Assembly: GCF_015751905.1 (NCBI RefSeq)
Contig: NZ_JADOUF010000001.1
Location: 2,976,001 to 3,040,000 of the forward strand
From: Longispora fulva
GTDB taxonomy: Bacteria; Actinomycetota; Actinomycetes; Mycobacteriales; Micromonosporaceae
Length of the DNA stretch: 64,000 bases
Reading direction: 5' to 3'
The notes below the pieces were generated by a model, which saw only the letters and a list, made by a program, of their open reading frames with translations, was not told the DNA's origin and made no database searches. Positions within the stretch are counted from its first letter, which is position 1; every line of letters starts with the position of its first letter. Both the position numbers and the translations under genes were made by a program. This document shows positions 1-64,000 of the stretch, piece by piece.

Positions 1-52
1 CCGCCGCGAACGGCAGCAAGGTCTAGAGCGTGACAAAGTATCTGATCATTCG

Positions 53-160
53 TTGGTATGTGCGATTCATGGCGATCTGACGAATGTGCAATGGTTGCGG
101 TTGGCGGCGGTGTTGCCCGTTTCGAACGGAACGGGCAGGCCGCCGTCCAACCGGCGTCGT
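53..160 (+). pseudogene. IS5-type transposase N-terminal remnant
   Basis: The + strand reads DLTNVQWLRLAAVLPVSNG followed by GRPPSNRRR. This is the start of many actinobacterial IS5-family transposases (a D-L-T-x-x-Q-W-x-x-L-x-P-L-L-P block, then G-R-P-P-x-x-R-R). The match stops after about 36 residues and no DDE core follows, so only the 5' end of an old element remains. No terminal repeat could be assigned. Confidence 0.6.
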
Positions 161-221
161 GCGGGAAACCGTGTATGGCCTGCCCAGTGCCTGGCAGTAA
201 CACTCCCTAGGCCCAACACCG

Positions 222-977
222 TCAGGCGGCCCCCGATGGCCGCGACAGCCTGCGCCGCGCCACGAGTTCGGCGGTGACCAGGACCGCGACCGTCTCCACG
301 GCCAGCAGCGCGACAAGCACCAGCAACTGGGTGGCCCCGGCCCGCACCGGACTCGCACCGCCCAGGAGCACACCGACGAACGCACCGGGAAGCGTCACGA
401 GACCGACCGTTCTCGTCTGATCAAGAGCCGGAATCAGCGCCTCCTTCGCGGCCGTTCGACACAGGTAGATCGCCGCCCGACGCGGGACCATCCCCAGGGC
501 CAGCCCGGCCTCGTACTCACCGACCCGGGCCTCCAACTCGTCGAGAGCACGCCGGCCGGTCAGCGACGTGGCCGTCATCGCCCCGCCGATCAGGATCCCC
601 GCGATCGGCACCACCGCGATCGGCCGGGCCGGCACCAACGTCGAACCCAGCAGCAAAGCCAGAACGGGAACAACCGCGACACCGATGGGCAGCGCCGTCC
701 AACCGCCCGAACGATGCGACGTGATCCGCCGCGCCGACGTGAAGATCGCCACGACCGCCATGCCCGACACGAACAACGCCGTCCACCATCCCGACCGCAG
801 GACCGCCGCGATCAGCAGCGACACCGCTGCCAGCTGCACCGCCGCGCGCGCGGAGGCGGTGAGGATGTCGCGCGCCGAACCCAGCCGGCCCAGTGCCGCG
901 AGCCCCGCAGCCGTCACCGCGAGGAGAACCAGCACGGCGAACAGGACCGGCCCCACACGAATCGTCGCATCACCCAT
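222..977 (-). CDS. FetB/UPF0014-type ABC transporter permease
   Basis: 251-aa polytopic membrane protein of the UPF0014/FetB family, known in E. coli as the permease half of an iron exporter. It has about six to seven hydrophobic segments. The conserved middle block with GGAMTATSLTGRRALDE and the ALIPALDQTRTVGLVTLPGAF segment are family hallmarks. The ATG at 977 is preceded by GGAGG. No FetA-type ATPase is visible downstream before the window edge, so the partner may be missing. The substrate (iron or another metal) is inferred from the family only. Confidence 0.85.
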   Translation of the reverse strand: MGDATIRVGPVLFAVLVLLAVTAAGLAALGRLGSARDILTASARAAVQLAAVSLLIAAVLRSGWWTALFVSGMAVVAIFTSARRITSHRSGGWTALPIGVAVVPVLALLLGSTLVPARPIAVVPIAGILIGGAMTATSLTGRRALDELEARVGEYEAGLALGMVPRRAAIYLCRTAAKEALIPALDQTRTVGLVTLPGAFVGVLLGGASPVRAGATQLLVLVALLAVETVAVLVTAELVARRRLSRPSGAA

Positions 978-1092
978 ATGCGAGATCCTCCCACCGGACG
1001 TGCCAGCGCGCGCAGCACAGCCAATATCCGGCGGATGGGACGCATGGCCTGTTCACAACGGCACGGTGGTACGTGGCCGCCCCGGAAAGGTG

Positions 1093-1347
1093 TATCACTG
1101 CAAGTTTCGTGGCTCCCTCCGCCATGAGGGATCGAGCCAGAAAAGCCCGGTAGAAAGCCGCGCTGCGCGCTGGCAGAGTCGTGCCTGCCAGGAAATGGCG
1201 GAACATGCTTGTGGCCCTCGACGCGTGGGCGAGATTCAATTGACCCATTGCTTCGTGGCCAAGGACCTCACTCGGCGTGACGAAGCTGGTCCAGTTGGGT
1301 TCGTCTGGGTGGTCTCGGCGATCGAGTTCATGTTGAGCGCGAGAGAT
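1093..1347 (-). pseudogene. C-terminal remnant of a helix-turn-helix/TPR regulator
   Basis: About 85 residues resemble the C-terminal part of actinobacterial XRE-type regulators with TPR-like helices: DEPNWTSFVTPSEVLGHEAM, then SAAFYRAFLARSLMAEGAT. The HTH half and most of the repeat region are absent. The reading frame is embedded in noise on both sides, so it is a fragment. The gap between the permease start (977) and the next gene (1481) holds nothing else recognisable. Confidence 0.55.
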
Positions 1348-1480
1348 GGCCCCCTTGAGGGTTCGCGCCGGCCAACTCCTCGGCACCGAGAGCACCGCCG
1401 TCCCCGCCGTCCGACATGCCCCGGACTCCCGAGCCCTGACCACAGGCCGCGTATGACCAAGCACCTAATTCATCCAACGA

Positions 1481-1822
1481 TCAGGATGTTCCACCGCAGT
1501 GTGGGGTGCGAGCTCGGTCGATCGACGTCGCCCACAAGCGCAGGCCGAGGGCGAGGAATCCGAGCACCATCCCGTCGGCCACCTCCATCGTGATGATGTA
1601 GCCCAGGGTTCGACCCGGAACACGACTCTCGCCGGTAAGCGCAACCGCAAGCACCGATATGAGCAGTAGCGCCATGACCGCCAGGTCCAGATAGAACACC
1701 GCCCGCGCACGCCGCCCGGCCTGCGACCTGTCGCGCACCACGATGCCGAGGGCACCGACCGCGGCGGTCACGACGGGGACCAGCACTGCGGCGAGTATCG
1801 ACACGACATCGGAAACCTGCAT
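1481..1822 (-). CDS. small integral membrane protein, unknown function
   Basis: 113 aa with three predicted membrane segments: an N-terminal one (VSILAAVLVPVVTAAVGAL), a second around residues 45-62 and a third around residues 75-95. A basic RDRSQAGRRAR loop separates the first two. No family is recognised. The ATG at 1822 is used and no strong Shine-Dalgarno sequence is evident. It is isolated, with no obvious operon partner. Confidence 0.55.
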   Translation of the reverse strand: MQVSDVVSILAAVLVPVVTAAVGALGIVVRDRSQAGRRARAVFYLDLAVMALLLISVLAVALTGESRVPGRTLGYIITMEVADGMVLGFLALGLRLWATSIDRARTPHCGGTS

Positions 1823-1955
1823 CAGGAAAGCACGTCAGCGACGAGTTCCCATGGCCTGACGACTTCCTGACACCACCAGGCGATCGGCGAGACCCTCAAC
1901 CTGATCAGCCTCGACACCCACTGGTCACGGCGTACACCCGACCGCGTCCGCACCT

Positions 1956-2639
1956 TCAACTTCCCGCGGCTACTTGAGCTTCGGCCAAGTCAAGCCAGCG
2001 CTGATACCAGCGAGCGAAGGTCAGTGGGGTCCCGTCCTCGTCGAGCAACGGCCGGAAACCGCCGTCGTCGGCGGTGTCATCGGCCCACATCGTGCCTCTC
2101 GCCGGCCCGCTGATCACAAGCGCCTCGCGCAGTGCGCACCCCAGGTGGCTCAGGTACAGCAACCCCACACTGTGCTCGGGGGCATAAGCGACCCGGTCGT
2201 GCTGCTCCCAATAGACGTCCTCAGCAGCGTTGAACGCATCCTCTGAGTCGTAGGCTTCTTCGTCTGGCGGCTCGGGCAGACCATCGGCCGGATTAAACGC
2301 CTCGACGTGCTCGAACGGCGTCGAAAGCTGATCGAGATCAGTGAGGTCAGCGCCGTCGCCCTCCCACTCCCACCGGCGGCCCATCCGGCGCGCCGGGAAC
2401 AGCCCATACGCAGGCCCAGCCCCGCCCCTCCCGCAGTACAGCAGGAACGACCGGTACTCGCCGGGCAATTCCACGCCCAGTTGAGCCTCCAACTCGGCCA
2501 GGTCCTCCGAACTCAACGGCGACTCGACCTTCCACTCATGGCTCGAAGCGCCGAAGACCCTGCCGCTGCTGGCCTGGGCCGCGATGCGGGCAATCCGCGA
2601 ACGAGTTGCCGACCAGTCGAAGATCACCATGAGCGCCAC
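1956..2639 (-). CDS. SMI1/KNR4 family protein
   Basis: 227 aa. Residues about 40-110 carry the SMI1/KNR4 signature: LSSEDLAELEAQLGVELPGE, then YRSFLLYCGRGGAGPAYGLF. In bacteria this fold is common in immunity proteins of polymorphic toxin systems, but it also occurs alone. The middle is acidic and the end has the FARWYQRWLDLA helix often seen at the C-terminus of these proteins. GTG at 2639 or ATG at 2630 could start it. No toxin gene is adjacent, so an immunity role is only a possibility. Confidence 0.85.
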   Translation of the reverse strand: MALMVIFDWSATRSRIARIAAQASSGRVFGASSHEWKVESPLSSEDLAELEAQLGVELPGEYRSFLLYCGRGGAGPAYGLFPARRMGRRWEWEGDGADLTDLDQLSTPFEHVEAFNPADGLPEPPDEEAYDSEDAFNAAEDVYWEQHDRVAYAPEHSVGLLYLSHLGCALREALVISGPARGTMWADDTADDGGFRPLLDEDGTPLTFARWYQRWLDLAEAQVAAGS

Positions 2640-3044
2640 CGTACCGGCACGCTCCGATCCCTGCGATGCCGCCTTTCGGCACCAGGATCAGGAACGCCTG
2701 CACAGGCGCGGGGCCTGGACGCACGATGTTCCACCCGGTTGGTGGGCGGGATTGCCGCAGGCGACACGGCCCGGCAGGCCCCGCACCGCCCGGCGCCTAC
2801 ATCCGCTGGCGCAACCGCGAAGCCCTGCCCAAACAGGGCTTCGCGATCAACTCCACAATCCGCGGCCCGGATTGTCGGGCCAACCAATCGGGCTGAACCA
2901 ATTTGCGCCGGCGTGCCCATTGCGACGTTCGAAGGCTTCGCGGCCAGAACCTGTCGCCAGCACCAACGGCTGTCTGATCGTTGACAGGGCGTCGACTCGA
3001 TCGCGCATAGGGTTGGCACTCCGAGCGCGAATGAGGAGTCCGGT
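2640..3044 (+). other. 405-bp gap containing a transposase C-terminal scrap
   Basis: The gap separates the SMI1 gene from the conflict operon. At 2795-2896 the + strand encodes AYIRWRNREALPKQGFAINS and then a stop. This resembles the extreme C-terminus of actinobacterial transposases. No upstream transposase domain is present. A Shine-Dalgarno sequence (GAGGAG, 3033-3038) for the next gene lies at the end of the gap. Nothing else is recognised. Confidence 0.35.
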
Positions 3045-3362
3045 GTGCAGGAACTGGTAGAGCTGAAGCTTCCTGACGGCCAACTGATCTGGGCCCGCGT
3101 AGAGCCCGACATGAGCCCGCGGGATGTGGGGCTCGGATCCAGGCTGCTCACACTGGACGGCCTTGAGGAGACGCTGCGTGCCATAGCGACGAATGTGCGT
3201 AGCGGCCTGCGTGCTGCCCGGCCGGATGAGACGAGCGTCGAGTTCGGCCTCGAGCTGGCGCTCGGCGGCCAGGGCGGCGTGGTCGCGGCGCTGGTGGGGG
3301 TCGGCGGCAAGGCGACGATCAAGGTGAACCTCAAGTGGACGGCCGAGACTGAGGAACCGTGA
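3045..3362 (+). CDS. Trypsin-co-occurring domain 1 (Trypco1/CU044_2847) protein
   Basis: 105-aa single-domain protein. It begins with a beta-rich block (ELVELKLPDGQLIWARVE), has LEETLRAIATNVRSGLRAAR in the middle, then TSVEFGLELALGGQGGVVAA and a final strand KATIKVNLKW. This order matches the Trypco1 domain, known from genomic surveys of NTP-dependent conflict systems to sit beside trypsin-like proteins. GTG at 3045 follows GAGGAG. Its stop overlaps the next start (GTGA, 3359-3362), so it is the first gene of a coupled operon. The molecular role is unknown. Confidence 0.85.
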   Translation: MQELVELKLPDGQLIWARVEPDMSPRDVGLGSRLLTLDGLEETLRAIATNVRSGLRAARPDETSVEFGLELALGGQGGVVAALVGVGGKATIKVNLKWTAETEEP

Positions 3363-5152
3363 TCGAAATCCCCTACCTGGTGGAGATTCGCGGCCACGCA
3401 CACGGCAGCGGATTCCTCGCCGCGCCCGGGATGGTGGTCACATGCGCTCATGTCGCAGGTCAGGCCGGCTCGACGGTGTCTGTGCACTGGCAGGGCGTTG
3501 TGTACACCGCTGTCGTCGCTGCGGCCTCCCAGCCCCCTGCCGGCGGCCGGGGCCTGTGGCCGTTTCCTGACCTGGCCGTGCTGCGGGTCACGGGCCTCCC
3601 CGAGGATCATCCGTGCGGCAGCATCAACGGTCGGCTCCCGCAGCACGGATCGAAGCTGCGCTTTGCGGGCTACACCAGCGTGTACGACCGGGTCCCCCGC
3701 CAGATGACCGGCACGTGCGCACTCGCCGGAAGCTGGAACGACGGGAACGGAAGCTTCCTGCGCATCGGCGGCGACGAACTGAGCGCGGGCAACTCCGGAG
3801 GGCCCGTTCTTGACGCCGACACCGGCGTGTGCGCGGTCGCGAAGAGCGCCCGAACACTGGACACGGACCGCGGCGGACTCGCCGTGCCCATCCAGGCATT
3901 GCGCCACCTGGATCCGCTCGTCTACACGGAACTTCGACGGGGCCACGACCTCCTGCACCCCACGCGCAGGGACCCGCCGGGAAATCTCGAGAGTTCGGTA
4001 GGCATTCCCCTCGACAAGCAGTACGAACTCCGCGAGATATGTGCGTCGTTGCCGGAGACGGACGCGCACCGTGCCCACTACAACGCCGCGGGCGGCCAGC
4101 TGACTCCCCCCATCTACCCGCTGACCGACTACGGGGATGTCATCTCCGACCTGGTCGAGCTGCTTCCACCAGTCAGCGGCATGCCTTATCTGCTCTCCTA
4201 CGCCGCCGACCTCGCCCGGATGCATCCCGACGTGCGGAAGCTGCAGTACTGGGTCCTGACCATCGCCGCGAGGCTCGGCCTCGAAGACGAGGCCGTGCGA
4301 CGGCTCGAGCACGACCAACGACCACGGCCGGATGTCTCGGTGATGGCCCGACTCGCGCCCGTCGGGAACTCGGGCCGGTACCACCTGCGTCTCTGGCGGT
4401 ACCGCGACGCCGACACCGTCGAAGAGGTCGGCCCCGAGTACGGCCCCGCCTCGTTGGCCGACGTCTTTCAGAAACTGCAGGCTGTGCTTCCTGAGCAGTT
4501 GACCCGCGCCGAACAGCATCGCGCGCCCGTGATGGTCGAGTTGATCGTGCCACCGGAACTGCTCGACGAGGAGTTCGACGACTGGCGCATCTGGCCCGAT
4601 GAGGACTGGGTGAGCATCGGCACCCGGTACGCGGTGGTCCTGAGGGATCTGCGCCGGCTGGAGAATGACAGATTCCGCGTCTCGTGGGAGCGTCGTTGGG
4701 ACGCCGCTCTCGCCAAGGACCTGGGGGCGATCCTCCAGTTCGTGGGCTGCGCCCCCATCACGAGCCGCAAATCCATGGCCGGCTGGCTGGAGGAGGACCT
4801 GTCCCGCTCCGCGCTGGTGCTGCCGGCGGGCTTGCGAAGTTCCACGTCGCTGGTGGCTCTCGACATCGCCCTGCGGGGCGGGGTCCCGGTGGTGTTGTGG
4901 AGCCGTGGCGGGTGCACGGGCTGCGCCGACGAGACGTTGTGTGTGGGGGCACGATTCTACTCCGGCCTGCGCGCCGCGCTGTCGGCGGAGACAATGGCGG
5001 ACCTGCCCGAGCGGATCAAGACGCTGCGCAACGCCGCCGACGCCTCCCAGGACCCCGAACACTGCGGGCACGGTGTCGCACTGCTCTGGGACGATCCCCG
5101 CCGACGACCCCCTGGACAGCTACTCACGCGCGCCGAGGAGACGGTGAAATGA
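3359..5152 (+). CDS. trypsin-like peptidase fused to VMAP-C domain
   Basis: 597 aa. Residues 1-195 form a chymotrypsin-fold protease with a full visible triad: His31 (VTCAHVA), Asp71 (FPDLAVL) and Ser146 (GNSGGPV). A helical segment around residues 230-310 (LVELLPPVSGMPYLLSYAAD) resembles an effector-associated domain. Residues about 340-590 match the VMAP-C region of vWA-MoxR-associated proteins (VMVELIVPPELLDEEFDDW, WEEDLSRSALVLPAG-like block, ending LWDDPRRRPP). There is no signal peptide, so the peptidase should be cytosolic, fitting a regulated protease effector. It overlaps both neighbours by 4 bp (GTGA before, ATGA after). Confidence 0.88.
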   Translation: MIEIPYLVEIRGHAHGSGFLAAPGMVVTCAHVAGQAGSTVSVHWQGVVYTAVVAAASQPPAGGRGLWPFPDLAVLRVTGLPEDHPCGSINGRLPQHGSKLRFAGYTSVYDRVPRQMTGTCALAGSWNDGNGSFLRIGGDELSAGNSGGPVLDADTGVCAVAKSARTLDTDRGGLAVPIQALRHLDPLVYTELRRGHDLLHPTRRDPPGNLESSVGIPLDKQYELREICASLPETDAHRAHYNAAGGQLTPPIYPLTDYGDVISDLVELLPPVSGMPYLLSYAADLARMHPDVRKLQYWVLTIAARLGLEDEAVRRLEHDQRPRPDVSVMARLAPVGNSGRYHLRLWRYRDADTVEEVGPEYGPASLADVFQKLQAVLPEQLTRAEQHRAPVMVELIVPPELLDEEFDDWRIWPDEDWVSIGTRYAVVLRDLRRLENDRFRVSWERRWDAALAKDLGAILQFVGCAPITSRKSMAGWLEEDLSRSALVLPAGLRSSTSLVALDIALRGGVPVVLWSRGGCTGCADETLCVGARFYSGLRAALSAETMADLPERIKTLRNAADASQDPEHCGHGVALLWDDPRRRPPGQLLTRAEETVK

Positions 5153-6114
5153 ACAAGGACTGGTGGATATACACCGGCACGCGTCAGCCGCATGACGGCA
5201 TCGCACGACTTCCCGAGCCGCCTCCTTGGCGCGCCTTCGCCAGCGAGGAGGACACGCCCTTCGACCGGGACGGGCCGACGGGGCCGCACAACCGCCTGAA
5301 ACCCGCGGCAGCCTATGAAGCGGACAACCACACCATCGATATGGTCAACACCGCCCTGTACCTGCGCCGGCCCCTGCTGGTCACCGGGGACCCCGGAGTG
5401 GGCAAGTCCATGCTCGCCTACGCCGTGGCCCGCGAACTCCGCCTGGGCTCGGTCCTGCGCTGGCCCGTCACGAGCCAGTCCACCCTGCAACAGGGGCTGT
5501 ACCGATACGACGCGATCGGCAGGGTCGGGGACAGTAACCTCAGCGGTCAGGCGGGGGAAATCTCACGGTACCTCCGACTCGGGCCGCTGGGCACAGCCCT
5601 GGCCCCCTTTCGCCTACCCCGTGTGCTCCTCGTGGACGAGATCGACAAGAGCGACATCGACCTGCCGAACGACCTCCTCGACGTGTTCGAAGAAGGCGAG
5701 TACGAGATTCCGGAGCTGTCCCGGCTGGCGGAGGACGAGGTGCGCATCCGACCTGCTGACGAGGGACAGCCCGTCCTCGTGAGGCACGGCCGTCTGCGCT
5801 GTCGGGCATTTCCTCTGGTCGTCCTCACCAGCAACGGGGAACGGGCGTTTCCGCCGGCGTTTCTGCGCAGATGCGTACAGCTGGATCTCCCCGCACCCGG
5901 CGCCGAACGCCTGTCCGCCATCGTCGCAGCCCATCTGGGCACCGCCGAGGTCGGCCGGTCCGCGGAACTGATCGACACTTTCCTCGCACGCAGGGAACTG
6001 GGCGACCTGGCCACCGATCAGCTACTCAACGCCGTCTACCTCGCGGGCGCCACCGGCGTCAGCCGGGCTCACCTCGCCGAGCTGGTCATGAAGAACCTGA
6101 ATCCGACCATCTGA
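5149..6114 (+). CDS. MoxR-family AAA+ ATPase
   Basis: 321 aa from the ATG at 5149, which overlaps the preceding stop. Walker A is GDPGVGKS (residues 80-87), Walker B LLVDEIDKS (160-168), sensor 1 VVLTSN (224-229), and an arginine-finger candidate lies in FLRRC (238-242). MoxR ATPases act with vWA-domain proteins to remodel or activate targets. Here it lies between the VMAP protein and the SAV_2336-type protein, the expected composition of a vWA-MoxR-VMAP conflict system. The stop at 6114 directly abuts the next ATG at 6115. Confidence 0.92.
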   Translation: MNKDWWIYTGTRQPHDGIARLPEPPPWRAFASEEDTPFDRDGPTGPHNRLKPAAAYEADNHTIDMVNTALYLRRPLLVTGDPGVGKSMLAYAVARELRLGSVLRWPVTSQSTLQQGLYRYDAIGRVGDSNLSGQAGEISRYLRLGPLGTALAPFRLPRVLLVDEIDKSDIDLPNDLLDVFEEGEYEIPELSRLAEDEVRIRPADEGQPVLVRHGRLRCRAFPLVVLTSNGERAFPPAFLRRCVQLDLPAPGAERLSAIVAAHLGTAEVGRSAELIDTFLARRELGDLATDQLLNAVYLAGATGVSRAHLAELVMKNLNPTI

Positions 6115-9100
6115 ATGAACATCGAGCGACTCCATACGGTGCTGGCGAAGGCCGGTGTCCAGCTCGGCCCGCTCGAACTGGCCGAGCGGCTCTGGCTGGC
6201 CGCTCGGCTGGGGGACGTCCACGAAGGGGCGCACCGCGGCCCCGCGGCTCCTCCGGCACAAGACCGGCCTGCGGAGAACCGCACGGTGGAGAGCGCGCAC
6301 CCCTCGGTCCCCGCGACCCCTCCCCCGAGGTCGGAAGCGGAGTCACCGACACCCCGATCCCTGCACGCGATGCCGGGCGACGCTACGAGTGGCAGTCAGG
6401 GAATCCCTGCAAGGTCGGTCCGGATCCGCTCCACACCCGCACTGGGTGACCAGCTCGGACTCCTGCGGGCGCTTCGACCCATGCGACGCCGGGTTTCCTC
6501 CCGTCGTCGATTTCATCTGGACGAGGAAGCCACGGCGCGCATCATCGCCGAACTCGGCCTGAGGATGCCGGTCCTGAAGCCCGCCCCGGACCGCTGGTTG
6601 GACGTCTCCCTCATCGTGGACGCGACCGGCGAGGTGGACCTGTGGGCCGGACTGACCCGGGAGCTGCACGTCCTGCTCCAACGATTGGGCGCATTCCGCG
6701 ACGTCCGCGCCTGGTACCTCCACCGGACAGATCACGAGTCCTTCGGGTTGACGTCCGGCCGGCTCCTCACCCGGCCCCGGTCGCCCGCCGAACTCCTCGA
6801 TCCCCAGGGGCGCAGGATCTACCTCGTGGTCAGCGACTGCGTCGGCAGCCAGTGGCAGTCGGAGCCGTTCAGACGACTGATCCGCAAGTGGGCCAGCTCC
6901 GGCCCCTTGGCCGTCTTGCAGCCGCTACCGGAACGACTGTGGTCACGGACCTCCCTGCCTCCGACGCAGGGACGCTTGCACGCCCCGGCGCCGGGCGCCC
7001 CGAACGTCGCCCTACGCTTCAACGACTCGCGATCCTGGAACATCCCCGATCATGAGGATGTCCCGGTCCCCGTCGTGGCACTCACAGCAGAGTGGTTGGC
7101 CCCGTGGGCGTCCCTCGTCTCAGGCCTGCACCCGGGCGGTATCGAATCAGCGTTTCACATTCTCGGCGGACCGCCCGTACCGCCGTTGACCTCCCCGACC
7201 TTCGACCACATCGACCCGAGACGGAGGGTGGAGGAGTTCTTCGCGGGGGCGAGCCCGGAAGCCTACACACTGGCCCGCTACCTCGGGGCGGCACCACTGA
7301 GCCTGCCCGTCATGCGGATCGTCCAGCGGGCCATGCTTCCCCGCTCGGGCCCGGAACACCTGGCGGAGGTGCTCTTCAGCGGACTGCTCGTCCCGTTGCG
7401 GGTGACCGGAACGGGAGAGCCGTTCTACGACTTCCACGACGGAGTACGAGATGTACTCCTGGGCACTCTCCGTCAGACCGAGGCCGTCCAGGTCCTCGCC
7501 GAAACCTCGGAGTACGTGGACAGCAACCTCGATCTGCCCGGCGACCGCTTCGCCGTCGCCGTCCCCGATCCGGAAGGTCAACTGGTACTTCCGGTCGAAG
7601 CACAAGTGTTCGCCCAGCTCAGAGCGCATGTTCTGAATCGGTTCACCGCTCGGACGCGATGGCTGGAAGCGGTGGAACCTCCCACTGTCACGCCGAGGCC
7701 CAAGAGTCGAAGCTGCACAAAGTGCGGGCGCCGGTGCGCGGAGGACGATCGGTTCTGCGGCGGCTGCGGTACGTCTCTGTCCCTGAGCTGCGCCAAATGT
7801 GGACGTGTCCTTCCCGCGGAGGCAACGTTCTGCACCGGCTGCGGCACGCCCACTTCAGATGACGACGTTCCACAGGCCGCCCACGAAGACCGTCGCAGGG
7901 TCAGCGTCCTATTCATGGACCTGATCGACTCGACGCGTTACGCGGAACGGGTCGATTCTGGGCAGGTCAGAGCGATGCAACATGGCTTCTTCGGGACGGC
8001 GCGCCGCGTGATCCGTCAGCACGGTGGCGTCGTGGAGAAGTACATCGGAGACGCGGTGATGGCAGTGTTCGGCGCACCGGTGGCTACCGAGACAGACCCG
8101 TTGCGGTGTGTGCGCGCCGGCCTGGAACTGCAGCGGGCACTGATGAAGGAGGCCCCTGATTCTGGGTTGCGATTCCGGGTCGGGATCGTCACCGGCGATG
8201 CCCTGGTGGACGTGGCTGCGGCCCGGGATGGCGGTCAGGCCATCGTGGCCGGTGAGGTCGTGAACACCGCCGCCCGGTTGCAGACGTCCGCGCCTCCGGG
8301 CGGCGTGCTGGTCGACAGGATGACGTATTTGGCGACCCGGGACGCGGTGCGCTACTCAGAGCAGCCGCCGTTGCACCTGCGCGGCCGGCCCATCGCCACC
8401 GAGGTCTGGCTAGCAGAGGCTCCCGTGCGCCGCCGACCGCCGGATGAAGTCGACCACACTCCACTTATCGGACGAGAGCGTGAGTTGAACCTCCTGACTG
8501 ACGCGTTACACCAGTCGTTCTCGGGCCGAGTGCCACAGTTGGTCACTGTGCTCGGCAGGGCCGGGATCGGTAAAACCCGGCTTGTACGCGAGCTGTACAC
8601 CAAGGCGGAACACATAACGGGCGGCCCGGTGGCGTGGCGGACGGGGTACTGCCCGCCGTTCGGCGAGGATGTCACGTTCATTGCGCTCGCCGACATAGTG
8701 CGTGCGCACACCGGGATCCTCGACACGGACGGAGCGGAGACGGCTCGGAAACGGTTGGCGACGACTCTGCATGAGGCGGGCGCCGAGAGTGACGGCCGAT
8801 TGGCCGATGCGCTGGCGCCGCTGGTGGGTCTGTCGGGGTCGAAGTTGTCGGCAGAGGATGCCAGTTCGCTGTGGCGGCGCTACCTGCGCTCCATGGCCGC
8901 CCAGCGGCCCACGGTCCTGCTGTTCGAGGACATTCACCTCGCGGACCCGGCATTGCTCAGCTTCATCGAACTGCTCGTCGGCGGGGCTCGGGACCTGCCC
9001 CTGCTAGTCCTGTGCACCGGCCGACAGGAACTTCTCGAGCGCGAGCCGTCCTGGGCCGGAGCCGTCGCCGGCTCCCTGACCATCACGCTGCCTCCGATGC

Positions 9101-11259
9101 GCGACACCGACATCGCCGCCGTATACGCGCAGATGTTCGGCCAGACTTCACTCCCTGCGGAGACCCTCGCGCCCTTGGTGGAGTTCGCCGGCGGCAATCC
9201 GTTGTACGCGCACGAGTACGCCCGGATGCTGATCGAGCGGGGCACCCTGCGCCGGGGCGAGCGCAGCTGGTCGCTGCGGGGCGACGACGACCTGCCGATG
9301 CCCGACAGCGTGCACGCGGTGATCGCCAACCGGATCGACCTGCTCGACGCAGCCGACCGCACGGTGCTGCAGGCCGCGGCGGTGGTGGGCGCGACGTTCT
9401 GGCCGGGGGCGGTGGCCGCAGCCGTGGGTCGCTCGGTGGAGGCCATCGAAAGGGCTCTGCGTCGGCTGGAACAGCGGGACCTGGTCAGCGAGCAGCATGA
9501 GTCCACGATGGCCGGACAGGTCGAGTACCGGTTCCGGCACGTCCTGGTCCGCGAGGTCTGCTACCAGCGCCTCCCCCGCACGGAGCGGATCGCCCGCCAC
9601 GAACGCACCGCCACCTGGCTCTCCGGGGTGTCGGACAGCCGTGCGGACGACCTCGCCGAAGTCACCGCCCGGCACCGCTCCGCAGCCTACGAGATCGCGT
9701 TGTCGTTGGGCCTGGAAACCGAACGCTACGCCCGCACCGCCCGCCAGGCCCTACACGCCGCCGCCCGCCGCGCCTACCGCCTCTACGCCCTCGACCGGGC
9801 CACGACCTACGCCGAGCGAGCCCTGCAGCTGTGCCCGGCGGACGAACCCGACCTGGCCACCGGCCGCCTGCAGCTCGAACTCCTCGTCACCGAACTGGCC
9901 TACTACCGGGACCGGGACTCGTTCCTGCGCAGCGGCGGCGTCGATCAGCTCGTGACGCTGGGTGAGCGCCTGCACGCCATCGGCGACCTCGCTGGGGCGG
10001 CCCAGGCGGCCACCCTCTCCGGCACCGTAGCGATCATGATCGCCGACCGCATTGCCGCCCTCGGTTGGCTCGAACGCGCGCTCGATCTGTTCGCACAGCT
10101 CCCCGACTCTATTGAGAAGGCGACCGCGCATACCGAACTCTCCCGGCTGCACATGCTCAACTACGAACACGACCCCGCCGCCACGTCCGCCGCACAGGCC
10201 CTCGATATCGCCGACCGGCTGAACCTGGTGGAGATCCGCGCGTCCGCGATGATCACGATGGGTACGGCCCGGGTGCTCGCCGGCGACCCGACCGGCCGCC
10301 AGGACCTCGACGACGCCTTCGCGTACTGCCGGGGCCGCGAGCTTCCCGCGACCCGGCGGGTGGCGATCAACATTTCCTGGGCCATGCAGGAGGACGGCGA
10401 CATGGCCGGCTCCCGGCTCCTGATCGACCAGTACCTCAACTCCGACGTCACGAGCCGGCACGGTACCGTCGCAGACTTCTCCGAGGAGGCGATGTGGAGC
10501 TTCTTCGCCGGGGACTGGCTCCGCCTACTCTCCGCTGCCGACGCGTTCCTGGACACCCCCAGCGGCGAATGGGACCTACAGAATCGGATGATCCGGGCCT
10601 GGATCCGCGAACTGTGCCACGTCCGCGGCGAGGACGACCTCACTCGCACCGTCACCATGGCACGGCAGACGGGATTCCACCGACCCTTGTGGGTGAGCCT
10701 GGGCCACGGCGCGTTCTGCCGGGCGCTACAGGGCAGGTTCGGCGAGAGCGAGGAACTCCTCCGGGAACTCGTGGAGGACTGGGTACCCACCCGGACCATC
10801 GCCAGCCGCGAATGGGTGGCCGCCGCCGCGTTCGCCGCCGCCCTCACAGGGTCTGCTTCCGCCAACCGGCTGCACGCCGTCCTGGAGGATTCGCCCCGCC
10901 TCACTCCCTGGGTCACGGCAGCGCTCCACGTCACGTCCACCGGGTCAACCGCCGCCCGCCCGCAGCGGGCCGGTGACGTTCGCTTCAGGACGGCCGAAGG
11001 CCACCGCCAGGTCGGGAGCCTGTACGCCAAGGCCGCCGAACTCTACCGCCAGATCGGCGACATCACCGACTGGGCGATCGCCACGGCACTGGCCGCCCGA
11101 GCCTACGAAGCAGCGGGCGACCCCGCAGCCAGGCCCCTGATCGCCGAGACCCGGACGTTCGCCGACCGCAACTCCGCACCCGGGCTCACCACCATAGGAT
11201 CGACCGTCGCACGGTCATCGACGAGCGGTCTTCGCATGCCCAGGAACGACGTCGGTTGA
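6115..11259 (+). CDS. SAV_2336/vWA-like protein fused to zinc ribbons, class III nucleotide cyclase, AAA ATPase and TPR
   Basis: 1714 aa. A short N-terminal helical unit and Pro-rich linker precede a SAV_2336-type region (residues about 140-530) with the vWA-like strand DVSLIVDATGEVDLW. Two CxxC...CxxC zinc ribbons span about 533-583. A class III cyclase domain (about 593-780) retains both metal aspartates (FMDLIDST, KYIGDAVMAVFG), the lysine before GD, and the Asn/Arg pair (GEVVNTAARLQ), so it looks catalytically complete. An AAA/STAND ATPase follows, with Walker A GRAGIGKT near 812 and Walker B VLLFEDIHLAD near 935. TPR-like helices fill about 1180-1714. It is the last gene of the coupled operon. 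Cyclase-AAA-TPR is a common actinobacterial module. Its fusion to the SAV_2336 part is the unusual point. Base specificity cannot be read from sequence alone. Confidence 0.85.
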   Translation: MNIERLHTVLAKAGVQLGPLELAERLWLAARLGDVHEGAHRGPAAPPAQDRPAENRTVESAHPSVPATPPPRSEAESPTPRSLHAMPGDATSGSQGIPARSVRIRSTPALGDQLGLLRALRPMRRRVSSRRRFHLDEEATARIIAELGLRMPVLKPAPDRWLDVSLIVDATGEVDLWAGLTRELHVLLQRLGAFRDVRAWYLHRTDHESFGLTSGRLLTRPRSPAELLDPQGRRIYLVVSDCVGSQWQSEPFRRLIRKWASSGPLAVLQPLPERLWSRTSLPPTQGRLHAPAPGAPNVALRFNDSRSWNIPDHEDVPVPVVALTAEWLAPWASLVSGLHPGGIESAFHILGGPPVPPLTSPTFDHIDPRRRVEEFFAGASPEAYTLARYLGAAPLSLPVMRIVQRAMLPRSGPEHLAEVLFSGLLVPLRVTGTGEPFYDFHDGVRDVLLGTLRQTEAVQVLAETSEYVDSNLDLPGDRFAVAVPDPEGQLVLPVEAQVFAQLRAHVLNRFTARTRWLEAVEPPTVTPRPKSRSCTKCGRRCAEDDRFCGGCGTSLSLSCAKCGRVLPAEATFCTGCGTPTSDDDVPQAAHEDRRRVSVLFMDLIDSTRYAERVDSGQVRAMQHGFFGTARRVIRQHGGVVEKYIGDAVMAVFGAPVATETDPLRCVRAGLELQRALMKEAPDSGLRFRVGIVTGDALVDVAAARDGGQAIVAGEVVNTAARLQTSAPPGGVLVDRMTYLATRDAVRYSEQPPLHLRGRPIATEVWLAEAPVRRRPPDEVDHTPLIGRERELNLLTDALHQSFSGRVPQLVTVLGRAGIGKTRLVRELYTKAEHITGGPVAWRTGYCPPFGEDVTFIALADIVRAHTGILDTDGAETARKRLATTLHEAGAESDGRLADALAPLVGLSGSKLSAEDASSLWRRYLRSMAAQRPTVLLFEDIHLADPALLSFIELLVGGARDLPLLVLCTGRQELLEREPSWAGAVAGSLTITLPPMRDTDIAAVYAQMFGQTSLPAETLAPLVEFAGGNPLYAHEYARMLIERGTLRRGERSWSLRGDDDLPMPDSVHAVIANRIDLLDAADRTVLQAAAVVGATFWPGAVAAAVGRSVEAIERALRRLEQRDLVSEQHESTMAGQVEYRFRHVLVREVCYQRLPRTERIARHERTATWLSGVSDSRADDLAEVTARHRSAAYEIALSLGLETERYARTARQALHAAARRAYRLYALDRATTYAERALQLCPADEPDLATGRLQLELLVTELAYYRDRDSFLRSGGVDQLVTLGERLHAIGDLAGAAQAATLSGTVAIMIADRIAALGWLERALDLFAQLPDSIEKATAHTELSRLHMLNYEHDPAATSAAQALDIADRLNLVEIRASAMITMGTARVLAGDPTGRQDLDDAFAYCRGRELPATRRVAINISWAMQEDGDMAGSRLLIDQYLNSDVTSRHGTVADFSEEAMWSFFAGDWLRLLSAADAFLDTPSGEWDLQNRMIRAWIRELCHVRGEDDLTRTVTMARQTGFHRPLWVSLGHGAFCRALQGRFGESEELLRELVEDWVPTRTIASREWVAAAAFAAALTGSASANRLHAVLEDSPRLTPWVTAALHVTSTGSTAARPQRAGDVRFRTAEGHRQVGSLYAKAAELYRQIGDITDWAIATALAARAYEAAGDPAARPLIAETRTFADRNSAPGLTTIGSTVARSSTSGLRMPRNDVG

Positions 11260-11339
11260 GTGGCACCGCCCTCCCCGACGCCTCCGCGAAATATTCGTGG
11301 AGTGAGGCACGCAAGTCGAACGACTGTTCCTCTCACAAG

Positions 11340-12065
11340 ACCGCAGCCGCGCAGACGGCGGCCGGAGTGCGGGAGAACTTGGCCATCGCTGAGGCGATCT
11401 CCGGGGCCGAGCCAAGGGCATGGACACTCACAGCCGTGGCCAGGGCATTGCTGCTCGCCGGCGATCGCGCCAGAAGCGCCGAGTTCATCTCGGCCGACGA
11501 GGCGGGTGGCCCGCGCGATCACCCACTCCCACGAGCGAGTCGACGCGGCTGTCGGCCTGGCCGGGCGGTCGCCGGTACCTCCGACTGCGAATTTGCACTG
11601 CACATCGCGCGATCGATCGAGGACCTGGACCGACAGATCGAAGCGGTCGTTGCTGTCGTCGAGGCGACAGCAGGGCACGATCCCGCCGCGGCCGCGCGCC
11701 TGGCAGCGGCCCGAACGTCGAGCCCGGGGGCTGGCGACCGTGGCCATCGGGTGGGCGACGGTGGACCTGGACCGGGCGGAGAAGCTCGCCGACAAGATCG
11801 CCGGCGCGGATTGGCGGCGTCGAGGCATTCATCAGAATTACCGAAGCTGCGGCCTCGACCGGCGACGCGGCCGGCACGGTGCGGCTCACCGCCGTCGCCC
11901 AGACAGTCGCCGGGATCGACCAAGCCGGTCCGAGCAGGATCTGACACTGTCCAGACTGGCGCGAGCCGTCGTTGCCCCATGCGACCCCGAGCAGGCCGAG
12001 AGGTCGGCCAGGCAGGTCGGCCACCCAGGCCAGCAGGTCGCGGTGCTCGCGGCCGTTTCGCCCAG
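11340..12065 (+). pseudogene. decayed helical-repeat (TPR/ARM-like) gene
   Basis: Pieces of an alpha-helical repeat array occur in alternating frames. Examples are RAWTLTAVARALLLAGDRAR, HIARSIEDLDRQIEAVVAVV, ARGLATVAIGWATVDLDRAE, EAFIRITEAAASTGDAAGTV and LARAVVAPCDPEQAERSARQ. Stitched together they give a regular array with a repeat of about 34 aa, as found in many actinobacterial STAND and regulatory proteins. At least five frame changes are needed, so it is not expressed as one protein. It lies between the cyclase fusion and the TIR gene and may be what is left of a further component. Confidence 0.6.
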
Positions 12066-12234
12066 TCGATGGTTGCTAGCCAACCCGTTGTGCATGGGAT
12101 GCCCGATGTGCACCAGGTCGCAGGACGCTCTGGCCCCCGGTCGAAACAGCATCCGACTTCGCCCGAAGACCGGTAGCGTTTGGAGCCGAGGCGTCAGGCT
12201 AGCTTCGCCGTATGTCCGAACGAAGGAGCTACCA

Positions 12235-12903
12235 ATGGCTCGTCCGGCACTGTTCGTTGGATCCTCGTCCGAAGGACTGCGTATAGCGGAAGCTGTCCAG
12301 ATCGTTCTCGACCCAGTGTGCGAAGTGGAGCTCTGGACCCAGGGCCTCTTCGGCCTGACGCAAGGGACTCTGGAGTCCCTTGTCATGGCCCTATCCCGCT
12401 TCGATTTCGCTTTGCTCGTGCTTACGGCCGACGACTTGACGGTGTCACGAGGTGCGGAGAAGGCCACGGCTCGGGACAACGTGCTCTTCGAACTGGGGCT
12501 GTTCATCGGATCACTGGGTCGTGATCGCACCTTCATGGTCTATGACCGCACGAATCCGCCGACACTTCCTTCCGACTTGGCTGGAGTCACCGCCGGCACC
12601 TTTGCACCTCATTCGAGCGGAAACCTTGAGGCGGCGTTGGGCGCACCCTGCGCGAAGATCCGAAGCGCAGTAGAACGCCTTGGAGTCAGGAAGGACAAGG
12701 GACTTCAGGATCTCGAAAGAGCCACTCTCAACGTCGAGGGCGTCGGTGCGACCATGCAGTCACTTGTCCGTCTCTTGGCCAGGTCACGCAAGGTCGAGCT
12801 TGATGTCATCGCGACGCAGTTCGGGCCGATGATCGGATCCGAACAGCTTCAGCAGATGAAGCGTGACTTGACCGACCTCGAGAGGACGCTTGGCGAGGAC
12901 TAG
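12235..12903 (+). CDS. CAP12/Pycsar-type TIR domain protein
   Basis: 222 aa from ATG 12235, preceded by GAAGGAG (12222-12228). The first 130 residues match the TIR-like family of CD-NTase-associated protein 12 and Pycsar effectors: RPALFVGSSSEGLRIAEAVQ, then DFALLVLTADD, then the hallmark ARDNVLFELGLFIG with candidate catalytic Glu86, and LPSDLAG. Residues 150-222 form a helical tail. In characterised relatives the TIR degrades NAD+ when a cyclic nucleotide binds. Here the only cyclase nearby is the class III domain of the upstream 1714-aa protein. A functional link is inferred. Confidence 0.88.
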   Translation: MARPALFVGSSSEGLRIAEAVQIVLDPVCEVELWTQGLFGLTQGTLESLVMALSRFDFALLVLTADDLTVSRGAEKATARDNVLFELGLFIGSLGRDRTFMVYDRTNPPTLPSDLAGVTAGTFAPHSSGNLEAALGAPCAKIRSAVERLGVRKDKGLQDLERATLNVEGVGATMQSLVRLLARSRKVELDVIATQFGPMIGSEQLQQMKRDLTDLERTLGED

Positions 12904-13087
12904 GTCGAGGCGGTCTCCCCGTTTAACAGCTGACGGTCGGCGCCACAGTTTGGCTGATGGATCGCTCGTCAGGAACGGACGCCCAGATCAGTTCGGTCAG
13001 GCATGAGGCGCATGCCTGGCGCCCAGACCACCACAATCATCGCGGCGCAGGTCGAACCCCTGGATCCGTCGACGGCCCAGGCGCCGC

Positions 13088-13130
13088 GTACCTGTACCTG
13101 TACCTGTACCTGTACCTGTACCTGTACCTG
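13088..13130 (+). repeat. hexanucleotide tandem repeat (GTACCT)7
   Basis: Seven perfect copies of GTACCT plus one base. The array lies in the 348-bp gap between the TIR gene and the DHFR-like gene, in which no coding sequence is recognised. Because each unit is six bases, every frame reads as a dipeptide repeat, and this inflates spurious ORFs on both strands. Such short arrays are prone to slippage and may vary in copy number between isolates. Confidence 0.95.
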
Positions 13131-13251
13131 GCGAGCGTCCCCATCGGTTCGCGCGTGTCTTGCGATTCGGAACCGCGCGGGTGAGGCACGAGGGGCTGCT
13201 GGCTGGCTAGGAACCGGCACCGTTTCGACACGCGTGTGGCATTGGGTGGCT

Positions 13252-13896
13252 TCAGCCGTCGCGCCCGACGCCACGGTCGGGTGCGCTCATGTCGCCCGTC
13301 TCGGGCGTGCCTTCGGCGAGGCCGTAGCGCAGGTACACGGTGCCCCTCGGGCCGGCTACCGGCGGCTCGAGGAGTGTGACGTTCGTGGGCACCGCGCCAT
13401 CGTCGAACACCTTTTTGCCGACGCCGAGCACGATCGGATGCACCCACAGGTCGAGACGGTCGAAGAGCCTCTCTCTCAAGAGGGTCTGCACCAGATTCAG
13501 GCTTCCGACAACCTTCACATGCTCGTGCCGGTCGCGGATCTCGCGCACCGAAGCCGCCAGGTCCGGGCCGAGCTGCGTGGACCCGGCCCAAGAAAGGTCG
13601 GGCCTGCCGCGGGACGCCACATATTTCGGGACACGGTTGAACAGCGTGGCGATCTCGTTGTCCGCGCCACCCTCCTGGTGCGGCCAGTAGGCAGCGAAAA
13701 TGTCATACGTCCGCCGACCGAGTAGGAGGGCGTCGGTGTCCTCGTACGCGGCCAGGACCGTCGCCCCGGCGACCTCGTCCATCAGGGGCGCCTGCCAGCC
13801 GCCGAACGGAAAGCCCCCAGGGTCCTCATCCGGGCCGCCGGGAGCCTGCCCGACGAGGTCGAGGGTCGCGAACATCTCGATGTGGATGAGTCCCAT
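13252..13896 (-). CDS. dihydrofolate reductase-like (RibD C-terminal) protein
   Basis: 214 aa from ATG 13896, with GGGAG upstream. Family features include an opening strand MGLIHIEMFATLDLVGQAPG, the DALLLGRRTYDIFAAYWP block, and HVKVVGSLNLVQTLLRERLF followed by DRLDLWVHPIVLGVGKKVF. This is the RibD-C/DHFR fold common in actinomycetes. These proteins are probably NAD(P)H-dependent reductases, usually without proven folate activity. It is isolated in its strand context. Confidence 0.9.
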   Translation of the reverse strand: MGLIHIEMFATLDLVGQAPGGPDEDPGGFPFGGWQAPLMDEVAGATVLAAYEDTDALLLGRRTYDIFAAYWPHQEGGADNEIATLFNRVPKYVASRGRPDLSWAGSTQLGPDLAASVREIRDRHEHVKVVGSLNLVQTLLRERLFDRLDLWVHPIVLGVGKKVFDDGAVPTNVTLLEPPVAGPRGTVYLRYGLAEGTPETGDMSAPDRGVGRDG

Positions 13897-14079
13897 GCGT
13901 ACTCCCGATGAGTGGGTTGTCGCGGCTACACCACCAGGCGCGGACACCGCACCAAAACTCCTCGCTCACGATAGATCACAGGCCTGACCTGTGGTTGCCA
14001 GTCATCGGATACTCCCCGCAACAGCGTGTTCGCAGACCCGGCAACCGCCACCCAGTTCCCGTTTGGCTACCGTGCAACC

Positions 14080-14709
14080 ATGATCACAACTCTGCTGCTG
14101 GACGTGGACGGAGTGTTGCAGTTCCCCCGCCGACCGGAGTTCGTGGACGCGCTGGAGCGGGATCATGCCTGGCGGGACGGGTACCTGGCGTTCCAGGCCG
14201 AGCTGTTCGCCGATCCGGAGTACCTGGCGACCCTGTCCGGTAGGGCGGACGTTCTGGCGGTGACGGACCGGCTACTGGCCCGGCACGCGCCGAGCCTGAC
14301 CGGCCGGGCGTTCATGGACCGTTGGCTGGCCGAGGACATCGTCCTCAACGGCGAGCTGATCGCGCAGGTCGGCGAACTGACCGTCGAACGGGTGTACCTG
14401 GCCACCAATCAGGAGCCCATCCGGGGTGCGCACGTCGAGCGCCTACACGCGCATCCCTGGCTGACCGGGGTGTTCGCGTCCTGGCAGCTGGGGCGGGCCA
14501 AACCCGACCCTGCCTACTTCGAGCGGCTGCTCGACGCTACGGGCCTGCCAGCCGCGGAATGCCTGTTCGTCGACGACAAGGAGCCACTGGTCGCCGCCGC
14601 GCGAGGCGTAGGATTGCACGCCGCGCACTACACCTCCAATGACCTGCTTCTCGCGGAGTTCCGCCGGTACGGGCTGGCCAGCGCAGGTGAAGCGCCCGAT
14701 CAAAGGTGA
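14080..14709 (+). CDS. HAD-superfamily hydrolase
   Basis: 209 aa from ATG 14080. The four HAD motifs are visible: motif I LLLDVDGVL near the start, motif II in VYLATNQEP, the motif III lysine in GRAKPDPAYF, and motif IV ECLFVDDKEPLV. The helical cap sits between motifs I and II as in subfamily IA (beta-phosphoglucomutase and phosphatase types). The substrate is unknown. The frame is open upstream of 14080, but protein similarity to HAD enzymes begins here. Confidence 0.9.
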   Translation: MITTLLLDVDGVLQFPRRPEFVDALERDHAWRDGYLAFQAELFADPEYLATLSGRADVLAVTDRLLARHAPSLTGRAFMDRWLAEDIVLNGELIAQVGELTVERVYLATNQEPIRGAHVERLHAHPWLTGVFASWQLGRAKPDPAYFERLLDATGLPAAECLFVDDKEPLVAAARGVGLHAAHYTSNDLLLAEFRRYGLASAGEAPDQR

Positions 14710-14747
14710 TGTGGCCCGCACTCGGGTGCGCAACGGCGGGCTGAACG

Positions 14748-15818
14748 TCAGCCGGTGACCGGTGCGAGTAGCAGATCGCGGATCTCCCGCGCGGCGGCCC
14801 GACCCGCACGGTTCGCGCCGATGGTGCTCGCCGAGGGGCCATAGCCGACCAGGTGGACGCGGGGGTCGCGGACGGCACGGGTGCCGTCGAGCCGGATGCC
14901 GCCGGAGTGCTCCCGCAGGTGCAGCGGCGCGAGGTGCGCGACGTCCGGACGGAAGCCGGTCGCCCACAGGATCGCGTCGGCCCGCACGGTCCGCCCGTCG
15001 GCCCACCGAACACCGTCCGGGGTGAGGGCGGCGAACATGGGCTCACGCTCGTACACGCCCCGGGCCGCCGCGGCGCGCTCCTGTTCGCGCAGGTGCAGCC
15101 CGGTGACGCTGACTACGCTCTGCGGCGGGAGGCCGGCTTTGACCCGCTCGGCGACCAGCGCGACGGCGGCCCGGCCCTGTTCGGGTCCGAACTCCTCGCC
15201 GGTGCGCCACAGCGGCGGGCGGCGGGTGACCCAGGTGGTGGTGGCGTACGTGGAGAGTTCCGCGAGGAGTTGCACGGCGGAGTGCCCGCCGCCGACCACG
15301 ACGACGTGCTGGCCGGCGAACCCGGCCGGGCCCCGGTAGTCGGCGGTGTGCAGCTGGCGGCCCTGGAAGAGGTCCGCGCCCGGGTACCAGGGAATGAAGG
15401 GTCTGTCCCAGGTCCCGGTCGCGTTGACAACGGCGCTGGTCGACCAGGTGCCGGCGTCGGTGTCCACGGCGAGGCGTGTGCCGTCGAGGTCGCGGACCGC
15501 CGTGACCCCGACCGGGCGCAGCACCGGCAATGCCATCCTGGTCTCGTAGTCGGTGAAATACTCGGGGATCGCCAGGTTGGCCCGGGCGGTGTCGTCCGCC
15601 CCGGGGACGGCGACACCGGGAAGGTTAGCGATGCCGTGCACGTCGTGCATGGTCAGGGTGTCCCAGCGGTGCTGCCACGCGCCGCCCGGGCGGGCGTTAC
15701 GGTCGAGGACGACCAGGTCCTCGAAGGGCCTGAGGCCGAACCGACCCAGGTGGTACGCGGCCGACAGGCCCGCCTGCCCCGCCCCGATCACGACCACCCG
15801 CACCTCGCACCTGCTCAC
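14748..15818 (-). CDS. flavin-dependent NAD(P)-binding oxidoreductase
   Basis: 356 aa from GTG 15818, preceded by CCAGGAT. An FAD Rossmann motif is at the N-terminus (VVVIGAGQAGLSAAYHLGRF), a second NAD(P)H-binding motif is in VVVVGGGHSAVQLLAEL, and the C-terminal ATGFRPD motif closes the FAD domain. This layout matches flavin-containing monooxygenase and CzcO-like proteins. The substrate is not predictable. The frame stays open far upstream, but the Rossmann strand fixes the start. It converges with the HAD gene, 38 bp between stops. Confidence 0.9.
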   Translation of the reverse strand: MSRCEVRVVVIGAGQAGLSAAYHLGRFGLRPFEDLVVLDRNARPGGAWQHRWDTLTMHDVHGIANLPGVAVPGADDTARANLAIPEYFTDYETRMALPVLRPVGVTAVRDLDGTRLAVDTDAGTWSTSAVVNATGTWDRPFIPWYPGADLFQGRQLHTADYRGPAGFAGQHVVVVGGGHSAVQLLAELSTYATTTWVTRRPPLWRTGEEFGPEQGRAAVALVAERVKAGLPPQSVVSVTGLHLREQERAAAARGVYEREPMFAALTPDGVRWADGRTVRADAILWATGFRPDVAHLAPLHLREHSGGIRLDGTRAVRDPRVHLVGYGPSASTIGANRAGRAAAREIRDLLLAPVTG

Positions 15819-16191
15819 ATCCTGGTCAACGCGGGCGGCGAACGGGCCGTTCCCGTCCGCCGGGTGGCCCCGGTCACGCCGGGTGTGGGTGCTCACAGTC
15901 CCTCCCGTAGCTGGTCGTGCGACGAACACCGGTGATCCGGAGGACCCGCTGCTGGTCCCGCTGTGCCGCGGCCCGGGCCGGTTCACCTCCGCTGGGGCAA
16001 CGCCGTCGGCAGCGCGAGAAAGGAAAGCGGTCGGGGCGAGTTCTTGCTTTACTGCCAGGAAACAGGCGGGCGCAAGCCCTACCCGCTGGGCGAGTGCTGT
16101 TACTGCGGAACCGAGATGGAGCCATACAAACGCTGCGCCGGACATGGCATGAGCGGCGACGAACCGACGAGAACCGGGAAAGGAACGCGGC
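15819..16191. other. 373-bp gap between divergent genes
   Basis: The gap separates the divergent flavoprotein (-) and a small hypothetical gene (+). One + frame (from 15963) encodes a short Cys-rich stretch, GECCYCGTEMEPYKRCAGHG, that looks like a zinc knuckle. The frame then runs 120 bp into the next gene, so I do not call it a CDS. GAAAGGAA at 16177-16184 is the ribosome-binding site of the following gene. Confidence 0.5.
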
Positions 16192-16602
16192 GTGAGCGAG
16201 TTCAGGAGGCCGGCCCCCGGCCAGGAGACCGCACGGTGGGTGCTGGAGCACATCAGGCAGCACCCGCAGACCCACGACCAGGGCTCGTGGGAGGTGGAGG
16301 GCGCCCCTGAGTGCGGCACGACCCGGTGTGTGGCTGGATGGGCGGCCCACGCACACGGACTCGTCCACCACCATTCCGACTCGAGCGTCCGCGGGGAGGT
16401 CACGGGCGGACAGTGGGAGCAGATCGAGTACGTGGCGGCGCGACTTCTCGGCCTGCGGATGCAGAGCCCGGACGAGGACCTGATGTCTGCCTCGGACGGC
16501 GACCTGCTGTTTTTCCACACCACCAACGCCCAGGCCGTTCACGCTCTGGAGTACCTGGCCAAGGGTGACCCCATCGACTGGGAAGTGGTGAAGGCGCCGT
16601 GA
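16192..16602 (+). CDS. conserved hypothetical protein with CGTTxCxAGWAA motif
   Basis: 136 aa, GTG start at 16192 with GAAAGGAA upstream. It contains ECGTTRCVAGWAAHAHG near residue 45 and ARWVLEHIRQHP before it. Proteins with this Cys-Gly-Thr-x-x-Cys-x-Ala-Gly-Trp motif are frequent in actinophages and integrated elements. No function is known to me. Its stop overlaps the next small ORF start (GTGA, 16599), which suggests a former multi-gene unit of phage or plasmid origin. Confidence 0.7.
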   Translation: MSEFRRPAPGQETARWVLEHIRQHPQTHDQGSWEVEGAPECGTTRCVAGWAAHAHGLVHHHSDSSVRGEVTGGQWEQIEYVAARLLGLRMQSPDEDLMSASDGDLLFFHTTNAQAVHALEYLAKGDPIDWEVVKAP

Positions 16603-16700
16603 GCGCAGAACTGGAGCGGGCTCACGCCCAGGGGATGGCGGACGGGCTGCGGCACGCGGCGGCACCACCGCCGGGTGCCGCATGCGCCGGAGGCTCGCCC
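16599..16700 (+). pseudogene. truncated small ORF downstream of the CGTTxCxAGWAA gene
   Basis: GTG at 16599 overlaps the previous stop and opens a plausible N-terminus, MSAELERAHAQGMADGLRHA. After about 30 residues the frame loses protein-like character and runs antisense through the next gene. It looks like the 5' stub of a translationally coupled gene cut off by a rearrangement. Confidence 0.35.
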
Positions 16701-16740
16701 CGACGGGGGTTCGGGTCCGCTGTCGCATCGGGTGGGACCA

Positions 16741-17265
16741 TCAGGGGAACCTTGCGCCCAGCCTCCTTGGGTCGCGCAGTCCCTGGATCTCGGGGCGAAC
16801 AATCTCCACAAGATCCACGCGGAGCAGCTTTCCATAGGCGCGACGAGCGCTCATTCCTTCGTCGTCAACCGTTCCCACCATCCGCAGTTGTCGTGCATAG
16901 GTCCTCTTGACCTCGTACTCCACGGGCCCATAGATCTCGACCAGCCATCGATACAAAGGGGGCGAGGCCAGAAGGAGCAACCGGCGGTGAGCTTCGTTTC
17001 TCTGGCGGACACGACGACTGAGCTCGTCCATCTTGCCGTCGACGTCGCTCCAGCCGAGCTCCTCGATATATATCAGCCAGTCGAGCCATGCATGGGTCGC
17101 CAACATAAAGCTCTCGATGCTGCCGAGACTGCGTTCCTCAGCCTTCTCGCGCAATGCCGCCATCGCTCGAAACCGCTCGGTTGATCGCGTTGCGAAGGCT
17201 GCGAGGAGTCCGCCCATCAAGCCAGAGCATGCCGCGATGACAGCCGCAAACGTCGTACTCGACAC
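16741..17265 (-). CDS. membrane-anchored hypothetical protein
   Basis: 174 aa. An N-terminal hydrophobic segment (FAAVIAACSGLMGGLLAAFA) is followed by a charged helical domain. That domain includes HAWLDWLIYIEELGWSDVDG and SPPLYRWLVEIYGPVEYEV. Lower GC at third positions than its neighbours hints at separate ancestry. No family is recognised. It may be an accessory protein with one membrane anchor and a cytosolic helical bundle. Confidence 0.6.
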   Translation of the reverse strand: MSSTTFAAVIAACSGLMGGLLAAFATRSTERFRAMAALREKAEERSLGSIESFMLATHAWLDWLIYIEELGWSDVDGKMDELSRRVRQRNEAHRRLLLLASPPLYRWLVEIYGPVEYEVKRTYARQLRMVGTVDDEGMSARRAYGKLLRVDLVEIVRPEIQGLRDPRRLGARFP

Positions 17266-18044
17266 GTTGAGCCCTCCGATGTTGTAGACATCGTTCAGGA
17301 TAGATGGGGAAGGCTATCCCGACTGGAGCTCGACACGTTCGGTGACGACGCCGGTTGTCGGGCGCACTCGGGGATCCGCCGGTCGGCCCGAAACGGAGGC
17401 CTGGTAGCTGCAAACTGCAAATGCTCAGCGCGAGCCGGGAAGGTTGAAGCCTGTTCTCCAGGGCCGCGGGGAGTTGGGACGGCGTCGAGGCGGGCGCGGT
17501 TCGGGATTCGCGACAGGGGTCATGCCCTGTTCAACGAGCGACCATCAGCCGCGGCTTCGACGCGGCGGCGACCGGGGGACAACCGGCGGTTGTCCCCCAG
17601 CTCGTCGGGTGCGCGATGTCGCTCAGGACGGCTGCCATCGTCGCGGTGCGCCGACAAGGTGCGGGTCGTCGTGTCCGTCGAAGATCGCGGCGGAGGCTGC
17701 CAGGAGCTCGGGCGTGACGAGGACCAGGCCCTCGGGCAGCACGCGTCGCGCGGCCCGCCGATGAGCAACTGGAGCCCCCGCCCGGGGAGCAGCGGGTCAT
17801 CGGGATGGCGACCGACGTGGAACCTGCTGCGGAGCACGTTCACCTGGTCCGGCGGGTTGTTCGTGACCATGATCGGGTCAACGAACCGGATCCGTTCGCC
17901 GGGTACAGGCGGCCCGGTGCGCGTCGAGCTCCTCGCCCTGGTCCTCGGTGGCGTCCGCTACCGGAGCTCCTGCCCAGGTTGCCCCGGAACCCTGCTGTTG
18001 GCCGACGGAGCCTCGTTCCGGTCCGGCGAGCGGGGTGCGGCGGC
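17266..18044. other. 779-bp region without a recognisable gene
   Basis: Long open frames on both strands here are Arg/Pro-rich and mutually overlapping, typical of non-coding high-GC DNA. I found no conserved motif, tRNA or clear repeat. The right part (from about 17900) may be degraded transposase sequence that leads into the remnant at 18045. Confidence 0.5.
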
Positions 18045-18475
18045 GCGACCCCCAAGCCAGTCTGGCTGTGGTGGTCCGGCGTCGAGGCCACCGGCGACGA
18101 CATCGACCGGCTGTGGCAGGCCTTCCTACGCCGCTTCGACATCGAGCACACCTTCCGCCTGTTCAAACAGACCCTGGGCTGGACCTGTCCGAAGATCCGC
18201 ACCCCCGATCAGGCCGACCGCCGGACCTGGCTGATCCTCGTCGCCTACACCCAACTGCGCCCCGCCCCGCCCCACGCAGCCGACCTGCGTCGCCCCTGGG
18301 AACGTCCCTCGAACCAGGTCGACTGACCCCGGCCCGCGTCCGACGAGGATTCCGGCACCTCCGCGCCAAGACCGCCTGCCCCGCCAGCGCACCGAAACCC
18401 TGCCGGCCCCGCCCCGGCCGGCCACCTGAACGCAAGAACACCGAACCGACCCCACGCCACGACGTTCACATAGCC
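18045..18475 (+). pseudogene. transposase C-terminal remnant, frameshifted
   Basis: The + strand encodes PKPVWLWWSGVEATGDDIDR, then RFDIEHTFRLFKQTLGW and LILVAYTQLRPAPPHAADLR. This is the characteristic C-terminal third of a widespread Streptomyces DDE transposase family. Near 18310 the frame shifts and similarity continues as LTPARVRRGFRHLRAKTACP in another frame. The N-terminal two thirds are missing. It is therefore a dead fragment, and no terminal repeats were identified. Confidence 0.8.
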
Positions 18476-18582
18476 CGCAAAACAGGCAGCCAGAATGCGG
18501 CGCCGACGAAGCCCAACACCCCACGACCACGCCGCACAAGTTAAAGATCAAGCTAGCCCCGAAAGGCAGAAAAAACGCCCCA

Positions 18583-18617
18583 CCCCGCCGACCTATGTGC
18601 AGGTCAGCGAGGCGGGG
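18583..18617. terminator. hairpin downstream of transposase remnant
   Basis: CCCCGCC (18583-18589) pairs with GGCGGGG (18611-18617). An inner GACCT/AGGTC stem encloses a 6-nt loop, with a five-base bulge on the right side. It follows an A-rich stretch, which would give a U-run for transcripts read leftward. It may be a terminator for the minus strand. Confidence 0.45.
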
Positions 18618-18740
18618 CCTCGCGTGTGGATGGTCCAGTGAATGAAGCAGTTCGCACGCGTGCAGCAGTGACGCGAGCAACACTCTGTGCCACGATGGAC
18701 TGAAGGGGGCGAGTGTCAGGCGACCTGCGAGGGGCATCCG

Positions 18741-19121
18741 ATGAGTGATGATCAGTGGCGTGAGGATCGGCGTCTTGAGGAGCAGCGCCTTGAGCGGCAA
18801 CGCGAAGAGGATCGCCGCGAACAGCTCCGACTTGATCAGGCAGCGGACGAGCGTTATCGGACTGCCTACAACACGTTCCTCGACGAGAACCCGTCAGCGT
18901 CTAAGGACTTTGATCGCTGGGCCACGGCGAAGGGAAGCGACGACGTTGCCACCTTCGAAACGTGGTTCAGGCGGCGCTACCCGGGTACGAGTCTGCCCAA
19001 GCTTGGGATGTCTACAGGGCGCAAGGTTGCGGTAGCCGTAACAGCAGTAGCGGTTGGTAGGCTCATCTGGAACATGCTGAGCCCAAAGGACCCGAACCAA
19101 GGACGCCATCCGGAAGCTTGA
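18741..19121 (+). CDS. coiled-coil protein with C-terminal membrane anchor
   Basis: 126 aa from ATG 18741, with GAGGGG upstream. Residues 5-40 are an extremely charged coiled coil (REDRRLEEQRLERQREEDRR). A compact middle follows with FDRWATAKGSDDVATFETWF, then a hydrophobic C-terminal segment VAVAVTAVAVGRLIWNML. This looks like a tail-anchored or single-pass protein with a cytosolic coiled coil. No family is recognised. Confidence 0.6.
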   Translation: MSDDQWREDRRLEEQRLERQREEDRREQLRLDQAADERYRTAYNTFLDENPSASKDFDRWATAKGSDDVATFETWFRRRYPGTSLPKLGMSTGRKVAVAVTAVAVGRLIWNMLSPKDPNQGRHPEA

Positions 19122-19178
19122 TCCTGAGCCTCCGATCGTGTGCAAGGAGGCGATTAGCTCGTGTGTTGACAGTCGGTG

Positions 19179-19535
19179 CTACTCGGAGCGGACGAGTAGG
19201 GTGCCGTCGCGGTCGCGCGGGTTGTCGACCGGGGTGACGCGCGGCCGGACGATGCCGAGGTACACGCCGAGGTCTGCGACGGCGGTGACAGCGAGGACGA
19301 GCGCGGCGACCTGCGACTCGTCGAGCGGCACCGCGCCGAGGGCGACCAGGGCGAGTAGTACGGCCTTGACGGTCACGGAGATTGCCGCGCCGAGCGCGGT
19401 CGGGGTCAGGGTCGGATTCACGGTGTCGGGCGCTAGCTGTAGCGCCCGGAACGCGATCACCGGGCACACGCCCGCGCCGTAAGCAGGGCGGTCGACTGCA
19501 CCCCGCCGCCGTACGCGACGGCCCGGATTGGACAT
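19179..19535 (-). CDS. small membrane protein, possibly holin-like
   Basis: 118 aa; the first 30 residues are poorly supported and the real start may be near residue 26 (VIAFRALQLAP). Two hydrophobic segments are visible: ALGAAISVTVKAVLLALVAL and SQVAALVLAVTAVADLGVYL. A short polar tail follows. The size and two-segment layout fit phage holins or small actinobacterial membrane proteins, but no lysin gene is adjacent. Confidence 0.45.
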   Translation of the reverse strand: MSNPGRRVRRRGAVDRPAYGAGVCPVIAFRALQLAPDTVNPTLTPTALGAAISVTVKAVLLALVALGAVPLDESQVAALVLAVTAVADLGVYLGIVRPRVTPVDNPRDRDGTLLVRSE

Positions 19536-19607
19536 TGATTGGCGAGCACTGCATCCCCTTGCGCAGTGTCTTCAGCGGAACGACCTGCGAGCCGTCACAC
19601 CTAGGCC

Positions 19608-20186
19608 ATGGGCGCAGTGGAAGTGGTAACCCTCGTCGGAGCAGCGCTCGGCGTGACTGGTTCGGTCGTAGCTGCGTATCAGGCAGTTGACTTGGCCAGG
19701 ACGGCGCAGCGTCGAGCCAAGGACATCGATGAGACTTACCGTAGGGCTGTCGATGATGCCTTTACGGCCGTCCGGATTGCCGTCCAAGATTCATTGGGCG
19801 AGGTTGCACCACGTGCGCTGGAGGAGGAGCTGGCCGACGTGGGGGCAACCCTGAAGCGCTCGACGGCGCAGTTGCAAGGCATAGTCAAACGCGCCCAAGA
19901 TCTTGAGTCCGAGGTTCGTGACCTCCAGCAACAGGCAGAGGACGCGCGTGCCGCTGCGTCAGTCAACCAGGATGACGCCGCGAAGATCGGCCGCCTCATC
20001 GCTGCACAGACTGAGCAGCGCTTCAATGAGCAGTTGAACCAGTTGGTGAGCCGCCACACGCAGGAGGTCGAAGATCTCCAAAAGGAATCGGCAAAGTCTG
20101 GAAAGCGCTGGGGCATCGTCGGCCTGCTCGCAGGCGTACCGATAGGGCTACTCGTGAACTGGGTATCGTCGCTGATCCAGGGGTGA
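19608..20186 (+). CDS. membrane protein with long coiled coil
   Basis: 192 aa from ATG 19608. An N-terminal hydrophobic segment (EVVTLVGAALGVTGSVVAAY) is followed by a long amphipathic coiled coil (residues about 30-160, e.g. EVRDLQQQAEDARAAASVNQ). It ends with a second hydrophobic segment, WGIVGLLAGVPIGLLVNWVS. No known family is recognised. Two membrane ends joined by a coiled coil suggest a scaffold. It converges with the dead SARP gene 15 bp downstream. Confidence 0.6.
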   Translation: MGAVEVVTLVGAALGVTGSVVAAYQAVDLARTAQRRAKDIDETYRRAVDDAFTAVRIAVQDSLGEVAPRALEEELADVGATLKRSTAQLQGIVKRAQDLESEVRDLQQQAEDARAAASVNQDDAAKIGRLIAAQTEQRFNEQLNQLVSRHTQEVEDLQKESAKSGKRWGIVGLLAGVPIGLLVNWVSSLIQG

Positions 20187-20200
20187 CCCGGCTTCGTCCA

Positions 20201-21822
20201 CTACTCACTGTTGCAGTTGACGGGGCCGAGCAGCCGGAACAGCCGTTGGTCGCCCTCGGAGAGCAGCCGATAGGAGCGGTCGAAGAGCTCACGGAGCGCG
20301 CCGTGCGGGTCGCCGTCGACCGCGAGCCGGCTGACCCGGCCGCCGGGTGCGAAGTCGCGCAGGTACGCACCGATCCGCGTTTCCGGTTGATCCACCAGAT
20401 GTGCCGCCACGATCCGCAGGGCCAGCGGCATGGCCGCACAGCGCCGCGAGCTGTCCGGCCTCGGCTGGTTCGGCATCGACGCGGTCCGCGCCGATGATGC
20501 CGCGAAGCAGGTCGGAGGCCTCCGCTGGGGTGAGCCCTTCGAGGGTGAGTCGGCGGGCGCCGTCGGCGGCGATCAGCCCGGCGAGTTTTTCGCGGCTGGT
20601 GATGAGGACGAGGATGCCGCGGCCGGCGGGCAGCAACGGCCGGATCTGGTCGACGGAGGAGGCATTGTCCAGGAGGACGCTGACGCGCATGGCGGCCACC
20701 GTCGCGCGGAACGGCGCCGCAGACTGCTCCACCGTGTGTGGCACGTTCTCCGCGGGCACCCCCACCTCGCGCAGCAGCTGGCCGAGCGCCTCGGCAGGGC
20801 TGACCGGCTCCCCGCGGCCGTAGCCGCGCAGGTCCACATACAGCTGGCCGTCCGGATAGCGGGCGGTGGTGCGATGGGCCCAGCGGACCGCGAGCGCCGT
20901 CTTGCCCACGCCACCGATGCCGGCCACTGCGGTGATCAGCACCGTTCCGGTCGACTGCGGGTACTCCGCCGCCAGCGCGTCAAGGCGGTCCAGGTGCGCC
21001 GTGCGGCCGGTGAAGTCCGGGATGTCGCGCGGCAGGTAACCGCGCGCAGGCCTGGCCCGCTCGTCGACCGTCCCGACCGGCTCGGGGCCGATCGGCTCGC
21101 CGCGCAGCAGCAGGCCGTGCAGCCGGCGCAGCCCCGCGCCGGGCTCCACGCCCAGTTCGGCGACGCTGTACCGACGCACGACCCGGTAGATCTCCTGCGC
21201 CTCCGCCTGCCTCCCCAGCCGGGCCAGGGCGACCATGAGGTACTCCCGCAGCCGTTCCCGGTAGGAATCCCTCTCGATCAGCGCGGGAAGCTCGGCCGCC
21301 ACGTGACCGTAGCGCCCCAGGTGCAGCTCGACGTCGAAGCTCTCCTCCAGGGTCGTCAGGCGCAGCTCGTCCAGCCGGGTGGCACTCGCCCTGACGGCCG
21401 CCAGATCGACATCGACGTTCCGGACCACGCTACAGCTCCAGCGCGGTGCCGAACCGGGACCGGGCCGCCCGAAGGTCGCCCACCGACCGGGCGGCAGATC
21501 CGGCCCGCGCCTCGCGGACGAACGTCCGCGCGTCGAGCGAGTCCGGTGGGATGGCGATCGCGTAGCCGGCCGGCGTGTGCGTGATGAGCCCCGGGTCTCC
21601 GAGAGCTCGGCGCAGGCGCATCACGTACACCTGTAGCGTCTTGCGGGCGGTCGGCGGGGGCTGTCCGTCCCAGATCGCGTCGATCATGACGTCCGCCGCG
21701 ATCGGCCGCCCGTCCTGACACAGCAGCAGGCCGAGGACCTTGCGCAGCATCGGGGTGCCCAGGTCGACGTGCTCCCCGTCGCGAATCACCGCCACCGGAC
21801 CCAACACCCCGTATTCGATCAC
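20201..21822 (-). pseudogene. SARP/AfsR-type regulator pseudogene
   Basis: The 5' part encodes a SARP winged helix (IEYGVLGPVAVIRDGEHVDL) and the start of a BTAD domain. The frame ends at a TAG (21430-21432) exactly where relatives have a Trp (FGTALEL-W-RG). BTAD and an NB-ARC domain continue in a second frame, with P-loop AGIGGVGKTALA. A second frameshift near 20432 moves NPLALRIVAAH-type sequence to a third frame (MPLALRIVAAHLVDQPETR). Similarity stops abruptly at about 20225 in LFRLLGPV, so the TPR half is gone. An intact relative lies at 24498-27527. Confidence 0.85.
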
Positions 21823-21970
21823 CAAAGACTCTAGATCGCCGGAGCGCCGGTCGGCGCTGTCAGCCCTTTTCCCACCGCCGCACAGAACATGACCGGCGGG
21901 GCGGCCCAGCCCCGGGCCGAACACCCAGCACTCGGTCGGCAGACTCACAGGCGGCGGACGCCCGCCGCCG

Positions 21971-22840
21971 TCAGCCCGCCACCGCGGCGCGGGCCAGCGC
22001 GATCGCGGTCCGCAGCGCCTCGTCGGATTCGACGAGCACGTCCGGCTGCACTCCGACGCCCTCCCAGTTCGTCCCGGTCCGCGGGTCGATCGGGGCTTCG
22101 GTCGGGATGAACGCTTTGAACTCGTCGCCGATCGGGAAGAAGTCGCCCGGGTTCGCCGCTCCGGCCGTGCGCTGGCCGATGATCGTGGCCCGGCCGAGGC
22201 TCTGCGCGTTGTAGGCGAAGGCCTCCCCCGCCGAGGCGGTGCGGGCGTCGACGGCGATGAACACCGGCACGTCCGGGCGGTGGCCCAGCGGGTTGTCGGC
22301 CGGGCTCCAGTCCAGCTGGTCGGGTGCGGTGCGGCTCGTCATCGTCAGCAGGTGGGTCGGCTCCGCCGCAAGGAAGTGTCCGAGCAGCATGTTCACGCCC
22401 GATGGCCAGCCGCCGGGCACGTCGCGCAGATCGAGGACCACCGCGTCGGCGCTGGCGACCATGACCGTGGCGGCCCGGGCGGCCTCCCGCATCGCAGCCA
22501 CGTCCCCATCTCCGATCATGGAGAAGTCGATCAGCCCGATCCCGTCCTCGACCAGGCCGGCCTGCCGCAGGCCATGGTTGATCCGGATCTGGTACGCCGG
22601 GTCCATCAGGTTCGGCCGGGCGCGACGGTCCGCCGTGGCACTGTCCGGCAGCCACACCAGACCCAGGTGCCCGTCCTGCGCGCGCAGGTACGGCTGGAGT
22701 TCGGCGACCAGCGCCTCGGGCGTGCGGGCGGTCAGCGGACGGCTGCGCAGCTCGTCCGCGATCCGCTTGGCCTCCTCGGGGAAGACGTAGAGCTTCTCGA
22801 TTTTGTCGGCGAGTTCGGTGACCACCTCTTGTGGTGTCAT
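21971..22840 (-). CDS. S41 family (IRBP/tail-specific protease-like) peptidase
   Basis: 289 aa from ATG 22840, preceded by AAAGGAG. The S41 core is visible: DAVVLDLRDVPGGWPSGVNM and the catalytic-serine motif DARTASAGEAFAYNAQSLGR. GQRTAGAANPGDFFPIG and a C-terminal GVGVQPDVLVESDEAL follow. There is no signal peptide, so it should be cytosolic. The PDZ domain of Ctp proteases is absent, which fits the IRBP-like subgroup. It is co-oriented with the secreted protein and AhpD-like genes, about 50 bp apart. Confidence 0.9.
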   Translation of the reverse strand: MTPQEVVTELADKIEKLYVFPEEAKRIADELRSRPLTARTPEALVAELQPYLRAQDGHLGLVWLPDSATADRRARPNLMDPAYQIRINHGLRQAGLVEDGIGLIDFSMIGDGDVAAMREAARAATVMVASADAVVLDLRDVPGGWPSGVNMLLGHFLAAEPTHLLTMTSRTAPDQLDWSPADNPLGHRPDVPVFIAVDARTASAGEAFAYNAQSLGRATIIGQRTAGAANPGDFFPIGDEFKAFIPTEAPIDPRTGTNWEGVGVQPDVLVESDEALRTAIALARAAVAG

Positions 22841-22888
22841 GCGCGTGCTCCTTTCGGTTTCGGTGCGAAAGTGCGGACGGTCGAACGA

Positions 22889-23854
22889 CTACGCACGCTG
22901 TGAGCTCCACACCCGGGCCTTGTAGAACCGTCCATTCGGTACGACCCGGGTCGGGCCGTCGATGCCGCCGAACTCCACGGTGTCGGTGTTCCAGTTGTCC
23001 GGGTCACCCGCCCAGGCGGGCTGGGGCCGGGTCCGGACCTGTTCGCCGTTGGGTAGCGGCATGCTGCTGATGCTCTTGAGGCCGGCGTCGATGACCAGCG
23101 TGAAGTGCCCGGAGTTCTTGTCGTAGAGGTACGCCGCCGTGTCCGTGCTGACCCACAGGTGGTCGGGGTCGCCGAGCTTCGGGGCCAGGTCGTGCCCCGA
23201 GGGGGTCACTAGCCGGGTGCGGCCCACCTCGACCAGGGCCGAGTGGGTCATCCGATCCAACTTCAGCTCGACCAGGTCGTGGTCGGCGGTGGCCCACAGC
23301 ACCTGGCGGTCGGGGTCCCAGTACACCCCGTGCGCCCCGGGCAGCACGAACTTCGGTCCGGCCGGCGACGGCGGGCTGCCGGTGCGGAACAGTTGGACGA
23401 ACCCGCCGGTGCTGGCCGCCACGGCCACGATGTTCCCGGGGAGCAGTTCCACACTGTGCGGATTGGCGTCGACCGTCCCGCCCAGGGTCGCGTCCGTGGC
23501 CCACCGGCGGAAACCGGAGGGATAGTCGATCAGTGCGGCCAGCCCCAACGAGTCGGAGACGACCGCAACGTAACCGCCGGAGTCGTCCTTGCGCAGTTTC
23601 ACGTCCGTGGGAACCCCCCACCGTTGGATCTCCCGGGGAAGGAAGCCGTTGCTGGTGGTGGGCTTCCAGTCCCACCTCTCAGCGCCCGGGGCCGACCAGT
23701 CGGTCACCTTCGGGTCGAAGAGCCGGATCTGGTGGGTGGCCTGGTCGGTGACGGCGACCAGGCGGGTGCCGTCGTCGGTCGTGGCGGCCGAGGCCGGGGC
23801 AGGGGCGACCAGCAGGCTGGTCAGCACAGCGGTCGCCACCAAGAACTTTTTCAT
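22889..23854 (-). CDS. secreted beta-propeller-like protein (DUF6528-like)
   Basis: 321 aa from ATG 23854, with AAAGGGTGTGACC upstream. A clear Sec signal peptide (MKKFLVATAVLTSLLVAPAP, cleavage after ASA) is present. The mature part has repeated short strands: TRLVAVTDQATHQIRLFDP, YVAVVSDSLGLAALIDYPSG and GAHGVYWDPDRQVLWATADH. These suggest a beta-propeller similar to the DUF6528 group of actinobacterial secreted proteins. No enzyme motif is visible. The family assignment is from memory and moderate. Confidence 0.75.
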   Translation of the reverse strand: MKKFLVATAVLTSLLVAPAPASAATTDDGTRLVAVTDQATHQIRLFDPKVTDWSAPGAERWDWKPTTSNGFLPREIQRWGVPTDVKLRKDDSGGYVAVVSDSLGLAALIDYPSGFRRWATDATLGGTVDANPHSVELLPGNIVAVAASTGGFVQLFRTGSPPSPAGPKFVLPGAHGVYWDPDRQVLWATADHDLVELKLDRMTHSALVEVGRTRLVTPSGHDLAPKLGDPDHLWVSTDTAAYLYDKNSGHFTLVIDAGLKSISSMPLPNGEQVRTRPQPAWAGDPDNWNTDTVEFGGIDGPTRVVPNGRFYKARVWSSQRA

Positions 23855-23892
23855 GCGGTCACACCCTTTCTCTGGAACGGATGTCGACGGAA

Positions 23893-24351
23893 CTAGGACA
23901 GCGGCCAGGGGCGGGCTGTCGCGCCGAGCCGGTTCCATGCGTTGATCACGGTGATGGTCCAGAGCAGTTCCGCCAGTTCCGTCTCGGTGAACTCGGCGGC
24001 GGCCTGGGCGAAGACCTCGTCGCTGACGGGCGCCTCGGTGAGGCGGGTGGCTGCCTCGGTGAAGGCGAGTGCCGCGCGCTCGCGGGCGGTGAACAGTGGC
24101 GTGTCGCGCCAGACCGGGAGGGCGAAGACCCGGCGGGCCGTGCCCTCGGCGTCGGTGACGTCCTTGCTGTGCACGTCGACGCAGTACGCGCAGCCGTTGA
24201 GCTGCGAGGCGCGGGTGCGGACCAGGTCCAGCAGTACCGGGTCCAGGTCGGTCTTGCGGGATGCGGCGTCCAGGGCGTTCATGGCCTTGGTGATGTGCGG
24301 GGCGAGGGTGTCCACGGCGTTGCGGACGGTGACGGTCACGTTCTCAGACAT
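23893..24351 (-). CDS. AhpD-like carboxymuconolactone decarboxylase family protein
   Basis: 152 aa. The AhpD signature is complete: a redox CxxC in LNGCAYCVDVHSKD with the adjacent His, followed by RERAALAFTEAATRL. The C-terminal helix contains WTITVINAWNRLGATAR. Such proteins act as alkylhydroperoxidase-like disulfide reductases. It is divergent from the AfsR-type regulator with 146 bp between starts, a plausible shared control region. Loss of this gene's redox partner cannot be judged from this window. Confidence 0.93.
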   Translation of the reverse strand: MSENVTVTVRNAVDTLAPHITKAMNALDAASRKTDLDPVLLDLVRTRASQLNGCAYCVDVHSKDVTDAEGTARRVFALPVWRDTPLFTARERAALAFTEAATRLTEAPVSDEVFAQAAAEFTETELAELLWTITVINAWNRLGATARPWPLS

Positions 24352-24497
24352 GGCGATTCTCCAGTGGTGACGTGCGAGGTCAGCTCGGCGAGGCTAGATC
24401 TGGCCGATGGAACAAAAATGGATTCGGGCTGTCGGCGCGGCCCATGACTGACCGGTATCGATTAGACGGCCGTGAGCTGGGCGGATACATTGCGGTC

Positions 24498-27400
24498 GTG
24501 CGGGTGGGGCTGCTGGGACCAGTGACCGTCTGGCAGGACGGAGCGACCCTGCCGTTGGGCCCCGCCATGCAGCGGGCGGTGCTCGCGCTGCTGGCCCTCG
24601 ATGCTGGCCGACCTGTGTCGACCCAAAGGCTCGTGGACGCGCTGTGGGGCGATGAGCCACCCGATCGGGCTGTCACCCTGGTTCAGGGTTACGTGTCCCG
24701 ACTCCGGGCGCTGCTGCGCCCCGCTGACCTGCGCATCACCAGGCACGCCAGCGGCTACGTCATCGACGTCGCACCTGAGGACGTGGACGTCACCGCGTTC
24801 CGCGCGCGCGTCGCCTCCGCCGAGACGGGTACGGATCCGGCGCCCCTGCGCGCCGCGCTCGCCCTGTGGCGGGGCGAAGCTCTCGCCGACCTGCGCCACA
24901 CGCCTGTCCTCGACCGCCTCCGGGCAGGCCTGGAGGCGGAGCGTCTGGACGTCTGGGAGGAGTGTCTCGATCGGGTGCTGCGGGCGGGCCGGCATCTGGA
25001 GGTGCTCGGCGAGCTGACGGACCTGTGCGCCGAGCATCCGTTCCGGCCCCGGCCGTTGCCGCTGCTGATGGTGGCGCTGTACCGGGCTGGCCGGCAGGCG
25101 GAGGCGCTGACCTGGTACGCCACGGCCCGCCGCCGCTACGCCGACGAGTTGGGCCTGGACCCCACGCCCGAGGCGACCGCCGTGCACGGCCGGATCCTGC
25201 GCGGCGACCCGGACCTGGACCTCCCGCCGGCGGCCGAGGCTCCCCCCGTCCGGCCGGCTCGGCTGTTGCCGTACGCGGTGCGCGACTTCACCGGCCGGGA
25301 GGCCGAACTCCGCCAACTGCTGGGCCTGGCCGGTGGCACGGCGAGCGCGGTGGTGATCTCGGCGATCGACGGGATGCCCGGCGTCGGCAAGACCACGATC
25401 GCCGTGCACGCCGCCCATGCGCTCGCCGACAGGTTCCCCGACGGGCAGTACTTCGTTGACCTGCACGGTTTCACTCCCGGCCTCGCGCCGATGGACACTT
25501 CGATGGCGTTGGGTCTGCTGCTGCGCGCCGCGGGTGTGCCAGCCGAGCGCATCCCGGTGGACCTCCAGGAGCGTTCGGCGTTGTGGCGCAGCGAACTGGC
25601 CGACCGGCGGGTGCTGATCCTGCTGGACAACGCCGCCAGCGCCCAGCAGGTCAGGCCACTACTGCCGGGCAGCCCGGGCTCGCTGGTCCTGGTGACCAGC
25701 AGGCGTCGGCTTCGCACACTGGACGGTGCCGAGGCGTTGTCCCTGGACGTGCTGCCGCAGGAGGAGGCTCACGACCTGTTCGTGGCCGCCGCCGGTCCCC
25801 GCGCGCTCGCCGAGCCGGACGCCGTCGCCGACGTCGTCGAGTTGTGCGGGCGGCTCCCGCTGGCGCTTCGGATCGCCGCGGCCCGCGTCGGCACCGGACC
25901 GGCGGCGGTGGCCCGGCTCGCGACCCACCTGCGGGCCGCCCTGCGACGGCTCGACGCCTTGGCTGTGGACGATCGGGACGTGAGTGCCACGTTCACGCTG
26001 TCCTATCGGGCGTTGGAGCCGGCGCAGCAGCGGATGTTCCGGCTCCTGGGTCTGCACCCGGGCCACCACTTCGGCGCCGACTCCGCCTCGGCGCTCGCCG
26101 ACATCGACCAGGGCGAGGCCACCGCGCTCCTCGACGCCCTCGTCAGCGCGCATCTGCTGCAACGGCACGCTGACGACCGGTACACCTTCCACGATCTGCT
26201 GCGGGTCTTCGCCGGCACCCATGCCACTCCCGCGGCGGAGCACCGGGCCGCGTTGGACCGGCTCCTCGACCACTACGGGCGGACCGCGCTCGCGGCGGCA
26301 CACGCCCTGGGTCTCGGGCCGTTCGGCGAGCCGCCACCCCCGACGCCGCCCCCGGCCGCCGGCTGGCTGGATGCCGAACGCGCCGGTCTGATCGCCGCGG
26401 CGGGCCTGCCCGGGGCCGGACCGTTCGCCCTGGGCCTCGCCCGGGCCCTGTCCTGTTACCTGGAAGCCGAGTGCCATCACGCCGACGCGCTCAGCCTCTA
26501 CGACCACGCGCTGCGCGCCCTGCCCACCCCGGCGGAGGAAGCCGAACTCCACCGGCACCGGGCGCTGATCTTGCTGCGGACCGGCGCGTACCAAACATCG
26601 GAGGACGCCGCCCGACACTCACTGCGGATCTGCCGCGACACCGGCGATGAGGCGGGCGAGGGACGCTCCCTCACCGCGCTGGCCAGGGTCTTCACCCAGC
26701 GCGGCGAACCCGAACGCAGCCTCGAACACTCCACCCGCGCCCTGGACCTGCACCGGCGTACCGCGGACAGGGTCGCCGAAGGCGCCACCCTCAACAACCT
26801 CGGCTCCAACCACGCCCGGCTCGGCAACCACGCCATCGCCGAGGACTACCTCCGCCAGGCCGTCAGCGTGAACCGGCAGACCGGCAACCGGCGCTCGGAG
26901 GCGACCGCGTGGTGCCTGCTGGGCATCATCGACCAGCAACGCGGCCACCACGACACGGCGTCCGCCCACCTCCGCGAGGCGCTCAGCCTCTACCGCGCCA
27001 CCGGCGACCGGGCCGGCGAAGGCACCACCCTGGCCAACCTCGGCCTCATCCACGGCCTGCGAGGCCGCTACAGCCACGCCCTCGACACCTACCGGCAGGC
27101 GCACGGGATCCACCACGAGATCGGCAACCGGGCCCCCGAGGGCTACGCGCTGGCCGGGATCGGCAACGCCCTCAGCGCTCTCGGCCACCACGATCAGGCC
27201 ATCGAGCACCACCGGCGCGCCCTCGACCTCGGCCGCGCGCTCCACGAGCCCAACCTGCAGGCCCAGGCGCTCCAATCCCTGGGAGCCGCCCACCTCGCCA
27301 GCGGCGACGCCGACCAGGCGTTGCACCGCCACGGCGAGGCGCTCGGGCTGGCCACCGCCAGTGGCGACGTCTTCGTCCAGGCCCAGGCCAACGAGGGCAT

Positions 27401-27527
27401 CGGGCGGGCGCTGGAGGCCCTCGGCCGGTTCGCTGAGGCACGCTCGTCCTGGCAGCGGGCGCTCGACACCTACACCAGCCTCGGCGCCCCGCAGGCGCGG
27501 GACCTGCTGGACAAGTTGGCCACCTGA
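24498..27527 (+). CDS. AfsR/SARP-family transcriptional regulator with NB-ARC and TPR
   Basis: 1009 aa from GTG 24498 (an upstream in-frame ATG at 24444 is possible). Residues 1-95 are the OmpR-type winged helix (RVGLLGPVTVWQDGATLPLG), followed by the BTAD domain to about 245 (WRGEALADL, YADELGLDPTPE). The NB-ARC ATPase has P-loop GMPGVGKTT near residue 292 and ILLDNAASAQQVRPLLPG. Six or more TPRs fill about 720-1000 (LNNLGSNHARLGNHAIAEDY). These proteins activate pathway genes by binding direct repeats. It is intact, unlike the paralogous pseudogene at 20201-21822. Confidence 0.93.
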   Translation: MRVGLLGPVTVWQDGATLPLGPAMQRAVLALLALDAGRPVSTQRLVDALWGDEPPDRAVTLVQGYVSRLRALLRPADLRITRHASGYVIDVAPEDVDVTAFRARVASAETGTDPAPLRAALALWRGEALADLRHTPVLDRLRAGLEAERLDVWEECLDRVLRAGRHLEVLGELTDLCAEHPFRPRPLPLLMVALYRAGRQAEALTWYATARRRYADELGLDPTPEATAVHGRILRGDPDLDLPPAAEAPPVRPARLLPYAVRDFTGREAELRQLLGLAGGTASAVVISAIDGMPGVGKTTIAVHAAHALADRFPDGQYFVDLHGFTPGLAPMDTSMALGLLLRAAGVPAERIPVDLQERSALWRSELADRRVLILLDNAASAQQVRPLLPGSPGSLVLVTSRRRLRTLDGAEALSLDVLPQEEAHDLFVAAAGPRALAEPDAVADVVELCGRLPLALRIAAARVGTGPAAVARLATHLRAALRRLDALAVDDRDVSATFTLSYRALEPAQQRMFRLLGLHPGHHFGADSASALADIDQGEATALLDALVSAHLLQRHADDRYTFHDLLRVFAGTHATPAAEHRAALDRLLDHYGRTALAAAHALGLGPFGEPPPPTPPPAAGWLDAERAGLIAAAGLPGAGPFALGLARALSCYLEAECHHADALSLYDHALRALPTPAEEAELHRHRALILLRTGAYQTSEDAARHSLRICRDTGDEAGEGRSLTALARVFTQRGEPERSLEHSTRALDLHRRTADRVAEGATLNNLGSNHARLGNHAIAEDYLRQAVSVNRQTGNRRSEATAWCLLGIIDQQRGHHDTASAHLREALSLYRATGDRAGEGTTLANLGLIHGLRGRYSHALDTYRQAHGIHHEIGNRAPEGYALAGIGNALSALGHHDQAIEHHRRALDLGRALHEPNLQAQALQSLGAAHLASGDADQALHRHGEALGLATASGDVFVQAQANEGIGRALEALGRFAEARSSWQRALDTYTSLGAPQARDLLDKLAT

Positions 27528-27594
27528 CCGGCGTTTTCGCCATCGCGGTGGTGACGGCCGTGGCCGGATGTGACAGAAGCTGGTCATTGCGGCC

Positions 27595-28650
27595 ATGCCG
27601 GGGTTCCTGAAGCATCTAGGCGTGCCTGAAACACACAGAGTCGTCATAGCGGTGTTCCCTGGCGTCGAACTCCTCGACGTCACGGGGCCGGCGGAGGTCT
27701 TCTCCGTCGCGTCCCACGTCATCGGGGCCGGCCGGCGCGGATACCACGTGGAGATCGCCGCCACCAACGCCGGTGCCGTGCGCACGTCCAGCGGGGTCCG
27801 GCTCGTCGCCGACCTGACCCTGGCGGACGTCGACGGGCACGTGGACACCCTGCTCGTGTCGGGCGCGATGCGCCATGACGGCCCCGCCGTGGAGGCCGTG
27901 GTCGACGCGACGGTCGTCGACTGGCTGCGCACGGCCGCGCCACGGGCCCGGCGGGTCGCGTCGGTGTGCGCGGGGGCGCACCTGCTGGCCGAGGCGGGAC
28001 TGCTCGACGGGCTGCCCGCGACCACGCACTGGCTGACGGCCGGGCGGCTGGCCGCGGAGTACCCGAAAATCGTCGTTGATCCTGATCCGATCTTCATCAA
28101 GGCCGGGCGGATCTGGACGTGCGCCGGCGTCACCTCGGGCATGGACCTGGCGCTGGCGATGGTCGCCGAGGACCACGGGCAGGCCGTGGCATTGGCCACC
28201 GCCCGGATGATGGTGATGTACGTGAAACGTCCCGGCGGGCAGAGCCAGTTCAGCGTGCCGCTGTCGGTGCAGGCACCCTCCGGGGACAGGATCGACGCGC
28301 TGCGGCTGTGGATCGCCGACCACCTGACCGGCGACCTATCCGCCGAGGTCCTCGCCGGGCGGCTGCACCTGAGCGTGCGGCACTTCGCCCGGCTGTTCCG
28401 GCAGCGGACCGGCGACACACCGGCGTCCTACGTGGAGGCCTCCCGGGTCGAGGCCGCCCGCCGGCTCCTGGAGGACACCGACCACGGCCTGCCCGAGATC
28501 GCGACCGCCAGCGGGCTGGGATCGGTGGAGACGCTGCACCGGGCCTTCCGCAGCCGGCTCGGCACCACCCCGGCGGAGTACCGGCGACGCTTCCGCTCGC
28601 CGGCCGCCTTCGACCACGACCAGAGAGGTGAATCCCGTGCAATTTCCTGA
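27595..28650 (+). CDS. GlxA-type transcriptional regulator (DJ-1/PfpI plus AraC HTH)
   Basis: 351 aa. Residues about 15-190 are a DJ-1/PfpI domain (VVIAVFPGVELLDVTGPAEV) with the nucleophile-elbow region SVCAGAHLLAEAGLLDG. Residues about 240-335 hold the two AraC HTH motifs: LHLSVRHFARLFRQRTGDTP and LPEIATASGLGSVETLHRAF. ATG 27595 lacks a clear ribosome-binding site. GTG 27622, just before the first strand, is an equally good start. The 3' end overlaps the HD gene, so it probably controls the downstream HD and MBL genes. Confidence 0.92.
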   Translation: MPGFLKHLGVPETHRVVIAVFPGVELLDVTGPAEVFSVASHVIGAGRRGYHVEIAATNAGAVRTSSGVRLVADLTLADVDGHVDTLLVSGAMRHDGPAVEAVVDATVVDWLRTAAPRARRVASVCAGAHLLAEAGLLDGLPATTHWLTAGRLAAEYPKIVVDPDPIFIKAGRIWTCAGVTSGMDLALAMVAEDHGQAVALATARMMVMYVKRPGGQSQFSVPLSVQAPSGDRIDALRLWIADHLTGDLSAEVLAGRLHLSVRHFARLFRQRTGDTPASYVEASRVEAARRLLEDTDHGLPEIATASGLGSVETLHRAFRSRLGTTPAEYRRRFRSPAAFDHDQRGESRAIS

Positions 28651-29221
28651 CTCGCCCCTCGCCCGGGCCGCCGACGAGCTGCTGCGCGCCGCGTGCGCGC
28701 CGACGCTGGTGGCGCACTGCCACAGGACGTACCACTTCGGCATGGCCCTTCTCGAAAACCAGCGGCGTGCCGTCGACGCCGAAGCGGTGTTCATCGCCGC
28801 CGCGCTGCACGACCTGGCCCTGACCAGCGCCTACGACGACCCCACGGTCCCGTTCCAGGCGCACGGAGCACGGCTGGCCCAGCAGGGGCTGCTCGCCCGC
28901 GGAGCCGGCCCGGACCTGGCCGAACTGGTGCACGACGCGATCGCCCTGCACCTGGAGCTGACCTCGGCCACCGACCCCAGGCCGGAGGTGGTGGCCGTCC
29001 ACCTCGGCGCCGTGGCCGACGTCGTCGGGGCGCGCCTCGACCAACTGACGCCGCGATTCGTCGCCGACGTCCTCGACGACCATCCCCGCCACGGCTTCAC
29101 CGCATTCGTGACCGCGGCGTTCGGCCACGAGGCGGCGGCACGGCCCGACTCGCGGATCGCGGTCCTCGTCCGCGACCACGGGCTCCTCGACCTGGTCGCC
29201 GCCGCACCGTTTGAGGACTGA
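28637..29221 (+). CDS. HD-domain protein
   Basis: 194 aa from GTG 28637, which has GAGAGG eight bases upstream (GTG 28628 would add three residues). HD motifs: His in VAHCHRTYHFGMAL, His-Asp in IAAALHDLALTSAY, and later VHDAIALHLEL with AVADVVGARLDQL. This arrangement resembles the cyanamide hydratase-like HD group of actinomycetes and fungi. A metal-dependent hydrolase or lyase is likely; the substrate is unknown. It is translationally linked to the GlxA regulator. Confidence 0.88.
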   Translation: MQFPDSPLARAADELLRAACAPTLVAHCHRTYHFGMALLENQRRAVDAEAVFIAAALHDLALTSAYDDPTVPFQAHGARLAQQGLLARGAGPDLAELVHDAIALHLELTSATDPRPEVVAVHLGAVADVVGARLDQLTPRFVADVLDDHPRHGFTAFVTAAFGHEAAARPDSRIAVLVRDHGLLDLVAAAPFED

Positions 29222-29261
29222 CGACACCCTTCACCCCGCACGACATCCATCGGGAGAAACC

Positions 29262-30032
29262 ATGTCCAGCACTGCTGTCATTCCCATGCCCGTACTCGGC
29301 AAACGAGGCATCAACACCTACCTCGTCCTGGGCCGGCGGCCGATCGTCGTGGACGCCGGGCTTCCCGGGAACGGACGCAAGATCTACGACCAGGTCGCCC
29401 AGCACGGGGTGGACCCCAAGGACATCGCCCTGATCGTCCTCACCCACGCGCACATCGACCACTTCGGCGCCGCCACCGAGCTACGCCGGCTCACCGGGGC
29501 GCCCGTCGCCGGGCACGTCGGGGACCTCGCCCAGTACCGCACCGGCCAGGTTCGCAAGCCCTACCTGCCGACCGGGCCGATGGGGCGGGCCATGGCGGCG
29601 AACAAGCGGCTGCACATCCCCGTCGAGGAGGTCGAGCCGGACGTGCTCCTCACCGGCGAGCTGAACCTGAGCGACTACGGCGTCGACGGCCGGATCATGC
29701 CCACCCCCGGACACACCGCCGGCTCGGTCTCCGTCCTCCTGGACTCCGGCGACCTCGTCGCCGGGGACCTGGTCGCCAACGCCTTCATGGGACTCATCCC
29801 CGGCCGGCCCGCCAACCCGCCCTTCCACGACGACGCGCGCGGGAACCTGGCCAGCCTGCAGAGGATGCTCGCGCTCCAGCCGACCACCCTGCACGTCGGG
29901 CACGGGCCGGCACTTGACCCCGAACGGGTGCGCCGGTGGGCCCGGGAGGAGGACTCGCGGCTGCGGGAACTCGACGCGACCGGCCGCCTCGCCCGGCGCA
30001 CCGAGGAGCCCGACACCGCGGCCCGGAACTGA
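29262..30032 (+). CDS. metallo-beta-lactamase-fold hydrolase
   Basis: 256 aa from ATG 29262, preceded by GGGAG. The zinc motif HxHxDH is HAHIDH in IVLTHAHIDHFGAATEL. A second His is in PTPGHTAGSVSVLL, the bridging Asp in GDLVAGDLVANAF, and the last His in TLHVGHGPAL. All ligands are present, so it should be an active di-metal hydrolase. It follows the HD gene by 40 bp and probably shares its transcript. The substrate is unknown. Confidence 0.93.
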   Translation: MSSTAVIPMPVLGKRGINTYLVLGRRPIVVDAGLPGNGRKIYDQVAQHGVDPKDIALIVLTHAHIDHFGAATELRRLTGAPVAGHVGDLAQYRTGQVRKPYLPTGPMGRAMAANKRLHIPVEEVEPDVLLTGELNLSDYGVDGRIMPTPGHTAGSVSVLLDSGDLVAGDLVANAFMGLIPGRPANPPFHDDARGNLASLQRMLALQPTTLHVGHGPALDPERVRRWAREEDSRLRELDATGRLARRTEEPDTAARN

Positions 30033-30125
30033 CCACCGTCGGACACCTCAGGGTCGGGCCGGAGCGGGTGGAGACTTCCGAGTCTTCGATCCGACGCGCG
30101 CCGGTGTCGGCCGCGATGCCGAGCC

Positions 30126-30169
30126 CCGATCGGCCGTCCGACGCGTGAGCGACGCGGACGGCCGATCGG
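30126..30169. terminator. long perfect inverted repeat, bidirectional terminator candidate
   Basis: A 15-nt arm CCGATCGGCCGTCCG (30126-30140) is repeated as a perfect inverted copy at 30155-30169 around a 14-nt centre. It lies between the convergent MBL-fold gene (ends 30032) and the AbfB fragment (ends 30188, minus strand). It has no T-run, as is usual for actinomycete terminators. Confidence 0.75.
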
Positions 30170-30187
30170 CGCGGTCAGCGGGGATGG

Positions 30188-30550
30188 TTACCGGTCGACC
30201 CAGGCGGGGGTCTCCAGCCACCACGAGGCGTCATACGCGAACAGGCTGGTGCCCTGGTACGGGTCGATCCAGACCTCGCCGTCACGGTGGCGGAGGTAGT
30301 AGCCCGGGTAGTTCACGGGCTCGAACGAGTAGCAGGTTCCCGCCAGCCCGGGCCGAAGCTTGAACGACGCGTCGTTCTTGAGCAGGGTCCCGCTCCAGTA
30401 ATCCACGTGCGCGATGTAGCCGGGGGTCGTCACCCGGATGGAGACGCCCGCGTCCACGTAGCTTGCCAGCGCGGCCGGCTGGGCCGGGCTGGCCGCCGAC
30501 GCCGGCGTGCCAAACAGCGCGGTGGAGCGCAGCCGCCACCAGCCTGTTCT
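30188..30550 (-). pseudogene. fragment of a secreted protein with AbfB (arabinose-binding) domain
   Basis: The 3' part (30188-30457) encodes a degenerate AbfB domain: SIRVTTPGYIAHVDYWSGTL, FKLRPGLAGTCYSFEPVNYP and GYYLRHRDGEVWIDP. Upstream in frame is the second half of a signal-peptide-like sequence, STALFGTPASAASPAQPAAL, but no start codon or N-region can be joined to it. The parent was probably an extracellular glycosidase or carbohydrate-binding protein. The catalytic part is missing. Confidence 0.55.
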
Positions 30551-30627
30551 GGCGGCGGTGGCAGCGAACCAAACGGGGTCCGTTCCAGACGGACCATTGC
30601 TCTGAGTCTGGGCGCGGCCCAGGGCGT

Positions 30628-30777
30628 CGGCTACGCCGCCTCGCCTACATCTTCAACCCCGCCGCGGGCAGCTCCACGCTGACCGGCCCCGCCGTCGACG
30701 TCGTCACCTACACGATGTTCACACTCGCCCTGCTGTTCAGCATGGCGGGCTTGGCGATCCCGCCGGTGCACCGGTAG
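30628..30777 (+). pseudogene. C-terminal fragment of a membrane transporter
   Basis: The + strand reads AGSSTLTGPAVDVVTYTMFT then LALLFSMAGLAIPPVHR and stop. This is one membrane helix with a short tail, like the end of an MFS-type permease. Nothing upstream continues it. It abuts the hydrolase-gene scrap at 30779, so it marks a junction between unrelated fragments. Confidence 0.3.
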
Positions 30778-30778
30778 T

Positions 30779-30833
30779 GCGGCCCGGTCCATCTGTCCGC
30801 CGATGGAATTCATCGTGGTTCCAACACCGGGGG
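30779..30833 (-). repeat. scrap homologous to the DUF1023 hydrolase gene at 33389-33443
   Basis: 27 bp (30779-30805) are identical to 33389-33415. Similarity continues to about 30833 with a few substitutions. On the minus strand it encodes GVGTTMNSIGGQMDRAA, a conserved block of the alpha/beta hydrolase at 32830-34485. It may come from a second copy of that gene that was deleted, or from a local duplication. Confidence 0.8.
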
Positions 30834-31183
30834 TCAAGAGCGGACCTACTGGCTCGCTACTGGAACCGCGATGGTTGCTCAATCCCCTACTTGACCTGCA
30901 CAAACGCATCGCTTCAAATGACCAGTCCACCGCCCAAGGCATGCGGGGGACGGACACGTGGGGCGGCCCGACGATCCCGCCCAGTCCGCAGAGGCTCAGC
31001 GACCGTCTGCCGCCCGACGCCATTCCGACCATGATCTCGATGCGTTTAGGCGGCGCGACCATCCAGGTCTTCGCCGACAAGTTCGGAATCTCGCGGTCGA
31101 GCGTGAAGAACATGCTGCAACGCCACATGCAGGGGTTCGACTTTGCGCAGCCGGCAAACACGAGTGCCAGGTCTTCCTTTTGA
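30803..31183 (+). pseudogene. recombinase-type helix-turn-helix fragment
   Basis: The 3' half encodes RLSDRLPPDAIPTMISMRLG, then ATIQVFADKFGISRSSVKNM and LQRH. This is the C-terminal HTH (Hin/resolvase-like) found at the end of actinobacterial serine recombinases. The N-terminal half of the frame is unrelated and overlaps the hydrolase scrap. No catalytic serine domain is present. A short expressed HTH protein cannot be excluded, but a remnant is more likely. Confidence 0.45.
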
Positions 31184-31316
31184 GACAGGCGCCTCACGAG
31201 GTCGGCTACGCAAACCATATTCAAATCATACGACCCAGCCGACGCGTACAGGAAGTAAGCTTGCTATATCACCCCGCCGGACGAGCCCGACAAGCGCGGT
31301 AAAGAATGTGGGCGCT

Positions 31317-31994
31317 ATGTTTCCGATGACTCCCCAGATCCCCAAACCGCCGCCCCGGCGTTTCAAGCTGGGATTTGGCCTTTGGACCAAGATCATTGGT
31401 TTTTTGATCTTCTTGGCTCTCGTTGCTGGCATCTGGGTTTTTCCCTCGCGGCAAAACCACGGCGGCAATGCCAAGACTGTGACCCCACGCAATCCGCCAG
31501 TCGCAACGGCATCGGCCCGACCGGGCACCACTTCGCCGACCCAACATGATCCCAACGCTCTGCCACCCGCCGACCTTCAGGTCTGGTGCGGCATCGAGCC
31601 GATGGGGCTGGGAATCTGCGACCCGAGGGCGGGTGCAACGGCCCTGCCACCGGATCTGGCGGCGAACGCTAGTCCAGAGCAATACGTCCAACGTGCCTGG
31701 ACCATACGCACACGGGCGATCGAGCAGGGCAACTTGTGGCTGCTAGCTCAGGCCGATACTCGCTTCCATGAAGCTTTCGAGGCTGACGCCGCCGTGATTC
31801 ACGCGAACGGGCCAATCCCCGGGTTCGAAACCACCAATGCTATCGTCGATCTTAGCGTGGTGACCAATCCGGACACCACGCTCAACGCAACGCTCTATAC
31901 GCGCACCGCACTTGGCAAGACGGCCGAAGGCACCATGTGGATTCTGATCCAGAGCCTGGGCGATGACAACTACTACCTCAACAATGTTCAGTAG
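31317..31994 (+). CDS. single-pass membrane protein, unknown extracellular domain
   Basis: 225 aa from ATG 31317 (GTG 31308 is also in frame). A Pro/basic N-terminus is followed by one membrane segment (IIGFLIFLALVAGIWVF), a Thr/Pro/Ala-rich linker, then an outer domain of about 150 aa. That domain includes WCGIEPMGLGICDP and EQYVQRAWTIRTRAIEQGNL. The lower GC than neighbouring genes suggests separate origin. No family is recognised. Confidence 0.6.
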   Translation: MFPMTPQIPKPPPRRFKLGFGLWTKIIGFLIFLALVAGIWVFPSRQNHGGNAKTVTPRNPPVATASARPGTTSPTQHDPNALPPADLQVWCGIEPMGLGICDPRAGATALPPDLAANASPEQYVQRAWTIRTRAIEQGNLWLLAQADTRFHEAFEADAAVIHANGPIPGFETTNAIVDLSVVTNPDTTLNATLYTRTALGKTAEGTMWILIQSLGDDNYYLNNVQ

Positions 31995-32317
31995 TTTCAT
32001 CACGCAATTCCTCACCCACTCAACTCACCGGCTCTCGTGAATTTGCCCTGACGAATGACCGCCCGAATCATTGCGAGCATTCTGCGGAGAGAATCGGACT
32101 GATGCAGTTCGCGACTCTAGCCTGACGCGCCACGCGGCTTGATCGACCTGTGGACCAACAAGGAACTCGGATTCGCGACTATCGACTGGCGCGAACTGGA
32201 GCCAGACCCAGCGGATTAGAAACAGCACACCTCGGTCGAACTCCCCCAGAGCCGTGCTGATCCACGCTTGTTCGGTGTGCTCCCTTGCACTAAGCCGCGA
32301 GCCGCTTGACCCGGAGT
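31995..32317. other. 323-bp gap with a short coding scrap
   Basis: On the + strand 32133-32219 reads RGLIDLWTNKELGFATIDWR followed by ELEPDPAD and a stop. It has the composition of a genuine protein end but no start or upstream continuation. I do not recognise the family. The rest of the gap shows no gene. Confidence 0.25.
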
Positions 32318-32833
32318 CTATGAACTGTTCGGCAAGTAGCAGGGAGACGTAATCATGAACCCAATATTCTCATCGTTGGGCTCGTCAGCATTGATATTGA
32401 ATCCGTCAGCCGGGTTGCGCACGGTGATCGACCACGTGCCGTCCTTCACCTGATGAAGATCTTCAGTGATCTCGTAGTGCTTGTTGCGCCAGTCCTCGCG
32501 CAACTTGTCCAGCGCCGCCTTGTGCTGCTCTGAGGACAGACGAAGGCTGTAGGTCCCGAGGACATAGAACCGGTCGTCCTTGGCCGCCTCACCGTTGCGG
32601 CCCTCGCAAGGCGCCGGTCCGAGGCCGAACTTCTTGCTGGGTGCCTCGGGGTTACCGGTGACGAGTACCGCCAGGTCGCGGAAATACGTCTCGACCTGCT
32701 TGGCGGCGTCGTCCTTGCTCCGGGTCTGCAAGGGCTTCTCCTTGTCGGATGTGCCGCATCCCGCGAGGAGCAGCAATGCCGTGAGCGCGGTAGCAACGCC
32801 TCGGGTCAACTTGGTCGATCTCTTCGAGATCAC
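32318..32833 (-). CDS. lipoprotein of the WXG/hydrolase operon
   Basis: 171 aa with a lipoprotein signal: basic start MISKRSTKLTRG, hydrophobic ATALTALLLLAGC with lipobox LLAGC. The mature part has EVETYFRDLAVLVTG-like sequence and LREDWRNKHYEITEDLHQVK. It should be anchored on the outer face of the membrane. Its start overlaps the stop of the upstream DUF1023 hydrolase (32830-32833), making it the third gene of a coupled operon. The function is unknown. Confidence 0.8.
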   Translation of the reverse strand: MISKRSTKLTRGVATALTALLLLAGCGTSDKEKPLQTRSKDDAAKQVETYFRDLAVLVTGNPEAPSKKFGLGPAPCEGRNGEAAKDDRFYVLGTYSLRLSSEQHKAALDKLREDWRNKHYEITEDLHQVKDGTWSITVRNPADGFNINADEPNDENIGFMITSPCYLPNSS

Positions 32834-34485
32834 GGCGCAGCCTCCACAGTGAGATTGGCCTTTCTCGGCTGGCCGCCGATGATCGCGCCCTGGTTGTGCA
32901 GGCTATCGCTGTCCGGGTCCCAGTAGCCGCTGTGGCCGCTGGTGTCGACGTTGTACCGGTTGGCGCCGAACATCTCGTCGGACGGGGCTGTGTTGTGCGC
33001 GAGTGGGCCGGCCATTGTGACGACGTCTTCGCTGGCCGCCCCGGCGTAGACGTGCCGTGGGTCGATGTGCAGGTCGCGGGCGGAGTTGACGTCCATGCCG
33101 GGGCTGCCTGCGGTCACGATGTCGTCGACGGCGAGGTGCCCGACTTGGGTCGCCTGGCCGATCACGGTAGAACCGTAGCTGTGCCCCACGGCGGTGAAGT
33201 GGGTCGGCGGCCCTTCGTGGCTGGCGCGGAGCCCTCCGACGAACTGGTCTAGCGCCGCACCGCCCTGTTTCGCACGGTCGGATGCTGCGGCGGAGCCATC
33301 CCACTCGGGTGCGTCGTAGCCGATCCACGTCACGACCGAGACCTGCCCGGTGCCTTCTGCGAACTTCGATGCCGAGCCCTGCAGTTGGGCGGCCCGGTCC
33401 ATCTGTCCGCCGATGCTGTTCATCGTGGTTCCGACGCCAGGGACCAGTGTGGCTGTGTGCGCTGCGGTGTCCGGGTCGCCGATGGCGACGATCGCTCGGC
33501 CATCGTGGGTGACGGTGTCCAGGCCGAGAAGAAACGCAGGCGGGTCACCGGCTCCGTTGATCCTGCTGTCGATCTTCCCGAGGGCTGAGTCGCGGGCGTC
33601 GAGGTTGGCGATGGTCGTCATCAGCCGCGCTTCCTCCTGCCCGAGCTTGTCGGCCGCGTACGGGTCGGTCGTGGAGGTGTGGGTGCGGGCTTCGGCCAGC
33701 GCGAGCCGTACGGCTGCGAGTTGGGCTTCGGCGTCGGCGCGCTGGACGGGTATCGCGGCCCGGGCGTCGGCCAGGACGATGCGGTTGGCCTGGTCCCGGT
33801 CGCGGGCAGGCACCCCGTTAAGCCATCCGATCAGTTCCGGGTAGGCGGTGATGGCGTACCCGCGTTCCTCCGGGCTGAGGCCCTGCCACCAGGCGTACAC
33901 CCCCTTGGGGTCCCGTCCACGTTGTGCTTCTACCGCCGCCCGGTCGACCAGGCCGCGGCCGGTGCGCTGTGGGATGACTCCGTCGGGGCTGGGGGTGTTG
34001 GCGGTGATCCTGGCTGCGGTGGTGGCGTCGAGGCTGCGGGCCTGGGTGGTGATGTCGGCGAGGTGCTGCAGCAGGGTGCGGGCCGACATGGTCGGGCGGC
34101 CCATGTTGCCGGGGCCGGACTCGGGTGGGGTGATCGTCCCGGTCTTCGGGTCGATCCCGTAGCCGGCGTCTTCTGCTTCGCTGATCACCTGCAACGCCCG
34201 GCGGCGGAGCGTGATCATGCCGTGGGCGTAGGCGTCCAGCGCCAAGCCGATCTGACGGGTGGCGTTCTCCGCCGCTTCGAGGTCATCTCCCAGCGCGAAC
34301 AGCGCACCGCTGGCGGAAGCCGCGGCCTGGCCTTTGCTCCACACCTGCGGGAGCCGCCGGTTGGCTCGATCCGCGTCACCGGCGGCACTGGTCAGCGCAC
34401 CAGCGATGGTCGACCAACCGGTCGGCAGGAGATGCAGCTCGTCGGGATTCAACGCCAGGAGCTGCGGGATCGTCAGGTCGCTCAC
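32830..34485 (-). CDS. DUF1023-type alpha/beta hydrolase with N-terminal WXG-like helical region
   Basis: 551 aa from GTG 34485. The first 300 residues are helical, with coiled-coil regions that resemble WXG100/PPE-like domains. The C-terminal half is an alpha/beta hydrolase of the DUF1023 type: VTWIGYDAPEWDG, then the nucleophile elbow HFTAVGHSYGSTVIGQA and DDIVTAGSPGMDVNSA. The catalytic Ser is in GHSYGS. Such proteins are typical of type VII secretion-associated loci and may be secreted or act at the envelope. It overlaps its neighbours on both sides by 4 bp. Confidence 0.85.
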   Translation of the reverse strand: MSDLTIPQLLALNPDELHLLPTGWSTIAGALTSAAGDADRANRRLPQVWSKGQAAASASGALFALGDDLEAAENATRQIGLALDAYAHGMITLRRRALQVISEAEDAGYGIDPKTGTITPPESGPGNMGRPTMSARTLLQHLADITTQARSLDATTAARITANTPSPDGVIPQRTGRGLVDRAAVEAQRGRDPKGVYAWWQGLSPEERGYAITAYPELIGWLNGVPARDRDQANRIVLADARAAIPVQRADAEAQLAAVRLALAEARTHTSTTDPYAADKLGQEEARLMTTIANLDARDSALGKIDSRINGAGDPPAFLLGLDTVTHDGRAIVAIGDPDTAAHTATLVPGVGTTMNSIGGQMDRAAQLQGSASKFAEGTGQVSVVTWIGYDAPEWDGSAAASDRAKQGGAALDQFVGGLRASHEGPPTHFTAVGHSYGSTVIGQATQVGHLAVDDIVTAGSPGMDVNSARDLHIDPRHVYAGAASEDVVTMAGPLAHNTAPSDEMFGANRYNVDTSGHSGYWDPDSDSLHNQGAIIGGQPRKANLTVEAAP

Positions 34486-34835
34486 CGCTGCGGCCTGCCG
34501 GTGTCAGGGTCCAGAAGCTGGTGCAGCTGGCGGTGGTGGTCGGCGGCCCGGGTGTCCGCCTGGTCGTAGGCGTTGGCCGCCGCGGTCAGGTTCGTTCCTG
34601 CGGTCGCCAGCCGCGAAGCGGTCGTGGCGAGGGTCGTGTACCAGCGGGTCGCGGCTGTGCGGGCGGCATCCAGGGCTTGTGACCCGGTGGCCTGCTCGGT
34701 TGCGGCGAGGCGGTGCTGGGCTTTGGAGTGGGCGTTGCCCACCGCTGCGGCGGCACCGGAGACCTCACCGCCCAGTTGCCGTAGTGCGCCGGGGTCAACG
34801 ACGGTCTGACCGCCCGCTGTCTCACGGTCTCGCAC
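34482..34835 (-). CDS. WXG100-like/ESX-associated small helical protein
   Basis: 117 aa, GTG start at 34835. Nearly all helical and Ala-rich: DPGALRQLGGEVSGAAAAVG, then a central turn and RWYTTLATTASRLATAGTNL. The size, helix-turn-helix layout and operon position fit ESAT-6/WXG100-like or DUF2580-type proteins. The canonical W-x-G is not obvious, so the call rests on overall pattern and context. It is the first gene of the leftward operon. Confidence 0.65.
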   Translation of the reverse strand: MRDRETAGGQTVVDPGALRQLGGEVSGAAAAVGNAHSKAQHRLAATEQATGSQALDAARTAATRWYTTLATTASRLATAGTNLTAAANAYDQADTRAADHHRQLHQLLDPDTGRPQR

Positions 34836-35037
34836 GAATGCCTACCCCCCGGTCTCGGCTGCTTCGCTGACTCGTCGGCAAGCCTGCCGGAACGGACGAA
34901 GGACCGCAACCCGCTCGGTGCGGCCTATCGGGCCACCGGACTGTGTGTTGCCCGACTTGCACCATCCCCCTACAGTGGTCGCTGCCGCCGCCTACCCATC
35001 GACGGGTGCCCGGTCGGCACAAGGGGAGGGACACCGG
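34836..35037. promoter_or_regulatory. divergent control region between two ESX-associated operons
   Basis: This 202-bp region separates the leftward WXG/hydrolase/lipoprotein operon from the rightward WXG/mycosin operon. It probably holds both promoters. AAGGGGAGGG at 35021-35030 is the ribosome-binding site for the rightward gene. No confident -35/-10 pair could be assigned. Confidence 0.5.
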
Positions 35038-35397
35038 ATGACGGGGACCAGCGGTGGCACCAGCCTCGACCCAGTGGCAGTCGCAGCACTGCTCGGCCGG
35101 TTGGACGGCTTGGATGCGGTGCTCACGGGCGCACGCGTCGTCGACGAGCAGACAGGCAAGAAGCAGCATGATTTCGACGCCGACGCCCGGCAGTTCGCTG
35201 CCGGTTCGGGGCTGGCCTCGGCGTTGGAGCTGGCACGACGCTGCGGGAGCGGCATCAAGGACGCCCACGTGGTCGTGCGGTCGATGGACACCGACTTCGC
35301 CAGCCTTATCAGCAAAGCCACGACAGCTGTGCGGTCCACCGGCGGCGCGGACATGGCCTCGGCCGATGGGGTCGAGCGTTCCGGTGAGGTGTGGTGA
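35038..35397 (+). CDS. WXG100/DUF2580-like ESX-associated protein
   Basis: 119 aa from ATG 35038 behind a strong AAGGGGAGGG site. It is helical: DPVAVAALLGRLDGLDAVLT, then SGLASALELARRCGSGIKDA and FASLISKATTAV. The layout is like the ESX secretion-associated helical proteins of actinomycetes. It overlaps the next gene's start (TGATG, 35395-35399). It is probably an export substrate or chaperone for the adjacent WXG/Pro-Gly protein, by inference. Confidence 0.65.
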   Translation: MTGTSGGTSLDPVAVAALLGRLDGLDAVLTGARVVDEQTGKKQHDFDADARQFAAGSGLASALELARRCGSGIKDAHVVVRSMDTDFASLISKATTAVRSTGGADMASADGVERSGEVW

Positions 35398-36716
35398 TGG
35401 CAGAAGACAACGGGCCCAGCCTCGACAGCCGCGGGCTGTTCGCCCAGCTGGCCAAGATGATCCGCGCCGACGACCCGCAGCAGCTGCGCAACAACGCCGA
35501 CGCCTGGCTGACCCTGTCGCGCGGCCTGCACGAGCGCGCCTCGACTGTGCGCCGCGAGGCCGACGAGCTGGCCCGGATCTGGCCGGACGCGACCGGTTCG
35601 ACGATCGCGTCGGCCCTGCACAACCACGCTGCCAACCTCGAACGCGAAGCAGGCACGTACCAGCACAACCACGGAATGGTCACCAACGCCGCCGCCGCGC
35701 TCACCGAGGCCCAGACCAAACTCGACGCGATCGAGAACGACCCCAGCACCACAGAAGCCAAAGCCGCCGCGGCCCAGGACATCATCACAGCGCTCGACGG
35801 CGACTACCAGACCAGCCACTCCCGGATGCAGAGCCCACAACTGGGCACGGCGATTTACGGGAATGAGCGACCGGTCGCCGGCGGCGAACCCCATCCCGAC
35901 TGGACCAGCACCGATGCGGGCGAAACGCCTGGTCACGCAGCACCGGGCACTCCCGGAACACCACCAAGTCCGGGCGCGCCAGCGCCCTCGCCAGGTGAGC
36001 ACGGAACGACGCCCCGAGACGAACCGCCCATCGAGATACCACCAGGGATCCCGGAGCGACCCCCAGCCGGTGGCGGAGGTGGGCTGGCCGGCGGCGGTGG
36101 ACCGGGCGGTTTCGGCGGAGCGGTCACCAGCGGCGGGCCTTCGGGCCTTGGCGGCATCAACCTCGGTCCGAATGGCGGACCTGTGATGGGCGGCAGCTCG
36201 CCTGCGGACCCGCTGGGGCCCTCCGGGTTCGGAGCTGGTAGAGGGCCAGGTCCCGGGGTTCCGTTCGGCACGAGCGCAGGTGCCGGGCGATCTGGTGGCA
36301 GCGGTCCGGGGATGCCAGGCGTCCCCGGTGCCGGACAGGGCGCTGGAAACTCGCGGAGCCGTCGCCGTTCCAGCCGTGCGGTCGGCGACTGGTTGGCCGT
36401 CGACAACCACGCCGCACCGGCCGTGCTCGGTGGACGCCGCCGAGCCAGCGACGACAACTCCCCCGAGGCCCACCGCTGGGAGGAGGCCGACCAGCCCTTC
36501 GGTCAAGACGAGGAACAGCCGTTCGACCTGCTCGGCATCACCACCGACGCCGGCCCGGGACCCGCCGACGACGTCTGGGAGTACATCGACGTCGACACCG
36601 CCGACGACGAACCAGACGAGGCCGGCCGGGACTGGCGCGACGGGCTCACCGACACCGAGCTGGCGGTGTGGTCGACAATGTCAGGTGTGCAACTCGCCCC
36701 CAGGTCCTCTCCGTGA
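35397..36716 (+). CDS. WXG-domain protein with Pro/Gly-rich linker
   Basis: 439 aa from ATG 35397. Residues about 25-145 form a long WXG/PPE-like helical domain: ADAWLTLSRGLHERASTVRR, ADELARIWPDATGSTIASAL and AANLEREAGTYQHNHG. Residues about 160-320 are Pro/Gly-rich low complexity. The acidic C-terminal tail has DVWEYIDVDTADDEPDEAGR and WRDGLTDTELAVWS. This matches type VII secretion-associated proteins of Pseudonocardiales and Streptomyces. It overlaps the mycosin gene by GTGA (36713-36716). Confidence 0.75.
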   Translation: MAEDNGPSLDSRGLFAQLAKMIRADDPQQLRNNADAWLTLSRGLHERASTVRREADELARIWPDATGSTIASALHNHAANLEREAGTYQHNHGMVTNAAAALTEAQTKLDAIENDPSTTEAKAAAAQDIITALDGDYQTSHSRMQSPQLGTAIYGNERPVAGGEPHPDWTSTDAGETPGHAAPGTPGTPPSPGAPAPSPGEHGTTPRDEPPIEIPPGIPERPPAGGGGGLAGGGGPGGFGGAVTSGGPSGLGGINLGPNGGPVMGGSSPADPLGPSGFGAGRGPGPGVPFGTSAGAGRSGGSGPGMPGVPGAGQGAGNSRSRRRSSRAVGDWLAVDNHAAPAVLGGRRRASDDNSPEAHRWEEADQPFGQDEEQPFDLLGITTDAGPGPADDVWEYIDVDTADDEPDEAGRDWRDGLTDTELAVWSTMSGVQLAPRSSP

Positions 36717-37861
36717 CAGGTCGCCACCAGCGGCGGCTCGGGCGGGCGGTCGCGGGCAGCCTGGCCGCCTTGGTCATCCTGACCGCGACCCCGGCCTGGG
36801 CCGACGGCGTTCGTGACAAACAGTGGCACCTGCCCGTTCTCCACGCCGCCGAAGCGCAGGCAATCAGCCAGGGCGATGGCATCATCGTCGCGGTCATCGA
36901 CTCGGGAGTTGAGGCCACCCACCCGGATCTCGTCGGCAACGTGCTTCCAGGTGTGGACCTCACTGGCGGGACAGGTGACGGGAGCACCGACACCCACGGG
37001 CACGGCACCGCCATGGCTTCCGATATCGCCGGCCACGGGCACGGCGATGCCAGTGGTGTACTGGGGCTGGCTCCGAAGGCCAAGATCCTGCCCGTCCGGA
37101 TCGCCACCGGTGCAAGCGGCGGCGACCTCGGCACCGGCATGCACTGGGCCGTGGATCATGGTGCGAAGATCCTCAACGTATCCAGGACATCCGCTGACCT
37201 GTCCAGCGTGCGCGAGGCCACCGACTACGCGCTCGCCAAGGGGGCGATCGTCGTCGCGGGCACCGGCAATGAAGGTGCCACCGTCGGGGCCCCCGCGATG
37301 TATCCGGGCGTGATCGCCGTCAGCGGTCTGGACAAGGCCGGCGCACTGTGGGCCTCGTCGAACCGCGGGCGCGAAACCGTTCTGGCAGCACCAGCTGTCG
37401 ACATCACCTCGGCCCGAAACGGTAACCGATACGCAATGGCCGACGGCACCTCCGACGCCACCGCGCTCGTATCCGCCACCGCAGCCCTCATCTGGTCGCA
37501 GTACCGCCAGCTCGACGCCAACAACGTCATCAACCGCCTCATCAGCACCGCTGACGACAAGGGCGTGCCCGGCAGGGACGACCAGTACGGGTTCGGCGCC
37601 GTCAATCCCTACCGTGCCCTGACCGAGAACGTCCCCTCGGTGTCGACCAACCCGCTCGTCGCGCAGACATCGTCGAGCACTCCGAGTGCTGTGCCCGATC
37701 TGGGAACTCCGACGGGCAACCCAGCCGATGATTATGGTCCTTCGCGTGGAACCTACCTGGCGATCATCGGTGTGCCGATTGCCGTTGTGCTGGGGGTCTT
37801 GGGCGTGGTTGTAGCGGTGTTCGTGCGCCGTCGCCGACGAGCCGCGAGAGCCCAATCCTGA
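36713..37861 (+). CDS. mycP: type VII secretion-associated serine protease mycosin
   Basis: 382 aa from GTG 36713. It has a signal peptide (residues 1-30, cleavage after AWA), then the subtilisin triad Asp63 (VAVIDSGVEATHPDL), His97 (THGHGTAMASDIAG) and Ser247 (ADGTSDATALVS), with oxyanion Asn186 (GTGNEG). A C-terminal membrane helix (YLAIIGVPIAVVLGVLGVVV) and basic tail complete the mycosin architecture. In ESX systems MycP caps the secretion complex and cleaves substrates. No EccB, EccC, EccD or EccE gene is in this window, so the channel must be encoded elsewhere if it exists. Confidence 0.92.
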   Translation: MTGRHQRRLGRAVAGSLAALVILTATPAWADGVRDKQWHLPVLHAAEAQAISQGDGIIVAVIDSGVEATHPDLVGNVLPGVDLTGGTGDGSTDTHGHGTAMASDIAGHGHGDASGVLGLAPKAKILPVRIATGASGGDLGTGMHWAVDHGAKILNVSRTSADLSSVREATDYALAKGAIVVAGTGNEGATVGAPAMYPGVIAVSGLDKAGALWASSNRGRETVLAAPAVDITSARNGNRYAMADGTSDATALVSATAALIWSQYRQLDANNVINRLISTADDKGVPGRDDQYGFGAVNPYRALTENVPSVSTNPLVAQTSSSTPSAVPDLGTPTGNPADDYGPSRGTYLAIIGVPIAVVLGVLGVVVAVFVRRRRRAARAQS

Positions 37862-37882
37862 GCCGCCACCGGCGAGATGGAT

Positions 37883-38260
37883 TCATAAGGGCGAGGCCGT
37901 TCGAGCAAGAATCCAGCTGGGCTCTGGTCCTGGAACTGGCATGAGCTGGTAGCAGATTGCCGGATCAAGGTCTTCGTCGCAGAACAGCGTCGGGACCGTG
38001 ATGGCGTAGTTGCCCGTCCGGGCGAGCCGGTGCACCATTGCCTCGCTCAAGAGCCCGCCGGTGACCACCCAGCCGGTCCCGTCGTGGCGCAGCTCGAAGG
38101 AGCCCTGGGCGGTCATCCAGTTCTGGGGTACCAGTGTCCCGTCGGCGGCAAGGAGTTCGAGCCCAAAAGGCTGGCAGCCGCCGGTGGTTGGGTCCGGGCG
38201 CGTGGTGTCGAGGATGCCGATCACCGGTCCGACGCTCGTCGTCTCGGATGTGTCGCTCAT
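37883..38260 (-). CDS. conserved hypothetical protein
   Basis: 125 aa from ATG 38260, with AGAGAGGAAC upstream. It is beta-rich: VGPVIGILDTTRPDPTTGGC, then PFGLELLAADGTLVPQNWMT and GTGWVVTGGLLSEAMVHRLA. No domain is recognised and there is no signal peptide or membrane segment. It converges with the mycosin gene and lies 185 bp downstream of the phosphotransferase of the radical SAM operon, so it could be its last member. Confidence 0.55.
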   Translation of the reverse strand: MSDTSETTSVGPVIGILDTTRPDPTTGGCQPFGLELLAADGTLVPQNWMTAQGSFELRHDGTGWVVTGGLLSEAMVHRLARTGNYAITVPTLFCDEDLDPAICYQLMPVPGPEPSWILARTASPL

Positions 38261-38389
38261 GTTCCTCTCTTCGTCGGCGGTAGGTCGAGGCAGCTAATTG
38301 CATGGTGCTGCGCAAAATTGCAGGGTTGAGAAGCCCGGCATGGCGGACAGCCCTCCGGCCATGGCGCGAAGGGTTGGTTGATTAAGAGG

Positions 38390-39205
38390 TCAACTGGTTG
38401 CGATGCCTCGCCACTGGGCCCAGTCGCGGACGACGGCAACCATGCACTGCTTCCAGTCCGCCGGATCATTGGCGGCGATCTCGTCCCACTGGCGGACGCT
38501 TGCGGCGGCGAACGCGTCCAGCGCCCGGTCCGGAGCCGCTTTCCACGCGGGAATCTGTGCAGCGATAGCCTCAGCCTGTTCGGGTGTATGCCCAGCTTCC
38601 AGGAGTCGGAGCACGAAGCAGGCGGGGTCGATCCAGGCCGCGCCTCGGGTGGGCCAGGCCCAGTCGATGATCCAGGCAGCGTCGTCAGTGCCTATCAGGA
38701 TGTTGACCGGGTTGAAGTCGGTGTGCAGGAGCGTGTCGCCCTCGAACAGCGCGAGATCGTCGGGGTCGGCGGCGTAGCTGGCCCAGCGCTGGGGCGCGTG
38801 CTTGAGCTCGGGCAGCTCCGGGCACGGCAGCCCGCCTAGGGTGTTCATGACCTCGATGACGCCGGGTAGGTCCGCCGAGCCGGGCGTGTAGTCGGCGTGG
38901 CGGCCCTGGACGTACTCGAAGCCGAGGAGGTCCCAGCCGTCGACGTCGACCTGCCACAGCATCCGGGGAGACACCTGCAGCACGTACGGGTTGATGGCTG
39001 CTTCTCGTCGCTGGGTGATGACGCCGCGGTGGTCCAGGCGCAGGCCCTTGACGAAGATCGTGTCCCCGGATTCCAGGGTCAGGAATGCCGCGATCTGGGA
39101 GTTGAGACCTTCGGCTGCGGTGGTGCCACTGGTCACGGGCCCGGTGCGGGCGGTGATCGCGTCGCGGACGCTGCCGGGTAGGTCGGTCCAGTCGGTGCGC
39201 TGCAT
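38390..39205 (-). CDS. aminoglycoside phosphotransferase-family kinase-like protein
   Basis: 271 aa from ATG 39205 (GAGGGAACC upstream). APH-fold motifs: GDTIFVKGLRLDHRGVITQR (nucleotide-binding Lys), the catalytic loop DTLLHTDFNPVNILIGTDDA, and the metal motif AWIIDWAWPTRGAAWIDPAC. It follows the precursor peptide gene, separated by a perfect hairpin. Actinobacterial RiPP loci often include such kinases, but whether it phosphorylates the peptide, confers immunity or acts on something else is unknown. Confidence 0.88.
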   Translation of the reverse strand: MQRTDWTDLPGSVRDAITARTGPVTSGTTAAEGLNSQIAAFLTLESGDTIFVKGLRLDHRGVITQRREAAINPYVLQVSPRMLWQVDVDGWDLLGFEYVQGRHADYTPGSADLPGVIEVMNTLGGLPCPELPELKHAPQRWASYAADPDDLALFEGDTLLHTDFNPVNILIGTDDAAWIIDWAWPTRGAAWIDPACFVLRLLEAGHTPEQAEAIAAQIPAWKAAPDRALDAFAAASVRQWDEIAANDPADWKQCMVAVVRDWAQWRGIATS

Positions 39206-39269
39206 GGTTCCCTCGTGGGTCGTGGGCGGAGGGCCTTTGGGAAGGTTACCGATCGCCCCGTGGGTGGTG

Positions 39270-39301
39270 GTCGGGGCTGGTTGTGACACGCCAGCCCCGA
39301 C
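39270..39301 (-). terminator. hairpin between precursor peptide and phosphotransferase genes
   Basis: A perfect 11-bp stem pairs GTCGGGGCTGG (39270-39280) with CCAGCCCCGAC (39291-39301) around a 10-nt loop. It begins 12 bp after the precursor stop codon. This is a good place for a partial terminator or an mRNA-stabilising hairpin that would raise precursor expression over the kinase gene. Confidence 0.75.
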
Positions 39302-39312
39302 TCGAGGTTTGG

Positions 39313-39459
39313 TTAGTAGGGTGCGTCGTCGCCGGCGTTGCAGGAGCACATCGTCGACTCGACGAGCTCGTCGAGGTCTCCGATGAACTGGACGGTGTCG
39401 GCGTCGGTGCCCTCGGTCAGGCGGGTCGGTCCGAGTTCGAGCAGTGCGGTGGGTGACAT
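39313..39459 (-). CDS. putative RiPP precursor peptide (48 aa, C-terminal CSCNAGDDAPY)
   Basis: 48 aa from ATG 39459. The start has an excellent ribosome-binding site (GAGGAGGAA, overlapping the stop of the radical SAM gene). The leader is MSPTALLELGPTRLTEGTDA followed by DTVQFIGDLDELVEST. The tail is M-C-S-C-N-A-G-D-D-A-P-Y, with Cys38 and Cys40. An acidic helical leader, a short Cys-containing core and a position directly after a SPASM radical SAM enzyme together indicate a ribosomally made, modified peptide. The modification (thioether, C-C or epimerisation) cannot be told from sequence. The gene is too short for usual ORF callers. Confidence 0.8.
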   Translation of the reverse strand: MSPTALLELGPTRLTEGTDADTVQFIGDLDELVESTMCSCNAGDDAPY

Positions 39460-39474
39460 GAGCGTTCCTCCTCT

Positions 39475-40575
39475 TCAGTGTTGGCAGAACATGTTGAGCG
39501 GGGCCTTGGCCTGCCGGTAGAGCTTCACCAGGGGCGGGCAGGTCCCGCAGGTCCCCTGCAAGGTGCACCCGGTGCAGGCGCCCTGCCGGAGCATGAGGCC
39601 GTCGGCGATCCCGCCGAGGCGACGTAGTCCCTCCAGGCCCTCGTCCATGAGGTGGATCTGGGGGTCGCGGCCGACCTTGCAGATCGAGGCGCGGCCGTGG
39701 GGGTCGACGTGGAAGAAGGTGTGTCCGGCGTTGCAGCCGGTGAAGGGCCTTCGGGCGCGCAGGTACTTCTGCGACTGGGCGGGGATGGATTCCGGGCCGC
39801 CGTAGATCGTCGGGGACATGTTCGCGTACACCTGATGCGGGCTGTCATACCGCCCAGCCAGCGCTTCCATCGCCTCGACCTCGTGGGCGTTGGCGTCGCA
39901 CACGATGACGTTCAACCGCAGCGGCAGCCCGGCCGCGTGCGCCGCGTCGAGTCCGGCGATGAACTTCCGGAACGTGCCCTTGCGACGCGTCACAGCGTCG
40001 TAGGTGGCCTCGGTCGCCCCGTACACCGACACCGTGATCCGGTACGGGCGCATCGTGGTCAGCAGTTCCAAGATCTTCGGGCTCGACAGCCGTGACCCGT
40101 TGGTGCTGATGCTGATCATCATCCCCAGCTGGTAGGCCAGGGTGTACACCTCGGGGAAGAACTGGTCGATCGTCGGCTCACCGCCGGTGAGCTGCACCCA
40201 CAGCACCCCCGCGTCACGCAGGATGTGCAGGAGCCGCTGGCGGCCCTCCAGGTCCAGGCCCTCGAAGCGCTTCTCCCCGAGGTAGCAGAAGTCGCAGCCG
40301 AAGTTGCAGCCCAGGTTCAACTCGTAGGACGCCCGGCTGTAGCCGAAATCGGACGGCTCACGCACCAGCACGGCCTCGGCCGCCGGCTGGGTCGCGATGT
40401 CCAGCCTCCAGCCGGTCTGGGCAGCCTCCCCGAGCCAGCGCGGGACCAACTCACCCTCAGCGGTGGCACGTTGGATCTCCGCGAACCGTTGGCGGCCGAT
40501 CTTGATTCCGTTGGAGTGGCCGGGGCGGACCAGGAGGAAGTCGTCCAGAAACTTCGCGGCGATGATCTGGTGCAT
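39475..40575 (-). CDS. radical SAM/SPASM peptide maturase
   Basis: 366 aa from ATG 40575 (GAGGAG upstream). The radical SAM cluster motif CxxxCxxC is Cys90, Cys94, Cys97 (LGCNFGCDFCYLG), with the SAM-binding GGEP at 131-134. The C-terminal part has seven further Cys at 281, 299, 334, 337, 343, 346 and 364 (TGCNAGH, ASICKVG, CTGCTLQGTCGTCPP, FCQH), the pattern of a SPASM domain with auxiliary iron-sulfur clusters. Such enzymes modify ribosomal peptides. The candidate substrate is encoded 15 bp downstream. No RiPP-recognition element is evident in the first 80 residues, though a winged-helix fold there is not excluded. Confidence 0.93.
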   Translation of the reverse strand: MHQIIAAKFLDDFLLVRPGHSNGIKIGRQRFAEIQRATAEGELVPRWLGEAAQTGWRLDIATQPAAEAVLVREPSDFGYSRASYELNLGCNFGCDFCYLGEKRFEGLDLEGRQRLLHILRDAGVLWVQLTGGEPTIDQFFPEVYTLAYQLGMMISISTNGSRLSSPKILELLTTMRPYRITVSVYGATEATYDAVTRRKGTFRKFIAGLDAAHAAGLPLRLNVIVCDANAHEVEAMEALAGRYDSPHQVYANMSPTIYGGPESIPAQSQKYLRARRPFTGCNAGHTFFHVDPHGRASICKVGRDPQIHLMDEGLEGLRRLGGIADGLMLRQGACTGCTLQGTCGTCPPLVKLYRQAKAPLNMFCQH

Positions 40576-40583
40576 GGGGCTCC

Positions 40584-40931
40584 TCACGTCAGGCTCCACA
40601 GCTCCCACCGGGGCGTCTTCTTCCCGGCGGTCGCGTCGGCGCGGATCTCGTAGGTGCAGTCGGAGTTGAGCCAGCACTCGCCGCGCTCGGTCGGCAGCGA
40701 GGCGATGGACCGGTCCTTGCGGGTGATCTTGTGCCGTCGGTCCTGCGGGTCGACGGCGAACCAGTCGCCGTCCTCGGCAGCCAGGTTGTAGGAGGTTCCG
40801 GGTACCAGCCAGAACCGGCGTGCGCCGTCCGGGCCGGCGGCTTCGAGGCTGATGACGCAGGCTGAGCCCCATTCGGGGTCGTACCAGGTGTCGAGTGCGG
40901 CGATGCGGATCGCCGTGTCGGCGGTGGTCAT
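40584..40931 (-). CDS. small protein of the radical SAM operon, paralogue A
   Basis: 115 aa from ATG 40931. Beta-rich with GARRFWLVPGTSYNLAAEDG, DWFAVDPQDRRHKITRKDRS and CTYEIRADA. Eight bp separate its stop from the radical SAM start, so it is in the same operon. It is similar in layout to the next upstream product (a shared F-W-L-x-P-x-x-x-Y-x-L block and a G-x-x-W/F-x-V strand). Function unknown. A peptide-binding accessory role is a guess from its position. Confidence 0.75.
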   Translation of the reverse strand: MTTADTAIRIAALDTWYDPEWGSACVISLEAAGPDGARRFWLVPGTSYNLAAEDGDWFAVDPQDRRHKITRKDRSIASLPTERGECWLNSDCTYEIRADATAGKKTPRWELWSLT

Positions 40932-40956
40932 GCTGCGGTCCTTGTCGTGTTGAGGT

Positions 40957-41319
40957 TCAGCCGATGAGCCAGGCATCCCAGCCGGCGGCGCCGTGCTGGA
41001 GGAAGTACACAGAGCCGTAGTCCAGCGGCAGCTGTTCGCCGGTCGAGGTCGGCAGTGCCAGGGGCGATGGGCTGCGGGCGGTGAGGTAGTAGATCCGCTC
41101 GGCCATGAGCCAGTCAGAGGAGCGGACCTCCCAGCCCAGCCCGTTGAACACCAACCGGTAGGTCTCCCACGGGGCCAGCCAGAACGCAACGATCTCGCTG
41201 CTCGTAGCGCTTTCCACGCGCAGTCCCGGCAGCTGGTGTCGACACCGACCGGTGCTGCTAGGCGCCTCGGTGGCCAGGGTCGCGAGCAGGATGCAGCCCG
41301 CCATCGGCGGCGCGGTCAC
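40957..41319 (-). CDS. small protein of the radical SAM operon, paralogue B
   Basis: 120 aa, GTG start at 41319 overlapping the upstream stop (GTGA, 41316-41319). It has VAFWLAPWETYRLVFNGLGW, EVRSSDWLMAERIYYLT and GSVYFLQHGAAGWDAWLIG. The FWLAPWETYRL segment aligns with FWLVPGTSYNL of the neighbouring product, so the pair probably arose by duplication. No known domain is recognised. Confidence 0.75.
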   Translation of the reverse strand: MTAPPMAGCILLATLATEAPSSTGRCRHQLPGLRVESATSSEIVAFWLAPWETYRLVFNGLGWEVRSSDWLMAERIYYLTARSPSPLALPTSTGEQLPLDYGSVYFLQHGAAGWDAWLIG

Positions 41320-41564
41320 TTTCGGTTCCCGGTGGCCGGGGGCTTGAGGCCCGCGAAGTTGACGAACACCCGGCGCCTGGCCGTGGCGTCACCCCGGTCG
41401 TCCAGCACGTAACCCTCCAGGTAGCCCCAGCCACCGACCGAGGACTTGGCAATGACGGCGACGACGCGCACCAGGAGAGGCCGCCCGAACTGGGGGCTGG
41501 CGGCCTTGGTCAGCCGGACCACATCTCCGGCCTGGAGTGGCTGGCTGAGGATCGTTGAGCTCAT
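41316..41564 (-). CDS. small beta-rich protein, first gene of the radical SAM operon
   Basis: 82 aa from ATG 41564. Sequence such as LQAGDVVRLTKAASPQFGRP, then LVRVVAVIAKSSVGGWGYLE and GYVLDDRG, resembles a small SH3/KOW-like barrel. It may bind nucleic acid or peptide. It overlaps paralogue B by 4 bp. It is divergent from the XRE regulator at 41810 with 245 bp between starts. Confidence 0.65.
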   Translation of the reverse strand: MSSTILSQPLQAGDVVRLTKAASPQFGRPLLVRVVAVIAKSSVGGWGYLEGYVLDDRGDATARRRVFVNFAGLKPPATGNRK

Positions 41565-41809
41565 CGCGGATCACATCCATCGCGTCGTCGGGCTGAACGG
41601 GAGCCCTCCTGGCTCGCGTCGGGCGGTACGCTGAGTCACCGACCGACCACCACGAGAGGTGCGTCTATAGGTAACTCCCCCGGCTGCCGACGAGGCCAGC
41701 ATGACGTTGTTGTCTTCGTGTTGTCTCTGCACGTCAGACGGCGTTCGACAGTCGTTGTCATGGGCGGATGGCGATACAGTCGCTCTAGGACAGAGAGGTC
41801 CCCAAACAG
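41565..41809. promoter_or_regulatory. divergent control region of the radical SAM operon and XRE regulator
   Basis: No gene is found in this 245 bp. Three direct copies of GTTGTC lie at 41709-41714, 41720-41725 and 41754-41759. The first two are 11 bp apart, about one helical turn, which could suit a repeated operator. The XRE gene product is the obvious candidate ligand. No confident sigma-70 promoter was assigned. Confidence 0.45.
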
Positions 41810-43162
41810 ATGACACGACGTCTTCTCAGCTCGCCGGACGCGCTCAGGCATCCCCTGAGCTACGTTCGTCATGAGCGGGGCTGGACGCTTCAGGATCTCG
41901 TCGATGTCATCGCCTGGCGGGTCGGGAACATGGCCGCCCGCCGCGAGAAGGCTTGGAAGTGGGAGAACTGGGGAGTCGTACCCGATGTCGAGACGCAACT
42001 CGCCCTCGCCCGCGAACTGGGGGTACAGCCCGAGCTGGTTCAGGCACTCGGGTGGCCGAGCTGGCTGCCCGTCGGCGACCAGATCACCCAGGACACGCCG
42101 TGGTCAGCCGACGGAGCCTTCGCCCAGCTCGACGCCACCGCTGGGTCGGCGATGGTAGACCGCCGCGGCTTCCTGATCATGGGAACCGGCATCGCCACCC
42201 GCCTGGCCGACGACTGGCTCAACATCGACAGCCAGCAGCTCGTCTCCGTGCTCCGCGGCGGCCGAGTCGACGCCGGCCTGGTCGCCTGCTTCGAGCAGCG
42301 CCTCCCCCAGCTCCGCAAGATCGAGGCCGCCATCGGCGGGGGCAACATCCGCAGCGTCGTCGACACCGAGCTGCGCCTCGTCACCGATCTGATCGCCCAT
42401 GGCTCCTACACCGCTGACATCGCCCAACGGCTGTTCACCGTCGCCGGCGAGCTCGGCTGTGTCGCCGGCTGGACCAGTTTTGACGCTGGCTGGCACGCGG
42501 CGGCCGAGCGGTACTGGGTCGCAGCCCTGCACGCAGCCCACACCGCCGGCGACCGAGGACTCGGGGCGAACGTGCTTAAGTGCATGAGCTTGCAGCGCGT
42601 CGACGCCGAACGGCCCACCGAGGCTCTCGGCATCGCCCGAGCCGGCCTTGAGGGCGCTCGCAACGCGCAGGGCCCGGTCGTGGCGATGCTGGCCGTCCGC
42701 CAGGCCCGAACCCACGCCATGCTCGGGGACGCCAGCGAGTGCGAGCAGCTACTCCTCCTCGCATCACAAGCGATGGAGCGTCCGGAGAACCGGCCGACGC
42801 CGCACTGGGCGGCGTACTTTGACCGCTCCGAGTACTGCGCCCAGGTCGCCGCCTGCTACCAGCAACTCGGCCGCCACCAGACCACGAACGAATGGCTCAC
42901 CCAGGCGCTCGCCCAGCAGCCCGAGGACCGCAACCGGGACCGCGCGACCTACCTCATCTGGCACGCTGATGCGGTGCTCAACCTCGGCGACGTCGAACAC
43001 GCCTGCGCCCTCGTCAGCCAAGCCGTGCCCGACATCGCCGTCGCTCGCTCGGCGCGCAACCAGAAGCGGCTCAACGACATCCACGCAAAGATTAAAATCC
43101 ACCGCAACGTACCGGCCGTCGACCTGCTCACCCAGCAGGTCCGCGAACTGGCCGCAGCCTAG
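41810..43162 (+). CDS. XRE-family regulator with TPR-like domain
   Basis: 450 aa from ATG 41810. The N-terminal HTH covers residues about 10-75 (LRHPLSYVRHERGWTLQDLV, then KWENWGVVPDVETQLALARE). A long helical TPR-like region runs from about 150 to the end, with HAAHTAGDRGLGANVLKCMS and AACYQQLGRHQTTNEWLTQA. This design is common in actinomycetes, where the TPR part often senses a peptide or small ligand. Being divergent from the RiPP-like operon makes it a likely regulator. The stop is 9 bp before the SDR gene. Confidence 0.9.
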   Translation: MTRRLLSSPDALRHPLSYVRHERGWTLQDLVDVIAWRVGNMAARREKAWKWENWGVVPDVETQLALARELGVQPELVQALGWPSWLPVGDQITQDTPWSADGAFAQLDATAGSAMVDRRGFLIMGTGIATRLADDWLNIDSQQLVSVLRGGRVDAGLVACFEQRLPQLRKIEAAIGGGNIRSVVDTELRLVTDLIAHGSYTADIAQRLFTVAGELGCVAGWTSFDAGWHAAAERYWVAALHAAHTAGDRGLGANVLKCMSLQRVDAERPTEALGIARAGLEGARNAQGPVVAMLAVRQARTHAMLGDASECEQLLLLASQAMERPENRPTPHWAAYFDRSEYCAQVAACYQQLGRHQTTNEWLTQALAQQPEDRNRDRATYLIWHADAVLNLGDVEHACALVSQAVPDIAVARSARNQKRLNDIHAKIKIHRNVPAVDLLTQQVRELAAA

Positions 43163-43171
43163 GGAGCACGC

Positions 43172-43873
43172 ATGGTTCAGCGCGTCGCACTGGTCACCGG
43201 CGCCAACCGCGGCCTCGGCCTCGCCATCGCCCGCAGGCTGGCCAAGGAGGGCCTGCACGTCATCGCCGCAGCCCGAAGCGAGCGAGCTGCCTTCGAGACC
43301 GCCGCGCTCCTGACCGCTGAGGGCCTGTCCGTGTCCGGCCACCAGCTCGACGTCACCGACCCGGCCAGCGTCGCACGGGCCATGGCCGACGCCGGATACG
43401 AACACGGACGCCTCGACGTCCTGATCAACAACGCCGCCGTCGCCATCGACCGCGGGCAGGCCGCCGCATCGGCCGACATGGAGAAGGTCCAGGCAACCCT
43501 CGACGCCAACCTTACCGGTGCCTGGCGGTGCTGCACCGCCGCGATCCCTGAGATGCGCCGCAACGGCTACGGCCGCATCGTCAACGTCACCACCCACATG
43601 GCCACCTTCGCGCGCATGGGGACCGGCAGTGTCGCCTACCGCGTGTCCAAGACCGCGCTCAACGCCCTGACGTGCATACTCGCCGCCGAACTTGCATCCG
43701 ACAACATCCTCGTCAACGCGGCCTCACCCGGCAAGGTCGCCACCCGAATGGCCTACGGCAAAGCCGACCGAGCCCCCGAAGAGGCAGCCGACACCTTCGT
43801 CTGGCTCGCGACGCTCTCCGATGATGGGCCAACCGGCCAGCTGTTCCATGACCGCCAGCCGTTGGCCTGGTAG
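43172..43873 (+). CDS. short-chain dehydrogenase/reductase
   Basis: 233 aa from ATG 43172. Cofactor motif TGxxxGxG is VTGANRGLGLAIARRL, then LDVLINNAAVA. The catalytic Tyr-Lys pair is SVAYRVSKTALN, and NILVNAASPGKVATRMAYG closes the fold. The usual Ser before the Tyr is probably replaced within IVNVTTHMATF by a Thr. It is co-transcribed with the XRE regulator. It may be part of the same pathway, but an unrelated function is equally possible. Confidence 0.93.
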   Translation: MVQRVALVTGANRGLGLAIARRLAKEGLHVIAAARSERAAFETAALLTAEGLSVSGHQLDVTDPASVARAMADAGYEHGRLDVLINNAAVAIDRGQAAASADMEKVQATLDANLTGAWRCCTAAIPEMRRNGYGRIVNVTTHMATFARMGTGSVAYRVSKTALNALTCILAAELASDNILVNAASPGKVATRMAYGKADRAPEEAADTFVWLATLSDDGPTGQLFHDRQPLAW

Positions 43874-43930
43874 CTGTCCGGGCAGAGCGGCTGTGCCGGC
43901 CGGAGCCTTGTCCAATCATGCGTAGCCCGA

Positions 43931-43953
43931 ACCTCCGGCCTTTTGCCGGAGGT
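43931..43953 (+). terminator. hairpin downstream of the XRE-SDR operon
   Basis: ACCTCCGGC (43931-43939) and GCCGGAGGT (43945-43953) form a perfect 9-bp stem with a 5-nt loop, 58 bp after the SDR stop. There is no long T-run. It is a likely end for the rightward transcript. The following 130 bp to the next gene contain nothing recognisable. Confidence 0.75.
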
Positions 43954-44085
43954 CGTGTCGGGACGAGTGAATCGTACAGGCCCGCTGGGTCAGCAGAGTG
44001 CCGATAGCCTGACGGAGCGCCGGTTCGGCGAACTGGCCACTAAGAGGTCCGCCACCCGCTGCCGCTGATTCCCCAACTCACGAAA

Positions 44086-44721
44086 CTAGTCAGCGCACTC
44101 GGGTGCGCCCAATAGGCCCAACCCGTTGCTTGCCGACATGGACATGTCCATGACCGCGAATAGGTGCTCCCTGTCCCCCTGGTCAACGAAGCCACCACGG
44201 TCTCGCAGATCTTGGGCCGCCTGTCGCAAAGAGCTGGAGGCCTGTTGAAGATGATTAACATGGCCCTGCACTTGAGTGAGTATGTCTTGAGGTGCCGCAA
44301 TCTTGGCAATTTCCGTCGCCAATTCCGAGTCCAGGGTAGCCATGGATGTCAACATTTCGGCGAATGCTTTGACTTCGGCGGCAGTCATCGTGCCGTCCGA
44401 GAGCTGTGGAACGGGAATTTTCTTGAACTTCTCCTGAGACTTACTGCAGACGACGTTCACCGCCTTTGCCCACCGCTCATGGTCCTGCGCCGATGATCCG
44501 GAGCCTGCTGATACGATTGAGCTACCCGCCTGCGACTGACCGCCAGAATTGACCGTAGTCACAATCCCAACTATTGTTCCAATGGCTCCAAGAATGCCAA
44601 AAACTATGCCCACTATGAGTTGTATGAGGTTCAGCCGAAAGCCGAGAACCGTGTAGCGATGCGAGATACGGTCGACATTAGTCGAGCTATTACTGGAGGG
44701 GATCCTTGGCGAAACATCCAT
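44086..44721 (-). CDS. single-pass membrane protein with helical domain
   Basis: 211 aa from ATG 44721, preceded by CAGGAGATCGAA. One membrane segment (LIVGIVFGILGAIGTIVGIV) near residue 40 follows a Ser-rich N-terminus. The outer part has a Gly/Ser linker and a helical domain with AEVKAFAEMLTSMATLDSEL and GHVNHLQQASSSLRQAAQDL. GC content is lower than in neighbouring genes, suggesting acquisition. Function unknown. Confidence 0.6.
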   Translation of the reverse strand: MDVSPRIPSSNSSTNVDRISHRYTVLGFRLNLIQLIVGIVFGILGAIGTIVGIVTTVNSGGQSQAGSSIVSAGSGSSAQDHERWAKAVNVVCSKSQEKFKKIPVPQLSDGTMTAAEVKAFAEMLTSMATLDSELATEIAKIAAPQDILTQVQGHVNHLQQASSSLRQAAQDLRDRGGFVDQGDREHLFAVMDMSMSASNGLGLLGAPECAD

Positions 44722-45019
44722 TTCGATCTCCTGCCTGGGCGGGCTCTCGGTCCACAACTAGCCCATCCAGCAAGATCGATCAATAGTTTTTGGGTAGTTT
44801 GTTTTGCGAGTGCCCGTGCGGTCGTCATCCGCTAACCAGGTCAGATACAGATCGTCGCGATCCGTTGTCTTGAAGCCGACAAAGGATCGTCTGCTATGGG
44901 CTAGTTGTTGGACTTGTCCCAGAAAAGTGCTCCAAGGCCATTAGGCTGCGCGGTCTAGGGCCACATGCTGGTGATCTTTCTTTCGCCCAGCCTGGGTTCA
45001 TCCAATATCGCATCCAAGC
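44722..45019. other. 298-bp gap
   Basis: This region of lower GC contains no supported gene, tRNA or hairpin. It would include the promoter of the leftward membrane-protein gene. Confidence 0.5.
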
Positions 45020-45340
45020 TTATTGCTCAGCGAGCAAGTCCTTGAACCTGCAATCGTCCAGCAACTCCACCACCTCGGAGTACCATTCGGTTCGAAATTC
45101 GTTCCACAGCTCGCCCCAGGAATCATTATTTGAACATGAGGCTATAGCCTCGAAGGCTTCATTAAGCCTAAAATTGAGAGTTTCGCCGTCTAACGATGAC
45201 CGGCCGCAGCGACCTGGACGCGGGCGGCGATGCTCGAAACGCCGCCTCAGCGCGTCCATGGCTACAGCCGGGTGAGGTTCCTGTTTGTGGCGGAGAAGGA
45301 CCAGGGCGGCTGCTGGTGTGATCGCGTCGATGCGCGGGCG
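45020..45340 (-). pseudogene. C-terminal fragment of an unknown protein
   Basis: The frame reads RIDAITPAAALVLLRHKQEP, later LNFRLNEAFEAIASCSNNDS and WGELWNEFRTEWYSEVVELL. The composition is protein-like, but the frame upstream of about 45340 is noise. The DNA of the first block resembles an inverted copy near 46330-46385. A small independent protein starting at ATG 45259 (79 aa) is possible. Confidence 0.35.
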
Positions 45341-45405
45341 AGGTGTCAGTAGTCCGGGGGTCGTTGGCCCACCCCTGGCCGGCCGAAAGTCTTCCGGTTT
45401 TCGTG

Positions 45406-46188
45406 CTAGTTGGCTGCGATGTGCTCGGAGAGGAACCGGGCCGTTGCGTCGATGACGTTGTCGAAGTGTCCGCCGTGGCCGGGGTAGTGGAACGCGTGCT
45501 TGGCGTGTTCGTACTCGAGCAGTGTGCACTCATTGCCGGCCTGCGCCATCACGTCCCGGAACCGGCGCACGTGGTCGATCGGTTCTACCTCGTCGCTGGT
45601 GCCGTGCTGGATCAGCATCGGCGGATTTCCCGTACGCACGAACTCGATCAGCGAGTACTCGATCGCCCTGCCCTCAGCGATGCCGACCGCCTGTTCGACG
45701 GAGCGCCGCAGCTTTGGTGAGAAGGCGAGCAGGTCCATGCCCGCCGGGTTGAGGGCCACGACGGCGGCGACGCCGGGCTCGGGTGCCGGTACGGGCCCGC
45801 CAGGGGGGATCATCGCGGCGACGAGCGCGAGATGCGCACCGGCCGAACTGCCTCCCGAGGCCAGACATGACGCCTCGAGCCCGCGTAACGCGGCCAGTTT
45901 CCCGTAGTGCTCCATCGCCCGCCGGACGTCGGTGACGCAGTCGTCGATGCTCACAGCGCCCTGACCGAGAAGCCGATATCCGGCAGACACCGCGAAGATC
46001 CCGCGCGAGGCCAATGCACGGCAGTGCGGGGCCAGCCCGTCGGCTGATCCCCTGCGCAGAGCCCCACCGTGGAACAAGACGATCCCAGCTGCGGGCCGTG
46101 TGCCCTCGGCTGGCTCGAAGACCAGCAGGGGTAGTTCACTGCCGTCGACGGCTTCGTAGGTCGCCGAAGATTCACGGAGGGCCGCCAT
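45406..46188 (-). CDS. alpha/beta hydrolase, HSL/esterase-like
   Basis: 260 aa from ATG 46188 (ATG 46197 or 46230 are alternatives). It has the oxyanion-hole HGG (GIVLFHGGALRRGSADGLA), the nucleophile elbow GGSSAGAHLALVAAM, an acid residue in IQHGTSDEVEPIDHV, and a catalytic His in HAKHAFHYPGHGGHF. This is the hormone-sensitive lipase/acetylesterase type. No signal peptide is present. The substrate is unknown. It is isolated between two inverted coding scraps. Confidence 0.9.
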   Translation of the reverse strand: MAALRESSATYEAVDGSELPLLVFEPAEGTRPAAGIVLFHGGALRRGSADGLAPHCRALASRGIFAVSAGYRLLGQGAVSIDDCVTDVRRAMEHYGKLAALRGLEASCLASGGSSAGAHLALVAAMIPPGGPVPAPEPGVAAVVALNPAGMDLLAFSPKLRRSVEQAVGIAEGRAIEYSLIEFVRTGNPPMLIQHGTSDEVEPIDHVRRFRDVMAQAGNECTLLEYEHAKHAFHYPGHGGHFDNVIDATARFLSEHIAAN

Positions 46189-46197
46189 GGACAGCAT

Positions 46198-46460
46198 TCG
46201 ACCACCAACCACAGATGGCAGCAACCACATTGAAGCCTCGCGGAAACGTCGCGGGACGGCGTGCGGTGTCGGCGTGGCCTGTCGGGACACGCCGGATGTG
46301 TTGTCCTGCAACGGGAAGACGCGGGCGCCTGGCGGATCGGCGCGATCACCGCCGCCGCCCTCGTCCTCCTCCACCACGAATACGACCGCACCAAATGATC
46401 ACCCACAGCCACGAACCGCTACAGAGAAAGTTTCAATTGCCCCGTTCGCCGCCACAAAAG
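46198..46460. other. gap upstream of the hydrolase with a coding scrap
   Basis: On the + strand about 46280-46398 reads GHAGCVVLQREDAGAWRIGA then ITAAALVLLHHEYDRTK and a stop. It is similar in sequence to the inverted block at about 45285-45335. Neither continues into a recognisable protein. The rest of the gap would hold the hydrolase promoter. Confidence 0.3.
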
Positions 46461-46499
46461 ACGTCGGGCCCCGCGAACCTGGTTCGCGGGGCCCGACGT
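46457..46499 (-). terminator. strong rho-independent-type terminator on the minus strand
   Basis: A perfect 19-bp inverted repeat (46461-46479 against 46481-46499) surrounds a single central base. Read on the minus strand it is followed by CTTTTG, so it ends leftward transcripts. It now lies 14 bp left of an insertion sequence, which probably separated it from the decayed gene ending at 47417. Confidence 0.9.
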
Positions 46500-46512
46500 C
46501 GACATGACGCTA

Positions 46513-47395
46513 GAAGCTGTCCTGTAACTGATCTTGGCAGGGGTTGAGCCACCCCGATCGGTCGATCAGGGTGGCTCAGCTCGTCAAGGCAAGGTTGTGC
46601 ATGCGGGCGACGGCGAGGGCGGCGAGGTGCACGCCGTCGCCTCGGCGTCGGCAGTCGCGGAGGATCTTCCAGCACTTCATGCGGGCGAAGACGTGTTCGA
46701 CGCGGGCCCGGACGCGGCGGTGGGACGCGTTGTGTTCTTCCCGCCACGGGTCCAGGTCGACCTGTCCGGCGCGACGGCGGTGTGGGATGAGCAGGCCGGT
46801 GCCCTGGTAGCCGCCGTCAGCGATCACGATCGCCGTGCCGGCACGCTTGTCGACGCCGGACTCGGCGTATGCCACGCAGTCGTTGCGGTTGCCCGGCAGC
46901 GGCCGCCCGATCGCGACGACCAGACGCGTGTCGGCGTTGATCAGGACCTGCAGATTCACGCTCGTGCGGTAGTTCTTCGACGATGCGCCGACAGCCCGGT
47001 CCCGGGTCGGGACAAGTGTGCCGTCGACGACCAAGACCTCGCCTCTACGACGGGGCGTTGGCTGTAGCGCCAGGAACGGGCCGAGGCGTTCGATGATCCG
47101 CCCCGCGGCCGAGTGCGTGATTCCGAACAGCGGCCCGACCTGGCGCATCGTCAGATTGGTCCGGTAGTAGCAGGCCACCAGCAACACCCGGTCCGCCAAC
47201 GGCAACGACCACTGTCGACACGCCCGCCCATCGGCCACCGCCGCCCCGCCGAGCCGGGCGACCTGGCGCACCAGGACCCGAAACTGCCGCACCGACAGCC
47301 CACTGAACAGCTCCACCCACTGCCGCTCCGACGCGGTGATCACAGCCACGCCAAGATCGTCGATCAAGCTCAGCGAAGCGTTACAGGACAGCCTC
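46513..47395 (-). mobile_element. complete IS5-family (IS427-like) insertion sequence, 883 bp
   Basis: Terminal inverted repeats of 16 bp with one mismatch lie at 46513-46528 (GAAGCTGTCCTGTAAC) and 47380-47395. The flanking dinucleotide TA occurs on both sides (46511-46512 and 47396-47397), matching the 2-bp TA duplication typical of the IS427 group. One intact transposase gene fills the element. The intact ends and open frame suggest a fairly recent insertion. Confidence 0.92.
46576..47367 (-). CDS. IS5-family DDE transposase
   Basis: 263 aa. An N-terminal helix-turn-helix region (LTMRQVGPLFGITHSAAGRI) is followed by the DDE_Tnp_4-type catalytic core. The acid residues are in VLVVDGTLVPTRD, IVIADGGYQGTG and ARVEHVFARMKCWKIL. 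All three are present and the frame is unbroken, so the protein should be active. Translation from the ATG at 47367, about 28 bp inside the right terminal repeat. Confidence 0.95.
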   Translation of the reverse strand: MIDDLGVAVITASERQWVELFSGLSVRQFRVLVRQVARLGGAAVADGRACRQWSLPLADRVLLVACYYRTNLTMRQVGPLFGITHSAAGRIIERLGPFLALQPTPRRRGEVLVVDGTLVPTRDRAVGASSKNYRTSVNLQVLINADTRLVVAIGRPLPGNRNDCVAYAESGVDKRAGTAIVIADGGYQGTGLLIPHRRRAGQVDLDPWREEHNASHRRVRARVEHVFARMKCWKILRDCRRRGDGVHLAALAVARMHNLALTS

Positions 47396-47416
47396 TAATC
47401 TACGGCGTTTTGAAAA

Positions 47417-47883
47417 TCAGCCGAAGTACCCCGGCGGCGCCACCAAGACTGACCCGAAATACCGAGCGAGTCCATCGTCGTCGCAGTCGTCGCCGCCCTC
47501 GCGATCGAATCCGAGAGTGACCCCGCCACATGTCGGATGCCACGGATCATCGAGGTCAATCTCGATACCCCGGTTCCGAAGTTGATCCATAACCGTATCG
47601 GCAAGTTGACCAAATATGTCGATCCCATCGAACATCGCGCGGACCTCACCATCGGCGACCTCGGGACGCCACAACTGGACCGCGCTGACTCGACCGTCAT
47701 CGAAGTGAACGAACACATCTCGAGTCAAATCCTCATCGCGAACCCGAAGTCGCGGTGAGTCGCTACCGGGTGTGTCGCATCCTCCAGCACGCCCCAGCTC
47801 TCCATCGCGGCGCGGGCTTCCTCGACGGTCATCCCGAAGAGGATGGGAGGCACGCCAGTCTGTGGCTGTAGTTCAAATATCAA
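47417..47883 (-). pseudogene. frameshifted hypothetical gene
   Basis: The 5' part, from a TTG near 47883, encodes FELQPQTGVPPILFGMTVEE and ARAAMESWG. Near 47790 the coherent reading passes to another frame: GSDSPRLRVRDEDLTRDVFV, HFDDGRVSAVQLWRP, MFDGIDIFGQLADTVMDQL. Joined, they make one protein of about 155 aa that resembles small actinobacterial proteins with an N-terminal FGMT-x-x-E block. A sequencing error could also explain one shift. Its natural terminator is probably the hairpin at 46457-46499 beyond the IS. Confidence 0.6.
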
Positions 47884-48090
47884 TGTGTGGATGCCTGCTC
47901 CCGCTCAACAACCGCCGCCGCAGCGCCCGGTGCCTCTCGATCTGATCAGCGTATTTGCCTGGGAACCGGCGCTCCATATCCTCACACTCCACCCGCATCG
48001 CAGCATCCAGTCCCCCATGTCGATCAGTTCCTTCTGCCGCTGTCGCCAGGCTTGCGATTCGTAGCCCCTGTCGGTGGAGTTTCGGAGCCC
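47873..48090 (-). pseudogene. frameshifted small helical protein remnant
   Basis: One frame gives YESQAWRQRQKELIDMGDWM and LRC. After about 47995 the next frame continues with ECEDMERRFPGKYADQIERH and RALRRRLLSG to a stop at 47873. The stop overlaps the start of the following decayed gene, so the two were probably one operon. No family is recognised. The adjacent upstream sequence to 48186 shows nothing else. Confidence 0.4.
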
Positions 48091-48186
48091 CGGTAGGTGG
48101 AGTACAGCGCCAGGCGGTCGGCCGTGGGAACTGCCGGTCGGCGGGCCGCCGACCCCACCGAACGTGGCAAGAGAAGGATCTCTTGA

Positions 48187-48216
48187 CCCTTACCGCTACT
48201 TGAGTAGAGTTAAGGG
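48187..48216 (+). promoter_or_regulatory. 30-bp imperfect palindrome immediately upstream of padR-type gene
   Basis: CCCTTACCGCTACT-TG-AGTAGAGTTAAGGG: 12 of 14 arm positions pair. It ends one base before the ATG at 48218. The symmetry, size and position fit an autoregulatory PadR operator. Because the palindrome occupies the place of a 5' leader, the gene may be translated from a leaderless transcript. Confidence 0.7.
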
Positions 48217-48217
48217 C

Positions 48218-48535
48218 ATGCAGCGGAATCGTGGTCTGTCCGCGCAGGCGGTCACCGTCCTGCGGGCGCTGGCGGTTGACCCGTCGCGGTGGCGTTACGG
48301 CTATGACCTGGCCACGGAGGTCCACCTGAAGTCCGGCTCGCTGTACCCGATCCTGGTCCGCCTGGCCGACCGCGGCTTGCTGGAGGCGACCTGGGAGCCG
48401 GGCCCCGACGGCCGGCCGCCCCGGCACCTGTACCGGCTCACCGGCACCGGCCGGGAGTACGTGGCCGCACTGCCGGCCGCCCAGTCCGTCCGGGTCGCCC
48501 CGCACCCCAAACTCCGTCTAGGTGAGGCGTCATGA
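48218..48535 (+). CDS. PadR-family transcriptional regulator
   Basis: 105 aa from ATG 48218. The winged-helix signature is clear: LSAQAVTVLRALAVDPSRWR, YGYDLATEVHLKSGSLYPIL, RLADRGLLEATWE and PPRHLYRLTGTGREYV. It lacks a long C-terminal helix, as in the short PadR-s2 group. It overlaps the membrane-protein gene (start 48532), a typical pairing in which the regulator controls itself and the membrane gene. Confidence 0.92.
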   Translation: MQRNRGLSAQAVTVLRALAVDPSRWRYGYDLATEVHLKSGSLYPILVRLADRGLLEATWEPGPDGRPPRHLYRLTGTGREYVAALPAAQSVRVAPHPKLRLGEAS

Positions 48536-49626
48536 TGCCGCTGTTGTTCGTTTTCCTCGTGGGTATCGGGGTGGCCGTGATCCGTCGCCGTCTCCTGGCG
48601 GCTCCGGGAGACCCGGTGGTCAGCCAGGACGCTCCGGCCCGACTGCTGGGCTGGGCTGTCGGCCTACTGGCCCCAGACCGGCAGGAGTGGGGCCAGGCGA
48701 TGGTCGGCGAGTTGGACCGGCTCGACGACCGGGGCCGGCGGTGGCGGTTCGCCCTCGGCTGTGTCGGCGCCGCGGTGGTCATGCCGCCGTGGGGGCGGGC
48801 CGCCGCCGCGCTCAGCGCGCTGATGGCCGTGGCCGCCAGCGCCGGCGGGCTGGCCGTCTACACACACGTGCACTACCGGCTGAGTACCGACGGCTGGACC
48901 TGGGCGGGTGCGGCGTTCCTGGTTGTGCTCCTCGTCGGCTATGTCCTGGGCGGCAGCGCGCTACTGCGCCGCCCCGGCGTGGCCGCTCCCGGGCTGATCG
49001 GCGGGCTGCTCGTCACGGCAGTCTGGCTGACGGTCGGCGGGTTCACCTTCGATCAGTGGCTCAACACCCACGGGCAAGGCCGGTCGATGTTGATCATCGC
49101 GGTACCCGTCGTGGTGGGGGTGTTCGCCACGTTGTGGGGCGGCAGCGCCGCTATCGGCCGCCGCGCCGCCCGGCTGGCATCGGTGACCGCGGCCCTGGCC
49201 ACCTACCTGTACGGGATTCTGGCGGTCGCCGTCCTCGGCGCCACAGGACACGATCCCAGCGACGGCTGGACGACCGCCCAGATCGTCTCCGACAACCTCG
49301 GCAACCAGGCCGTGTTCTACCTGATGGCGCTGCCCCTGATGACCGCGACCGTCGGTTGGGCGGCAGCCGCCGGCACCGCCCGGCTTCGCTACGGCCGGCT
49401 AGCCACCACATCGCCGGTCGCGCTCCCGACCGCAGCGGGCACGGACCCGGCGGCGGCGAGGGCTTCAGCAACCGCTCGCCCGCACCTTCACGACGACGCA
49501 CCCAGCACGCCGTCCTCAACGGCGGGCCGCCAGCGCCGGACCTGGTACCTCCTGCTACTGGGCGCCGCCCTGGCAGCGACGGCGTTCCTCGTCTTCCTCA
49601 CCTTCCTCGCCCCTCATCAGAGATAG
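48532..49626 (+). CDS. PadR-linked polytopic membrane protein
   Basis: 364 aa from ATG 48532. Seven or eight hydrophobic segments include LSALMAVAASAGGLAVYTHV and AFLVVLLVGYVLGGSALL, and the last (YLLLLGAALAATAFLVFLTF) is C-terminal. The region LAPDRQEWGQAMVGELDRLD resembles the permease-prefix motif seen in proteins encoded next to PadR regulators in actinomycetes. Function unknown. Confidence 0.8.
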   Translation: MMPLLFVFLVGIGVAVIRRRLLAAPGDPVVSQDAPARLLGWAVGLLAPDRQEWGQAMVGELDRLDDRGRRWRFALGCVGAAVVMPPWGRAAAALSALMAVAASAGGLAVYTHVHYRLSTDGWTWAGAAFLVVLLVGYVLGGSALLRRPGVAAPGLIGGLLVTAVWLTVGGFTFDQWLNTHGQGRSMLIIAVPVVVGVFATLWGGSAAIGRRAARLASVTAALATYLYGILAVAVLGATGHDPSDGWTTAQIVSDNLGNQAVFYLMALPLMTATVGWAAAAGTARLRYGRLATTSPVALPTAAGTDPAAARASATARPHLHDDAPSTPSSTAGRQRRTWYLLLLGAALAATAFLVFLTFLAPHQR

Positions 49627-49964
49627 GCACAGACCCGAGGCCAGGGGCCGCCACCCGATCCTCTATCGACCCGTTGAGCACCTCAGCGCCGCACAGTCCC
49701 AGGCGTCATGCCCGGTGGCGCACGCCTCCCCCGGCTTGCCCGCCGCGCACTGCGTGCTCGCCAGGCTCGCCGGGGTCAGGCGGGCATCCCGGCGTCGAGA
49801 TCATCACCGACGACGTCGCGGTGCTCATCACCAGCTGGGTGTGTCGATGCGCAGGGAACTGGTCGGCGGCCTCGGGCCGGGGCCGGCAGACCGTGCGCCA
49901 GAAGCGATCCGAGCGAAGCTGACGGGTACTACAGCCGGCACGCTGGCCGACTAACGTCGTCAGG
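49627..49964. other. 338-bp gap
   Basis: I see no supported gene, repeat or hairpin here. The long open frames on both strands are GC-driven. The region would contain the promoter of the MFS transporter gene, whose start has only a weak CAGG ribosome-binding site. Confidence 0.5.
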
Positions 49965-51317
49965 ATGGCCACCCCGACCCGGCTCGGACCGGACTTTCGC
50001 CGACTCTGGGCCGCGACCGTCGTCTCCGAGCTCGGCACCGCGATCAGCGCCGGGGCACTGCCGTTGATCGCGATCCTGGTCTTGGACGTCTCCGACTTCC
50101 GGGTCTCGGTGCTCGCGGCACTGTCCGGGCTGGTCAGTGCGGCCCTGGCCGTGCCGCTCGGCGCGTCGATCGAATTCCGGCGGAAGCGGCCCGTGATGAT
50201 CAGCGCGGACCTGGCCCGCTGCCTGGCCCTGCTCAGCGTGCCCGTGGCCGCCGCGTTCGGCGGGCTGAGCTTCGGGCAACTCTGCCTGGTCGCGGTCGTG
50301 GAGACTCTGGGCGCGATCGTGTTCACCGCCGCCGGCAGCGCGCACCTGAAGGCCCTGGTACCGGCCAGTTCCCTGCCGGCTGCCAACGCCCGGCTCGAGT
50401 CGACCTTCTGGGTGTCGGCCAGCGTCGGCCCGCCGCTCGGCGGACTGCTGATCGGCTGGCTGGTGCCGACCGTGACCGTGGTCGTCAACGCACTGAGCTT
50501 TCTGGTGTCGGCGATCGGGATCCGACGACTGCGCAGCCCCGAGCCGGCCCCACCCGAACGCGCCGCCGGCACAGCGTGGTTCGTCACGCTGACCGGCGGC
50601 TGGCGGTACCTGCTCGCCCGGCCCGACCTGCGGGCCCTGTTCTGGAACGCGATGCTGTTCGGCGGTCTGGTGATGCTCGCCTCGCCACTGCGCGCCGTTC
50701 TGATGCTCCGCGAACTGCGCCTGCCCGCCTGGCAGTACGGCCTGGCACTCGGAGTCTCGTGCCTGGGCGGCGTCCTCGGTGCGGCGGTGACCGGCCAGCT
50801 GGTCACGCGGCTCGGGCAACGCCGGGTGCTGTTGACCTTCGGCGTTTTGCGGACCGTCTGGCTCGGGGCGCTTGCCCTGGCGCCCGTTGGCCCGGCCGGC
50901 CTGATCGTGATCCTCGCGGCCGACTTCTGCCTGCTGTTCTGCGCGGGGGTGTTCAACCCGACGTTCGTCAGCTACCGGATGGCCGCCACCGCCGACGACC
51001 ACATGTCCCGGGTGCAGACCGCGTGGTCGGTGAGTGCCCGGACGGTGCAGCCGGTCTTCATTCTCGCCGGCGGGGCGCTGGCGGCCCTCACCGACGTCCG
51101 CACGACGCTCGTGATCGCGGCCGTGCTGCTGCTGGCCAGCGGGGTACTGCTCCCGTGGCGCCCGGGGGTCGTGACGGGACACGGATCCGGCCCGGACCGT
51201 GGTTCGCCGGCCGAGGGCCGGGCGGGGACCGACAGTTGTGACGTCGACGATCCACCTCGAACGCTCCTCGCGGGCCGAGGCGGATCGACGCCTGGCCGTA
51301 GAAACGACCGCTGCTGA
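49965..51317 (+). CDS. MFS transporter
   Basis: 450 aa from ATG 49965. About 12 membrane segments are visible, with the opening GPDFRRLWAATVVSELGTAI and the loop GASIEFRRKRPVMISADLAR (MFS motif A-like). ARLESTFWVSASVGPPLGGL is the segment typical of the enterobactin-exporter/MFS_3 group. The last 50 residues are a charged tail without structure. It is a likely drug or metabolite exporter. The substrate is unknown. Confidence 0.92.
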   Translation: MATPTRLGPDFRRLWAATVVSELGTAISAGALPLIAILVLDVSDFRVSVLAALSGLVSAALAVPLGASIEFRRKRPVMISADLARCLALLSVPVAAAFGGLSFGQLCLVAVVETLGAIVFTAAGSAHLKALVPASSLPAANARLESTFWVSASVGPPLGGLLIGWLVPTVTVVVNALSFLVSAIGIRRLRSPEPAPPERAAGTAWFVTLTGGWRYLLARPDLRALFWNAMLFGGLVMLASPLRAVLMLRELRLPAWQYGLALGVSCLGGVLGAAVTGQLVTRLGQRRVLLTFGVLRTVWLGALALAPVGPAGLIVILAADFCLLFCAGVFNPTFVSYRMAATADDHMSRVQTAWSVSARTVQPVFILAGGALAALTDVRTTLVIAAVLLLASGVLLPWRPGVVTGHGSGPDRGSPAEGRAGTDSCDVDDPPRTLLAGRGGSTPGRRNDRC

Positions 51318-51393
51318 GCGTTCTCGGGGCCACCACTGGCTGGGGCGCCACGCCCGCGGCCGTGACCTGGCACCTGAATCCCCGGCGGGTGCG

Positions 51394-52056
51394 TTACGCG
51401 CGGGGCCAGGCTGTGAAGCGTGCCCGCAGTGCGGCGATGTCCGCCGCGGCGAGACCGAACTCTTCGACGAAGTCCTCGTCGTCGGTGGCGTCGAGGCGGT
51501 CGCCGATGTCGGCGAAGTCCTCGTCTCCGAGCCCGGGGTCGAGGTCGCGGGCCAGGGCGATGAGCTCGTCGACGCTGAAGCGCCCCAGGGCCGCGGCGAC
51601 ATCGAAGTAGTCGCGCAGTTCGGCGCGCCCGGCGAGGGCACACACTTTCGAGCCGAGCGCGTCCTCGAGGGCGAGGACCGGGCCGACGTCCATGGTGACG
51701 GTGTCGCGGCGGCGACCGATGTGTGCAATCTGTAGCTGCATGACCTGGCCATCGGAAGGGTCGGTGACAGCCCAGTCGGCCAGCTCCAGTTCGAAACCTT
51801 CGAACCAGTCGGAGAGGTTCGTCTCCCGCTCGAGTCGCTCGACGGTGAGGCCGGCATCGCGCAGGGCGGTCTCGACGGCTTCGACGGCGGCGGCGACCGC
51901 GCCCTCCTCGTCGACCATAAGGTCAACATCGTGGGTGGGGCGGTCGATCAGGCCGTGGATCATGAGGGCGTTGCCTCCGCCGAGGGCGAAGCCCAGCGGG
52001 CCGATCGCGGTCAGGGCGATGCTGGCCACCTGCCGGTGGAAAGGGTGCACCGGCAT
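51394..52056 (-). CDS. AbiEii-like nucleotidyltransferase
   Basis: 220 aa from ATG 52056. Nucleotidyltransferase motifs: GFALGGGNALMIHGLIDRPT and the metal motif HDVDLMVDEEGA (DxD). LALEDALGSKVCALAGRAEL and RDYFDVAAAL complete the AbiEii/AbiGii pattern, in which the conserved Lys and the RD-x-x-D motif follow. Such proteins are toxins of type IV toxin-antitoxin systems, though many are uncharacterised. It overlaps the upstream small gene (ATGA, 52056-52058), which would be the natural partner. Confidence 0.85.
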   Translation of the reverse strand: MPVHPFHRQVASIALTAIGPLGFALGGGNALMIHGLIDRPTHDVDLMVDEEGAVAAAVEAVETALRDAGLTVERLERETNLSDWFEGFELELADWAVTDPSDGQVMQLQIAHIGRRRDTVTMDVGPVLALEDALGSKVCALAGRAELRDYFDVAAALGRFSVDELIALARDLDPGLGDEDFADIGDRLDATDDEDFVEEFGLAAADIAALRARFTAWPRA

Positions 52057-52409
52057 CAGGCCGCGGCGGTCAGTGCCGGGCGCAGCTCCGGGTGCGCCTG
52101 CTCCCACGCGGCGCGCACGCCCTTGGGGAGGACGAGCCGGGGCCACAGCTCCACCAGCACATCCCGGTTCAGGAACATGTTGAGGTCGACCTGACGGCCG
52201 GCCTCGCGGAGCACGTTCTGGTACAGGGAACGACGCCAGTAGTCACGGGACAGGTCGAACGACCGGTTGGACTGCCAGCAGATGCCGATCGGCAGCTCCA
52301 CGAAGCCCTCGGTCGGTCCGGTCAAGGTCGCCAGGTCCGGCGCGACGAGCGCGCTGCGGCCCGGGCGGGCCTCAAAGGCGCGCCGACGGGGTGTCCTGGT
52401 CGTGTCCAC
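52056..52409 (-). CDS. small partner protein of the AbiEii-like gene
   Basis: 117 aa from GTG 52409. The middle reads EGFVELPIGICWQSNRSFDL, then RDYWRRSLYQNVLREAGRQV, and the C-terminus VELWPRLVLPKGVRAAWEQA. It is mostly helical. It is translationally coupled to the nucleotidyltransferase, so it may be an antitoxin or regulator. It does not show the AbiEi winged helix clearly, so the family is unknown. Confidence 0.7.
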   Translation of the reverse strand: MDTTRTPRRRAFEARPGRSALVAPDLATLTGPTEGFVELPIGICWQSNRSFDLSRDYWRRSLYQNVLREAGRQVDLNMFLNRDVLVELWPRLVLPKGVRAAWEQAHPELRPALTAAA

Positions 52410-52602
52410 GCGCTCAGAGTACCGTCGACAGCCCGCCCGGCACACCCTGAGCCCACGTTCATGCCCGATTGTCCGGTTCAATGGCTGTCCGTGCGGGTCT
52501 GCGGGTACCTCCCTGCGGTGGCGTACCCGACAGCCGGGCATCACCCACCGCCGTGTCGTCTTGACTTCCCCTACGCGGAGTTTCGACGATTCGGAGGTGG
52601 AG

Positions 52603-52827
52603 ATGACCGAGATCGCACGGTTCTGGAACGGCCGACTCGACGACGCGGCGAGGGCGGAGGTGTTCATCCGCCGCCACCCGAACGGCACGTTCGAGGTGCA
52701 GGCCACCGTCGCGGGGAAGAATCGGCTCGTCGAACACCTCACCCGGCAGCGGGCCGAGGCACTGGCTGCCGCGCTGACCGCCGGGTCCGGCTGGAGGCGG
52801 GTCGCGCCGGCCAGGTTGTCAAGGTGA
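52603..52827 (+). CDS. small conserved hypothetical protein
   Basis: 74 aa from ATG 52603, preceded by GGAGGTGGAG. It reads MTEIARFWNGRLDDAARAEV, then FIRRHPNGTFEVQATVAGKN and RLVEHLTRQRAEALAAAL. An alpha/beta pattern is likely, with a strand pair followed by a helix. No family is recognised. The strong ribosome-binding site and the terminator-like hairpin downstream support a real gene. Confidence 0.65.
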   Translation: MTEIARFWNGRLDDAARAEVFIRRHPNGTFEVQATVAGKNRLVEHLTRQRAEALAAALTAGSGWRRVAPARLSR

Positions 52828-52880
52828 GCTAGTTTCGGGTTTCACCCACACGGGTCCCCCGTCCCGTCGTATGGTGAAGG

Positions 52881-52912
52881 GATCGAGGACCGCAGAAATG
52901 CGGCCCTCGATC
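52881..52912 (+). terminator. hairpin downstream of small hypothetical gene
   Basis: GATCGAGG-A-CCGC pairs with GCGG-C-CCTCGATC (one mismatch) around a 6-nt loop, spanning 52881-52912. TTCATTAAT follows, so weak U-richness is present. It lies 54 bp after the stop of the 74-aa gene. Confidence 0.8.
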
Positions 52913-53319
52913 TTCATTAATGGACCTGTACACACGTGCCGCGCGATCCCCGAAGCAGTGGCACTGGCCGTGGATCCGCCGTGGCGCGACATGGGGGGCC
53001 GCGACGGCGAAGTTCAGCGGGGCCCGGCTCGCCGGGGTGGCGTTCGTGCGCCTGACGCCACCCCCGTCGGTGAGGTCCGCGCGTTCCCGACCGGCCCCTC
53101 AACCGTGCCGGGTGCACTGATGACCTCCGGCCGCCGACCCCTCAACGGCCAAAACCGATCATATCCATCAACAGCGGGGCCCGGTCGGGAATCCGCGGTC
53201 CGGGGACGAGCAGGTGCCGGAGCCGGAGCCAGTGGGACGCACGGGGCCCTGACACACCTCGGGCTCCGCTCGCCGCGGGAAGTCCCCACGGGTCGGCCCC
53301 GTCGGGCGCGCGGTCCGCG
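52913..53319. other. 407-bp gap
   Basis: Short open frames on both strands (for example from 52920) have no ribosome-binding site and no recognisable motif. I see no RNA gene or repeat. Confidence 0.5.
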
Positions 53320-53727
53320 TTACGCCAGGAGGGTGTCGAGCAGGTCTCCGAGCTGGTCGACCTGCTCGGCCGTCAGCGGCGTGAACGACTCCCGCGCCAC
53401 GGCGTCCACCAGAGACTGACCAGCCGCCCGCACCTCCTCGCCCTGCGTGGTGAGCCGGTGCCGGACCGCGCGCCCGGCTCCGGGGACCCGCTCGATCAGC
53501 CCCCGCTCGACCATCCGGCCGGCCAAGGAGCCGAACGACTGGTCGGTCTGGAACGTCAGCTGGGCCAGGTCGTGCAGCGAGGCGTCCGGATTGCGCTCGA
53601 GGTGGCGCAGAGTGTCCCACTGCGCGAGTGACACGTCGAGGGCGGCGAGCGCGGCGGTCAGGGCTCGGTGGTGGCGGTGCTGCAGCCTCTTGACCAGCAG
53701 GCCGACCTCTTGCGGACTTCGGGACAT
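53320..53727 (-). CDS. MarR-family transcriptional regulator
   Basis: 135 aa from ATG 53727. Winged-helix motifs: LDVSLAQWDTLRHLERNPDA, SLHDLAQLTFQTDQSFGSLA (recognition helix) and RMVERGLIERVPGAGRAVRH with the wing. Dimerisation helices lie at both ends. It is divergent from an alpha/beta hydrolase gene with 56 bp between starts, which contain a palindromic operator candidate. Ligand unknown. Confidence 0.95.
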   Translation of the reverse strand: MSRSPQEVGLLVKRLQHRHHRALTAALAALDVSLAQWDTLRHLERNPDASLHDLAQLTFQTDQSFGSLAGRMVERGLIERVPGAGRAVRHRLTTQGEEVRAAGQSLVDAVARESFTPLTAEQVDQLGDLLDTLLA

Positions 53728-53749
53728 GGCACCGATCCTACCTGAGCTT

Positions 53750-53761
53750 GCTTATATAAGC
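53750..53761. promoter_or_regulatory. MarR operator candidate
   Basis: The perfect 12-bp palindrome GCTTATATAAGC (53750-53761) lies in the 56-bp gap between the divergent MarR and hydrolase genes. It overlaps a second short palindrome, GCATGC (53760-53765). The AT-rich centre in 70% GC DNA also suggests a promoter element. Binding here would repress both genes. Confidence 0.75.
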
Positions 53762-53783
53762 ATGCTTAGTTAAGGTTCCTGAT

Positions 53784-54584
53784 ATGCGAATCCACTCCCC
53801 CACCGGTCCCGTCGACCTGCACCTCACCGACACCGACAACGGCCGACCCACCCTTCTCCTGCACGGCGGCGCCGGACCCCGCTCTGTCGCCGGCCTCGGC
53901 GGACTCCTCGCCCCCGACCGAGTCCTTGTCCCCACCCACCCCGGCTTCGCCGGCACCGACCGCCCGAAGTGGCTCAGCAGTATCCAGGCTCTGGCCGGCA
54001 TCTACCAGGACCTGCTCGACGAGCTCGACCTCGCCGACGTGTTGGTGATCGGATCCTCGATCGGTGGCTGGATCGCCGCCGAACTCGCCCTGCGCCACAG
54101 CGACCGGGTCACAGGCCTCGTCCTCATCAACGCCACCGGCATCGAGGTACCCGGGCAGCCCGTCGCCGACATCTTCGGCCTCTCCCTGGCCGAGCTGGCC
54201 GACCTCAGCTACCACGAGCCCGACCGGTACCGCATCGACGAGTCGACGTTCACCGCCGAACAGCGCGAAGAACTGGCCGGCAACCGGGCGACACTCACAA
54301 CCTACGCAGGCGACATGACCGACCCGACACTCCTCGACCGGCTCGCCGGGATCACGGTCCCGACCCTGGTGGCATGGGGCGCCAGCGACCAGATCTGCAC
54401 ACCCACCTACGGCCGGGCCTACGCCGCCGCCATCCCCGACGCCCACTTCGCACTCATCGACCGGGCCGGACACCTACCCCAGATCGAACAACCGCAGGCG
54501 CTGCTGGACCTGATCCACTCCTTCACCGGCACTCACGCTGACCTGCTCGTCGCAGGGCCAGCGCAGCGGCCGGCCAGGCGCTAG
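53784..54584 (+). CDS. alpha/beta hydrolase
   Basis: 266 aa from ATG 53784. It has the oxyanion-hole motif PTLLLHGGAGPRSVAGL, the nucleophile elbow VIGSSIGGWIAAEL, an acid in VAWGASDQICTP, and a catalytic His in IDRAGHLPQIEQP. The triad is complete. No signal peptide is present. Control by the divergent MarR regulator suggests that its substrate or a related compound is the MarR ligand. Confidence 0.94.
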   Translation: MRIHSPTGPVDLHLTDTDNGRPTLLLHGGAGPRSVAGLGGLLAPDRVLVPTHPGFAGTDRPKWLSSIQALAGIYQDLLDELDLADVLVIGSSIGGWIAAELALRHSDRVTGLVLINATGIEVPGQPVADIFGLSLAELADLSYHEPDRYRIDESTFTAEQREELAGNRATLTTYAGDMTDPTLLDRLAGITVPTLVAWGASDQICTPTYGRAYAAAIPDAHFALIDRAGHLPQIEQPQALLDLIHSFTGTHADLLVAGPAQRPARR

Positions 54585-54606
54585 AGAGTTCGGGAGGCTT
54601 GACCAC

Positions 54607-54933
54607 TCACGACGCGTCGACAGCAGCCAGTCCCGCGTCGATCGCCACCAGGAAGTCCAGCAATTCGCGCCGCGCGGCCTCGTCGTGCGTGCGGTGGTTG
54701 AGGAACGTCGACGTGACGAGATACGAGCGGTTCTCCACCACCTCGATGAGCGCCGCCAGCTGAAGACGAGCCTCATGCACCACGACCGACCCCGCCTGAT
54801 GGCACCACTCCTGGACACGGGTGCGGTCGGCGGAGAGGGCGTCGATCCCGCAGCAGTCGAGGAAACATTCGGTCTCACAAAAGTCAATGCACTCGCTCAA
54901 AGGCGAAAGCACCTCGACCGATACGTCCTCCAT
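54607..54933 (-). CDS. small Cys-rich protein, DUF6331-like
   Basis: 108 aa from ATG 54933. The N-terminal half has CIDFCETECFLDCCGIDALS, with five Cys in a short stretch. The second half is helical (HEARLQLAALIEVVENRSYL, ELLDFLVAIDAGLAAVD). The pattern resembles the DUF6331 proteins of Streptomyces, from memory. It has no export signal, so the Cys may bind a metal. Confidence 0.65.
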   Translation of the reverse strand: MEDVSVEVLSPLSECIDFCETECFLDCCGIDALSADRTRVQEWCHQAGSVVVHEARLQLAALIEVVENRSYLVTSTFLNHRTHDEAARRELLDFLVAIDAGLAAVDAS

Positions 54934-55042
54934 TGTCGCCCTCCCGCTGCTGCGCCCGCCTCAACGGCGGCAGGAACCCGATCGTAACGGGGTCACAGAA
55001 AACGTTCCTGCGGAATATGACTCTCGTTCCAGCCGGCGCGGG

Positions 55043-55822
55043 TCAGCGCCAGAACCACTTCTGGTTGTCCTGACCGTTGCACGGCCACAGTTTCACCGGA
55101 CTGCCTGGGGCGGTCGCCCGGTTGTAGACGTCCGCGCACTTGTCGGCCTGCACATTGACGAGGTCGTTGGACGGGTTGAGCCGGAACTGCTGCGCCCGGT
55201 TTCCGGTGCAGCTGGCGGCCTGCACGGTCGTCAGGTCGGCCGTGGAGCCCCAGGCGGCGTCCATGCACATCCCGACGGATCGGATCGTGCCGTCAGCGAG
55301 CGCCTCCCAGTGTTGGGCCGGCGAATTGTCGCAGGTGGCGAGCACAAGTGCCGTGCCGTCGGTGCCGACGGTCGCGCTCAGGCACAGCCGGGACTGCACG
55401 CCGACGATCGCCCGTCCGGGCACCGCCGGCGCCGGGGCCGGGGGTTGTTGCGGGGCGCTCGTTCGGGGGGCCGTGGGCGCGTCGGGCGGCGCGGGCTGCT
55501 GTCCGCCCGGCGCCGGGGAGGCGGGCTGCGCGGCGGCCGGGGTCGGGGTGGCCGTTGGCGGTCTCGTACGCGGAGAGGACTTCGCGGGGGTTCGCGGTGA
55601 GCCGGATATCGGCACCGGCTGGGCCGCCGCCCGTGGTCGGGACGGGGTGTCCTCTCCGCGCGGCAGGGGCGGCGCGAGGGCCACGACGGCGGCGAGCCCG
55701 GCCGCCGCGGCCAGGGTCACCCACACCCGGGTGCCGGGCAGCAGTCCCCGGCGGGGCGCGGCGGGGCGCCGGGCGAAGGCCGCCGCGAAGGTGGGCTGGC
55801 TCGGGATCGCGGGCATCGTCAC
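55043..55822 (-). CDS. membrane-anchored ricin-B lectin protein
   Basis: 259 aa, GTG start at 55822 overlapping the upstream stop. A cytosolic N-terminus is followed by one membrane segment (VWVTLAAAAGLAAVVALAPP), a long Pro/Ala/Thr linker, and a C-terminal ricin-type beta-trefoil. Its Q-x-W/F repeats are AQHWEAL, AQQFRL and NQKWFW, with VQSRLCLSATVG and DKCADVYN. It should display a carbohydrate-binding domain outside the cell. It is the last gene of the operon with the beta-helix ATPase and the repeat protein. Confidence 0.88.
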   Translation of the reverse strand: MTMPAIPSQPTFAAAFARRPAAPRRGLLPGTRVWVTLAAAAGLAAVVALAPPLPRGEDTPSRPRAAAQPVPISGSPRTPAKSSPRTRPPTATPTPAAAQPASPAPGGQQPAPPDAPTAPRTSAPQQPPAPAPAVPGRAIVGVQSRLCLSATVGTDGTALVLATCDNSPAQHWEALADGTIRSVGMCMDAAWGSTADLTTVQAASCTGNRAQQFRLNPSNDLVNVQADKCADVYNRATAPGSPVKLWPCNGQDNQKWFWR

Positions 55823-58344
55823 TCCACTCTCGACGGAACGGGTGCGGCGGACGGCGGTAGGTCGCCGGCCTCCAACAGGACGAGCTCGGCGGGGCTGGCC
55901 TCGGCCATCTCGGCGACCCGCTGGGCCTGGCGTTCCGTCATCTCCTGGAACACCTGGCGGGCGAGGCGGCCATTGCCGAAGCCCTCGGCGCGCGGCAGGG
56001 TGTCGAAGTACGCGCCGAGGCCGGAACGGGCGGCGGCGGTCAGCTCGTAGCGGTGGCTGTCGGCCTGGTGCTCGACGATCGACAACAGCTCCTCGGAGTC
56101 GTAGTCGACGAAGTGCAGCGTGCGGCTGAACCGGGAGGCCAGCCCCGGATTGGCTGCCACGAACCGGCCCATCTCGTCCGGGTAGCCGGCCGCGATCACC
56201 ACCACGTCGTCGCGGTGGTCCTCCATCAACTTGACCAGGGTCGCGATGGCCTCCTGTCCGAAGTCGTTGCCCCCGCCATGCGGCACGAGGGAGTACGCCT
56301 CGTCGATGAACAGGACGCCGCCCAGCGCGCTGGTCACAGCCGCCGTCGTCTTCGGGCCGGTGTGGCCCACGTACTCGCCTACCAGTGCGCTGCGGTCCAC
56401 CTCGACCAGGTGGCCCCGGCGGAGCAGGCCCAAGGCGCGCAGCAGCCGGCCGTAGAGCCGGGCGACCGTGGTCTTGCCGGTGCCCGGGTTGCCGGCGAAT
56501 ACCAGGTGCCGGCTCAGCGGGGGCGCGGGCAGGCCGGCTTCCTCGCGGCGGCGCACGGTCTGCATCAGCTTCACGAGCGCACCGACGTCGTGCTTGACCC
56601 GGTCCAGGCCGACCAGGCCGGCGAGTTCGCCCAGCAGGTCGTCGAGGGACTCGTCCGGCTCGGGGTGGATGTCGGGGACCGCGGGCGCGGGCGTACCCGA
56701 GGGGGCCGAAGTGAGTGCCAACGGCGCGGGAGCGGGTGTCCCCGCGTCGAGGAACGTGGGTTTGGCCCCGTCGTCGGTGCTCAGCTCCTGCGGGGAGTCC
56801 AGCACCCGGCAGCCGTCGAAGACGGGGTCGGCGCCCCGGCCGACGTGCAGAGCCGGGTAGCCGGCGGCGCGGACCTCACACCGGGTGAACAAGCCCGAGG
56901 CACCCTCGGCGACGAACACCCCGTTCTTCGTGGTGTCCGCGATCGTTAGGTCGCTGACCTGGGGCCGCGAACCGGTCCAGGCGACCAGCCCCGAGCCGCC
57001 GCTGCCCTGGATCGCGCCGCCGGTGATCCGGACCTCCTCCGCCGTATCGACCACGATGCCGGCGGCCCCGGCGGCGACGATGCGGGTGTCGGCCATCGTC
57101 AGACCACCGCCGGTGGTGACGTCCACGCCGACCCGGGCGGGGCGGTCGACGACACAGCCGGCGACGTCGGTGGCCGCCGTCGAACCGGCCCGGATCCCGG
57201 TGTCGGCGGATGTGATCCGGCAGTCGTGGACCTCGACGCCGGCCTGCTCGGCCGCGTGCACGCCGGACATGGCCACATCCAGCAGGTCGCAGCCGACGAG
57301 GCGGACCATCGCGTCGCCCACGGCGTGCACGCCGTGCTCGGCGCTGTCGCGCAACTGGCAGCGTTCCAGGAGCACCCGCGCGCCGCCGGCCGCGTGCACG
57401 GCGCTGAACCGGGCTGTGACCAGGCGGCAGTCCGTCAGCTCGACGGAGGAGTCCCCGCCGGCCAAAAGGAGGTTCGCGCCGGCGCCCCGGATCAGGCAGC
57501 CGTCGGCGACCAGCGCCGCGTCGTCGCGGACCACGAGCCCGCTGGCGGCCGGGCCCTCGATCCGGCAGTCCGTGAGCCGCACCCGGGTCCCGCCGATGGC
57601 CTGGACCCCGGCGGCCCCGGCGAGGGCGAGCAGGGTATCGGTGGCGGCCAGCTCGGCGGAGTCCTCCAGCAGCAGGCCACTGCGCCCAGTGGCCTCGATC
57701 CGGCAGTCGGCCAGCACGGCCCGCGCCGAACCCCAGGCCCGCAGCCCCGAGCCGCTGGTGCCATGCACCCACAGCCGGCGCGCCGCCAGCTCCACCGCCC
57801 CGGACAGCAGCACGCCCGTGCCGTCCACGGCCGTGATCCGCACGTCGGTGAGTTCCGCGCGGACGCGGCCCGACAGGTGCAGGCCCACCTGGCCGGCGCC
57901 CTCGATCCGGCAGTCGTTGAGCACCAGGGCCGTGGTGGAGGATTGCTCGCCCAGCTCGGGATCGGCGGTGGTGGATTCGGCCGGGCCACCGCGTGCCTCG
58001 ATCCGGCCGCCTCTGATCACCGTGTCGCGCAACACGAGCCCGCCTCTGGCGAGGATCTCCACCGTGGGGGTGGAGTCGTCCCCGCCGTAGACGAGGAGGT
58101 CACGGACCTCGCAGTGCGCCGCGCCGACCGTCAGCGCCGGGGCACCGGGCGCCGGGCGCAGCTCGACCGTGCCCGGGCCCGCGGCCGCGCACAGGGTCAG
58201 CGGGTGGTCGAGGCGGACGCTCTCCCGGTACGTGCCCGGGTCGACGAGGATCGTGTCGCCGGGCGTGGCGGCGCGCACCGCGTCTGCGATCGAGCGGTGC
58301 GCGCCCCTGCCCTTGGCCGCCACGTGCAGTGCCGGGCGGTTCAT
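55819..58344 (-). CDS. right-handed beta-helix protein fused to CbxX/EccA-type AAA+ ATPase
   Basis: 841 aa from ATG 58344, overlapping the upstream stop (ATGA, 58341-58344). Residues 1-500 form a pectate-lyase-like parallel beta-helix of about 20 turns, e.g. RLTDCRIEGPAASGLVVRDD. Residues about 560-800 are a CbxX/CfqX AAA+ module like that of EccA: Walker A AGNPGTGKTTVARL near 618 and Walker B VLFIDEAYSLVPHGG near 676. The arginine region is NPGLASRFSRTLHFVD. No export signal is present. The beta-helix may recognise the repeat protein encoded just upstream. That link is inferred. Confidence 0.88.
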   Translation of the reverse strand: MNRPALHVAAKGRGAHRSIADAVRAATPGDTILVDPGTYRESVRLDHPLTLCAAAGPGTVELRPAPGAPALTVGAAHCEVRDLLVYGGDDSTPTVEILARGGLVLRDTVIRGGRIEARGGPAESTTADPELGEQSSTTALVLNDCRIEGAGQVGLHLSGRVRAELTDVRITAVDGTGVLLSGAVELAARRLWVHGTSGSGLRAWGSARAVLADCRIEATGRSGLLLEDSAELAATDTLLALAGAAGVQAIGGTRVRLTDCRIEGPAASGLVVRDDAALVADGCLIRGAGANLLLAGGDSSVELTDCRLVTARFSAVHAAGGARVLLERCQLRDSAEHGVHAVGDAMVRLVGCDLLDVAMSGVHAAEQAGVEVHDCRITSADTGIRAGSTAATDVAGCVVDRPARVGVDVTTGGGLTMADTRIVAAGAAGIVVDTAEEVRITGGAIQGSGGSGLVAWTGSRPQVSDLTIADTTKNGVFVAEGASGLFTRCEVRAAGYPALHVGRGADPVFDGCRVLDSPQELSTDDGAKPTFLDAGTPAPAPLALTSAPSGTPAPAVPDIHPEPDESLDDLLGELAGLVGLDRVKHDVGALVKLMQTVRRREEAGLPAPPLSRHLVFAGNPGTGKTTVARLYGRLLRALGLLRRGHLVEVDRSALVGEYVGHTGPKTTAAVTSALGGVLFIDEAYSLVPHGGGNDFGQEAIATLVKLMEDHRDDVVVIAAGYPDEMGRFVAANPGLASRFSRTLHFVDYDSEELLSIVEHQADSHRYELTAAARSGLGAYFDTLPRAEGFGNGRLARQVFQEMTERQAQRVAEMAEASPAELVLLEAGDLPPSAAPVPSRVE

Positions 58345-61300
58345 CGGGCGTAGTACCAGGGGTTGTCGTGCATGCGGTACTCCTTGAGCAGGACGGCGGT
58401 GAAGGTCTTCTCCAACATCCGCCAGGGCAGTTGCAGGACGTACTCGGTGACGCCTTGGCGGTGAAACAGCCGGCCCCCGCCACCGGCGAACAGGGCGGTC
58501 TTGAGGATCGAGCTGGACGCGGCGGCCGTGACCCCGGCGGCCATGCTCAGCAGGCCGTCGTAGACGGCGGCCCCGCCGGTCAGGTACACCGTTTTGCCGT
58601 TCTTGTCGACGACGCCGAACACGGCCGCGTTCATGCTGCCGTTGACGAAGCTGGTCAGGCCCGCGACCGGCACGTTGAACGCGAAGTCGTACGTACCGCC
58701 CCGCCACCGGGTGGCGGTCTCGTTGCCGGCCCACTCGTTGCTGTAGTGCTTGTCGTGGTTGAGGGGCTTGCGGAACCACGGCTTGCCGCTGTCGAGGTTG
58801 GCCAGGCCGTTCTTCCAGTCGGCGGAGCGTTGCAGCGCGCCGAACCGGTTGTCGTGCACCAGCGCCCCGACCCCGGTCTTCAGGCCCGCGCCGACGGCGG
58901 CGTTGGCGAACGCCTTCAGCACGTCCTTGCCCGTGAACGGGGTGCCGGCGATGGCGTCGACGATCGCGTTGACGCCCAGGTTGGCCATGAACTCCAGCAG
59001 GAACTCCTGGGTGAACTCCAACGCGATCTTCTGCATCGCCAGCTTCGCGTACGGCTGGTAGAGGGCCTCGGTCGCGTTGGTGCCCGGGTGGTGCAGCTCG
59101 CCGCCCCACTGCATCCGGTTGGCCTCGCGGACCCGGCGGTTCCAGCCCCGGATCTCGGTGACCGGGCCCCGGTAGTCCAGCTCCCGGCCGACCGGGGCGC
59201 GCTGGCCGCCGAGCACATCGAACACGTAGCCGCTGTCGGAGCGGCGGGCGACGACGTTGCCGTGGACGTCGTAGCGGTTCCACTGGCCGCGCCACGCGTC
59301 GCGTTCGAGGAAACCGCCGGTGGTGAGGGCGGAGCGTTCCCGTACCACGGTGCCGAAGTCGAACTCGCGCCACACGTGCGGCGACGGCACGTGCAGGGGC
59401 CCGCCCGGGTGGTATTCGCGGACCCGGGACACGAGCGCGCCGGCAGGGATCTCCCGGACCAGGGTCGGCGGGCCAGCGGCCGGCACCACGGTGTCCTGGA
59501 AGCGCACCGCCCCGTCGTGCCAGCCGGCGACCCAGGCGTTGGCGTCGTCCCGCCACCAGGTGCGTTCCAGTCTGCCGGCCGGGTAGTCGCGGACGTTGCC
59601 GAACTTGTCGACCTTGTGCCACTCCCAGCGGAACCCGCCGGCCGCGCCCGGGTCGGGCACCCGCCAGCTGTCCACGTGCCCGCCGCCGTCGAGCATCCGC
59701 CGGTCCCGCACGAGGCTGCGCACCCCGGCGGCGTCGACCGTGAAGTCCCGGAACGAGTCGTCGAACGCGGTCTCCGAGCCGTTGAATCCCTTGTCGAACT
59801 CGCGGATCCCGGTCCGGGGCGCGCCGGCCGGCGCGTCGAGGTCCGTCCAGGTCCAGGTGCGCGAGTCGGTGCGGGCGTTGTAGCCCGACCAGTGCCACCG
59901 GCCCGGGGTCGCGGGCGCGTGCGCCTCGATCCGGTGCCCTTGGCCGCCGCCCGGCACGGGCCAGCGGTCCTGGCGGCCCAGCACCGTGCCGTGCGGGTCG
60001 CGGAGCACCCAGTGGTCGGTGCCCTCGTGCGCGCCGAGCCGACCGGCGACCGAACCGTCGGTCGTGCCCGGGGCGATGGGGAGGCGAAACTCCTTGACGG
60101 TGCCGTCGGCGTACCCCGCCCGGGCCACTCGCCAGCCCTGCCCGCCCGGGGTGTACCAGTCCCCGCCCTGGCGCTGGGGGTGAAACACGTCCTCCCAGAT
60201 CCGACCGTCTGGGTTGGCACCGGGCGCGACGTCCCTGCGGTGCCCGGACAGCTTGCCAGTCCCCTCCGACCAGGGGGTCGCGCCGTTGACCTGGGGCGTG
60301 TGGGCGGGCAGGTCGACCCGGCCGTGGCCGACGGTGAGGGTGTTGCCGTGGTCGAGTTTGCCGGTGAACCGCACGATGCGGCCGGTGGCGGCGACGTCGT
60401 AGACGTTGTCGCCCATCCCGACGAACCGGAATCCGGTGCTGCTGTTGGGGCCTACCATGTGCGTCCAGGTGAACAGCTGGAAGTTGGTGTCGGACCGCAG
60501 GAACCCGTTGGCTTCGAACACCTGTCGGTCGACCCCGGCGAGGGCACGGCGCACCCAGTGCGGCGGGCGCTGCTCCGACCAGCGGTGCGTCTCCAGGGTC
60601 GAGCCGTCGGGGAGGCGTTCGCGGCGGCCGGCGTCCTTGCCGTGCGGGGAGTGCTGCTGCCAGGTGTCGAGGCGGTTGCCGCCGGTCAGGTCGTGCTGGC
60701 GGTACATGCTGGCGTTGGCCGGGGTGTGCGCGGGGCCCCACTGGCGCTGGACGTACTCGCCGGGGTTGCCGTGGGCCAGGCGGTCCGTCCAGCCGCCGTC
60801 GGCGTCGCGGACCCGGGGGCCGTGGGCGAGGCGCTGGCCGGCGGAGTCGTAGCGGTGCCAGGTCCAGTGCCCGAGCGGCGAGCGCAGGCCCACCACGTCG
60901 CCGCCGCCGAGCGCCTGGCGGACTTCGTGCCGGTCGCCGCCGGTGTGGCTGACGTCGCGCCAGGCCACGGCGGAGGTGTCGGCGTGGCGGACCCCGTGGT
61001 CGACGACCCTGCCGTCCGCGCCGAATTCCGTCCAGTGTGGCCGTTGTGAGCCTCGTCCGAACGAGTCGTCGAACCGGCGGACCACGTCGAGGGTCGTGCC
61101 GTGTGCGAGGGGCCTGCTGTCGAAGACCTCGCCGCCGGTGTCGGTGAGTAGCCGCAACCGGCCGCCGCCCGCCCCGGACACGTCGACCGTGCCGCGCTGG
61201 AACGGACCCGGGTTGGCCACCGGCCCGGCGGCGTCATGCAGCAGCCAGGACCGGGGCGTGCCGTCCTGCGGCAGGGTGAGCACGAACTGCCGCCCCGTCG

Positions 61301-64000
61301 GCGCGCCGTCCCGGACGATGTTGATGCCCTGGCGCGTCATGGTCCCGTCGGCCGTGAAGGTGCGGAACTCGCCGAGCCTGCCGACGGACTGGTCGGTGAC
61401 GTGGAAACCGGCGCCGTGCGGCTGGACGGCAAGGTGCGGCACGGTCTGCCCGGTGCGCACCTCGACCCGGCCCGCACCGCCCGCCGTGGTCGTGACGCCG
61501 AGATGCCCGGTGGTGCGGCCGTCGATGGTGCGCAGCGGCACCCCGGTCTCGGCGACGGCCCCGGCGTTGTCGAAGCGGTGGAACGCCCCGGCCCCCTGCA
61601 GGTCCGTGAACTGGAACCCGGTGCCGTGCGGCGTCAGCGCGTACCTGGCGCCCGTGACCTCCCCGCGCACCGCCCCGCCGCCGACCGGCGTCACCACGAA
61701 CCGGTCCGGCAACGCTCCCCCGCCGACGGCGCGGGCCGGCGCGCCGGTCTCGGTGAGCGCGCCGTGCCCGTCGAACCGGCCGAAGGCGTGCTCGGCGTTC
61801 TGGTCGGCGATCCGGAACCCGTTGGCCTCGACCGTGACCTGGTAGTGCCCGGCGGTGACCTCGACCGTGTTCGCGCCGCCGTGCGGAGGCGTCAACAGGA
61901 ACCGGTCGGGCAGCGCCGCCCCTCCGGCGTCCCGCAGCGGGGTGCCGGTCCCGGTCAGCGCCCCGTTGTGGTCGAAGCGGTGAAACGCGTGCTCGGCCGC
62001 CGGGTCGGCGACCCGGAAGCCGGTGCCGTCCGCCACGACCTGGAACCGGCCCACGGTGAGCTCCACCGACGTCGCCCCGCCGCCCGCCGGCCGCAACAGA
62101 AACCGGTCCGGCAGCGCGATCCCTCCGGCGTCCCGCAGCGGGGTGCCGGTCCCGGTCAGCGCCCCGTTGTGGTCGAAGCGGTGGAACGCGTGCTCGGCGG
62201 CCGGGTCAGCGATCCGGAAGCCGGTGCCGTCCGCCACGACCTGGAACCGGCCCACGGTGAGCTCCACCGACGTCGCCCCGCCGCCCGCCGGCCGCAACAG
62301 AAACCGGTCCGGCAGCGCGATCCCTCCGGCGTCCCGCAACGGGGTGCCGGTCCCGGTCAGCGCCCCGTTGTGGTCGAAGCGGTGGAACGCGTGCTCGGCG
62401 GCCGGGTCAGCGATCCGGAAGCCGGTGCCGTCCGCCACGACCTGGAACCGGCCCACGGTGAGCTCCACCGACGTCGCCCCGCCGCCCGCCGGCCGCAACA
62501 GAAACCGGTCCGGCAGCGCGATCCCTCCGGCGTCGCGCAACGGGGTACCCGTGGCCACCAGGTTGCCCTGCCGGTCGAAGCGGTGGAAGGCGTGCTCCGC
62601 GCCGGGGTCGGCGATCCGGAACCCGTTGGCCTCGACCGTGACGCGCAGGTGCGCGGCGGCCTCCACGATGGCCTGACCGCCGCCGGCCGGGGTGACCAGG
62701 AACGTGCCCGGCACCGGCGTGCCCGGCGCGGTGAACAGCGGCGTACCGGCGGCCGTCGGGTTGCCCTCGGCGTCGAACCGGTGGAACGCCCCGTGCGCCG
62801 CCGGATCCGCGACCTGGAACCCGGCGCCGTGCGCCGTGACCGGATGCAGCGCCCCGTTGGTCTCGATCCGGGTCGGCCCGGTGGTGGGCGTGACCGCGAA
62901 CCGCCCCGGCAGCGGCTGGCCGTCCACCCCGTGCAGCACCCGACCGGACTCGGCGATGACGCCATCCGGCTGGAACCGGTAGAACCCGTCCCCCAGGTCG
63001 ATCTCGAACCCGCCCTGGTGTGGGCGGACCGGCACGGTCAGGGGCGCGCCGGTCTCGTCGAGCAACCTCGGCGCGCCACCGGTGGTGTCGACCCGAAGGC
63101 CGATCGGCTGGCCGATGTCGTCGCGCAACGTGACCAGGCCCCGGACGGGGGCACCGTTCGGGTCGCCGATCGGCTTGGAGTGTACTGGGCCGCCGCCGAC
63201 GAGCCGGGGCCGATCGCGAACGGAATCGAGGAGCAGTTCGCCGAGCTTGCGGTCCATCGCGCCCGGGTGCACGCCGAGCCGGTCGAGGGCTCCCTCGAGG
63301 CGGTCGACGCGGGCGACGGCCGCCGTATAGGTGCGTTCGGCGGCGATCTCGAAAGCGCTGGGGCCGCGGGAGGACTCGCCCTGCCGGTGGGCCAGGTCCG
63401 TCCAGGTCTGTTCGGCGCGGGCCAGGTCGTTGCGGGCCCGGGTGTAGGCGGCCCAGGTCTCGATCCGTTGGGCGCGGACCGGGTCGTCGAGGGCGCCGAA
63501 CGCGCCGCCGATGCGTTCGCTGTCGTAGTGCCAGGCCCGGTCGAGTTCGGCGGCGGTGAGCCGGCCCCGGCCGGTGCTGGCGGGGGCCTGAACGTGGATG
63601 CGGGAAGGTGCCGGGGCGTTCGGTGGCGTGTGGCCGTTGAGGGCGCGCCCGGGGCCGCCCTGCCCGGGACCCGTGGGCAGGTCCGTGCGTCGGATCGGGA
63701 CCGGCGCGTGGACTGTTCCGTTGGCCGGGAGCGGGTCGACGGCCCGGTCCCCGGCGCGCATCGGCGCCGGCCCGTGCAACAGGTTCAGCGCGGAGTCGAC
63801 GGTGGACGGCTCCGGCAGGTGGGTGCCGGCCCCGGGCGGCGGGCCGGACGCGACCTGCGCGGGATGCACCGGCGGCACGGTCGGCCCCTCCTTGACCAGG
63901 GCGTGCGGGTCGGGGAGAACACCCGACCGGCCGGCCGTGACCGGGATGCCCGGCCCGTCGAGGCCACGGGCGGGTTCGCGCACCGGGGGCGGGCCGCTGA
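58341..64000 (-). CDS. giant repeat protein, 5' end beyond the window
   Basis: At least 1885 aa are encoded here, and the frame is open to the window edge. An N-terminal Pro-rich region is followed by a helical part (about residues 150-270 of the visible portion). Next come at least eight 67-aa repeats (around 61350-62960) of the type LPDRFLLRPAGGGATSVELT, VGRFQVVADGTGFRI, AEHAFHRFDHNGALTGTGTP. The following 1000 residues are Trp/Arg/Gly-rich YD-like sequence (WHRYDSAG, WKNGLANLDSGKPWFRKP). The C-terminus has an Ala/Val-rich helical stretch (FVNGSMNAAVFGVVD). The layout suggests a large surface or type VII-secreted effector. No toxin domain is recognised. Confidence 0.75.
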   Translation of the reverse strand, partial: SGPPPVREPARGLDGPGIPVTAGRSGVLPDPHALVKEGPTVPPVHPAQVASGPPPGAGTHLPEPSTVDSALNLLHGPAPMRAGDRAVDPLPANGTVHAPVPIRRTDLPTGPGQGGPGRALNGHTPPNAPAPSRIHVQAPASTGRGRLTAAELDRAWHYDSERIGGAFGALDDPVRAQRIETWAAYTRARNDLARAEQTWTDLAHRQGESSRGPSAFEIAAERTYTAAVARVDRLEGALDRLGVHPGAMDRKLGELLLDSVRDRPRLVGGGPVHSKPIGDPNGAPVRGLVTLRDDIGQPIGLRVDTTGGAPRLLDETGAPLTVPVRPHQGGFEIDLGDGFYRFQPDGVIAESGRVLHGVDGQPLPGRFAVTPTTGPTRIETNGALHPVTAHGAGFQVADPAAHGAFHRFDAEGNPTAAGTPLFTAPGTPVPGTFLVTPAGGGQAIVEAAAHLRVTVEANGFRIADPGAEHAFHRFDRQGNLVATGTPLRDAGGIALPDRFLLRPAGGGATSVELTVGRFQVVADGTGFRIADPAAEHAFHRFDHNGALTGTGTPLRDAGGIALPDRFLLRPAGGGATSVELTVGRFQVVADGTGFRIADPAAEHAFHRFDHNGALTGTGTPLRDAGGIALPDRFLLRPAGGGATSVELTVGRFQVVADGTGFRVADPAAEHAFHRFDHNGALTGTGTPLRDAGGAALPDRFLLTPPHGGANTVEVTAGHYQVTVEANGFRIADQNAEHAFGRFDGHGALTETGAPARAVGGGALPDRFVVTPVGGGAVRGEVTGARYALTPHGTGFQFTDLQGAGAFHRFDNAGAVAETGVPLRTIDGRTTGHLGVTTTAGGAGRVEVRTGQTVPHLAVQPHGAGFHVTDQSVGRLGEFRTFTADGTMTRQGINIVRDGAPTGRQFVLTLPQDGTPRSWLLHDAAGPVANPGPFQRGTVDVSGAGGGRLRLLTDTGGEVFDSRPLAHGTTLDVVRRFDDSFGRGSQRPHWTEFGADGRVVDHGVRHADTSAVAWRDVSHTGGDRHEVRQALGGGDVVGLRSPLGHWTWHRYDSAGQRLAHGPRVRDADGGWTDRLAHGNPGEYVQRQWGPAHTPANASMYRQHDLTGGNRLDTWQQHSPHGKDAGRRERLPDGSTLETHRWSEQRPPHWVRRALAGVDRQVFEANGFLRSDTNFQLFTWTHMVGPNSSTGFRFVGMGDNVYDVAATGRIVRFTGKLDHGNTLTVGHGRVDLPAHTPQVNGATPWSEGTGKLSGHRRDVAPGANPDGRIWEDVFHPQRQGGDWYTPGGQGWRVARAGYADGTVKEFRLPIAPGTTDGSVAGRLGAHEGTDHWVLRDPHGTVLGRQDRWPVPGGGQGHRIEAHAPATPGRWHWSGYNARTDSRTWTWTDLDAPAGAPRTGIREFDKGFNGSETAFDDSFRDFTVDAAGVRSLVRDRRMLDGGGHVDSWRVPDPGAAGGFRWEWHKVDKFGNVRDYPAGRLERTWWRDDANAWVAGWHDGAVRFQDTVVPAAGPPTLVREIPAGALVSRVREYHPGGPLHVPSPHVWREFDFGTVVRERSALTTGGFLERDAWRGQWNRYDVHGNVVARRSDSGYVFDVLGGQRAPVGRELDYRGPVTEIRGWNRRVREANRMQWGGELHHPGTNATEALYQPYAKLAMQKIALEFTQEFLLEFMANLGVNAIVDAIAGTPFTGKDVLKAFANAAVGAGLKTGVGALVHDNRFGALQRSADWKNGLANLDSGKPWFRKPLNHDKHYSNEWAGNETATRWRGGTYDFAFNVPVAGLTSFVNGSMNAAVFGVVDKNGKTVYLTGGAAVYDGLLSMAAGVTAAASSSILKTALFAGGGGRLFHRQGVTEYVLQLPWRMLEKTFTAVLLKEYRMHDNPWYYAR
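61850..62560 (-). repeat. near-identical 201-bp tandem repeats inside the giant protein gene
   Basis: The motif CCCACGGTGAGCTCCACCGA recurs at 62050, 62251 and 62452, exactly 201 bp (67 codons) apart. The DNA of these units differs at only a few positions. Diverged copies continue on both sides from about 61350 to 62960. The high DNA identity in the centre indicates recent expansion or gene conversion. Confidence 0.92.

What the first reader, a model, noticed from the sequence alone, without database searches (positions are those of the whole stretch)
38390..43873. Candidate undescribed radical SAM RiPP locus with a 48-aa precursor ending CSCNAGDDAPY
Seen: a 48-codon ORF (39313-39459, minus strand) with a strong ribosome-binding site directly after a radical SAM/SPASM gene with a CxxxCxxC motif and seven further Cys. 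The same operon has two related small proteins, a third small protein and an APH-type kinase. An XRE-TPR regulator and an SDR are divergent. Known: SPASM radical SAM enzymes beside short Cys-bearing ORFs usually mature RiPPs. Inferred: Cys38 and/or Cys40 or neighbouring residues of the C-terminal dozen are modified. I do not recognise the precursor type as sactipeptide, ranthipeptide or streptide.
Basis: partly seen in the sequence, partly recalled or inferred. Interest (0 to 1): 0.85.

Follow-up and report, generated by a model that had tools for sequence, protein, structure and literature searches.

The report
Undescribed radical-SAM peptide pathway with kinase
Soil actinobacteria, and at least one of their viruses, carry a small gene set that appears to make a chemically remodelled peptide ending in letters like GDDNPY, and its partner kinase was found only where that tyrosine is present.

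Summary
The 48-aa ORF (39313-39459, minus) is real: a small ORF ending C-x(1-5)-[DNE]-[DNS]-[NQAV]-P-[YHFN] follows the radical SAM gene in 123 of 128 homologous loci, against 0 of 1500 control windows. Its core is under purifying selection. The enzyme keeps CxxxCxxC plus seven SPASM Cys; its modelled N-terminus has the strand-helix order of an RRE and its nearest folds include the RiPP maturases SkfB and SuiB. No NCBIfam or Pfam model matches the precursor.

New: the APH-like kinase belongs to the system and tracks the last core residue. In 141 distinct loci, 106 of 106 with the kinase have P-Y; 0 of 32 with P-H, P-F or P-N have it. 23 loci fetched after the idea was formed obey it. 32 of the 35 kinase-free loci carry a GNAT-like protein. 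The whole triad also sits on Streptomyces phage Success.

Best reading: a new rSAM-RiPP family whose kinase acts on the C-terminal Tyr, as a tailoring or self-protecting step. The crosslink and the biological role are not shown; the strict independent-pair test is not significant (p 0.125).

The parts
39313..39459 (-). precursor peptide gene (48 aa); leader about residues 1-36, core about 37-48
   Evidence: selection
39316..39348 (-). codons of the core CSCNAGDDAPY (Cys38 to Tyr48); Cys40 is the universal Cys
39467..39473 (-). GAGGAGG ribosome-binding site of the precursor gene
   Evidence: sequence
39475..40575 (-). radical SAM/SPASM maturase (366 aa) with RRE-like N-terminal domain
38390..39205 (-). 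APH-superfamily kinase (271 aa), catalytic residues kept
   Evidence: link with Tyr
41810..43162 (+). NsdA-family TPR-like regulator, divergent; HTH regulators of three kinds lie upstream in 87 of 118 loci
40584..40931 (-). small protein of 115 aa before the rSAM gene; local, not conserved in the system
40957..41319 (-). small protein of 120 aa, weakly related to the 115-aa one; local
41316..41564 (-). small protein of 82 aa; local
43172..43873 (+). SDR oxidoreductase after the regulator; probably not part of the system
   Evidence: its cluster is in 2 of 49 loci

Best explanation
This is an undescribed family of rSAM-dependent RiPPs. Shown by sequence: a precursor with a variable leader and a conserved C-terminal core, encoded directly after (often overlapping) its own SPASM radical SAM enzyme and followed by an APH-type kinase or a GNAT-like protein. 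Inferred: the N-terminal RRE-like domain binds the leader; the radical SAM site makes a bond that involves the one universal Cys and the Asp/Asn-rich stretch before the Pro (a thioether is my first guess, about 35%); the kinase transfers phosphate to the C-terminal Tyr (about 55%), as a tailoring step or as a cap that keeps the product harmless to its maker. An HTH regulator controls the operon. No exporter or protease was seen among the commonest neighbours, so release would use host enzymes, or the product acts inside the cell.
For: Slot conservation 123 of 128 against 0 of 1500, 23 of 24 further loci; core motif; purifying selection; precursor start overlapping the rSAM stop by 4 nt in 71 of 117; Cys set; model resembling SkfB and SuiB. 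Kinase and Tyr: 106 of 106 kinase loci have P-Y, 0 of 32 non-Tyr loci have the kinase; in the 23 loci fetched afterwards 17 of 17 and 0 of 5. The residue never changes over 29.0 units of kinase-bearing tree and changes five times over 8.2 units without (p 5e-4 if rates were equal), plus twice on branches of kinase loss; the other varying core positions change mostly on kinase-bearing branches. Kinase catalytic residues kept at 94-100% in 86 sequences.
Against: Parsimony counts only about four kinase losses; the independent-pair sign test gives 4 for, 0 against, p 0.125 (p 0.5 on the first 118 rows). Three Tyr loci lack this kinase (L070, L072, L259). The tree is a quick one, states were placed by parsimony, and the idea came from the first 118 rows. 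The kinase was sought only in the stretch held, usually about 4 kb downstream. The RRE rests on the secondary structure of a model; no RRE-type Pfam profile matched. No chemistry was observed. The last SPASM motif is CX2CX5CX2C, not the usual CX2CX5CX3C (usual form recalled).
Confidence: 0.62

Rival explanations
1. The kinase and the GNAT are self-resistance enzymes: the radical SAM product is toxic, and the maker phosphorylates its Tyr or acylates it elsewhere, as producers do with aminoglycosides, macrolides or streptothricin. The module would then be a competition or addiction cassette. This is one of the two arms of the best explanation, stated alone.
For: All 123 precursor-bearing loci of the first set have the kinase, the GNAT or c20. 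The kinase model is nearest to LicA and to macrolide and aminoglycoside phosphotransferases; the one PDB sequence match of a GNAT is nourseothricin acetyltransferase, weak (E 0.003). Carriage on phage and plasmids.
Against: No conserved exporter among the neighbours scanned, which a secreted toxin would usually need; these folds also serve ordinary metabolism; one Tyr locus (L259) lacks the family enzymes.
Confidence: 0.3
2. The product is an intracellular or secreted signal sensed by the HTH/TPR regulator encoded next to it.
For: HTH regulators of three kinds upstream in 87 of 118 loci; no conserved exporter or protease among the neighbours scanned.
Against: The regulators are of at least three different families, which would not be expected of one receptor; HTH genes of these kinds are very common in actinobacteria (recalled).
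Confidence: 0.15
3. The peptide is the source of a small cofactor-like molecule cut from its end, as in mycofactocin or PQQ.
For: rSAM enzyme gives sub-threshold matches to MftC and PqqE; C-terminal Tyr in the window; no conserved exporter among the neighbours scanned.
Against: The aromatic residue is replaced by H, F or N in 32 of 141 rows and in the single-Cys type is usually followed by one or two more residues; MftC score 62.9 of 265.
Confidence: 0.1
4. The kinase is only a hitchhiking neighbour and the link with Tyr reflects shared ancestry.
For: Few independent losses; sign test p 0.125.
Against: The kinase is kept over the whole tree including the phage; rate contrast p 5e-4; the rule held in the loci fetched later.
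Confidence: 0.15
5. The ORF is not coding or not a RiPP precursor.
For: No product known.
Against: 123 of 128 against 0 of 1500; purifying selection; ribosome-binding sites and stop-start overlap.
Confidence: 0.02

Closest known systems
Sactipeptide and streptide maturases (SkfB, SuiB, CteB)
   Same: Radical SAM plus SPASM enzymes that mature an adjacent short precursor (recalled); closest solved RiPP folds.
   Different: Precursor with another motif; one universal Cys; a kinase or GNAT is part of the operon; the enzyme is far below the NCBIfam cut-offs of StsB and SkfB.
Ranthipeptides such as freyrasin made by PapB (recalled)
   Same: Cys and Asp in a short core; in the two-Cys type the universal Cys and the first Asp are spaced C-x3-D.
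   Different: The single-Cys type has C-x-[DNE]-D; no repeated CX3D modules; the crosslink is untested.
Mycofactocin (MftA/MftC; recalled)
   Same: Actinobacterial rSAM/SPASM enzyme beside a short precursor with C-terminal Tyr.
   Different: Tyr is preceded by Pro, is replaceable and not always terminal; MftC model score 62.9 against a cut-off of 265.
Class V lanthipeptide and thioamitide phosphotransferases (SprPT; passages of PMC7794033)
   Same: APH-type kinase in an actinobacterial RiPP operon.
   Different: Those pair with a HopA1-like protein for dehydration and cyclisation; none of the 8 window proteins scanned hits HopA1, and no Ser or Thr is conserved in the core.

Membership tests
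rSAM-dependent RiPP (general) | Short precursor encoded beside a radical SAM/SPASM enzyme and conserved with it | tested here: met
   123 of 128 slots, 0 of 1500 controls; 23 of 24 further loci
rSAM-dependent RiPP (general) | Radical SAM CxxxCxxC and SPASM auxiliary-cluster Cys | tested here: met
   Ten Cys invariant in 35 sequences; the last motif is CX2CX5CX2C, a slight variant
rSAM-dependent RiPP (general) | RiPP recognition element | tested here: inconclusive
   Model residues 1-71: three strands, then helices; matches to SkfB and SuiB; no RRE-type Pfam profile hit
rSAM-dependent RiPP (general) | Chemical modification of the core | not testable with these tools
   Needs mass spectrometry
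Sactipeptide | Cys-S to C-alpha thioether | not testable with these tools
   No chemistry available
Sactipeptide (NCBIfam StsB and SkfB models) | Maturase above the curated cut-off | tested here: not met
   58.3 of 625 and 44 of 300 bits
Ranthipeptide | CX3D/E spacing in the core (recalled) | tested here: inconclusive
   Fits the two-Cys type, not the single-Cys type
Mycofactocin | MftC equivalog score | tested here: not met
   62.9 of 265 bits
FxSxx-COOH peptides (recalled) | C-terminal FxSxx | tested here: not met
   The window precursor ends DDAPY
Streptide (recalled) | Lys-x3-Trp in the core | tested here: not met
   The window precursor has neither Lys nor Trp
Class V lanthipeptide | HopA1-like partner of the kinase | tested here: not met
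   No Pfam HopA1 hit in the 8 window proteins scanned; the other loci were not searched for it
Viperin-type defence (pVip) | Viperin-type enzyme without SPASM (recalled) | tested here: not met
   Hit to the rSAM core only, 61.4 bits; full SPASM Cys set present

The most novel reading that the evidence does not exclude
A phage- and plasmid-borne RiPP module in which a radical SAM enzyme makes a bioactive cyclic peptide and a dedicated small-molecule-type kinase (or, in sister lineages, an acyltransferase) modifies its C-terminal residue as antidote or switch: a RiPP family with a dedicated tyrosine phosphotransferase, spread as an addiction or competition cassette.
Probability: 0.2. Interest if true: 0.85.

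Novelty: new variant of a known kind. Interest (0 to 1): 0.64.

Why it matters
It adds a widespread RiPP family whose precursor no model of NCBIfam or Pfam matches. Its enzyme is in 70 of 392 genomes searched of the genus of G480, which is Streptomyces, in 25 of 300 of the window's own family, own genome included, and in 25 of 250 of another family. It ties a kinase of the antibiotic-resistance fold to one residue of a peptide, which can be tested directly, and it shows a complete RiPP cassette on a phage of Streptomyces, which bears on what phages gain from natural-product genes.

Tried and rejected
Chance ORF: rejected. Small upstream proteins as partners of the system: no clear homologue in the 128 loci. 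SDR as part of the cluster: its cluster is in 2 of 49 loci. Known rSAM families: 53 NCBIfam models matched the rSAM enzyme at E up to 1; the 25 shown are all far below their cut-offs. Defence: PADLOC gave hits for the rSAM enzyme only, to viperin models. The viral-contig scan gave two distant partial hits. The pdb_via library was not available. The independent-pair tests were not significant; this counts against my reading of the kinase.

Literature: searches showed no paper on this family. One search (five core strings plus radical SAM, at least two together) found 0 papers. One search (six core strings, any one) listed 20 of 42 papers, all of the 20 by the string CSCNA in unrelated fields. 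Only open-licence PMC text was searched and supplements were not open to me. I read passages of PMC7794033; the other papers I saw only as search listings with the start of the abstract.

Limits of the counts: the precursor search used a pattern that itself asks for a Cys, a Pro and one of Y, H, F, N or W after it, so their constancy is partly by construction; what limits this is that only 5 of 128 and 1 of 24 loci had no match. Two of the five and the one are cut by a contig end, one (L206) has a broken rSAM gene and a precursor of the usual kind, and two are decayed. Rows dropped: 128 loci became 118 tree rows by removing loci without a match, rSAM rows under 300 aa and identical rSAM sequences; of 24 new loci L263 was dropped. 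The 128 loci hold some genomes twice, under a name and a handle. The 46 pairs were chosen at 60% or more amino-acid identity, which pushes pN/pS down.
Full report
What is there. The 48-codon ORF at 39313-39459 (-) has a strong ribosome-binding site and starts 15 nt after the stop of a radical SAM gene of 366 codons (39475-40575). An APH-like kinase gene (38390-39205) follows. A divergent NsdA-family regulator (41810-43162) and an SDR lie on the other strand. Three small proteins (40584-41564) precede the rSAM gene; two of them are weakly related.

Is it more than chance. Homologues of the rSAM enzyme were found in 25 of 300 genomes of the same family (E up to 1e-40), 16 of 394 of the class (1e-60), 6 of 396 of the phylum (1e-50; these three include the window's own genome), 70 of 392 of the genus of G480 (1e-60), and 6 of 35 and 25 of 250 of two more families (1e-80). 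The draws overlap. G480 is Streptomyces: its contig 2 has the length and the match coordinates of a named Streptomyces plasmid. Five close named genomes came and plasmid and phage records. Of 128 loci read, 123 have a small ORF of the motif in the 486-nt slot after the rSAM gene; 1500 control windows in the same loci have none, nor does the reverse strand of the slot. Of the five others two end at a contig edge, one has a broken rSAM gene with a precursor of the usual kind still there, and two are decayed. The precursor start overlaps the rSAM stop by 4 nt in 71 of 117. Over 46 pairs pN/pS is 0.255 in the last 12 codons and 0.678 in the 18 before.

Anatomy of the peptide. Two core types occur, C-S-C-N-A-G-D-D-N-P-Y (window type, ending DDAPY in the window) and G-C-G-D-D-N-P-Y-N. 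In 118 rows, Pro is in all (the search pattern asks for it), Asp two before it is in 115, and three before it stands D (105), N (10) or E (3). One Cys is aligned in all of 117 precursors. After the Pro stands Y in 91 rows, H in 20, F in 4 and N in 3. The leader is variable with a common start like MTAVxVEI and a patch like IxxVxDLDxL; a loose pattern for that patch matched 85 of 117.

The enzyme. Ten Cys (three radical SAM, seven SPASM) are invariant in 35 sequences. The model (mean pLDDT 84.4, weaker in the SPASM part) has an N-terminal three-strand, helix-rich domain as in an RRE; the best PDB matches are SkfB, BlsE and SuiB. It is far below the cut-offs of all 25 NCBIfam models shown.

The kinase tracks the Tyr. 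After the precursor lies the kinase, or a GNAT-like protein, or both; two P-F loci (L100, L107) have only an unknown protein, c20. In the first 118 rows 89 of 89 kinase rows have P-Y; of the 29 without the kinase 27 are not Tyr and two are (L070, L072). I then fetched 24 new loci: 23 had a precursor; 17 of 17 kinase loci have Tyr; 5 of 5 non-Tyr loci (all P-F) have the GNAT and no kinase; one Tyr locus (L259) has neither, but its downstream stretch holds frames that look like another GNAT and another APH-like protein (by eye). Over all 141 rows: kinase 106, all Tyr; non-Tyr 32, none with the kinase; Tyr without it 3. On the tree the residue never changes over 29.0 units of kinase-bearing branches; it changes five times over 8.2 units without the kinase and twice on branches where the kinase is lost (p 5e-4 under equal rates). 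The other varying core positions change mostly on kinase-bearing branches (118 rows), so this is not general relaxation. The independent-pair test gives 4 for and 0 against, p 0.125, not significant. The kinase was sought only in the DNA held, about 4 kb downstream or more in all but five rows. The kinase keeps its catalytic residues (K53, E68, H161-x-D163, N168, D181) at 94-100% in 86 sequences, models at pLDDT 96.3 and is nearest to choline kinase LicA and to macrolide and aminoglycoside phosphotransferases. The GNAT is a GNAT by Pfam and is the replacement in 32 of 35 kinase-free rows.

Setting. HTH regulators of three kinds lie within 5 kb upstream in 87 of 118 loci. Pfam scans of representatives of 18 of the other common neighbour clusters gave HTH proteins, a HATPase_c_2 protein (cluster in 20 loci), a NUDIX protein (16 loci), a small GNAT, DUF218, DUF6879, WbqC, an inositol-phosphatase-like protein and eight without a hit, but no exporter or protease. 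The full triad is genes 1-3 of Streptomyces phage Success, annotated kinase, hypothetical protein and oxidoreductase, and lies on a phage-like plasmid of S. nigrescens. A phage-like plasmid of strain NBC_01220 has the rSAM gene, a P-F precursor and c20.

How it most likely works. Shown: co-conservation, core motif, intact enzymes, the kinase-Tyr link with the limits told. Inferred: leader binding by the N-terminal domain; a radical bond with the universal Cys; phosphorylation of the Tyr; a role as product, signal or protected toxin. Because Tyr is replaceable where the kinase is gone, the radical step probably does not need its phenol, while the kinase probably does.

Novelty. It works like an rSAM RiPP and meets the defining features of that kind that I could test, except that the RRE is inconclusive and the chemistry untestable. 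It fails the tests made here for mycofactocin, streptide, FxSxx, the sactipeptide maturase models and, in the window, the HopA1 partner of class V lanthipeptides; ranthipeptide-type chemistry is open. Searches (open-licence PMC only) showed no paper on it. I rate it a new variant of a known kind.

Noticed in passing
L106:8001-10115 (Streptomyces phage Success, record 266-2380): A complete rSAM, precursor and kinase triad sits at one end of a phage genome that also has a tyrosine recombinase and HTH genes; annotated as oxidoreductase, hypothetical protein and kinase.
   Followed up: partly
L108:2077-4724 and L107:9232-11089: The system also lies on phage-like plasmids of Streptomyces nigrescens and Streptomyces sp. 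NBC_01220; the latter has a P-F precursor and c20 but no kinase.
   Followed up: partly
L259, downstream of the rSAM gene: A P-Y locus without the family kinase has, by eye, a GNAT-like frame of another type on the opposite strand and another APH-like frame: perhaps a third replacement.
   Followed up: no
L203 and L214: Decaying loci: in L203 the rSAM match stops at residue 321 and its frame also holds the GNAT match, with no precursor found; in L214 the rSAM gene is broken and a kinase lies on the other side.
   Followed up: no
L107:10577-11089, L108:4281-4724 and others (c20): A protein of about 150-170 aa without Pfam hit follows the two P-F single-Cys precursors and also accompanies some kinase loci.
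   Followed up: no
L150:2535-3089 and 19 other loci: A HATPase_c_2 protein (anti-sigma-like) lies between regulator and rSAM gene, same strand as the rSAM gene, in 20 of 118 loci.
   Followed up: no
window 32830-37861: Type VII secretion-like genes next door: WXG100-like proteins, an alpha/beta hydrolase with a weak WXG-like N-terminus and a subtilase.
   Followed up: no
window 37883-38260 (-): 125-aa protein after the kinase is weakly similar to the 120-aa small protein before the rSAM gene (E 5e-5 as a single pair), which suggests a local family of three.
   Followed up: no
window 46576-47367 (-): DDE transposase gene (PF01609, PF13359) about 3 kb beyond the SDR.
   Followed up: no
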